DNA of 30,343 bases from a virus. The notes beneath the pieces were generated by a model. It had not been told where the DNA came from and made no database searches. It saw nothing but the letters and a program-made list of their open reading frames with translations. The DNA lies in IMG/VR virus record IMGVR_UViG_3300036845_000169, positions 1 through 30,343 of that record. The stretch is one strand, 5' to 3'. Numbering within the stretch: the first letter of the stretch is position 1; every line of letters starts with the position of its first letter. Both the position numbers and the translations under genes were made by a program. Below, piece by piece: positions 1-30,343 of the stretch.

Positions 1-1044
1 TATATGAGGAAGTTTCATATAAACACCGTCTGGATCTTCGACTGCGCCGCCAGCATTGAACGGATCGTACTCAATAGTCAGCTTTTTAGCCTCATTCAGC
101 TCAGCAAACTTCGATCCTGCGTGAGCACCGACGCCAATCGAGTCATAGGTGATCGAGGCGCCCTTGATCATCGCATAATTATACACTTTCGTGCTGCTCT
201 TCAGCAACTGATCCTCCAGCCCTTCGAAGTCTTCAGCATATTTCACGATATTTCCATGCGCTTCAACGAGCGCGTTCAAGTCCAACCCGTCATCGGCAAT
301 GTCGTATCCCACTCTATGCGGCCCTTCAGCGACCCATTTGCCGCCGCCAATCTTCTTGTGAGCGTCAATCGCAGAGAGAATGTACTCCAAAGAGATAACT
401 GACTTGTCTGCACCAGTCTTCGGGACGCCGCCATAGATGTGTTCTGCGCCTTTTGGATCTCGTTTGTAGTGATCTTTAATGACCTTCAGCATCGTCTTGG
501 ACAAAAATGGGTTGTTGTCCCAGTTGATCTGCATGTTAAGACAGTCTTCAGGCTTGTTCACTACGAAATACTGATACGCAAAGTCCATAATGTCATCTGG
601 GTTCCAAATCAGCCAGATTTCACTGTCCTCTTTACGGATGGTAGGCTCCAGAACTTCCCATTGATCTGGAGTCAGATAGTGCGCTTCTTCAAGCCACAAC
701 ACGTCTATGTCCTCGGTTGACTTGATTTCTTTCAGATTCCGGGCGATTCCATAGAACATAAACTCGCTGCCGGTCTCTTTATGTTCGATATAGGTGTTCG
801 CAATCTTGAATTCTGAGACGAATTCAGAGTTTTGAATCTTCTGCTTAATCAAAACATAGACTGATTCTTCAATACGGTTCTGGAATTGCCGCGCACATAA
901 GAAGCGCAGTGAGTAATTTGCCGCGAGATGTACTGCGTGTCCAGCTGCATCGTGTGATTTGCTTGATGCCCGGCCACCGAACAGGTTCTTGATTCGGCTG
1001 GGTGTACACCAGTATTCTCTCAGATATGGATTCAGCTGGTACAT
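1..1044 (-). CDS. terL: Terminase large subunit, N-terminal part (runs off the left edge)
   Basis: This is the packaging motor ATPase/nuclease that translocates DNA into the prohead. 348 codons are present and the C-terminus lies outside the window. Reading the minus strand, a Walker A-like GGRASSKS lies at residues 23-30, a Walker B VLWLEEA at about 115-121, a coupling-motif-like IWNPDD near 147-152, and the nuclease-domain opening GYDIADDG at about 246-253, where D248 is a likely metal ligand. The order matches PBSX/Terminase_3-type large terminases. ATG at 1044 is chosen because Walker A then falls at the usual distance from the N-terminus. No good Shine-Dalgarno is visible, and the frame stays open upstream for about 25 codons without an ATG, GTG or TTG. 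A TATAAT on the same strand at 1108-1103 probably drives it. Confidence 0.93.
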   Translation of the reverse strand, partial: MYQLNPYLREYWCTPSRIKNLFGGRASSKSHDAAGHAVHLAANYSLRFLCARQFQNRIEESVYVLIKQKIQNSEFVSEFKIANTYIEHKETGSEFMFYGIARNLKEIKSTEDIDVLWLEEAHYLTPDQWEVLEPTIRKEDSEIWLIWNPDDIMDFAYQYFVVNKPEDCLNMQINWDNNPFLSKTMLKVIKDHYKRDPKGAEHIYGGVPKTGADKSVISLEYILSAIDAHKKIGGGKWVAEGPHRVGYDIADDGLDLNALVEAHGNIVKYAEDFEGLEDQLLKSSTKVYNYAMIKGASITYDSIGVGAHAGSKFAELNEAKKLTIEYDPFNAGGAVEDPDGVYMKLPHI

Positions 1045-1102
1045 TTGACGGTGTGCAGCCGTGATTTTTGAAATGGGGCTTGTTAATTTGGCGCTGCACT
1101 CG

Positions 1103-1108
1103 ATTATA
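1103..1108 (-). promoter_or_regulatory. Putative -10 box of the terL promoter
   Basis: A perfect TATAAT lies on the minus strand, 59 bases upstream of the terL ATG. No TTGACA-like -35 is seen at 16-18 bp spacing, as for most promoters in this window. The rest of 1109-1244 holds no gene that I can support. Confidence 0.45.
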
Positions 1109-1259
1109 GCGTGGGATTACATTTTAGTCTAGGTGCTCTGTCCTTTTGTATTTAATTAGGGTCGGATCATTAAAACACGTGGACTAGACTATCTCGGCAG
1201 CGTTGCGGCCTGTGTGAAAGTAAACGAACGCTTACTTAAATGTGATTCGAAAGGGGAAC

Positions 1260-1300
1260 GTAATAAAAGAAAAGTCTATAGGGGAAAACCCCTATAGACT
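1260..1300 (-). terminator. Rho-independent terminator after the Ala/Glu-rich gene; left palindrome
   Basis: A 12-bp perfect stem (AGTCTATAGGGG at 1273-1284 with its complement at 1289-1300) closes an AAAA loop. On the minus strand it is followed by TTTTCTTTTATTA, the form of an intrinsic terminator for the 1889-1311 gene. The same palindrome recurs at 2039-2066 on the other side of the gene. Confidence 0.75.
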
Positions 1301-1310
1301 TCGGCGAACC

Positions 1311-1889
1311 TTACTCGGCGGTTACGATATCGAAACGAAAGGTAGTTCCTTCCTCGTTAACGAGCGTAAGCGTCCCTTTCTCCTTAAGTTCGAGGCGGTT
1401 CTTAGTAAATTTTCCCGCGCCGCCCGGTTTTCCGTTTTCGTCGAAAGCTTTCGGAAAGGAATCGTATCCGATAGGCGCGGCGCCGTTAACCGATAGGATA
1501 ACGCTATCGCGCTTAAGGCGAGCGGCGCGCGTCGCGGCGACTAGCCAAGAAGCTTTTACCCCTTCCGAGTTAGACTTACGTTCCGCTTTCGGCGCGTTCG
1601 AAGCGGCGAGGAACGCCTTAGCGAGTTCCGGGTTAGTCGTAAGACTAGCCACGAAAGCGGCGAGAACGACGCTTTCGGATTCCGGCGCGGCTTCTACGGC
1701 TTCCGGCGCGGCTTCTACGGCTTCCGGCGCGGCTTCGAAGTCCGACGCCTTAGGGAACGGGAAAGCGGCGAGCGGCGCGGCTTCTACGGCTTCCGGCGCG
1801 GCTTCTACGATAGCGAGAACGGGTTCTACCGGCGCGGCTTCTACGTTAGCGCGAACGGTACGGCGGGAATTACGGAGAGCGTTAGCCAT
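1311..1889 (-). CDS. Ala/Glu/Pro-rich protein of unknown function encoded without TG/CA
   Basis: 192 residues; the family is not recognised. The start is ATG 1889 with an AGGAG 8 nt upstream. The N-terminus is basic (residues 2-14), followed by a low-complexity region with repeated EAAPEAV units (about 15-70), then a predicted globular C-terminal part (about 75-192) that ends in short beta-like stretches (LELKEKGTLTLVNEEGTTF). There is no His, Gln, Cys or internal Met and only one Trp, because codons CAN, TGN and ATG would all create a TG or CA step. Codon boundaries obey the same rule: Ala before a G-initial codon is GCC or GCG, not GCT. It is followed by a strong terminator. It could be a virion-associated or DNA-binding protein, but the sequence alone does not say. 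Confidence 0.75.
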   Translation of the reverse strand: MANALRNSRRTVRANVEAAPVEPVLAIVEAAPEAVEAAPLAAFPFPKASDFEAAPEAVEAAPEAVEAAPESESVVLAAFVASLTTNPELAKAFLAASNAPKAERKSNSEGVKASWLVAATRAARLKRDSVILSVNGAAPIGYDSFPKAFDENGKPGGAGKFTKNRLELKEKGTLTLVNEEGTTFRFDIVTAE

Positions 1890-2038
1890 TTTTAAAACTC
1901 CTATTTCTATAAAAACGCTATAGGGGGAAACCCCGACTAGCGCGTTAGGCGTCGGGAGAAACCCGACTACTACCTAACTAACCCTACTTACTACTTACTA
2001 CCTAACCTAAGACTCTATTCTATAGGAACGAACGGGCG

Positions 2039-2066
2039 AATCTATAGGGAGAAACCCCTATAGACG
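2039..2066. repeat. Right copy of the CTATAGGG palindrome
   Basis: This 28-nt palindrome (stem TCTATAGGG at 2041-2049 pairing with 2056-2064) matches the one at 1273-1300 at 24 of 28 positions. The two bracket the 1311-1889 gene and its leader, giving a module of about 0.8 kb. Related CTATAGG words occur at 1917, 2019 and 2112, and a short hairpin GTCGGG/CCCGAC lies at 1951-1967. Confidence 0.8.
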
Positions 2067-2190
2067 AAACTCGGAAAGCGTAGTATAAACGCGCGCCTAC
2101 GCGCGGTCGTACTATAGGGGATCGTTCGATATCGAATCGTTCGGAGTCCGATCGTTCTAGGATCGTTCGATATCGAACGATAAACTGAGG

Positions 2191-2400
2191 AATGATTCGA
2201 CATCGAACGATCTGATGAGGAATGATTCGACATCGAATGATCTGATGAGGAATGATTCGACATCGAATGATCTGATGAGGAATGATTCGACATCGAATGA
2301 TCTGATGTCGAATGATCTGATGTCGAATGATCTGATGTCGAATGATCTGATGTCGAATGATCTGATGTCGAATGATCTGATGTCGAATGATCTGATGTCG
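2191..2400. repeat. Tandem repeat array, 30-bp then 15-bp units
   Basis: From 2191 to 2310, 30-bp units are built from two 15-bp halves, AATGATTCGACATCG and AATGATCTGATGAGG. From 2296 to 2400 there are seven perfect head-to-tail copies of AATGATCTGATGTCG. There are no spacers. The TTCGACATCGAA core is nearly palindromic and is related to TTCGATATCGAA at 2126 and 2166 in the neighbouring block. Because the period is a multiple of three and lacks stops, several frames on both strands stay open, but none has a convincing start. It may serve as an iteron array, packaging site or recombination substrate. Confidence 0.95.
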
Positions 2401-2705
2401 AACAGTCTGTGCCTGTGTCTGTGTGTCGTGGTGTCGTGGTGTCTGGTGTTAATGTGTCGGTGTCCGGCATGTTGACTGTGTCTGTGATGACTGTGCTGTG
2501 TGTCCGTCACCATCAGTGTCGCGGCATGGTGCCTATGTCTGTGTGGCAATGACCGACAGCCATGTGTCCGGCATCAGCAGCACAGACATATTGTCGGACA
2601 CGGCTGTGAGGCGGCTGGCGCGACATTGGGATGAAGAACACACACAGCATCAGCAACACAGGCATAGTGGCGGACACAGCGGCTGTCGGACACAGCAACA
2701 TCAGG
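2401..2705. other. TG/CA-saturated low-complexity tract
   Basis: No gene is supported here. The left half is rich in TGTG words and the right half in CACA words, so the strand asymmetry flips at about 2570. In both 2401-2460 and 2641-2700 I count 16-17 TG or CA steps per 60 bases, about twice chance. TGTCCG/CGGACA and TGTCGGACA words recur (2461, 2502, 2566, 2593, 2671, 2685) and reappear at 4300-4530. Confidence 0.8.
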
Positions 2706-2880
2706 GATTTGAAAGATTTGAATATTTGAAGGATTTGAATATTTGAAGATTTGAACATGTATTATTTGAATATTTGAGGATTTGAATATTTGAGGATTTG
2801 AATATTTGAAGATTTGAATATTTGATTATTTGAAGATTTGAACTTTTGAAGATTTGAACTTTTGAAGATTTGAAGATTTG
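2706..2880. repeat. AT-rich array of ATTTGAA-type units
   Basis: About twenty head-to-tail copies of short units of the form ATTTGAA, ATTTGAAG, ATTTGAATA and CTTTTGAAG, all in one orientation, fill this stretch. A second, more degenerate array in the same orientation lies at 4387-4478. It appears non-coding. It is a candidate for unwinding at an origin or for a structural role. Confidence 0.9.
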
Positions 2881-2937
2881 AGATTTCATAGTGTCGAACA
2901 CGCAGAAATACTTATTTACTTTTTAAGGGATTTCACT

Positions 2938-2967
2938 TATACTATATTTTTCGGCGGTACTCGCCGA
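2938..2967 (+). promoter_or_regulatory. Promoter -10 with 5'-terminal hairpin
   Basis: TATACT at 2938-2943 is followed by the stem TCGGCG (2951-2956) and CGCCGA (2962-2967). If the last T of the -10 is at -7, the transcript begins at about 2950, so this hairpin would sit at the very 5' end of the mRNA. Confidence 0.5.
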
Positions 2968-2992
2968 GTTGATAGAAATGGAGAGAATGGAA

Positions 2993-3319
2993 ATGGAAGC
3001 GAAACAGTTTTCACCGGCGGAAAAAGATGCGATCATGGCGAAGGTTGCCGCGGATTTGACTAGCGAAGCGGGCATCGATGCGCTCGTAGCGTATTATGAG
3101 TCGAATAAGTCGGTGTTTAAAGATTGGACCGATGAAGAGTTCAAAGAATATATGCGCGATTACGGCTTTATGGTAGTCGTGGGGGATGTATTCAATAAAT
3201 ACGAGAATGATCCCGGCGAGTTCTTCCACAATGACGAGATTATGTCTCGTTTCAATAAGATGCTCGATGCCGCCTTTGCGGCGGTGTATCCGAAGTTCCT
3301 CGTGAAGATCGGTAAGTGA
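2993..3319 (+). CDS. Conserved phage protein, paralogue of the 13943 gene
   Basis: 108 residues, helical and acidic, function unknown. It is clearly paralogous to the product of 13943-14263. Both begin with an FSxAxK-like motif (AKQFSPAEK and ESRFSQADK), have a central GDVFNKYENDPGEFF-type segment, and end PKFLVKI or PKFMRKI. That alignment and a GGAG at 2980-2983 favour ATG 2993 over upstream in-frame TTG/ATG codons at 2969, 2978 and 2987. It is the first gene of a four-gene plus-strand group sitting between the two terminase-associated minus genes. Confidence 0.85.
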   Translation: MEAKQFSPAEKDAIMAKVAADLTSEAGIDALVAYYESNKSVFKDWTDEEFKEYMRDYGFMVVVGDVFNKYENDPGEFFHNDEIMSRFNKMLDAAFAAVYPKFLVKIGK

Positions 3320-3325
3320 TCTGAT

Positions 3326-3345
3326 GCGCCGCCTTCGGGCGGTGC
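3326..3345 (+). other. Intergenic RNA hairpin with a UUCG tetraloop
   Basis: GCGCCGCC and GGCGGTGC form an 8-bp stem (one G-U) closed by a C(UUCG)G tetraloop just after the stop at 3319. No T-run follows, so it may protect or separate mRNA segments and is probably not an efficient terminator. Confidence 0.6.
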
Positions 3346-3370
3346 TTACCCTAATGATAGGAGAGCAGCA

Positions 3371-3655
3371 ATGAATTATCTTAAACATCCAGTTCACGCT
3401 TCATGGACCGCCCATTCCGCCCAAGTGAAGGAAATGATGGGTCTAGATCATAAAGCCCATTGGCCGGCTGAAGGAATGCCGCCGCGCCAGATTCAAGGTT
3501 TTGTGATTTGGGTCAATCCTCTCGAAGGTGACGCGCCGCGCAATGGCGCCGGCCGTGTATCCCGCCGCGCAAAGCATCGAGTCATGGCTCGGTGTCTCGT
3601 TTGCGGTAAGGAAATGAGCGCCGGTCGTACCGCACAACATAAGTGCGTCTCGTAA
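3371..3655 (+). CDS. Small protein with C-terminal CxxC zinc finger
   Basis: 94 residues, starting at ATG 3371 behind ATAGGAGAG. The C-terminus carries CLVCGKEM...HKC (C-x2-C-x12-H-x-C), a compact zinc-knuckle arrangement. The same design, CAFCGKRF...HWNSC, occurs in the 49-residue product of 12193-12342, so this phage has at least two related mini zinc fingers. The N-terminal two thirds resembles nothing I recognise. A nucleic-acid or protein-binding role is an inference from the finger alone. Confidence 0.8.
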   Translation: MNYLKHPVHASWTAHSAQVKEMMGLDHKAHWPAEGMPPRQIQGFVIWVNPLEGDAPRNGAGRVSRRAKHRVMARCLVCGKEMSAGRTAQHKCVS

Positions 3656-3668
3656 AAATTTCCCCGTT

Positions 3669-3702
3669 CGCCCGAAACTCACTTATAATAGAGTTTCGGG
3701 CG
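3669..3702 (+). promoter_or_regulatory. TATAAT in the loop of a 12-bp perfect inverted repeat
   Basis: CGCCCGAAACTC (3669-3680) and GAGTTTCGGGCG (3691-3702) are exact reverse complements around ACTTATAATA, so the -10 box (3684-3689) lies in the centre. On read-through RNA this would be a strong hairpin; as DNA it looks like a dyad operator overlapping the -10. It precedes the 3735 gene. Confidence 0.7.
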
Positions 3703-3734
3703 CTCCCGCCCGGTTCAACAGAATGAGGTATAGA

Positions 3735-3905
3735 ATGGATCAGAATGTATTTATCATCATGGCTGTCGGTCGCGGCGGGAAACACCGTCGGTATCACAAC
3801 GAGCATTTCGCGACACTGGGCGATGCGCTCGATTGGATCGACGACAATGAAGAAGAAGCAGACATCGACAATGTCGAACTCTATGTCGCAGAGGTGAGCA
3901 AGTGA
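3735..3905 (+). CDS. Small acidic phage protein
   Basis: 56 residues with no recognised family. ATG 3735 is preceded by TGAGG at 3724-3728, which favours it over ATG 3723. The layout is a hydrophobic beta-like start (VFIIMAV), a basic turn, then LGDALDWIDDN. The product of 4078-4257 has the same plan (FVYIVMGV then DAEAWIMNN), so the two are probably diverged duplicates. Its stop overlaps the GTG of the next gene. Confidence 0.7.
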   Translation: MDQNVFIIMAVGRGGKHRRYHNEHFATLGDALDWIDDNEEEADIDNVELYVAEVSK

Positions 3906-4081
3906 GAACACTAACGATGGCCTATATCAAAGGCCGCAAAGCGTTTCATGCGGAGACATTCGACAACATGCCCGTGTGCGAATATGAAGATGACTTCAGG
4001 CGCAATGAATTTCATGCAGGGTATGAAGAAGCGTTTCATGAGAACATGAAGGCAAACGAACACTGGGCGGAGCAGCAATGA
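3902..4081 (+). CDS. Small protein with an RMF-like residue pattern
   Basis: 59 residues from GTG 3902 (GTGA overlap with the previous stop) or 54 from ATG 3917. It contains IKGRKAF, a central NMPV, and HAGYEEAF. The spacing of G/A, P and GYxxA loosely recalls ribosome modulation factor and related phage mini-proteins, but the match is weak. It ends in ATGA overlap with the next gene, showing translational coupling. Confidence 0.65.
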   Translation: MRTLTMAYIKGRKAFHAETFDNMPVCEYEDDFRRNEFHAGYEEAFHENMKANEHWAEQQ

Positions 4082-4257
4082 GCTACGGTGATTTCGTCTA
4101 CATCGTCATGGGCGTTGTTGAAACGGGTGAACATTTCAGGATGTGCGATCGACAGTTCTACTTTGGTTCAGATGCGGAGGCCTGGATCATGAACAACGAG
4201 GATCAGTTTCCTGAGAGCCAATTGTACGTTGAAGTGCGCGATATGGTCGCTGACTAA
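4078..4257 (+). CDS. Small acidic phage protein, probable duplicate of the 3735 product
   Basis: 59 residues starting at ATG 4078, overlapping the previous TGA by ATGA. Function unknown. It shares with the 3735 gene the hydrophobic N-terminal strand, the central aromatic/basic section and an Asp-Ala-x-x-Trp-Ile helix. It is the last gene before a likely terminator at 4270. Confidence 0.68.
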   Translation: MSYGDFVYIVMGVVETGEHFRMCDRQFYFGSDAEAWIMNNEDQFPESQLYVEVRDMVAD

Positions 4258-4269
4258 CTGAGCGACTGA

Positions 4270-4297
4270 TGACGTTCCCGTGCGGGGGCGTCATATT
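4270..4297 (+). terminator. Probable intrinsic terminator
   Basis: TGACG..CCC and GGG..CGTCA form a stem around GTGC (4270-4293), followed by TATTT. It closes the 2993-4257 plus-strand group and separates it from the converging minus-strand genes. Confidence 0.55.
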
Positions 4298-4386
4298 TCA
4301 CGTGTCCGACACAGCTGGACATTGCTATGAGCGACATGCGTAACCAAAGTGTCCAAATCGTATTGAAGCTCATAATGTATCTCCCA

Positions 4387-4478
4387 AATTTGAACTTTTG
4401 AAGATTTGAACTTTTTGACTTTTGAACTTTTGGTTTTTTGAATTTTGAATTATTTGACTTTTCAGTTATTTGAGTTTG
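4387..4478. repeat. Second TTTGAA-type array
   Basis: Degenerate copies of ATTTGAA, CTTTTGAA and TTTTTGA run head to tail in the same orientation as the array at 2706-2880. Flanking sequence again contains TGTCCGACA and TGTCGGACA words (4303, 4481). The right end overlaps the last codons of the minus-strand gene 4462-4665. Confidence 0.8.
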
Positions 4479-4665
4479 CGTGTCGGACAAATTTCAGATT
4501 TGATGGTCGTAACCACTCGCCGCAAAGTGTCCGTTTATGAACGACAAATATAATCTGATTATTTGAGTTTGAGTAGTCAACCGTTATGACTTCGCATGGT
4601 CCGTCATCCAGTGTACCTGGGTAGATACACTGGACAATATCACCCTTCCTGAGTCGATGGTTCAT
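4462..4665 (-). CDS. Small beta-rich protein downstream of the probable small terminase
   Basis: 67 residues from ATG 4665, with GAGGA just upstream. It overlaps the end of the 5128-4640 gene by 26 bp, so it is probably co-translated. The sequence KGDIVQCIYPGTLDDGPCEVITVDYSN..IIFVV looks like a small SH3-like or KOW-like barrel (two hydrophobic strands around a Gly/Pro turn). Function unknown. Its final codons run into the TTTGAA-type array. Confidence 0.65.
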   Translation of the reverse strand: MNHRLRKGDIVQCIYPGTLDDGPCEVITVDYSNSNNQIIFVVHKRTLCGEWLRPSNLKFVRHANSNN

Positions 4666-5128
4666 CGTCCTCATCCAATGTTGGCATGATGCCTTCATTC
4701 TTGTAGAAGTCAGACAATGTCCGGCCAGCGCGTGTCTTACCAGCCTCATCCACCACTGTGATGCCGCACAGCAAGTTCAACTCTTTGATGGCGGACAGCC
4801 GCACTGCGTCCTTTGTGAAGATGTCGTGCATCAAAGTAAGCAGCTCATTGAGGGCCACCTTTGTGTTCCACATGTCCGCCACTTTGACTTCGTGTAGACG
4901 CTTTTTGAAACGCTCCTTGTAGTACGGATTGCGCTCCAAAGCCAACACACGTTCTGTGCGGTCATCATCTTCAAAGTTTGCTTTGCCGAAGACATCGCGG
5001 AACATTTTGCCGTCAGGCCGACCCAAGATGCGGCCTTCAACGTACAAATTGATGTAATCTCGGTATCCAATAGCAAACGTGTCTTCCTCAAAGAACTCGG
5101 GTGGGAGCTTTTCTGGGAATGGTTTCAT
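4640..5128 (-). CDS. Probable terminase small subunit
   Basis: 162 residues from ATG 5128. The frame could extend to a TTG at 5164, but that codon overlaps the -10 box, so 5128 is preferred. It is an acidic, helical protein with ALERNPYYKERF, an ALNELLTLMHD helix and a VRLSAIKELNLLCGIT segment, a pattern I associate with phage small terminase-like proteins that bind the packaging site. TerL lies on the same strand about 3.6 kb downstream. The call is inferred from pattern and context; there is no diagnostic motif. The gene is richer in TG/CA than its neighbours. Confidence 0.5.
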   Translation of the reverse strand: MKPFPEKLPPEFFEEDTFAIGYRDYINLYVEGRILGRPDGKMFRDVFGKANFEDDDRTERVLALERNPYYKERFKKRLHEVKVADMWNTKVALNELLTLMHDIFTKDAVRLSAIKELNLLCGITVVDEAGKTRAGRTLSDFYKNEGIMPTLDEDDEPSTQEG

Positions 5129-5163
5129 ATTTGCCACCACAACTTTTGGTTGGTCTTGAGGCA

Positions 5164-5169
5164 ATTATA
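5164..5169 (-). promoter_or_regulatory. Putative -10 box for the small-terminase operon
   Basis: A perfect TATAAT on the minus strand gives a predicted start near 5157 and a leader of about 29 nt before ATG 5128. No good -35 is present at normal spacing. Confidence 0.5.
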
Positions 5170-5597
5170 GCCTGAAACAATGTTGATGGCGACAAGTTTT
5201 TTTGTTGATGATCACATGCCGCAGCACATCCTTTGACCAGTTAGTTCTGGATAGTTTCAGTTAGTTTGTAAACAAGCGAACTAACGCCGCGGAACACCTG
5301 CCCCGTAAGGGTTCTACACGTTTTGGTTAGTTTGGTTAGTTTCTCTCCTTAACTCCACATAGGGAAAAAGATTAGTGTCCGTGAATATGTTCTCTATGTT
5401 TCATGTGAAGTCTATAAGTACTTGTACCTATTTACGGTAAGCAAACCGTAAGAAAAAGTTTTCTAAAAACCCATTTTTCGGTAGCGCGTAAGGGACCAAA
5501 CTCCTAATACTAACGAACCGTGAAAAATCCTTTAAAATCAAGTACTTACAGCGATAGTTCTAACTAACCGGCGATTTTCTAACTAACCATACATAAC
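5170..5597. other. Non-coding region with GTTAGTT repeats in both orientations; candidate origin
   Basis: No gene is seen in these 428 bp. AGTTAGTT or GGTTAGTTT occurs at 5239, 5259, 5325 and 5334; the complement AACTAAC occurs at 5279, 5562 and 5581, with a variant at 5511. There is also a hairpin TTACGGT/ACCGTAA (about 5431-5452) and AT-rich stretches at 5440-5480 and 5520-5545. It lies directly next to the replicative helicase gene and near the primase, the usual setting for an origin. The same repeats could instead be operators. Confidence 0.55.
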
Positions 5598-7397
5598 TCA
5601 TTTCTCCTCATCGTTATCAGCATTAGGATCAACTTTTCTAACAATCCACCTAATAACATTCTGTGGTTTATCTTTAAGCTCAAGAATGTATCCAAAGACT
5701 TTCCGATTCTTCTTTGTTGCTACCCACTTGCCGAAGCTCTTCTGATTATCGTGCATGTCCTTAGGCACCATCATTATGAGATCGTTTCCGGCATCGATGA
5801 ATGATTGAATCTCCTCTCCGTCACTCTTATCTTTTATCTGATTCGATACCATCTTTGGGATATCACCGATTCCTGATTTAACCCAGGCGATGACCTTCAG
5901 CAAGTCCTTCGAGATGAAAGGCTTACCATCGGTCAGAATATAAATCGTTTCGCACAATTCACCAATTGCCACCTTCTCTGGATCTTCCTCACGATTCCTC
6001 TCGATGATTGTTCTAACATTACCCAGCCTCAATCCGTTCGGCAATCCTTCTTCACCAGCTGTCTCATTGATCAGTTCTCTCAACCAATCGCAACAGTCAA
6101 GAACGATCCTGGACCATTCTCCGAACGATTCCATTTCTCTGACTTTACCACGCGCACCTACGATAACCATATTATTGTGCGCCCTGAGAATCGTCAGCGC
6201 GGCGTTCCATAACTCTTTCCGGTTCGCCACTACATATTCGTCTAGTTCAGAAATTTCGAATTCTGTCTTCCTCTGCTTCTCTATCTCAATCAATGGGAAC
6301 CTCCGCGGCATGTCTCCGCTTAAGGTCATCTGATTCCCAGTGATAAGACATAGCACATTAGTGGGGAATGTTGGTATATCATTTCCTCCGAGCAACCGAC
6401 TTGTAAAGCTGGGACTCGTTATCATCATTGCGAGCGAGTCGCTTTCAAACGGTCCATTTATATTGTCGAACGCAATAACTTCAACGCCAGCTTTCAGAAG
6501 GGAAACGATGTTCTTATCCATTTCCTCCTTCCTGCGATGAAACGGAGTCATACCAGGAATGTATCCTGAGGCCAATGCTCCGATTGCTTTGATCATCAGG
6601 CTCTTTCCGCTACCATATTCCGAGGCAGAAACGGCATACCCAGGCGCAGTCTTAATCATAGGTCTGACTACGCCGGTCAAGAGAGCAGAGATGAGTGCGG
6701 CCTTTGCGTCGTCATCTACGAAAGAAAACTCTTTAAACGGATACCATAGAGTGGTCAGCGCCGCCAGAACATCATCTTCGTTGGGGCTATCCATTACTTC
6801 AGGAAAGTCTTCTGCTTCTTCCATAACGAGCAGCCTACTCTCTTTATGATATCCCTTCTCACGAGCAATAAACATTCGGCCATCGACATAATATGGCGTT
6901 GGCGCCTTTACCATCTTGACGACAACATCAAGCGTTTCGGCATTCATGAACTCAAGAATACCGCTCGCCCAGTTGTGTTCAACGCTATGAGGTTTTGCGA
7001 CTCCAGTCTGATCTGTCTTACATACGTTCATTATCTCGTTCGCTTTTATCTGAACGTACATATTATTTGCTATTTCAAAGAACTTTCCTTTCTCATCTGA
7101 ATCAATTCGAACCGGCCTTCCACGAAAGAACACTTCTTGCCTGGCGCGAAAGACCTTTATCATATTTAATATATGCTCTTTCCGCCGGTTTGGATCGTCC
7201 AGAACTATAGCAGGCTTGCTGCTGTATCGAAGCTCATCCATTGATGCTTCGTGGTTTTTGTCCCACTCTATCTGTTTTTTGATCTTCTTTATTTTCTTGC
7301 CGGCATTTTTAGCCGGGCTGTCTTCCTCCTCCTTTGCTTGCCTTAGTGCTTCAATACGTGCGGCGTGCTCCAGTTCCTCTTTGCTATGTTCTGGCAT
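5598..7397 (-). CDS. AAA+ replicative helicase (D5/SF3- or MCM-like)
   Basis: 599 residues from ATG 7397, with GGAGATAGATC upstream. After a charged N-terminus and a middle domain, the ATPase core shows Walker A YGSGKS (261-266), Walker B VIAFDN (about 307-312), a sensor-1 ITGNQ (352-356) and DMPRRFPLI, with a likely Arg finger at 365-366. This is the arrangement in phage helicases that couple to AEP-type primases. It should unwind the fork. It is divergent from the primase gene (7749-9122) and downstream of the small HTH gene in the same operon (12-nt gap). The C-terminal third has no feature I recognise. Confidence 0.85.
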   Translation of the reverse strand: MPEHSKEELEHAARIEALRQAKEEEDSPAKNAGKKIKKIKKQIEWDKNHEASMDELRYSSKPAIVLDDPNRRKEHILNMIKVFRARQEVFFRGRPVRIDSDEKGKFFEIANNMYVQIKANEIMNVCKTDQTGVAKPHSVEHNWASGILEFMNAETLDVVVKMVKAPTPYYVDGRMFIAREKGYHKESRLLVMEEAEDFPEVMDSPNEDDVLAALTTLWYPFKEFSFVDDDAKAALISALLTGVVRPMIKTAPGYAVSASEYGSGKSLMIKAIGALASGYIPGMTPFHRRKEEMDKNIVSLLKAGVEVIAFDNINGPFESDSLAMMITSPSFTSRLLGGNDIPTFPTNVLCLITGNQMTLSGDMPRRFPLIEIEKQRKTEFEISELDEYVVANRKELWNAALTILRAHNNMVIVGARGKVREMESFGEWSRIVLDCCDWLRELINETAGEEGLPNGLRLGNVRTIIERNREEDPEKVAIGELCETIYILTDGKPFISKDLLKVIAWVKSGIGDIPKMVSNQIKDKSDGEEIQSFIDAGNDLIMMVPKDMHDNQKSFGKWVATKKNRKVFGYILELKDKPQNVIRWIVRKVDPNADNDEEK

Positions 7398-7409
7398 GAT
7401 CTATCTCCG

Positions 7410-7619
7410 TCAGACGTCTGCGGAAACGCGATCATTCTCCTTGTTACCATAGCCTCGTTCTTTCAGCTTAGCCATGTAAGCCTTTACGTCACAATACTTT
7501 CGCCCTCCAGGTGTAACGAACGTCTGAATCTCGCCGTGATCGATCAGAGACCTGACGATCTGGATAGACAGCCCGAGCATCTCAGCTGCCTTAGGAACGG
7601 ATACATAGTCTTTAAACAT
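7410..7619 (-). CDS. Excisionase/MerR-like helix-turn-helix DNA-binding protein
   Basis: 69 residues. ATG 7619 has an ideal AAGGAGG 6 nt upstream; a GTG two codons earlier lies in that Shine-Dalgarno and is less likely. The sequence VSVPKAAEMLGLSIQIVRSLIDHGEI is a classic winged-HTH (helix_turn_helix_17) recognition unit, followed by the wing GGRKY. With no integrase nearby, it is more likely a regulator or replication-initiation accessory than an excisionase. It is the first gene of the helicase operon and faces the primase gene, so it could control the divergent promoters. Confidence 0.85.
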   Translation of the reverse strand: MFKDYVSVPKAAEMLGLSIQIVRSLIDHGEIQTFVTPGGRKYCDVKAYMAKLKERGYGNKENDRVSADV

Positions 7620-7645
7620 ACGCACCTCCTTGTCAACGATCCTCT

Positions 7646-7651
7646 ATTATA
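7646..7651 (-). promoter_or_regulatory. -10 box of the HTH-helicase operon
   Basis: TATAAT on the minus strand lies 27 nt upstream of ATG 7619. The 7620-7748 interval between the divergent genes also holds TATACT on the plus strand at 7668-7673, which could serve the primase. Confidence 0.5.
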
Positions 7652-7748
7652 CTCTCGCGTTTCGGTTTATACTATAAGCGTAATTCCTTCGATTCATCCG
7701 ATAAGCAAGATTTGTACGATTATGCCTGACTACAGGATTTTCCCGATC

Positions 7749-9122
7749 ATGCCCAATCATATTGACTTCCTCCGCGAGATGTCCTCCATACTGCCTCCTG
7801 ACGAGCGATTGGTTATAGACATAGTAGATGGTAATCCAAGCGAGAATGAGAATATGCGTCGCGCCCAGCGTAAGACAGTAAGCGGGCAGCGCAAGGACTG
7901 GAACTCTTTCTTCCTTCCACCGGGCAAGAATGTATATGTCTGCGTTATGGCAATCGCCGCGAGCGAAGTGAAGCCTAACGGTAGCGCACCGAGACGAGCC
8001 GAACTGTTTAAGTCAGGCGTTGCGTTAATGGTAGACGATGTCGGTGACGTCAATAAAGCCCGCGGCATTAAGGTTCCAAAGGACATACTGACTACCGCGC
8101 CGCCGACTGCTCTGGTCGAGACATCTGAAGGGAACTTTCAAGCGTGGTACTTCTTCAAAGAGCCTCTCAAAGATGCCGATAAGTTCGACAGATTGATCCG
8201 AGCCTTCATTCGTGAGCAACTGATGGGACACGATCCAGGAATGTCGTCTATTGCTCGTATCGCCAGAATCCCATTTGGTCGTAACCTCAAGCCATCCCGA
8301 GACAACTTCAAAGTCAGACTCGAATCGTTCCGGCCTGAATGTCGGTATAGCCCAGATGAACTCATCGAGTTGTTCAATCTTGAGTTGGAGCCGCCGAGAG
8401 TTCATTTGGAGTACGAAGCAAAGGCAAAGACGAAGTGGAATATGAAGCTAGAAGTGTTCAAGTATGAGTTCCTTAAAGAGCATCTGAGAAGTAACGACCG
8501 GAAGAATGCCGAAGCTGAAGCACGTCGTGGCGAATGGAAGGTCTTATGTCCTAACGCTGGCAACCATTCGGCCGGTAGTGTCGGCGGAACTACCATCCTT
8601 CATCCTAGCACCCAACGATACGGTTCTACACAGTTTATGTGTATTCATACGTCTTGCTTTGGTATCTTCAAGACGAAGGAAGTCATTCAGACTATACTGG
8701 AAGATGAGGAAGCGAAGGATGAGTGGATCGATGGACGTCGCAAGATCAGAGACGAGTATCTGGATTCGTTGTCGCCTGAAGAACGGGAAGTCGCCATTCG
8801 TGAGATGAACATTAATGGTATAAAGGGCTTCCTGTCTCGTTGCTCGTTCGATGAGCTTGCCGACTGGATGCTGCGAGATTGCGGCAATTGTAGCAAGCGG
8901 GATTGGTTTCAGCAGATGGATCCAAAGCTTCAACTGAACTTCCTAAATCAAGAGAAGTCAGAATTGATCGCTTGGTTTAATTGTATGCCGGAGGAAGATT
9001 TGAACGTCTGGGCGGAGTCGTGGGGTAATAAGTGGGCGACTTACGATCTGGATGACGAAGTCGCCCGTGATGTGGAAGATGCTAATGCTCAAGCCGCGGC
9101 AGATGACGAGGATGCTTTCTAA
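7749..9122 (+). CDS. AEP-type (RepB/PrimPol-like) DNA primase
   Basis: 457 residues from ATG 7749 (AGGA at 7734-7737); ATG 7722 is an alternative. The archaeo-eukaryotic primase motifs are visible: ALMVDDVGD (92-100, metal-binding Asp pair), TSEGNFQAWYFF (125-136, motif II with Asn in place of the common His) and RIARIPFGRNLKPS (170-183, nucleotide-binding motif III). A later segment LCPNAGNH...FMCIHTSC resembles the zinc-binding module often found between primase and helicase parts. It should make primers for the divergently encoded helicase/polymerase system. The C-terminus is acidic (DDEDAF). Confidence 0.85.
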   Translation: MPNHIDFLREMSSILPPDERLVIDIVDGNPSENENMRRAQRKTVSGQRKDWNSFFLPPGKNVYVCVMAIAASEVKPNGSAPRRAELFKSGVALMVDDVGDVNKARGIKVPKDILTTAPPTALVETSEGNFQAWYFFKEPLKDADKFDRLIRAFIREQLMGHDPGMSSIARIARIPFGRNLKPSRDNFKVRLESFRPECRYSPDELIELFNLELEPPRVHLEYEAKAKTKWNMKLEVFKYEFLKEHLRSNDRKNAEAEARRGEWKVLCPNAGNHSAGSVGGTTILHPSTQRYGSTQFMCIHTSCFGIFKTKEVIQTILEDEEAKDEWIDGRRKIRDEYLDSLSPEEREVAIREMNINGIKGFLSRCSFDELADWMLRDCGNCSKRDWFQQMDPKLQLNFLNQEKSELIAWFNCMPEEDLNVWAESWGNKWATYDLDDEVARDVEDANAQAAADDEDAF

Positions 9123-9329
9123 TCACTCTGCCATATTGATCAGTCGCATAACTTCTTTGACTGGCTCTGAGACGATAACGTATCCATTGTCTGCCCTAAA
9201 GATCAGGTGGCTGTTTCCGGCAGGCCACCTCTCTTTATGGAGAGGATGGATTGGTCTAACAGACTGAATGGAATCGACGCTGATAAAAGTCTTAACGCCA
9301 TCTTCTACATCTGTAAGTTGGATAAACAT
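9123..9329 (-). CDS. Small FlbD-like protein
   Basis: 68 residues. The pattern IQLTDVEDGVKTFISVDSI ... HLIFRADNGYVIVSEPVKEVMRLI matches the short FlbD-type fold seen as a stand-alone protein in many phages (beta strands, a VSEPVKEV helix). The function in phages is not known. ATG 9329 shares its A with the TAA of the upstream gene (TAATG). It is the last gene of the minus operon and ends tail to tail with the primase stop, with no gap. Confidence 0.75.
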   Translation of the reverse strand: MFIQLTDVEDGVKTFISVDSIQSVRPIHPLHKERWPAGNSHLIFRADNGYVIVSEPVKEVMRLINMAE

Positions 9330-9523
9330 TAGCGTGGTCCTTGGTCCATTTGTTCAACTGAAAGATTGCTGCGCTTACAATACTTGCCCCACCTCTCCTT
9401 AACAATTTGTGCGGCGTGTATTAGGTGCTCTGCCTTTATACAATCGACGGTGTAACCATCCTTAACTACCCGGAACAACAGGTAGTCTCTCCCAATCAAG
9501 TCCGCCTGCTTCTTCTTTGACAT
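9329..9523 (-). CDS. Small phage protein in a minus operon
   Basis: 64 residues, not recognised. It begins MSKKKQADLIGRDY and contains AAQIVKERWGKYC, a short amphipathic helix with paired basic residues. ATG 9523 has GGAG upstream, but that lies inside the previous gene: the first 62 bp overlap the 9462-9668 gene in another frame. It is coupled to the next gene by TAATG. Confidence 0.65.
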   Translation of the reverse strand: MSKKKQADLIGRDYLLFRVVKDGYTVDCIKAEHLIHAAQIVKERWGKYCKRSNLSVEQMDQGPR

Positions 9524-9668
9524 TCGGATTCTCCTGACCTACCAGATAGGCTTCTTTGACCGCGTTGTACAGCCAAAGCTCGTTGGGTGATAGCGTCCCA
9601 TCGTGGGCTGAGACTGCCAGTTTGGGATAACGTTTATTGAACCAGTTATCGAATGAGATACTAGACAT
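9462..9668 (-). CDS. Small phage protein (FDxWF...NELWLY..AxxAYLxGQE type)
   Basis: 68 residues from ATG 9668, with GGGAGG nearby and two nt from the previous stop. It shows FDNWFNKRYP, then LSPNELWLYNAVKEAYLVGQEN, a pattern common in short phage proteins of unknown role. The C-terminal 20 residues are read from DNA that also encodes the start of the next gene in a different frame. Confidence 0.7.
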   Translation of the reverse strand: MSSISFDNWFNKRYPKLAVSAHDGTLSPNELWLYNAVKEAYLVGQENPNVKEEAGGLDWERLPVVPGS

Positions 9669-9669
9669 T

Positions 9670-9972
9670 TTATCCTCCCAGGACCAGACGCAAATTGCTA
9701 ATGGATTCGCCAATTCCGCCCAAAGCACCAGAAGTATCTCTAAGCTCAAGAGCGATGAACTTCAGCTGTTCATCCATGGCTTCTGCTATGCGATTCAAAC
9801 GTTCCCCTGTGTGATTCGCGCAGCTGGATTGAATCCAAGCATTCATCATCGCGGCCAGAACAGCGGGGTTCTTTGCCGCGAAACCGTTACCCATCGTCAT
9901 ATCAACGGCTTTGGCGCAATCTCTGACGAACTCGGAATAGAGTTCAGTATCTCGATAATCATACACTTGCAT
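9670..9972 (-). CDS. Phage protein of unknown function, first gene of the minus operon
   Basis: 100 residues from ATG 9972 (GAGGGT upstream). It is mainly helical with acidic and hydrophobic alternation; the C-terminus is Gly/Leu-rich (ALGGIGESISNLRLVLGG). I recognise no family. It heads a four-gene convergent operon running toward the primase stop. A TATATT/TACTAT pair on the minus strand near 10030 may be its promoter. Confidence 0.7.
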   Translation of the reverse strand: MQVYDYRDTELYSEFVRDCAKAVDMTMGNGFAAKNPAVLAAMMNAWIQSSCANHTGERLNRIAEAMDEQLKFIALELRDTSGALGGIGESISNLRLVLGG

Positions 9973-10109
9973 AGCATACCCTCATAAGTTCACGCGACGC
10001 CGATTCGCCGCGACTATCGCTATAGTAATATAGCCGCTCGCGCGACGTATGCCTTTCGGTGCCGAGTGACCAAGTCACTACTCATAGGGACTAGACTAAG
10101 CATTGCGGA

Positions 10110-10129
10110 TAAGGTATAATAAAACCTTA
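10110..10129 (+). promoter_or_regulatory. TATAAT inside an inverted repeat, promoter of the RecD-like helicase
   Basis: TAAGGT (10110-10115) and ACCTTA (10124-10129) flank the -10 TATAAT (10115-10120), so a dyad is centred on the -10 box, as at 3669-3702. The rest of 9973-10175 is a divergent intergenic region with short hairpins (for example AGTGAC/GTCACT near 10065-10080) and no gene. Confidence 0.6.
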
Positions 10130-10175
10130 AAAGCGCCTAAACCTAGTCGCTAGTCAAACCGGAGAACTAAACAGA

Positions 10176-11441
10176 ATGGAAGACTTCGAACCAAACCCAC
10201 AGCAAGCAGAAGCGATCGCAGAAGCGGTCGAATGGTATAAAGGATGGTCGCTTGCGAAGCACAAGAAGCAGGTGTTCTTCCTCGCGGGTTTCGCGGGCAC
10301 TGGTAAGACCAGTGTCGCAAAGACGATCGCTGAACTCTGCGTTCCGGCAAACCGCATCGCCTATATCGCGCCGACCGGTAAGGCAGCGTCCCGACTGAAG
10401 GCTAAGGGATGCGAAGGGGCGATGACGCTGCATGGATTCGTCTACAACTACCGCGGCAACAATGAAGAGAAAGAGCCGATCTTCCACGCGAAGGACACGC
10501 TGGACGCCGCGCCGCTGCTCGTAGTGATGGATGAAAGCTCGATGGTCGGCGACTTCCATAACCGCGACCTATTGAAGCATGGGATCGCCGTTCTCGCACT
10601 CGGAGATATCGGCCAGCTTCCTCCAGTAAAGGCCGCAGCAGTCTATACAGAAGGGAGTCAGGACTTCCTGCTAACCGATATCATGCGTCAGGAAGCCGAG
10701 TCGAACATCGTGCGGGCCTCCATGTTCGTCCGCTCGGGTAAGCGCCTGCCGGTACGCGAGTATGACGATGTGCGCGTTCGCGCCGGAGTGATCTCGGACG
10801 ACGTTCTAATGGAGCATCTGGTCGGCGACTCTCAAGTTCTTTGCTCTAAGAATCGGACGCGTGAAGCGTTTAATGAACGGGCGCGGAAGATGCTCGGCTT
10901 CAGCGGCCATATGCCGATGGTCGGCGAGAAGCTCGTATGTACCTTTAATCAGCATCGGTACGGCTTTATGAACGGCGAGCAAGGGATTGTCCTCGGCTTC
11001 AAGAACAATGACCCGGAGACAATGGAGAAATGCGAAGCGCTCCAGAAGGAACGCATGGAACTGAAGGCCGCGGCAGATGAAGCGACCGAAGCATGCGATT
11101 GGGACGAAGTTCGGGCAGTACGCGAGGATCTGAAGGATATTGATAAAGAGATCGCAGAACTCGAAATGAAGGTCGTCTTGCGCTCGTTGACCGATAATAG
11201 TGAGAGGGCTATCGCGTTTAATCCACTCTGCTTCGATAAGGAACCCGAAACGCGTGAAGAGTACCGCAAGAGCATCGGCGGCTTTGACTTCGGCTACGCA
11301 CTTACGGTTCACAAGAGTCAGGGTAGCGAATGGAGCAAGGTGCTAGTGATGGAAGAGATTCTGCCGAGTACGCCATATAACAAGCTGATGTATACGGCGG
11401 TCACTCGCGCTATCGATCAGCTTACGATCTATCGCGCGTAA
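10176..11441 (+). CDS. RecD/Pif1-like SF1B DNA helicase
   Basis: 421 residues. The superfamily 1 motifs are Walker A AGFAGTGKT (37-45), motif Ia IAPTGKAA (64-71), Walker B VVMDESS (116-122), motif III GDIGQLPPV (143-151), motif V TVHKSQGSEW (377-386) and motif VI YTAVTRA (406-412). This is a 5'-3' helicase type related to T4 Dda and RecD2, likely used in replication or recombination. A charged coiled-coil segment (about 283-337, rich in EALQKER and DIDKEIAEL) is inserted before motif V. ATG 10176 has GGAG at 10161. It is the first gene of the long plus-strand half. Confidence 0.92.
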   Translation: MEDFEPNPQQAEAIAEAVEWYKGWSLAKHKKQVFFLAGFAGTGKTSVAKTIAELCVPANRIAYIAPTGKAASRLKAKGCEGAMTLHGFVYNYRGNNEEKEPIFHAKDTLDAAPLLVVMDESSMVGDFHNRDLLKHGIAVLALGDIGQLPPVKAAAVYTEGSQDFLLTDIMRQEAESNIVRASMFVRSGKRLPVREYDDVRVRAGVISDDVLMEHLVGDSQVLCSKNRTREAFNERARKMLGFSGHMPMVGEKLVCTFNQHRYGFMNGEQGIVLGFKNNDPETMEKCEALQKERMELKAAADEATEACDWDEVRAVREDLKDIDKEIAELEMKVVLRSLTDNSERAIAFNPLCFDKEPETREEYRKSIGGFDFGYALTVHKSQGSEWSKVLVMEEILPSTPYNKLMYTAVTRAIDQLTIYRA

Positions 11442-11457
11442 CGCAGGCGACTCGCGT

Positions 11458-11490
11458 TATAATAGGGTTCCCGCCGAAAGGTAGGAACCC
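11458..11490 (+). promoter_or_regulatory. TATAAT fused to a GGGTTCC/GGAACCC inverted repeat (copy A)
   Basis: TATAAT 11458-11463 is followed immediately by GGGTTCC (11465-11471), a CC-GAAA-GG mini-stem and GGAACCC (11484-11490), then TTT. Essentially identical elements precede genes at 11913 and 13564. The inverted repeat overlaps the expected start site (about 11470), so it may act as a DNA operator, a terminator of read-through RNA, or a leader hairpin. Confidence 0.75.
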
Positions 11491-11513
11491 TTTAATCATA
11501 GGAGTTTACAGAA

Positions 11514-11834
11514 ATGGACAAGAGCGTTAGAAAATACAGCATCCACCAAGACGGCAAGGAATACAAGTTCGAACTCGGAGAAGTGAATCTCAAAGAAGGC
11601 GAAACGCTTCCCGACGAAGATGACCATAATGGGATTCTTATCAAATTCTCCCGCGTCGAGTTCCAGCTTGGCGGAACGCTTCGATTGGAATTACTTCCAT
11701 TCCTAAGCCGCATGATGGACCGTTTTACTCCAGAAGAAGCAATGTTCGTGGAAAAGGTATGTAACGACCTTTCCAATCTAGCCTCCGATGTCGCTGACAT
11801 CTACGAACGGTCATGCGACATCCTTCCTAGGTAA
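11514..11834 (+). CDS. Small acidic protein, unknown function
   Basis: 106 residues starting at ATG 11514, with AGGAG 11499-11503. The N-terminus is beta-rich (KYSIHQDGKEYKFELGEV), followed by an acidic turn and a helical C-terminus (AMFVEKVCNDLSNLASDVAD). No family is recognised. It forms a single-gene unit between two copies of the TATAAT/inverted-repeat element, which suggests strong expression of its own. Confidence 0.75.
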   Translation: MDKSVRKYSIHQDGKEYKFELGEVNLKEGETLPDEDDHNGILIKFSRVEFQLGGTLRLELLPFLSRMMDRFTPEEAMFVEKVCNDLSNLASDVADIYERSCDILPR

Positions 11835-11850
11835 CGCATCCCGCCCGCGT

Positions 11851-11883
11851 TATAATAGGGTTCCCGCCGAAAGGTAGGAACCC
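11851..11883 (+). promoter_or_regulatory. TATAAT fused to a GGGTTCC/GGAACCC inverted repeat (copy B)
   Basis: TATAAT 11851-11856, then the same arms at 11858-11864 and 11877-11883, identical to copy A through the GAAA-capped centre. It lies 16 bp after the previous stop and precedes the 11913 gene. Confidence 0.75.
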
Positions 11884-11912
11884 TTATTCACAGAATCAAA
11901 GGAGATCTGAAA

Positions 11913-12209
11913 ATGTTCGATCGTAGCCACAAACTGATGTATGTTTACCCAATGGGTGACGCGCGCCCAGACTTTGCCGCTACCATTCGGTACTGTCTGA
12001 ACTCCCTGAAAGTCCCGAATATGGTCTCGCGTCCGTATATTCAGATTCGTGCGCGCTGCCGAGATGAAGGTATTGTTACCGCTGCGTTCGATGGTAAAGT
12101 CTTCATCTTTGAGATGCAGGATAACACTAAGCCGCTTACCCGAGCGCGTCACGTCCGCGACTTCGTCACGAAAGACTGGCTCAAGGCTGGCGATGCCGAC
12201 AAACGTTAA
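11913..12209 (+). CDS. Phage protein of unknown function
   Basis: 98 residues from ATG 11913, with AGGAG at 11900. Mixed alpha/beta, basic overall; it contains YIQIRARCRDEGIVTAAFDGKVFIFEM, which reads as three to four strands. No family is recognised. The following mini zinc-finger gene starts 17 bp before this stop, so the two are probably coupled. Confidence 0.72.
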   Translation: MFDRSHKLMYVYPMGDARPDFAATIRYCLNSLKVPNMVSRPYIQIRARCRDEGIVTAAFDGKVFIFEMQDNTKPLTRARHVRDFVTKDWLKAGDADKR

Positions 12210-12342
12210 GAACCCAGTTCATCGAGCCGGGTATCCGGCGTTCAAGAACTGCGCCTTCTGCGGAAAGCGTTTCACTGCTCTGGGTCTGGGCAGACATTGG
12301 AATTCCTGCGCGGCAAGAAACGAAAAGGTCAAGCAGAAATAA
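12193..12342 (+). CDS. 49-residue mini zinc-finger protein
   Basis: It begins at ATG 12193 inside the preceding gene. The core NCAFCGKRFTALGLGRHWNSC has Cys-x2-Cys ... His-x3-Cys, a compact C2HC finger, with basic flanks. It is related in layout to the C-terminus of the 3371-3655 product. It likely binds nucleic acid or a host protein; this is inference from the finger. Confidence 0.72.
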   Translation: MPTNVKNPVHRAGYPAFKNCAFCGKRFTALGLGRHWNSCAARNEKVKQK

Positions 12343-12368
12343 CGCTCGCGTAACTCAGCGAGTCGCGG

Positions 12369-12401
12369 TATAATAGGTTTCTCGCCTAGTAGCGAGTTAC
12401 C
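12369..12401 (+). promoter_or_regulatory. TATAAT with leader hairpin (CTCGC/GCGAG variant)
   Basis: TATAAT 12369-12374 is followed by GGTTT-CTCGC (to 12385), a 6-nt loop and GCGAG-TTACC (12392-12401). It has the same architecture as the GGGTTCC copies but different arms. CTCGC/GCGAG also occurs just upstream (12345-12349 and 12358-12362). Confidence 0.65.
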
Positions 12402-12422
12402 TCAGAATCAGAGAGAATTGAA

Positions 12423-12938
12423 ATGAAAGCGAATGTCTTAGTTGTATCGGTGCTCTGCGCCTCCCTCGCACTTGGCGGTTGCGCCACCGGTGCTAATCTC
12501 CGCGCGGATACCTATTCCGCAAGTCAAGTCGGCGTAGTTCAGACCGCAGACGCTATCCGAATCATCTCCACATCGCCAGCGAAGGTGGAAGTTGATAACA
12601 GCGCGAATCAGAAGAAGGCAAAGACCGGAGGCGCAGTAGTGCTAGGTATCATCGGCGCAGTAGCGCTCGGAATGGTAGCCGGTCGCGACGGCGCAGTAGC
12701 TGGCGCGGCGTTGGGCGGACTGGCCGGCGCGGCAGTAGGATCGGCAGCCGGTTCCGCAGTAGGCGCTTCAAACCTAGTGGATGGTGTGAAGATTAACTTC
12801 AGTGCTTCAAACGGAACGATCGGAACGCTAACGCAGGTCGGCAAGATGTGCGAGTATGCGCCGGGCCAAGCAATTCTGAATAACGTTGAAGGCGGTCGTA
12901 TGCGCGTCCAGCCGAACGCCGCTTGCCCTCAGTCATAA
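12423..12938 (+). CDS. SlyB-like glycine-zipper outer-membrane lipoprotein
   Basis: 171 residues. It has a type II signal peptide, a hydrophobic stretch then ALGGC with the lipidated Cys at residue 20. YSASQVGVVQTADAIRI follows, then a Gly/Ala-rich glycine-zipper segment (about 68-115, GGAVVLGIIGAVALGMVAGRDG...). This is the plan of bacterial SlyB/Pcp-type 17-kDa lipoproteins, where the zipper inserts in or associates with the outer membrane. A phage copy may modify the host envelope, for example in superinfection exclusion or envelope stress. It is followed after 11 nt by another exported protein. Confidence 0.85.
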   Translation: MKANVLVVSVLCASLALGGCATGANLRADTYSASQVGVVQTADAIRIISTSPAKVEVDNSANQKKAKTGGAVVLGIIGAVALGMVAGRDGAVAGAALGGLAGAAVGSAAGSAVGASNLVDGVKINFSASNGTIGTLTQVGKMCEYAPGQAILNNVEGGRMRVQPNAACPQS

Positions 12939-12949
12939 GGAGTACAGAA

Positions 12950-13336
12950 ATGAAACGTAGCATTATCGCAACCGTAGTGTTCTTCGCCGCAACGTCGGCA
13001 TTCGCCCAGACCGCTCAGCAGAGCACAGATTCGTTCGCGGCGGTCATCGATCAGCATCAGGCAGCGGTCGATGCCGCGAATTACGCCGCGCAACAGGAAG
13101 CTGCCCGCAGGGACGCGAAACAAGAGGCGCTGGACGATGAATACGCCCGCCTCAATTTGGATATGGCGAAGGCAAAGGCCGCGCACGCGAACGATTACGC
13201 GCTGGCCGATCTGAAGCGCGAGAATGCGAAGACTGACGTAGTTCAGTCGGTCGCAGACGCGAACCGGAACTACAGTAAGCAGAAGCCCGCGAACACGACA
13301 GTGATCGTTCCGCGTTGTGGCTACTGGGGCTGCTGA
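12950..13336 (+). CDS. Exported periplasmic coiled-coil protein
   Basis: 128 residues from ATG 12950 (AAGGAG upstream). It has a Sec signal peptide MKRSIIATVVFFAATSAFA with likely cleavage after Ala 19. The mature part is Ala/Asp/Lys-rich and helical (about 25-105) and ends CGYWGC, a possible disulphide pair. It is in an operon with the SlyB-like lipoprotein and a small membrane protein (TGATG overlap), so the three may act together on the envelope. It could be a spanin-like partner, but no lysis gene is seen beside it. Confidence 0.78.
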   Translation: MKRSIIATVVFFAATSAFAQTAQQSTDSFAAVIDQHQAAVDAANYAAQQEAARRDAKQEALDDEYARLNLDMAKAKAAHANDYALADLKRENAKTDVVQSVADANRNYSKQKPANTTVIVPRCGYWGC

Positions 13337-13482
13337 TGTTCGGCTTAGAGTTGCTAGGCGCAGGCATTGTGTTCGCTCTCTCAGGCGTTATAGCATTGCT
13401 GAGCGCGGAACGATGCCGAAAGTATGAGATGTGGGCCGCAGGCGTTACTGTCGAATGGCCTCCGTCAACGCCGCGACGCTAG
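13336..13482 (+). CDS. 48-residue membrane protein
   Basis: ATG 13336 overlaps the previous TGA (TGATG). One membrane span covers residues about 3-23 (LELLGAGIVFALSGVIALL), then a basic stretch ERCRKYEM and a Pro/Arg tail. Function unknown; the context with two exported proteins suggests an envelope role. Confidence 0.65.
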   Translation: MFGLELLGAGIVFALSGVIALLSAERCRKYEMWAAGVTVEWPPSTPRR

Positions 13483-13503
13483 ACTAGATCACTCCGCTCG
13501 CGT

Positions 13504-13536
13504 TATAATAGGGTTCCCGCCGAAAGGTAGGAACCC
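13504..13536 (+). promoter_or_regulatory. TATAAT fused to a GGGTTCC/GGAACCC inverted repeat (copy C)
   Basis: TATAAT 13504-13509, arms at 13511-13517 and 13530-13536, followed by TTTT. It is identical in arms and centre to copies A and B, and precedes the 13564 gene. Confidence 0.75.
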
Positions 13537-13563
13537 TTTTCACAGAAAGATGGAGAATTGAGA

Positions 13564-13851
13564 ATGACGAAGATTGTAGTGAATCTTAATGAATTGTGCG
13601 AATTCCCTAACATCGTCGAGCTTTGGGGCGAAACTGATTCGGTCCTAGACGATCTGATGGCCGACGATTGCGTTCCGCACGGCGGCGGTCTGGGAAAGAA
13701 GTTCATCGTATTCGACTTCAACGACGAACAAGCCGTTGAACTCCGTCGAGCCGCGGCAAAGCTGGGCATCGAGGACGCAATGGACGAACGCAATTCGATC
13801 CAGAAGGTCATGGAAGCGATCATCTCCACAGAAATGTACGCTCTGGCGTAA
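13564..13851 (+). CDS. Small acidic phage protein
   Basis: 95 residues from ATG 13564 (GGAG at 13552). Alpha/beta pattern: VVNLNEL strand, DDLMADD helix, KKFIVFDFNDEQAVELRRAAAKLG (strand then helix), with many Asp/Glu. No family is recognised. It is a single-gene unit between two TATAAT/inverted-repeat elements, as with the 11514 gene. Confidence 0.75.
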   Translation: MTKIVVNLNELCEFPNIVELWGETDSVLDDLMADDCVPHGGGLGKKFIVFDFNDEQAVELRRAAAKLGIEDAMDERNSIQKVMEAIISTEMYALA

Positions 13852-13891
13852 GTAAACTGACTTTCTCTAGCGTCTCGCAGGTTCCCCGCGT

Positions 13892-13921
13892 TATAATAGG
13901 GTTCCCGTTCGGGAGTTACCC
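13892..13921 (+). promoter_or_regulatory. TATAAT with GGGTT-CCC/GGG-ACCC hairpin (variant D)
   Basis: TATAAT 13892-13897; GGGT (13899-13902) pairs with ACCC (13918-13921) and CCC with GGG around a GTTC loop. It has the same TATAATAGGGTTCCC left arm as copies A-C but a shortened right arm. Confidence 0.7.
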
Positions 13922-13942
13922 TAGAAATCAGGAGAAGTGAAA

Positions 13943-14263
13943 ATGATCGAATCGAGATTCAGCCAAGCAGATAAGGTTCAAGTTATCGCGGATATCGCGG
14001 ATGAGATGTCCGACGACGGTTGCGTAGGCGCGATGGTGGAGATGTTCAATCGCGCAGATTATAGCGATCAGATGACGGTTATCGGGCTGAAGGAAGTCGT
14101 TCGTCAAGAGATTTTCTCAGAAATCGCCGCGAATGTTCTCGGCGAATTCGTTCAAAGCCCCGAAGATTTTTTCGATCAGCAGACCTGCGATCTTTTCGAA
14201 GTTCGGATGAACGAAGCATATAAGCGCGTTTTCCCGAAGTTCATGCGTAAGATCGTTCACTGA
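13943..14263 (+). CDS. Conserved phage protein, paralogue of the 2993 gene
   Basis: 106 residues from ATG 13943 (AGGAG upstream). It aligns over its full length with the 2993-3319 product: a Phe-Ser-x-Ala-(E/D)-Lys start, VIADIADEM versus IMAKVAADL, SPEDFF versus DPGEFF, and PKFMRKI versus PKFLVKI. The two copies sit 11 kb apart, each with its own hairpin-type promoter. Function unknown. Confidence 0.83.
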   Translation: MIESRFSQADKVQVIADIADEMSDDGCVGAMVEMFNRADYSDQMTVIGLKEVVRQEIFSEIAANVLGEFVQSPEDFFDQQTCDLFEVRMNEAYKRVFPKFMRKIVH

Positions 14264-14269
14264 TCGGCG

Positions 14270-14288
14270 GGCCGGTTAGCAGCCGGCC
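14270..14288 (+). terminator. Hairpin after the 13943 gene
   Basis: GGCCGG (14270-14275) and CCGGCC (14283-14288) form a 6-bp perfect GC stem with a 7-nt loop, followed by GTTATT. It may be a weak terminator or an mRNA-stability hairpin before the 14318 operon. Confidence 0.5.
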
Positions 14289-14317
14289 GTTATTCATAGA
14301 AATGTAGGAGAATTGAG

Positions 14318-14467
14318 ATGTTACATATCATAATCGCGTTGTTGCTCCTGTGCCTTATCTTCACATTTTTCGCTCGCGTAGCCTTTAAGATCATTCTAAC
14401 CATTATCGGCGCCGGAGTGATTCTGTTTATCGTCGGCGCGATTCTTCACGCTAATGGGTCGCTGTGA
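14318..14467 (+). CDS. 49-residue membrane protein
   Basis: ATG 14318 follows AGGAGAATTGAG. The protein is almost entirely hydrophobic, with two spans (about 3-17 and 22-43) around a short ARVAFK turn. It overlaps the next gene by one base (TGATG, 14465-14469), and the two are probably translated together. Its proximity to an immunity-type membrane protein suggests an inner-membrane location and possibly a shared role. Confidence 0.7.
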   Translation: MLHIIIALLLLCLIFTFFARVAFKIILTIIGAGVILFIVGAILHANGSL

Positions 14468-14772
14468 TGACTGATCTAATCGGGCACACCCTCGCTATTA
14501 TCTTTGTGATCTGCGTACCGTTCATCTACTTCTGGCCGTCGATCACCGCTTTCCGTTTCGGCCATGGTAATCGGTGGCTAATCCTGATCATCAATATCTT
14601 CTTTGGTTTCACGCTTATCGGCTATCTGATCTGTCTGTTTATGGCTTACGCAAATCCGAAGGCTCCGCGCATCTTGATCCCAGTTGATGAGCCGCGCAAA
14701 ACCGACGAGCACGAATTCTTCAGCCGCGGCAACGACGGTGCGTATTGCTGGAATGACGGAGAGCCGAAATGA
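14467..14772 (+). CDS. Superinfection-immunity-like membrane protein
   Basis: 101 residues from ATG 14467. Two transmembrane segments (about 8-25 and 38-61) surround FWPSITAFRFGHGNRW and INIFFGFTLIGYLICLFMAYANP, the signature of the T4 Imm-like superinfection immunity family, in which an inner-membrane protein blocks DNA entry by a second phage. The C-terminus (65-101) is polar and cytosolic by inference. It is coupled with the small membrane protein upstream and a small soluble protein downstream (ATGA overlap). Confidence 0.78.
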   Translation: MTDLIGHTLAIIFVICVPFIYFWPSITAFRFGHGNRWLILIINIFFGFTLIGYLICLFMAYANPKAPRILIPVDEPRKTDEHEFFSRGNDGAYCWNDGEPK

Positions 14773-14960
14773 AAACGCAGACGTTGAGTAACGCGGAAGC
14801 GTATGTCGTTCGGAAGCACAAATTCAAACTCGGGTTGCCGAAGCTGGATAGTCGCGGCAATCCCATTTGGTCGGTAGAACAGATCAGACAAGCGTTCGCG
14901 CTGGAATCTGAACTTCTTAGGGCACGTCGATACGCGGAGCGTAACCAAAATGGCCGATGA
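14769..14960 (+). CDS. Small basic phage protein
   Basis: 63 residues, ATGA overlap with the previous gene. Basic, with a KHKFKLGLPKLDSRGNPIW turn and an amphipathic helix EQIRQAFALESELLRARRYAER. No family is recognised. Its last 11 bases overlap the next start. Confidence 0.68.
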   Translation: MKTQTLSNAEAYVVRKHKFKLGLPKLDSRGNPIWSVEQIRQAFALESELLRARRYAERNQNGR

Positions 14961-15189
14961 ATCATTAGATCATCCGTTTGATAAGATCACTGCAGAAGCG
15001 GATATTCTCATCGCTTCGACAAAGGCAATGATCTTCCAAAAGTTTACGTGTTCCGGTTGCGGTCAGCGTCTAACGATGGATGTCCCGAACACTTTCTACA
15101 CGCACGGAACCTGCGACAAGTGCGGCGTAACGACGGACATTAAAGCGCAGGGTTGCAACTTCCTCATGATAGCTGGAGTGCTCAAATGA
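14950..15189 (+). CDS. Zinc-ribbon protein
   Basis: 79 residues from ATG 14950. Two Cys pairs, CSGCGQRL and CDKCGVTT, separated by about 20 residues form a zinc ribbon, preceded by a helical arm with basic residues. It may bind nucleic acid or act as a small transcription modulator. It overlaps both neighbours, so it is translated as part of one coupled operon. Confidence 0.75.
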   Translation: MADESLDHPFDKITAEADILIASTKAMIFQKFTCSGCGQRLTMDVPNTFYTHGTCDKCGVTTDIKAQGCNFLMIAGVLK

Positions 15190-15374
15190 ATAGCGTCGGT
15201 GCTATGCTTCAGAAGCTGGAAGGGTGTCTCGGCACCTCAGATCTGAACGAATGGGAAGAATCGTTCGTTCTGAACTGTCTCGCGCAAACGGAAGGCGGAA
15301 AACTGACTTCGCGCCTGTCTGATCTTCAGGTGGACAAGGTTCAGCAAGTCTATGACCGTAACTTTGGCGGCTGA
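15186..15374 (+). CDS. Small phage protein
   Basis: 62 residues, ATGA overlap with the previous gene. It contains LNEWEESFVLNCLAQTEGG and LSDLQVDKVQQVYDRNFGG, two helices with a glycine turn. No family is recognised. It fits the compact operon 14318-15908. Confidence 0.7.
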   Translation: MNSVGAMLQKLEGCLGTSDLNEWEESFVLNCLAQTEGGKLTSRLSDLQVDKVQQVYDRNFGG

Positions 15375-15375
15375 G

Positions 15376-15555
15376 ATGATCGTTGCGATTCAAGACCCGG
15401 AAACCATCGAGCAGTTGATACGGAATTACATCCGTGAGACAGCATTTATCTATGAAGACAAATTGTGCTTCGTGACTGGTTATGAGAGTAACCCGAACCA
15501 TCCGAGCGAATATGTCTTCAATATCATACCGGCAAGCAGAGAGGATTCGCGATGA
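15376..15555 (+). CDS. Small phage protein
   Basis: 59 residues from ATG 15376, one base after the previous stop. ATG 15352 in the same frame would add eight residues and overlap the previous gene. It starts MIVAIQDPETIEQLIRNYI (strand, helix) followed by short strands (KLCFVTGYE, EYVFNIIP). Function unknown. It is coupled by ATGA to the next gene. Confidence 0.66.
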   Translation: MIVAIQDPETIEQLIRNYIRETAFIYEDKLCFVTGYESNPNHPSEYVFNIIPASREDSR

Positions 15556-15908
15556 ATATTGAACTACGAATGAATGTCGAGCGCGAGATTGTCCGCGTAG
15601 CCGTCAATAACCTGCTGCTCGGTGGCTACACTATCGCCGTGCGCGATGGGATCGATGACGGCGAAATCTGTCAACGCCGCACAGATCGTGTCGATGCGAT
15701 CATGCGAGCCATCATGTCGACTGACGAGGATACGCTGATCGTATGCCGATTGAACGAATTAACAGATGAGTGGGAAAGTTTCGGATACATCTATCTGATC
15801 TACGGTAATGACGGATGGGACGTCATATCGGATCATACGACAAATCTGGAAGAAGTGCTGAAGCCGGCATTTCAGCGAGCCAGTGAGATCGAGGCAATGT
15901 ACGCATAG
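15552..15908 (+). CDS. Phage protein of unknown function, last gene of the coupled operon
   Basis: 118 residues, ATGA overlap with the previous gene. Alpha/beta with a long N-terminal helix (EREIVRVAVNNLLLGGY), an acidic middle, and WESFGYIYLIYGNDGWDVISDHTTN, a pair of aromatic strands typical of small phage orphans. No motif that allows a function. It is followed by a strong terminator. Confidence 0.75.
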   Translation: MNIELRMNVEREIVRVAVNNLLLGGYTIAVRDGIDDGEICQRRTDRVDAIMRAIMSTDEDTLIVCRLNELTDEWESFGYIYLIYGNDGWDVISDHTTNLEEVLKPAFQRASEIEAMYA

Positions 15909-15920
15909 CGATCGAATCAG

Positions 15921-15954
15921 GGGCGGCGATAGGAAAAATTTATCGCTGCCCTTT
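15921..15954 (+). terminator. Intrinsic terminator of the 14318-15908 operon
   Basis: An 11-bp stem, GGGCGGCGATA (15921-15931) with TATCGCTGCCC (15941-15951, one G-T), encloses a 9-nt loop and is followed by TTT. A TTTTTT run at 15970 may help. The outer arms GGGCGGCG/CGCTGCCC are reused in the leader hairpin at 24804-24824. Confidence 0.75.
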
Positions 15955-15988
15955 GCGAAAATCGCTCGCTTTTTTCATCGATTCGAGA

Positions 15989-15994
15989 GATAAT
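15989..15994 (+). promoter_or_regulatory. Possible -10 box for the coiled-coil protein gene
   Basis: GATAAT, one mismatch from consensus, lies about 90 bases upstream of GTG 16084. A CGAC-repeated leader (ATCGACCGACCGACCG) follows. No -35 is evident. Confidence 0.35.
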
Positions 15995-16083
15995 AAAATC
16001 ATCGACCGACCGACCGCTGTGCGATGGGAGGCGGGCGACTCTCAGCCTTCCATTCCATAAACCGATCCAGAGGACATTTAATC

Positions 16084-17223
16084 GTGAGTTCCAATCTCTT
16101 GAACCAATTGAAGGCAAACGGAAAGAAAGGTGGTGTCGTCAAGCTGCCGGTGAAAGATGCGTCGACATCAGAGCCTGAAGCGGCAGACGAATTCGATCCA
16201 GCCCCGATCACGAATGAAGATGATGCGGCGGCTGCGGAAGTCGCTGCGTCGGCGTCGATTACACAGGCCGTACAAGCCGCCACAAACGCTAAAGCGGCGG
16301 CGGACTCTACCGCCGAAAAAGACGCGGAACGGGCGCGAGAACGGGCCGAGAGCGACGCGCGGAAAGCCGCCGATAGGGAGATACGCGCTAAGGAACGGGA
16401 GGCGGAGAAAGCCGCTAAAGCCGCCGAGCGCGAACAAGCCGCTCAGAAGTCTGCGGTTGAGCGTGAAGAAGCCAACAAGAAGAAGGCAGCCGAGCGCGAA
16501 GCAAAGCGCATCGAGCGTGAGGCTGAGAAGGCCAAACAGCGCGCAGAGAAGGAAGCGGCACGCGGTGCTGGTTCTGAAGAAGCGAAAGCTGCGTTGGAAG
16601 CCGAACGTCAGAAGAAAGCTGCTGAGCGCGCCGCCGAACGTGAGTCGCGGAAAACTGCCCGATCCGACAAAGCCGCCGCTCACGCGAAACTCTGGAACGA
16701 TCGTCAGGACTTCCTGCGTGCTAGCGGCAATCGTCGCAGCAAGGCGACGCACTGCGTGTTCCGGGGCAATGGGTTCTCCATCCCCCAAACCATTTCGATC
16801 CGCGGCAAGGTGTTCGCGTGGATGAAGGAGAATTGCGAAGTCGGCGCGATGACGCCGATTGACGTGATCGCGGAAGGTTGTAAGCCGGTGTTGTACGGCG
16901 CAAACGTCCGTGGGTTCTTGTCCAAGTTGGAAGAATGCGACCACTTGGACTTGGTTACCATTGCTGTTGAACCGAAGTCTGAACCTCAACAAACGGAGCA
17001 AAAGATGGAACATGATCACGACGGTCAAGAACAAGAACAGGGTCAAGGCCACGAGGAACATCGCCACGATGAAGGCGGCCAGCGTCAAGAGCAAGGGCAT
17101 GAACACGAGCACCGTCACGAAGAAGGTCAGGAACAGGAGCAGGAACAGGAAGGCGATGACGACGATCGTCACAACCACGAAGATGACGACGACGACAAGG
17201 AGCAAGAGCAAGAACAGGACTAA
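16084..17223 (+). CDS. Long coiled-coil protein with a His/Glu/Asp-rich tail
   Basis: 379 residues from GTG 16084 (AGAGGA upstream); an in-frame ATG at 16024 has no ribosome site. Three parts are seen: a long charged Ala/Lys/Glu/Arg coiled coil (about 50-205, TolA-like composition), a compact domain (about 206-300, with WNDRQDFLRASGNRRS, FSIPQTISIRGKVFAWM and GANVRGFLSKLEE), and a tail (309-379) made of Glu, Gln, His, Asp with 11 His in 71 residues. The tail looks metal-binding or intrinsically disordered. The middle domain may be a small winged-helix-like unit. It has its own terminator downstream and may be a virion or scaffold-like component. Confidence 0.82.
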   Translation: MSSNLLNQLKANGKKGGVVKLPVKDASTSEPEAADEFDPAPITNEDDAAAAEVAASASITQAVQAATNAKAAADSTAEKDAERARERAESDARKAADREIRAKEREAEKAAKAAEREQAAQKSAVEREEANKKKAAEREAKRIEREAEKAKQRAEKEAARGAGSEEAKAALEAERQKKAAERAAERESRKTARSDKAAAHAKLWNDRQDFLRASGNRRSKATHCVFRGNGFSIPQTISIRGKVFAWMKENCEVGAMTPIDVIAEGCKPVLYGANVRGFLSKLEECDHLDLVTIAVEPKSEPQQTEQKMEHDHDGQEQEQGQGHEEHRHDEGGQRQEQGHEHEHRHEEGQEQEQEQEGDDDDRHNHEDDDDDKEQEQEQD

Positions 17224-17272
17224 GGCAAACGCCTATTTAAACTGATAAGTTTCGCGCTGTCCCCGCCGGGTT

Positions 17273-17317
17273 CCGCGCCATTCTGATGAGATTACTCTCG
17301 GGATGGCGCGGCTTTTT
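17273..17317 (+). terminator. Intrinsic terminator
   Basis: CCGCGCCAT (17273-17281) pairs with ATGGCGCGG (17303-17311), followed by CTTTTT. The 21-nt loop can form a small inner GAG/CTC hairpin. It separates the coiled-coil gene from the FAD-protein operon. Confidence 0.85.
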
Positions 17318-17334
17318 CATTAAAGGGCCAAATC

Positions 17335-18309
17335 ATGAACATGAATGAAGTCAACATTATCGGCGCAGGGTTTGCTGGACTTATCACGGCGTGTGCGATA
17401 CCAAAAGCAACAATATTTGAAGCTGGATCATATAATGAGAACCATAAGGCACTTTTGAGATTTCGTGATAAGTCAGTCGCAGATTTGACTGGCATCCCAT
17501 TCAGAGAAGTAACAGTCCACAAAGAGATTTGCCACAAAGATATAATCTATCACGAATGCAACATCTCTATTGCGAATTGTTATTCCAACAAAGTATCCGG
17601 CGTTTTTGAAGACAGAAGCATCTGGGATTTGAAGACCGTCAATCGGTACATTGCGCCGCCCGACTTCTATGATCAGTTGGTTGACCGTCATACGAATCGA
17701 ATCTGCTGGAACGCAGAGATTGTTGCGGATACAATCGGCAGCGGCAATACGATGAAGATTATCAATACCGCGCCGCTCCCAGTTATTATGGCGGCGTGCG
17801 GCCTGGATTCCAGCAGATTTGAATTCAAGAGTAGCGGCATTAAGGTTGATCGATATGAATTGCCGCAAACAAACGTTTACCAAACGATTTATTTCCCTGA
17901 CGAAGATTTGAGGGTCTATCGGGCATCCATTACTGGGAATGTTCTGATCGTAGAGTCCATCAGCGAAAGAGATCATCTTGATAGATGTTGGGGCGCGAAT
18001 CGTTATGACCCGGTGCGAGAAATTAGAATCATTCTGATGGCGTTCGGGCTGGATTGCGTTTATGACCCGAGCGATTTACCGCAGCCTAAGACCGTCACTC
18101 AGAAACACGGCAAAATTATCGCTTTATCTAAACAGGCGCGAGAGGCTATACTATATAAACTAACGCGAGAGTATAACGTGTTTAGTATCGGCAGGTTTGC
18201 TACTTGGAGGAATATCCTGCTCGATGACGTCGTGAAAGATATCGAAGTCGTCAAGCGTTTAATGGATTCTTCCGACTATGGCCGCGAATTGGTTTTAATG
18301 AATAGATAG
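17335..18309 (+). CDS. FAD/NAD(P)-binding Rossmann-fold oxidoreductase-like protein
   Basis: 324 residues. The N-terminus VNIIGAGFAGLITACAI is a dinucleotide-binding beta-alpha-beta unit (GxGxxG at 10-15), with IFEAG placing Glu 29 to hold the FAD ribose. The C-terminal GRFATWRNILLDDVVKDI resembles the second flavin-binding segment of UDP-galactopyranose mutase or monooxygenase-like proteins. The length is below typical full-size flavoenzymes. Known phage relatives have no settled role; sugar, nucleotide or surface modification are possible given the glycosyltransferase and ThyX further down. ATG 17341 is an alternative start. Confidence 0.75.
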   Translation: MNMNEVNIIGAGFAGLITACAIPKATIFEAGSYNENHKALLRFRDKSVADLTGIPFREVTVHKEICHKDIIYHECNISIANCYSNKVSGVFEDRSIWDLKTVNRYIAPPDFYDQLVDRHTNRICWNAEIVADTIGSGNTMKIINTAPLPVIMAACGLDSSRFEFKSSGIKVDRYELPQTNVYQTIYFPDEDLRVYRASITGNVLIVESISERDHLDRCWGANRYDPVREIRIILMAFGLDCVYDPSDLPQPKTVTQKHGKIIALSKQAREAILYKLTREYNVFSIGRFATWRNILLDDVVKDIEVVKRLMDSSDYGRELVLMNR

Positions 18310-18337
18310 ATTCGACAACAGAATGGAGTAGACAATC

Positions 18338-18541
18338 ATGAATGTTAAGCTTATCAAGCAAAAGGAAACTTGGTCCGAATACTGCTCCCGGATTCAGGAA
18401 TGGCACGAAGTGTTCCTGTGGTTTCCGATGGCGGTTGAAGGAACTTGGTACTGGCTTGAGACAGTTGAACGTCGTGCCGTCTGGGATGATCACGGCCCGG
18501 TGAAAGAGTTGGTTTGGGAATACAGGAACCCCTTCGTGTGA
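18338..18541 (+). CDS. Trp-rich small phage protein
   Basis: 67 residues from ATG 18338 (GGAGT upstream). It has seven Trp (WSEYCSRIQEWHEVFLWFPMA, TWYWLE), a composition common in short phage proteins of unknown role. The next gene starts ten bases after the stop, with a good ribosome site. Confidence 0.7.
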   Translation: MNVKLIKQKETWSEYCSRIQEWHEVFLWFPMAVEGTWYWLETVERRAVWDDHGPVKELVWEYRNPFV

Positions 18542-18550
18542 GGATGGAAT

Positions 18551-19132
18551 ATGACCCCGCAGCTCACCCCGATAAGCAGCTTGCCTATCTACATCTTTGA
18601 TCTGGACGGCACGATGGCTCTTAATTCCCATCGTCGCCACGAAGTTGAAGCGCCTGAATGTCCGAAGTGTGGCGGCTCTGGTCGCGATGTCGGAATGCAT
18701 CATAATTACGACTGCGGCATGTGTAATGGTAAAGGCAAAGACCCGAAGTTCAAGCCGGACTGGTCTGCGTTCTACCAGAAGTGTATTCACGACGCTCCGA
18801 ACTGGCCTGTTATCGGAACATTCCTCCAACTGTACAGCTGCGGGTGTGACTGCCGGATTTGGTCCGGTCGATCTGACGAAGTTCAAGCGCAGACCATCGA
18901 ATGGCTCCATGTCTATCTGAGCCTTCTTCCTCACCATATAGCAAACATTTTAAAGATGCGACCATCGGAAGACTTCACTCCCGATGATCAGCTGAAGCGC
19001 AAATGGCTCCACTTGATGGATCCAAAAGACAGGGCGCGGCTGGCCGCAGTGTTTGACGACCGCAATAAGGTCGTTGATATGTGGCGGGCCGAAAATGTAA
19101 CTTGCTTCCAAGTAGCACCAGGGGATTTTTGA
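18551..19132 (+). CDS. HAD-superfamily phosphatase with an inserted DnaJ-type zinc finger
   Basis: 193 residues. HAD motifs: IYIFDLDGT (13-21, nucleophile D17 and acid D19), WSGRSDE (104-110, motif II), KRKW (149-152, candidate motif III Lys) and FDDRNKVVDMW (168-178, acidic motif IV). Between motifs I and II lies CPKCGGSG ... CGMCNGKGK (37-62), a pair of CxxCxGxG modules like the zinc finger of DnaJ. The HAD core resembles the 3'-phosphatase part of phage polynucleotide kinase, which works on RNA or DNA ends. It has no kinase domain. Confidence 0.82.
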   Translation: MTPQLTPISSLPIYIFDLDGTMALNSHRRHEVEAPECPKCGGSGRDVGMHHNYDCGMCNGKGKDPKFKPDWSAFYQKCIHDAPNWPVIGTFLQLYSCGCDCRIWSGRSDEVQAQTIEWLHVYLSLLPHHIANILKMRPSEDFTPDDQLKRKWLHLMDPKDRARLAAVFDDRNKVVDMWRAENVTCFQVAPGDF

Positions 19133-19134
19133 GT

Positions 19135-19392
19135 ATGGAAATGATTTATGTAGATTGGGCCAACAATACAATTCGAAACGTACTTGTTGCCCCGAAAAGT
19201 CAGAATGATGGCGGATTTTGTAGGCTCGAAAATGGAGATTACATCCATAAGCATTCCTTGTTTCCGTTGGACGCTTTGAAAGAAATTCAAGAGATATGCG
19301 ATACTCGTGCTAGGTTGAAGAAAGAATATGACGACAGCATCGGCCTAGTGTATCGTCTCAACAACCAGTATCATGGAAAGAAAGGGATTTGA
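19135..19392 (+). CDS. Small phage protein
   Basis: 85 residues from ATG 19135, with AGGGGA upstream and 2 nt after the HAD stop. Strand-rich first half (MIYVDWANNTIRNVLVAP) and a helical, charged second half (EICDTRARLKKEYDD). Function unknown. A longer GTG-started reading from 19081 is a shadow of the HAD gene end. Confidence 0.7.
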   Translation: MEMIYVDWANNTIRNVLVAPKSQNDGGFCRLENGDYIHKHSLFPLDALKEIQEICDTRARLKKEYDDSIGLVYRLNNQYHGKKGI

Positions 19393-19393
19393 T

Positions 19394-19609
19394 ATGCCTG
19401 ATCTGAAAGACTCTACCAAAGAAGCGTGCGAAGAAATCGACGCCGCAGTATTCACCGGCGATGAATTCGTTCTGAGCGCCTCCCGACGACAAGCGCTTAT
19501 GTTGTACATTCTTCGGTGGACGAAAGCGCTGCATGAGTTCGATGTTTTGCAAACAGCGGACATTCTAGCAGAATTCAACAAGACCGGGAAGATGCCCGAT
19601 CCGACCTGA
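19394..19609 (+). CDS. Small acidic helical phage protein
   Basis: 71 residues from ATG 19394 (AAAGGG upstream). Acidic N-terminus then helices (RRQALMLYILRWTKALHEFDVLQTADILAEF). No family is recognised. It is in the same operon as the HAD phosphatase. Confidence 0.7.
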   Translation: MPDLKDSTKEACEEIDAAVFTGDEFVLSASRRQALMLYILRWTKALHEFDVLQTADILAEFNKTGKMPDPT

Positions 19610-19619
19610 GGATTTGAAC

Positions 19620-19838
19620 ATGCCAGACGAACTGATCGAACAGGTATATCGTGATGGGATGAACAAGCTGGCGGCTGAGCTTGATAAAATTCTCAAGCCG
19701 GCTGGATTTGCGCTTCTGGTATTTGACTTCGGTGACCACACTCGCGTGAACTACATCAGTAACGCGAAGCGCGAAGACATGATCGGTGCGATGAAAGCTT
19801 TCCTTGACCGACAGGACGATAAGTCACCCGCCGCCTAG
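19620..19838 (+). CDS. Small phage protein, possible regulator of unknown type
   Basis: 72 residues from ATG 19620 (GAGGA upstream). The stretch LKPAGFALLVFDFGDHTRVNYISNAKREDMIGAMKAFL recurs in many phages as a stand-alone protein with no known function. It ends the operon, with a CGCCG/CGGCG hairpin just downstream. Confidence 0.72.
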   Translation: MPDELIEQVYRDGMNKLAAELDKILKPAGFALLVFDFGDHTRVNYISNAKREDMIGAMKAFLDRQDDKSPAA

Positions 19839-19848
19839 CGATTCGGCG

Positions 19849-19854
19849 TAGAAT
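19849..19854 (+). promoter_or_regulatory. -10 box of the thyX operon
   Basis: TAGAAT, one mismatch from consensus, lies 50 bases before the ThyX ATG, right after a CGCCG/CGGCG inverted repeat (19829-19848). A T7 run occurs at 19874. Confidence 0.4.
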
Positions 19855-19903
19855 AGTAACTAGAACGAGCGAGATTTTTTGTACTACCATCTACGGAGAG
19901 TGT

Positions 19904-20707
19904 ATGAAAGTAACCCTCATCAGCTATACGCCGAATGCTCTGGACATCCTAGTAGGCACGAAAACCACTCGTTTGCGCGGCAAGACGCCGGACCAGATGA
20001 CTCCTGAAGAAAAGCAGGAACACTGGGAGTACATGCAGGACACGATCAAGAGCAGTTTCGAGTTTGTCGATTATATTTTCAGGATTGAAGGTGTTTCAAA
20101 GAATTTTACGCATCAACTCGTTAGAACGCGCACAGGAAGCTACCAACAAGAGGCGAGCCGAGCGATTGATCTTAGCGACAATAAAACGGTCATCCCGGAC
20201 GCGCTTAACGAGTATCAAAGAGAACTCTTTATTTCTGGTGTGGAAGACGCAAACGCCCATTACAAAGCGCTTCTGTCCGCCGGAGTTCATCTTCAAGACG
20301 CTCGCGGCATTCTCGCGTCGAACATGGAGACGAAGATCACCGTCAAGTTCAACCTTCGGACGATGCATGATACGTCCAAGCTTCGACTCTGCGCCCGCGC
20401 CCAGGGTGAGTATCAGAAGGTATTCCGGGCGATGCGAGAGGAAGTGATCAAGGTTCATCCCTGGGCCGAAGATGCTATCCAAGTCCATTGCGTCCAGGTC
20501 GGCACCTGCGCTTTCCCGCGTTGGGGCGGAGCAATCATGTCGCCTCCGCCCATCGGTGATGAAAAGCCGAATGTCGTTTATCAGTGCCCGCATTACGATC
20601 CGCGCATGAATCTGAACGAACTGCGCGCAGAAACAAAAATCAAGTTCTGGTCTCATAAAGAGATCGCTGAAGCAAACCCCGTCGCCACGGACGGAAAGGC
20701 CCAATAA
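19904..20707 (+). CDS. thyX: Flavin-dependent thymidylate synthase, variant motif
   Basis: 267 residues. ThyX makes dTMP from dUMP using FAD, methylene-THF and NADPH. The active-site segment QLVRTRTGSYQQEASR (71-86) replaces the usual RHR...S by RTR...S, and FNLRTMHDTSKLRLCARAQGEYQKV matches the conserved second half (Arg-Ala-Gln-x-Glu substrate contact). The R-T-R form occurs in some phage homologues. Downstream come genes for a small protein, a glycosyltransferase and nucleotide-pool enzymes, and DNA polymerase later, consistent with supplying thymidylate for replication. Confidence 0.87.
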   Translation: MKVTLISYTPNALDILVGTKTTRLRGKTPDQMTPEEKQEHWEYMQDTIKSSFEFVDYIFRIEGVSKNFTHQLVRTRTGSYQQEASRAIDLSDNKTVIPDALNEYQRELFISGVEDANAHYKALLSAGVHLQDARGILASNMETKITVKFNLRTMHDTSKLRLCARAQGEYQKVFRAMREEVIKVHPWAEDAIQVHCVQVGTCAFPRWGGAIMSPPPIGDEKPNVVYQCPHYDPRMNLNELRAETKIKFWSHKEIAEANPVATDGKAQ

Positions 20708-20710
20708 AAC

Positions 20711-20917
20711 ATGCCAATTTGGTATCGGAGCAAAATAACAGGAGATTGGGAAGCATCAATTGACAAGCCGGAACATTTAATTGAGGCCTTGAGCCATATC
20801 AGGCCGGATACGCGTATAGTGACCGATATCGGTATCTCATTTATCGGCGGATGGGGAGATGTTCGCAGGGCGCAGTACTATGCGGCGAAAAATGTTCTTG
20901 AACTCTTTTTTGATTGA
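20711..20917 (+). CDS. Small phage protein
   Basis: 68 residues from ATG 20711, 3 nt after the ThyX stop. It has the helix HLIEALSHIR and IVTDIGISFIGGWGDVRR. No family is recognised, and the ribosome site is weak. Confidence 0.65.
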   Translation: MPIWYRSKITGDWEASIDKPEHLIEALSHIRPDTRIVTDIGISFIGGWGDVRRAQYYAAKNVLELFFD

Positions 20918-20923
20918 GGGAAT

Positions 20924-21733
20924 ATGAAGCCTTCCTTTTCGCTGATCTTACCAATTAACAAAAAGGTCAACGCATTTAGCGACATCTTCTCGCTTTCGTC
21001 TTTGTTGGAGCTTAACAAGCTGAACGAAATCGTTGATGTCGCTGTTTTGATCGCCGCGCAGGGCAAATTTGATGTCGAAGCGCGAGAGCGCGCACATTTA
21101 CTTATTGATTCTGTCGGGATGGAAGCGCGTATAATCGCAGTTCCTGAAGAGAATCCGTGTCGTATGGCATATCTGCGGCAGACAGCCGCCCTGCTTAAAC
21201 CAGAATCAGACTTCTATATGTTCGTTGACGACGACTTTGAGTTCGTTAACGGATCAGCCGCCAAGTACGCCGCCGCGCTCGACTACCTGCTCGATAATGA
21301 TACTTGCGGAGTCGTTGGTAGTTATGGTCACTTCGGGTCAGTCTCATACGGCGATGAAATTCGACCGGATGCGATTGGTAAGATCGCTGCGACGGCAAAG
21401 GGATTGATCCTACGTAATGTTTTCGAGGGTCATCTTTTCCCAGACGAAGTTCTGGCGATGCCTGGACCGATGGAAGAAATGGCGGCAATCATCTGGCTGA
21501 ATATTCACGGATATTACTACGCCAAACAATTCAAAATCCCGACCAAAAATAAAGGAAAGACCAAACGGGTTAGCAACGAAGTTCACGAGGGAGATAATCA
21601 ACTTCACAGCGCAGATTTGGCGGCAAAGCACATTCGAGCGTGGATTCGAAAAGTGACTAACCGCCCGTATTATTTGTATGGCGATCCGATTCTGAACCTT
21701 GGTATGGGCTTTAAACCAAAAGGGAAACAGTAA
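20924..21733 (+). CDS. Glycosyltransferase-like protein (GT-A, DxD type)
   Basis: 269 residues. The N-terminal strand SFSLILPINKK and the MFVDDDFEF segment (99-107, Asp triad at 102-104 that binds the nucleotide-sugar metal) fit the GT-A/GT2 fold. The second half is less clear (KTKRVSNEVHEGDN, RPYYLYGDP). Phage members modify phage DNA, tail or host surface; this one sits beside ThyX and a DUF6378-like gene, so DNA-base glucosylation is possible but unproven. It overlaps the next gene by one base (TAATG). Confidence 0.75.
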   Translation: MKPSFSLILPINKKVNAFSDIFSLSSLLELNKLNEIVDVAVLIAAQGKFDVEARERAHLLIDSVGMEARIIAVPEENPCRMAYLRQTAALLKPESDFYMFVDDDFEFVNGSAAKYAAALDYLLDNDTCGVVGSYGHFGSVSYGDEIRPDAIGKIAATAKGLILRNVFEGHLFPDEVLAMPGPMEEMAAIIWLNIHGYYYAKQFKIPTKNKGKTKRVSNEVHEGDNQLHSADLAAKHIRAWIRKVTNRPYYLYGDPILNLGMGFKPKGKQ

Positions 21734-22056
21734 TGAAAGCGGCGAAACTTTTGAAGGCTGTAGCAGAAACTCTCAAAGAACGGAATGAGACTTACGGACA
21801 GAATGATGAAGTAACCGGCCAGATCATGACGATCCTGTTCCCGAACGGGGTTCAGTTGATTACTGCCGAAGATCACCGGATGTTCCACTTTTTGGGCCAT
21901 ATCATCGGCAAACTTACACGCTTCACCAATAGCGGGATGACCCACGAAGATTCGATTCACGATCTTATCGGGTATGCCGCGCTCGCGGCAACTTTGGTCG
22001 ATTCCCACGAAATTGGTATTATTGACGAAGGCGATGACAGAGAGGAGCAGAACTAA
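21733..22056 (+). CDS. DUF6378-like phage protein
   Basis: 107 residues. The pattern LKERNETYG ... ITAEDHRMFHFLGHIIGKLTRF ... HEDSIHDLIGYAALA fits a helical phage family (DUF6378) of unknown role; the EDH and DS-HD clusters recall MazG/HD-like four-helix nucleotide enzymes. It is translationally coupled to the glycosyltransferase (TAATG) and followed after one base by the next gene. Confidence 0.72.
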   Translation: MKAAKLLKAVAETLKERNETYGQNDEVTGQIMTILFPNGVQLITAEDHRMFHFLGHIIGKLTRFTNSGMTHEDSIHDLIGYAALAATLVDSHEIGIIDEGDDREEQN

Positions 22057-22057
22057 A

Positions 22058-22555
22058 ATGGAAAAAGAGAACGATCTGAAATTCGAGATTCATCAGATTT
22101 CTTTGAACCCGCGCAATCCAGATAAGGCGCGTGAGTTGCTGTTTGACCTCGGACTGACCGACTGGTTTGTCGATACTATCTCATCGCACGGATCGGTGTA
22201 CGGGAAAGACGGATGCGAAAATCGGTCGGTGGTTTACTCGACCTACGATGCCGATGATTGCAGCTTGACCAGAACTCCGGTTGATTTGGAGATTATGAAG
22301 TCGCTGTCCGGCGAAAACTGGATGGACCGAAAGAGCGCAAGCGTCAGCCATCTGGGTATGTACGTTACAGAAGAGCAGCTTGACCGATTCCGTATCTATT
22401 TCAACGGCAAGTGGATCGCCGTCGCTCAAGAAATTTTCACGGATTACCATAGTAATACTCATATCAACGAGAAGTACCGATTCCATACGGTGACGTTTGA
22501 TACGCGAGACATCCTCGGCGTCGATCTCATGTTCATCGTTCGGATGGAGCTGTGA
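22058..22555 (+). CDS. Phage protein of unknown function
   Basis: 165 residues from ATG 22058 (GAGGAG upstream). It opens with FEIHQISLNPRNPDKARELLFDLGLTDWFVD, recalling the NPRN-type helix of small metal-binding folds, followed by a strand-rich second half (WIAVAQEIF, YRFHTVTFD, MFIVRMEL). I cannot place it in a family. Confidence 0.7.
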   Translation: MEKENDLKFEIHQISLNPRNPDKARELLFDLGLTDWFVDTISSHGSVYGKDGCENRSVVYSTYDADDCSLTRTPVDLEIMKSLSGENWMDRKSASVSHLGMYVTEEQLDRFRIYFNGKWIAVAQEIFTDYHSNTHINEKYRFHTVTFDTRDILGVDLMFIVRMEL

Positions 22556-22590
22556 GCTGGCTGTTTCCCTTTATACTGACGGAGCCTAGA

Positions 22591-22956
22591 ATGGACATCG
22601 ATCTTTTGATGCATCGCGCACACACGAATTCGATCAACCACGGTTTCTGGGAAGAATATCACCAGACTCTGGAGGTGCTCGGCGAAAGCGGATTGGCCAA
22701 GAAGTATGAGGTTGACATCAAGCTTTCCAAGATCGCTCTGATTATGAGCGAGTTGGGCGAGGCAGTGGAAGGCGTTCGCAAACCGCAACAGGACGAGGCG
22801 TGTCCGATCTTCACTTCCGAGGAAATCGAGTTGGCCGACGTCATTATCCGTATCTGTGACTACGCCGAGGCGTTCCTGTTGCGGTTGCCGGAAGCGGTTC
22901 AGGCCAAGATGAACTACAATGCGGATCGACCGTACAAACACGGTAAATCTGCGTAA
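22591..22956 (+). CDS. MazG-like nucleotide pyrophosphohydrolase
   Basis: 121 residues from ATG 22591 (CGGAG upstream); a GTG at 22552 in frame has a weaker site. The motifs SELGEAVEG (E54, E57) and EEIELADVIIRI (E80, D83) match the ExxE...ExxD metal site of MazG/all-alpha NTP pyrophosphatases. These hydrolyse non-canonical or excess nucleotides such as dUTP or ppGpp. With ThyX and the replicase it fits the nucleotide-pool module. Confidence 0.8.
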   Translation: MDIDLLMHRAHTNSINHGFWEEYHQTLEVLGESGLAKKYEVDIKLSKIALIMSELGEAVEGVRKPQQDEACPIFTSEEIELADVIIRICDYAEAFLLRLPEAVQAKMNYNADRPYKHGKSA

Positions 22957-22963
22957 TCAGTTT

Positions 22964-23054
22964 CGGCGGGAATGGGCGTGGGACGCCGCGCCCAAGTTGG
23001 TATGCGAGGTCATAGGACTAGCTGAGCTCGCCGGTTCAAATCCGGCCCTGCCGT
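22964..23054 (+). other. tRNA-like sequence with a perfect T-arm
   Basis: GCCGG TTCAAAT CCGGC (23030-23046) is a canonical 5-bp T-stem and 7-nt loop, followed by CCTGCCG, which pairs with CGGCGGG at 22964-22970 as a 7-bp acceptor (one G-T). AGTTGGTA at 22995-23002 resembles a D-loop. The D-stem and anticodon stem cannot be closed in any register I tried, and no CCA is encoded. It may be a degenerate tRNA, a tRNA mimic, or a captured tRNA 3' half (an old attachment site). Confidence 0.4.
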
Positions 23055-23082
23055 CAATCCACCTTATCTGGAGACAATCGAA

Positions 23083-23310
23083 ATGGCTATCAACGTTATG
23101 TTTATTCATACCGTGGAAGTTTACAGCAGCGGCAACAACACGATCGCACTCACATCGGCAATGAGTACGCCATCGTTCGCTACTGTAGAAGAGGCGGACG
23201 CCGCCATCGCGGCAGTCAAGGAACAGAATGACGCGTTCGCCATGAATCGGGCGTCGTTCCAGACGATGGGGCTGGATCGGAGAGAAAAGATTCACATCAT
23301 CAAGCTGTAA
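23083..23310 (+). CDS. Small phage protein
   Basis: 75 residues from ATG 23083, with GGAG at 23069. Helical middle (TVEEADAAIAAVKEQNDAF) with a strand-rich start. Function unknown. Confidence 0.7.
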   Translation: MAINVMFIHTVEVYSSGNNTIALTSAMSTPSFATVEEADAAIAAVKEQNDAFAMNRASFQTMGLDRREKIHIIKL

Positions 23311-23321
23311 TCGGAGGCAAT

Positions 23322-23645
23322 ATGAACGCTTTACGAACAATTTGGTACGGTATCTGCGCCGTTTTTATCATCTCGGCAATTGCGTTTTTCTTCCAAGGCT
23401 CAGACTTCTTTCTGTACAAGATTTTCGCGCCAAAATACGAGCAAGTTCGCCGCAACACTTTCGAACAATCGCAGGCGTACAATGAAGGTATGCGCCGCGA
23501 TCTTGAAAACCTTCACAATCAGTATCTCGCGGCGAGTGACCCGGCAGCAAAGGCCGCTCTGAAGGCTACGTTCATTCATCGGGCTGAAGGCTATCCGAAT
23601 GAGCTGCCCGCCGATCTTCAATCGTTCTACAACTCTCTCCGGTGA
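23322..23645 (+). CDS. Single-span membrane protein (conserved phage type)
   Basis: 107 residues. GGAGG lies 6 nt before ATG 23322. One N-terminal span (about 8-27), then a long helical soluble part (VRRNTFEQSQAYNEGMRRDLENLHNQYLAA) that recurs in many large phages as a small membrane protein of unknown role. It overlaps the next micro-ORF by TGATG. Confidence 0.8.
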   Translation: MNALRTIWYGICAVFIISAIAFFFQGSDFFLYKIFAPKYEQVRRNTFEQSQAYNEGMRRDLENLHNQYLAASDPAAKAALKATFIHRAEGYPNELPADLQSFYNSLR

Positions 23646-23731
23646 TGGATATGAATCGCGCATCGGTTTGGATTGCGATCATATTGAACATCGGCCTTCT
23701 GATCGTTTTGGCTCTAATCATGAACGGGTGA
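23645..23731 (+). CDS. 28-residue membrane micro-protein
   Basis: ATG 23645 overlaps the previous TGA. After a few polar residues, IAIILNIGLLIVLALIM forms one membrane span. It is an unusually short gene, but the TGATG coupling to a membrane-protein gene and the clean span support translation. Confidence 0.55.
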   Translation: MDMNRASVWIAIILNIGLLIVLALIMNG

Positions 23732-23737
23732 ATAATC

Positions 23738-24004
23738 ATGGCTATCGTTGAAGTTGGATGTATGGCGTTTCGCGTCATTAAGACTCAGGAGCCGGATGGC
23801 CAAGTTAAGGTCAATATCATGCCGATCCAAGCGCTGTTTGCTACAGATCGAGACAAGATGCGAGAAAAAGTGGTCACCGCGATCTGTTACGCTAAAGGGA
23901 CTCCGACAGAGCCTCTGACTACCGATCAGGTGACGGAAGAAATGATGAAAGAATTCATAGAATCCAATAGTCTTGAAATCAAGACTCTTTTGGCGGAGTT
24001 TTAA
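23738..24004 (+). CDS. Phage protein of unknown function
   Basis: 88 residues from ATG 23738. Beta-rich start (IVEVGCMAFRVIKTQEPDG), acidic helical end (TEEMMKEFIESNSLEIKTLL). No family is recognised. It is followed after 1 nt by the DUF7352-like gene. Confidence 0.7.
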   Translation: MAIVEVGCMAFRVIKTQEPDGQVKVNIMPIQALFATDRDKMREKVVTAICYAKGTPTEPLTTDQVTEEMMKEFIESNSLEIKTLLAEF

Positions 24005-24005
24005 A

Positions 24006-24281
24006 ATGAAAGAAATCTGGAAGTTTTCGATTATCACTAGGGGCCGTCAGCTCATTTCAATGCCGGAAGGGGCTGATATCGTTAGCACTCAGGTTCAGAA
24101 CGGCATAATTTGTTTATGGGCTTTTGTGGACCCGAACGCAAAACAAGAACCAGTTTACATTGAAATCATTGGGACTGGATGGGCGCTTCCGGATCATCTC
24201 ACTAGGGAGAATTACGTAGCGACAGTTCAAGACGGTCAACTGGTTTGGCACGTATTCAAGGAAGCAAAGGAAACGAAATGA
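24006..24281 (+). CDS. DUF7352-like protein
   Basis: 91 residues from ATG 24006 (GGAG upstream). The pattern IWKF ... ISMPEGADIVSTQVQNGIICLWAFVDPNA ... IIGTGWALPD ... LVWHVF matches a widespread small phage family (DUF7352) built on a beta sandwich; its function is not known. It overlaps the next gene by ATGA. Confidence 0.8.
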   Translation: MKEIWKFSIITRGRQLISMPEGADIVSTQVQNGIICLWAFVDPNAKQEPVYIEIIGTGWALPDHLTRENYVATVQDGQLVWHVFKEAKETK

Positions 24282-24784
24282 ACAGAATAATCGCTGTTAC
24301 CGCCGCGGCAGTCGGAGCAGTGTTCGTCCTGACCGCCCAATCCTGTGATCAACCGGTCCAGACCAGTCGCCAGAAAGAGGCCGCGGCACAAGAACGACTC
24401 TCAGAAGAAAGCATTGCGCAAGTCGGAAATCCGGCAATCGTGAATTTCGCCGAGAAGCGGAATTACAAGATGATCTATGAACTACGGGACAATCCGAACT
24501 ATGCGACTTACACTTACCTGGTCGGAATGCGAAACGAGTTGCGATTGTTGTGCCATTCCATTGGATATGGTATACCAGAATCGAGCCAGTACACGAATCC
24601 GCAGATGCTCGCATACGCAAGTTCGCAAGTGGGTGTGCTCGCGCTGCCGCAAGCTGATCCGAATGGCCTTTTTAGCTCAGCGTCGGCTAACGGCACTTGG
24701 GTGATGTGTCTGGGGCCGGACGGCAAAATCGCACCAGTCCGCGCCGAACCCAACGTTTTGACTTCTCCATTCCCTCTCGAATAA
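24278..24784 (+). CDS. Phage lipoprotein (conserved type)
   Basis: 168 residues. A hydrophobic N-terminus ends LTAQSC at Cys 22, a slightly atypical lipobox. The mature part AQVGNPAIVNFAEKRNYKMIYELRD ... CHSIGYGIPESSQYTNP is a pattern I recognise from lipoproteins in many large phages of Gram-negative hosts; the function is unknown. It probably sits in the inner or outer membrane of the host. ATGA coupling with the previous gene. Confidence 0.8.
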   Translation: MNRIIAVTAAAVGAVFVLTAQSCDQPVQTSRQKEAAAQERLSEESIAQVGNPAIVNFAEKRNYKMIYELRDNPNYATYTYLVGMRNELRLLCHSIGYGIPESSQYTNPQMLAYASSQVGVLALPQADPNGLFSSASANGTWVMCLGPDGKIAPVRAEPNVLTSPFPLE

Positions 24785-24790
24785 ATCGGG

Positions 24791-24824
24791 TATAATAAGG
24801 AACGGGCGGCGGGAGGCGCTGCCC
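24791..24824 (+). promoter_or_regulatory. TATAAT with 5'-terminal hairpin
   Basis: TATAAT 24791-24796, then GGGCGGCG (24804-24811) pairing with CGCTGCCC (24817-24824, one G-T) around GGAGG. The predicted start at about 24803 puts the hairpin at nucleotide two of the transcript. Confidence 0.7.
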
Positions 24825-24843
24825 TTACTGAGAATGAAATAGA

Positions 24844-25056
24844 ATGTTAATTCCGAAATCGACCTATGCTAAGTTTCTGGCATGGACGCAGTATATTGAA
24901 TTGGTTCGTGACCAAGGGTTTGTTGATCCGAAGGTAACAGACTTTGAAGCATTCGTAGAAAAGACAGTTCTTTGCGCGAAATGCTACAAATGGTTCTTTG
25001 ATGCGCATCCGTATTTCCATGGTCCGGGCGCTCCGCGTTTTCAAACGAGGAAATGA
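24844..25056 (+). CDS. Small protein with a CxxC pair
   Basis: 70 residues from ATG 24844. VLCAKCYKWFFDAHPYFHGPG contains one Cys pair and two His, a possible single zinc site. It is the first gene behind the hairpin promoter and leads into the exonuclease/polymerase operon. Confidence 0.7.
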   Translation: MLIPKSTYAKFLAWTQYIELVRDQGFVDPKVTDFEAFVEKTVLCAKCYKWFFDAHPYFHGPGAPRFQTRK

Positions 25057-25057
25057 T

Positions 25058-25306
25058 ATGTCCAGAAGCGATGCTGAAAGAATTAGACAGATTAGCGCCG
25101 CAACAGATTCGGCGCGTCCGACTCACGAGAATCCGGCTTGGAAGAATACCCACCACGATCTGAAATTTGTTCTAGAGCATCTGGATAAGATCAGACGAGA
25201 ACTTCTGGTTTACTACTACGTTAATCACGACGGCGAAATTGCCGATATGAACAACGTGTCCGAACTCGATTTGCTACACTTGATCCTGAAGAATAAGGGA
25301 GAATGA
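25058..25306 (+). CDS. Small helical phage protein
   Basis: 82 residues from ATG 25058 (GAGG upstream), 1 nt after the previous stop. His/Arg-rich, with HDLKFVLEHLDKIRRELLVYYYV. Function unknown. Confidence 0.7.
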   Translation: MSRSDAERIRQISAATDSARPTHENPAWKNTHHDLKFVLEHLDKIRRELLVYYYVNHDGEIADMNNVSELDLLHLILKNKGE

Positions 25307-25307
25307 G

Positions 25308-25493
25308 ATGGAAAGCCCGAGCAAGTCTGAAATGCTGGATATCACTGCGCCGCTGGAGAACATCAACGACATCGAGATCACTATCCGAAAGGATGGAAAG
25401 GTAGTCTGGATCAACGCTGAAGGATATTGTCTTTTCCGCATCTGCCAAATTCCTGGCAGAATCATCATCAAGGATGAGAGAAAAGGGGAATGA
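25308..25493 (+). CDS. Small beta-rich phage protein
   Basis: 61 residues from ATG 25308 (GAGA upstream). Strands IEITIRKDGKVVWIN and YCLFRICQIPGRIIIKD. It has the size and pattern of many stand-alone phage proteins of unknown role. It lies directly before the DnaQ-like gene. Confidence 0.68.
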   Translation: MESPSKSEMLDITAPLENINDIEITIRKDGKVVWINAEGYCLFRICQIPGRIIIKDERKGE

Positions 25494-25494
25494 T

Positions 25495-26046
25495 ATGTTA
25501 TTCGCCGTTTATGATACTGAAACGACTGGTTTGCCGGATCATCAAGATGCGCCGCTCGAACAACAGCCGCGCATTATCGAATTCGGCGGCATAATAACTG
25601 ATGGTCGAGAAATCATAGATCAACTAGAATTCATCTGTAATCCCGGTATCAAGATCGAACCGAAGATCACCGAGATTACAGGTCTTACCAATAACGATCT
25701 AATAGACAAAGAATACTTTGAACATTATGTCCCGAATTTGCAAGCGTATTTTGAAAGATGTGACGCCGTTATTGCTCATAATCTTTCATTCGACCGTCAT
25801 ATGCTTGAGTTTGATCTTCTTCGCATTGGTTTACTGCTTCCTGACATTGACTGGCCTTACATCGAAATTTGTACTGTTGAGCAAACGTTTCATCAGTATG
25901 GTCGTCGGATGAAGTTGATTGAACTGTACGAATTGAACGTCGGTGAATACGTCCAGAAGCATAGGGCGATTAGCGACACTATGTTACTCCATCAAGTCTG
26001 TCAAAAAGTGGGAGTATATAATGCCTTTTCCGCAGCTGCGCGTTAG
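25495..26046 (+). CDS. DnaQ-like 3'-5' proofreading exonuclease (DEDDh)
   Basis: 183 residues from ATG 25495. Exo I VYDTETTGLP (5-14, metal ligands D7 and E9), Exo II IAHNLSFDRH with a catalytic Asp, and Exo III HRAISDTML (His and Asp of DEDDh). It acts as a separate proofreader for the DnaE-type polymerase, whose gene starts 26 bp before this stop, implying coupled synthesis. The C-terminus lacks the clear extension by which bacterial epsilon binds alpha. Confidence 0.88.
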   Translation: MLFAVYDTETTGLPDHQDAPLEQQPRIIEFGGIITDGREIIDQLEFICNPGIKIEPKITEITGLTNNDLIDKEYFEHYVPNLQAYFERCDAVIAHNLSFDRHMLEFDLLRIGLLLPDIDWPYIEICTVEQTFHQYGRRMKLIELYELNVGEYVQKHRAISDTMLLHQVCQKVGVYNAFSAAAR

Positions 26047-28810
26047 GACCGGATACAGCTTCAAGGACTGTTACGGACGGATGCCCGAAGTGTTCGAACG
26101 TCTCAAAGCGGTCGGATGCGAGTCCGCGGCAATCGTCGACTGGGGAACATGGGGGCACGTGAGATGGGCCCAAGCCGCAGAGAAATCCGGTATTCATCCC
26201 ATGTTCGGCATGGAAGTTCCGCTCCTGATTGAAGGTAGTACGTTCAAGCCAAAGGCTTGGATGCTCGCACGGGACACTAAGCTGTTCTATAATGCGACTT
26301 CCAGAATTATTCAGAACAAAGGATTAGAACCTGAAGAATTTGGCGATTTGGAAGGTGTTATCAAATTTCCGGGCGGCGCGGTTGAGATTCTGGAGCCATA
26401 TCAGTATGACTTCATCGACATTAACCCATCCAGCTTTCTCCATGCTAGTGAAGGAGTTAATAAGAGCAGAGAGACTGGAAAGCAGATGGTTATCACCGGT
26501 TATAATGACATGCCCAGTAATATCCACGAGTCCTTTGCTTACGCGTGGGAAGTGCGAGATTCAGTTGGCTGCCGAAGTATTGTGGGTGAAGGAATGGCTT
26601 GGGAGTTTCTTCAACACGTGATGACGTACGCAGAGTTTGATCATGCCGTGTTGAACGCCTACTGGATCGAGGACGTTCTGAAAGAAACGAAACTCCAACG
26701 AGCGCCGTTGATTCATCTGCCTGGTGATCTACCCGGCCTATGCCGAGAGGGACAACGGTCGCGGCTGGAACGGGGACATATCGAGGAATGGACTTCGGTG
26801 TACGAGGAAAGGTTGGTTGAAGAAATCAAACAGATCCAGGCCAAGGATTTCGACAGTTACTTTCTGGTCGTAGCCGATCTGATGCGTTATGCGAAGTCGC
26901 AGATGTTGTGCGGCCCCGCTCGCGGTAGTTCTGCCGGTTCGTTGGTGTGTTATCTGATCGGTATTACTGAGGTTGATCCGATTCCTCATAAACTCCTGTT
27001 TCAGCGGTTCATCGATATCAGTCGCAGCGATTTGCCGGATATTGATCTTGATTTCAGCGATACCAAACGACATCTAGTGTTCGAGTATCTTCAGGATAAG
27101 TACGGGCGTGAGAATGTCGCGAAGCTCGGGAACATTAACACGCTGAAGGCCGCGAGTGTTCTAGCGCATGTCGGAAAGAAGTTCCAGATTCCAATTGGCG
27201 ATACGATGTTGGTTCGGAACTCGATGATTGATTATGCGAGCGGCGATGCTCGTTTCGGGAAAGGGTTGAATGATACGTTCGAGAACACCGGTCCAGGTCA
27301 ATCGTTCAAGAAGAAATACGAAGCTGCTGCGAGGTGTATGAGCGATCTGGAGCTTCACCCATCTCATTCGTCGGTACACGCCGCCGGGATTATCGTTTGT
27401 AATGATAAGATCAGCGATTATTGTACAGTGAATGAGGAAGGCGTAGCTCAAATCGACAAGCCGAACGCTGAATATTTGAACCTCCTGAAGATTGACGCGC
27501 TCGGACTTCGAACTTTAGGTATAATAGAGGATTGCGGAGTAGTTACCGCTGAAGAACTCTATGGCCTGAAACTGAATGATCAGGCGGTGTTCGATATCCT
27601 CAACGAAGGCAAGGTCAGCGGTATCTTCCAGTTCGAAGGTGATGCGGTTCAGTCGGTTACGAAGAATGTCCATATCGACATGTTCTCGAAGATTGATAAT
27701 CTAACTGCGCTTGCTCGACCTGGACCGCTGGCCAGCGGAATGGCTAAAAAGTATATTGACCGAGTCAGCGGTAAAGAGAAGATCACTTACGATATTCCAC
27801 AGCTTGAACCTTACCTGAAAGATACTTATGGAGTAGTATTATATCAGGAAGCGGTTATGTCAATCTCAAAGGAGATTGGCTTGTTCGACTGGGCGACAAT
27901 CGCAATCATCCGCAAAGCGATGAGCGGCTCGAAGGGTGAAGAATACTTCAACCAGATGGGTGAGAAGTTCGTCATCGGAGCGACTTCTCAAGGAATCGCA
28001 GAAGATCAAGCTAGAATCATCTGGAAGAACATCGTCACGTTCGGATCGTGGGCGTTCAATAAGAGCCACAGCGTTAGTTACGCAATAGTAACGTATTGGA
28101 CTTGTTGGCTGAAGCGTTATCATAAGCTGGAGTTTGCCGCCGCGTGTCTCAGGACGGCGAAAGATGATAATCAGACGATCGCCATTCTTCGGGAGTTAGT
28201 GAAGGAAGGAGTGGAGTACACTCCGCTCGATCCAGACTATTCCGATATGAATTGGAAGGTAGCAGACGGTCGATTGGTCGGAGGCATCCAGAATGCGAAA
28301 GGGTACGGGCCGGTCAAGGCGCTCACGTATATTCAGAAACGCGATGCCGGTAAGCTCACTGAGAAGGACCGGGCGCGACTCGCGGCGGCGCAAGTGTTGT
28401 ACGCTGACCTATGCGAAGCTCATACAAAGTGGGGTCATTATTATCATGATCCTCGGCTGGCTGGTGTCACTTCCGGCAACCCTATCACGGAGATAAAGAG
28501 CGTGATCGGCGGCGATACCTGCCTGATCATCGGTAAGCTGATGAAGAAGATTCTGGCGGATGAGAACGAAGCGATCAGAATCAAGAAGCGCGGCGGAACA
28601 CTCTGGAAAGGACCGTCGGCCTTCATCGACCTGATGTTGGTAGACGACTCAACAGACTATCCGCTCCGATTCAGAATTAGGGCGAACCTTTATCAAGATT
28701 ACGGTTTGAAGATCGCCAATGAAGCCGCGGCAGGAAGTTGGTGGCTGGTCAAGGCTTGGAAGATCAGAAATTCTGAGATGTTCATTATCAAGAATATCAA
28801 GGCGTTGTAA
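26021..28810 (+). CDS. dnaE: C-family DNA polymerase III alpha subunit (phage replicase)
   Basis: 929 residues from ATG 26021 (GGGAG upstream). The N-terminal PHP-type domain aligns with DnaE, but its HxH and DHG metal motifs read QLRVRT and VDWG, so its metal site is lost. The polymerase core is intact: CGPARGSSAGS (297-307), LPDIDLDFSD (338-347, catalytic Asp at 340-344), HPSHSSVHAAGIIV and DALGLRTL. A C-terminal OB-like segment follows (about 835-929). It is shorter than bacterial DnaE (about 1160), missing most of the tau- and clamp-binding tail. It is the phage's main replicative polymerase, used with the DnaQ-like exonuclease. Confidence 0.93.
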   Translation: MPFPQLRVRTGYSFKDCYGRMPEVFERLKAVGCESAAIVDWGTWGHVRWAQAAEKSGIHPMFGMEVPLLIEGSTFKPKAWMLARDTKLFYNATSRIIQNKGLEPEEFGDLEGVIKFPGGAVEILEPYQYDFIDINPSSFLHASEGVNKSRETGKQMVITGYNDMPSNIHESFAYAWEVRDSVGCRSIVGEGMAWEFLQHVMTYAEFDHAVLNAYWIEDVLKETKLQRAPLIHLPGDLPGLCREGQRSRLERGHIEEWTSVYEERLVEEIKQIQAKDFDSYFLVVADLMRYAKSQMLCGPARGSSAGSLVCYLIGITEVDPIPHKLLFQRFIDISRSDLPDIDLDFSDTKRHLVFEYLQDKYGRENVAKLGNINTLKAASVLAHVGKKFQIPIGDTMLVRNSMIDYASGDARFGKGLNDTFENTGPGQSFKKKYEAAARCMSDLELHPSHSSVHAAGIIVCNDKISDYCTVNEEGVAQIDKPNAEYLNLLKIDALGLRTLGIIEDCGVVTAEELYGLKLNDQAVFDILNEGKVSGIFQFEGDAVQSVTKNVHIDMFSKIDNLTALARPGPLASGMAKKYIDRVSGKEKITYDIPQLEPYLKDTYGVVLYQEAVMSISKEIGLFDWATIAIIRKAMSGSKGEEYFNQMGEKFVIGATSQGIAEDQARIIWKNIVTFGSWAFNKSHSVSYAIVTYWTCWLKRYHKLEFAAACLRTAKDDNQTIAILRELVKEGVEYTPLDPDYSDMNWKVADGRLVGGIQNAKGYGPVKALTYIQKRDAGKLTEKDRARLAAAQVLYADLCEAHTKWGHYYHDPRLAGVTSGNPITEIKSVIGGDTCLIIGKLMKKILADENEAIRIKKRGGTLWKGPSAFIDLMLVDDSTDYPLRFRIRANLYQDYGLKIANEAAAGSWWLVKAWKIRNSEMFIIKNIKAL

Positions 28811-28983
28811 TGGATGACTTCGGTAATGAGATTTGGCTCGTACAAGAGGAATCGGGCAACCCTCCCGATTCTATGTCCGCCCTCTGGTCTATCATGATGT
28901 TCTACGGGATGGTTCACAGTTATCATGGCTGTATGCATGTATTCTGCGGAGAATTCATAGACATCAAGGATAACTTGCCGTGA
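28810..28983 (+). CDS. 57-residue protein after the polymerase
   Basis: ATG 28810 shares its base with the polymerase TAA (TAATG). Rich in Met, aromatic and His residues (IMMFYGMVHSYHGCMHVFCGEF), with Cys/His that could bind metal. Unknown function. It overlaps the next gene's GTG. Confidence 0.65.
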   Translation: MDDFGNEIWLVQEESGNPPDSMSALWSIMMFYGMVHSYHGCMHVFCGEFIDIKDNLP

Positions 28984-29390
28984 ACACAAAAGAATTGAAT
29001 GCTTGGAATAATTTCAAGAAGCATGTGAATGGCCGTATTCTTATGAAGCGTATCGAGAACATCAGCAGCGGGATGGCCGATACGGTTAATATAAATCAAG
29101 CTGGAACCACATTCTGGATGGAGGTTAAGTGCCTATATAAGTGGCCTGCTCGTGAGAAGACTTGCCCGTTGAGGAACGCATTCGAACCTGGACAGGTTCC
29201 GTTCCTGAGGGAATGGAAATGCTGGAATGGACACTCGTTCGTTTTGCTGAAAGTTGACGACAGTTATTTTCTTCTCAATCCAGATGATCCTCTGGATGAG
29301 ATGACCAGGATCGAACTTATCAATCATGCCGTTTCTTTCGACATGGAATCAATAATTTCGTTCTTGATGAATTTGGGGAAATACGAATGA
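28980..29390 (+). CDS. PD-(D/E)XK-type nuclease-like protein
   Basis: 136 residues from GTG 28980 (GTGA overlap). The core RIENISSGMADTVN ... FWMEVKCL ... GQVPFLREW has the D(34)...ExK(48-50)...Q(72) layout of VRR-NUC/Holliday-junction-resolvase-like endonucleases, which cut branched DNA or RNA-DNA. It is likely used in DNA branch resolution before packaging. It is coupled (ATGA) to the SNF2-type helicase. Confidence 0.76.
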   Translation: MNTKELNAWNNFKKHVNGRILMKRIENISSGMADTVNINQAGTTFWMEVKCLYKWPAREKTCPLRNAFEPGQVPFLREWKCWNGHSFVLLKVDDSYFLLNPDDPLDEMTRIELINHAVSFDMESIISFLMNLGKYE

Positions 29391-30343
29391 AAACGAAACC
29401 GATGAGTCATCAAGTTACGGGTCTTGCTAGGATGCAAGGCAAACGAAACTTTGCTTTGTTCGCCGAAATGGGCTGCGGCAAAACTTGGATGACTCTCGCA
29501 GACGCCGAACGCCTGTTTCTTGGGAACAGAATCGACGCTATGCTGGTAATTGCGCCGAACGGTGTTCATACCAACTGGACGCTTCGGGAGATTCCGACTC
29601 ATATGGAAATACCCAATGTCTGCTTTACTTGGCGCGGGCGTCCGACGAGCAAGAAGGCTAAGGCTGAGTTAGACAAGCTATACTGTCGAACCTTCCATCA
29701 GCCGACGCTTCGGATCATGTCTATCAATATCGACGCGATAATCACGAAAGCTGGGCGTGAAGTAGTTGAGGAATTCCTGAGATGCTTCCGAGTCCTCATC
29801 GTACTGGACGAATCAAAGAAAATCGGTAATCATAAGTCCAAAAGAACAATCGCGGCGATTGAACTAGGTCGTATGGCTGAAGCGCGCCGGATTTTGTCCG
29901 GTAAGCCACTCACCAAAGCGCCGACCGATCTTTTCAGTCAGTTCGACTTCCTGAAGGAAGGGCTGTTGGGTACGACCAGCTATTGCGCTTTCGTTGCTGA
30001 ATACGCTGTTCTGTTAGACCGGAATTCGCCGCAGATGGTAGCGATTCTGCGGAAGTTGGCGGGGAAGGTTCGGGGCACGCCGCAGATCGTGAAGACGGAT
30101 GAGTACGGAAACAAGATGTACCGTAATCTGGATAAGCTGAACCGGATGCTGGAACCGCACGTCTTTCGAGTCAGAAAGGACGAAGTTCTGGATCTACCGC
30201 CGAAAGTGTACAAAGTCTTCAACTTCGAACTCAACGATAAGCAACGCCGCGCCTACGATTACCTGAAAGAAGACTACGCATTCGTTAGCAAAGAGAAAGG
30301 CACAGTCAGCTTTGAAGCAATCGCGGCCCGTACCAAGATGAAA
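29387..30343 (+). CDS. SNF2-family SF2 helicase, N-terminal part (runs off the right edge)
   Basis: 319 codons are present. Motifs: Q-motif-like SHQVTG, Walker A FAEMGCGKT (25-33), Ia VIAPNGVHTNW, motif II LIVLDESKKIG (DESK, 137-147), motif III ILSGKPLTKAPTDLFSQFDFL (169-189), then EPHVFRVRKDEVLDLPPK, typical of the SNF2 insertion. These helicases remodel or translocate on duplex DNA; phage members occur beside replication and recombination genes, as here beside the PD-(D/E)XK-type gene and the polymerase. The C-terminal RecA-like domain is outside the window. Confidence 0.9.
   Translation, partial: MKTKPMSHQVTGLARMQGKRNFALFAEMGCGKTWMTLADAERLFLGNRIDAMLVIAPNGVHTNWTLREIPTHMEIPNVCFTWRGRPTSKKAKAELDKLYCRTFHQPTLRIMSINIDAIITKAGREVVEEFLRCFRVLIVLDESKKIGNHKSKRTIAAIELGRMAEARRILSGKPLTKAPTDLFSQFDFLKEGLLGTTSYCAFVAEYAVLLDRNSPQMVAILRKLAGKVRGTPQIVKTDEYGNKMYRNLDKLNRMLEPHVFRVRKDEVLDLPPKVYKVFNFELNDKQRRAYDYLKEDYAFVSKEKGTVSFEAIAARTKMK

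Follow-up and report, generated by a model that had tools for sequence, protein, structure and literature searches.

Dinucleotide-specific protection of phage DNA has a precedent in hypermodified thymidine at TG or TC steps (PMC6449724). Phage T5 is known to resist restriction (PMC8594841), and GATC purging has been described in enterobacterial phages, where it is tied to mismatch repair and where phiX174 has no GATC (PMC5014478). In the BASEL data, Wifcevirus was insensitive to the tested RM systems with no known protection mechanism, and was very sensitive to EcoP1_I; EcoCFT_II, for which the number of sites is similar, had no such effect (PMC11990801). The EcoP1I site is AGACC (PMC2962900), which contains neither TG nor CA.

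The locus described here is a block almost free of TG and CA (hereafter the void) in a 30-kb IMG/VR fragment obtained by metagenome assembly (IMGVR_UViG_3300036845_000169, 30,343 nucleotides, the whole of which is called the window). Both genome ends are missing from the contig. Its DnaE is 61-66% identical to those of Pluto, XcP1, MyoSmar, and PB1 over about 97-100% of the length, and the order of replication and terminase genes is common to the window and PB1-like phages. DnaE and synteny place the window, a genome fragment, among the PB1-like phages (Lindbergviridae type), for which a formal criterion based on 12 proteins also exists (PMC12451628). The features discussed below are as follows.

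1..1044, minus strand: terminase large subunit, running off the contig and flanking the void (sequence comparison)
1045..5597, no strand: probable position of the DTR, from synteny with Mansfield, MTx, and Kyle only
1272..1305, minus strand: perfect hairpin followed by a T-run, just downstream of the void gene (-22.8 kcal/mol, z -6.9)
1311..1889, minus strand: void gene, 192 aa, C-terminal half resembling phrog_4730 (sequence comparison)
1917..2065, minus strand: upstream region of the void gene, with further CTATAGGG...CCCTATAG-type hairpins (sequence and folding)
2119..2180, no strand: inside repeat copies (GGATCGTTCGATATCGAA...), without TG/CA (sequence)
2186..2402, no strand: outside copies of the void-edge repeat, with TG and CA (sequence)
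4640..5164, minus strand: relative of a Mansfield gene annotated as terminase small subunit (sequence comparison)
17335..18309, plus strand: UDP-galactopyranose-mutase-like flavoprotein family, phrog_4828 (sequence comparison)
18551..19132, plus strand: HAD/PNKP-type phosphatase (sequence comparison)
19904..20707, plus strand: ThyX thymidylate synthase (sequence comparison)
20924..21733, plus strand: DDD-motif protein with no family or structure match (motif by eye)
22061..22555, plus strand: VOC-fold (glyoxalase/epimerase superfamily) protein (predicted fold and matches)

An earlier sequence-only reading of this DNA had reported no TG and three CA steps in the 941 bp at 1245..2185, and a direct recount gave exactly these figures. 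The TG-free run extends from 1244 to 2186, and CA occurs only at 1546, 1650, and 1887. That reading correctly assigned two of the three CA steps to the complements of the start ATG and the Trp codon; the third (1650), opposite a GTG valine codon, could have been avoided. The void has a TG/CA depletion score of 96.1 (3 observed vs. 111.8 expected), and the next depleted segment scores 16.4 among the window segments listed. No similar depletion is found elsewhere in the window, where the lowest TG+CA count among 277 other 941-bp tiles is 87, and the minimum in 20,000 mononucleotide shuffles of the void was 86. When the void gene was recoded synonymously with the codon choice of the phage, it had 56.9 TG/CA steps on average and never fewer than 38, against the 3 observed. 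CG and TA are enriched (odds 1.90 and 1.58), in agreement with their reported abundance.

The void covers the gene, the terminator-like hairpin, the upstream region of the gene, and part of a repeat array. The earlier proposal that the constraint acts on DNA is borne out by this extent over gene and flanks on both strands, and by the void of phage Mansfield, which takes in genes on both strands. Avoidance of UG/CA at the RNA level was rejected, since the void affects both strands and non-coding DNA, and two unrelated RNA targets would be needed. The void protein contains no Cys, His, or Gln and has one Met and one Trp; phrog_4730 is a phage family without assigned function, with relatives in XcP1, Kyle, and MTx. 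No relatives of the void protein were found in IMG/VR, and none of the window DNA among phages. An RBS (AGGAG) can be read before the ATG, and the hairpin at 1272..1305 appears intrinsic-terminator-like, made without TG or CA. The right edge of the void is sharp and is straddled by a tandem repeat, GGATCGTTCGATATCGAACGA inside versus GGAATGATTCGACATCGAATGA outside. The two sets of copies diverge at the positions where TG or CA occurs outside, and the outside set provides a natural control for the edge. Elsewhere in the window, small genes are flanked on both sides by arrays of an 8-nt TTTGAA-type repeat (2701-2900 and 4380-4480).

No account of such a void turned up in the literature searched. 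It recurs in three other genera, Wifcevirus, Myosmarvirus, and Kylevirus; carriers besides the window are Mansfield, MTx, MyoSmar, TropicalSun, SMP, PA1, Kyle, Bas98, and ECML-117. The Mansfield void (1540-3491) has 64 TG/CA steps observed versus 279 expected (score 128.6, next segment 9.3), and that of MTx (1757-3371) has 41 versus 230 (score 129.7, next segment 8.8); outside the void, TG/CA segments of MTx, Mansfield, Bas98, and ECML-117 reach 10.3 at most. MTx is a Serratia phage, Mansfield an E. coli phage, Kyle a Pantoea phage, and the void-less Gekk3-15 an Aeromonas phage. Homologous regions give a mixed answer: several relatives share the void, and none is present in PB1, Pluto, WTB, Gekk3-15, T5, and lambda, in the stretches of XcP1 read, or in the wild relatives sampled. 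In the DnaE tree, in which many forks are open, the void-bearing phages formed one clade in 0% of bootstrap trees.

This recurrence bears on whether local mutational bias, chance, or an assembly artefact produced the void. The window comes from a metagenome assembly, and replacements of TG/CA by CG and TA are frequent in the voids, as such a bias might produce. However, the void recurs in isolates sequenced by different groups, its probability at the window's own TG/CA rate is about 1e-22, and it is retained between relatives at 76-88% DNA identity, with TG/CA positions swapped for many dinucleotides, transversions included. These alternatives are already largely refuted and we assign them negligible probability; the past mutational process suggested by the sequence-only reading is disfavoured on the same grounds. 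Another compositional pattern is separate from the void. Strong depletion of AA, AT, GA, and TT near the Dda-like helicase gene extends over a biased TolA-like coding gene (window 16100-17220, PB1 50646-51181, Mansfield 53347-54076) and was rejected as void-related, reflecting coding bias.

In the four phages with a known DTR (MTx, MyoSmar, Mansfield, and Kyle), the void occupies the right half of this ~3.6-kb repeat, and the left half has ordinary TG/CA. DTRs of 3.6-3.7 kb are annotated by PhageTerm in the MTx, MyoSmar, and Mansfield records (1-3566 in MTx, 1-3673 in Mansfield), and the Kyle DTR of 3603 bp was verified directly in sequence. The Mansfield gene annotated as terminase small subunit sits inside its DTR, and the window's own DTR may lie at 1045..5597. 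Since the void sits in the terminal repeat, the packaging or replication role raised earlier is kept as an option, in which the void would act in cis in packaging, DTR formation, or replication, for example as a primase-start-free zone or as unmodified DNA for terminase. The void is limited to phages with an annotated or verified DTR, their close kin, and the window, and in MTx, Mansfield, and Kyle its right edge falls about 60-200 bp short of the end of the DTR, consistent with this possibility. Specificity of dinucleotide size is typical of primases, which also counts in its favour. However, the void leaves the left half of the DTR uncovered and takes in promoters and entire genes, the 10.2-kb DTR of T5 is void-less, and a primase alone would not predict the coupling to restriction sites described below. 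We consider a cis-acting site unlikely. A model of TG-versus-CA strand asymmetry (a primase tail) was rejected, as the flanking asymmetry is base composition (odds near 1) and low odds occur in the void only. PB1 has a region (58517-59605) that is TG-rich and CA-poor and then CA-rich and TG-poor, between helicase and terminase-small-like genes; this asymmetry is mainly base composition as well (odds mostly near 1) and perhaps marks an origin.

Outside the void, survival of restriction sites is coupled to TG/CA. We compared the fraction of sites overlapped by a TG/CA step with the expectation of a first-order model, using G..C tetramer controls and T5 and lambda as guards against faults of that model. 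In the void-bearing enterobacterial phages and Gekk3-15, 94-100% of GATC sites are overlapped versus 44-53% expected: 109/112 in Mansfield (P 4e-26), 200/212 in MTx (P 6e-46), 108/109 in Bas98, 111/113 in ECML-117, and, in one genome stretch each, 41/41 in Kyle and 34/34 in PA1. Gekk3-15 shows the coupling (127/130, P 4e-32) though it lacks a void. The controls T5 (77/153, 50%) and lambda (60/116, 52%) do not show it, nine other G..C tetramers in the coupled phages have overlaps of 0.36-0.71, and the enrichment is limited to the two overlapping offsets (0.69/0.73 vs. 0.146), with none at any other position. Overlap in the void-less PB1 (57%), Pluto (51%), and WTB (38%) is moderately above their own expectations, indicating that a small codon effect exists. 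The coupling extends to EcoRI sites (16/16, 16/18, and 16/17 in three Wifceviruses, including all 16 in Mansfield; 14/15 in Gekk3-15) and to EcoRV sites (5/5, 3/3, and 9/9 in the same three, including all 5 in Mansfield). The three Wifcevirus genomes are near copies, which leaves Wifcevirus, Myosmarvirus, Kylevirus, and Gekk3-15 as independent lines. A general palindrome test was weakly positive and was set aside, as the signal resides in specific motifs. BamHI sites (GGATCC) number zero in Mansfield, MTx, and PB1, where 14-19 are expected.

GATC totals amount to about one-third to one-half of expectation in Wifcevirus, Kyle, PA1, and Gekk3-15, as if unprotected sites had been purged, and are only modestly reduced in MTx; MutH may be the agent. 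The window's own genome, perhaps for want of host pressure, lacks near-complete coupling (GATC 123/207 vs. 0.44 expected, EcoRI 8/18, EcoRV 6/11); void-less relatives have similar GATC values. Five wild contigs (L104, L109, L116, L117, and L120) show the opposite of the enterobacterial phages, with GATC overlap far below expectation (e.g., 9/80 vs. 0.68), and L109 and L120 are also nearly without GCGC.

Escape from a DNA-acting enzyme that needs TG/CA had been among the causes first suggested. A TG/CA-centred process is indeed the best explanation, but simple nuclease escape is disfavoured because TG/CA coincides with survival of GATC, EcoRI, and EcoRV sites outside the void, where it therefore looks protected or modified. 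A variant of the nuclease idea is self-immunity, in which a phage nuclease would cut unmodified TG/CA (e.g., in host DNA), modification would shield the genome, and the void, not modifiable in time, would have to lack the step. The near-zero tolerance of TG (0 in 941 bp) agrees with a lethal cut, Wifcevirus is reported to lyse fast (PMC11990801), and the TG steps left in voids, some of them forced ATG start codons, favour RTGT and avoid YTGA (TTGA and CTGA at 0.30-0.35 of expected), which fits an enzyme preference. However, no such nuclease was identified, and the left DTR half, with ordinary TG/CA, is not exempt, which makes self-immunity improbable. We consider it more improbable still that many motifs were purged at once from first-entering DNA, ahead of anti-restriction proteins and with no modification. 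The Mansfield DTR lacks EcoRI, EcoRV, EcoKI, and EcoBI sites and has sites for EcoP1I, which is effective in vivo, as such avoidance might leave it, yet neither the purge of a single dinucleotide nor the link of site survival outside the DTR to TG/CA overlap would be explained.

The explanation we prefer is that PB1-like void carriers have an uncharacterised protection, most simply base modification, at TG/CA through most of the genome, and that the void is purged of the target step so as to stay unmodified. It would then be an early region at the genome end, transcribed by host RNA polymerase as the DNA enters, on the assumption that the right end enters first. Voids of the relatives hold small genes near one genome end, and TTTACT-N16/17-TATAAT promoters are present in those of Mansfield (two), Kyle (four), MTx (one), and Bas98 (two); none was found in the window's void. 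These promoters appear to be strong, host-type sigma-70 promoters, and their -35 box, TTTACT, is without TG and CA, both of which occur in the consensus TTGACA. TG/CA-free promoters together with whole TG/CA-free genes near the genome end favour an unmodified region of first transcription. The overlapping step puts the G:C pair of TG/CA inside the site, which is consistent with more than one modified base, and the YTGA avoidance perhaps reflects the preference of the enzyme concerned. Several points run counter to this explanation: the remainder of the genome has to be transcribed as well, despite its presumed modification, Gekk3-15 has the coupling without a void, and the window combines a promoter-less void with incomplete coupling. 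We give the explanation as a whole about an even chance. The fuller account, in which several genera independently keep a TG/CA-free terminal launch zone with rewritten promoters and proteins, and carry elsewhere an undescribed TG/CA modification possibly made by the SDR-VOC enzymes introduced below, is more tentative and somewhat doubtful.

For the window's own phage, kinship and candidate genes suggest modification. The VOC-fold protein (predicted fold pLDDT 90, matching methylmalonyl-CoA epimerases) is a candidate part of a modification module. It is present in the void-bearing phages, Carpasinavirus, Pluto, and Gekk3-15, and no match from Pseudomonas or Burkholderia phages was named. An SDR gene is found in 80/80 wild loci (L058-L137), adjoining the VOC gene wherever its position shows, and SDR and VOC form a widespread linked pair beside ThyX, HAD, and DnaE genes. 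No SDR relative was detected in the window, where the DDD-motif protein, by eye possibly a GT-A-like glycosyltransferase, lies near where most relatives have the SDR gene. The phrog_4828 flavoprotein is conserved upstream of the SDR-VOC pair, void-less phages included. Since many wild phages that show neither void nor coupling carry the pair too, these enzymes are unproven as modifiers, and their role is a lead. Equating the void with the module was rejected, as the module is present in Gekk3-15, Pluto, the XcP1 stretches, and many wild phages, all of them void-less.

The Wifcevirus restriction profile fits the reading of TG/CA as protected; about half of the EcoP1I sites in Wifcevirus are overlapped by TG/CA, and 3-5 lie within the void. 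If correct, the proposed modification would explain that profile and bring to light a hidden chemistry of DNA protection in a phage family that is used therapeutically and represented in open phage collections. It would also show that removal of a single dinucleotide can keep part of a genome epigenetically blank. Asking whether sites survive according to the dinucleotides that overlap them provides a sequence-only method to detect unknown DNA modifications.

Among known systems, thymidine hypermodification of the M6/ViI type is similar in that restriction resistance follows TG (or TC) in the sites, a dinucleotide-specific protection. In contrast, TG and TC are involved there, whereas TG/CA alone is apparent in the void-bearing phages, and the available text reports no modification-free zone in those systems (PMC6449724). 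No 5hmdU-kinase pathway was identified, none of the window genes scanned being named for a step such as the 5hmdU DNA kinase. The terminal repeat of T5 resembles those described here in being large, and holds pre-early genes; unlike them, this first-step-transfer repeat has no TG/CA void, and GATC flanks in T5 are neutral. N4, with 1 GATC in 50 kb, purges host-enzyme targets, as do the phages here. In contrast to GATC avoidance in N4 and phiX174, however, sites overlapped by TG/CA escape the purge described here, and TG/CA itself has been removed from a separate zone.
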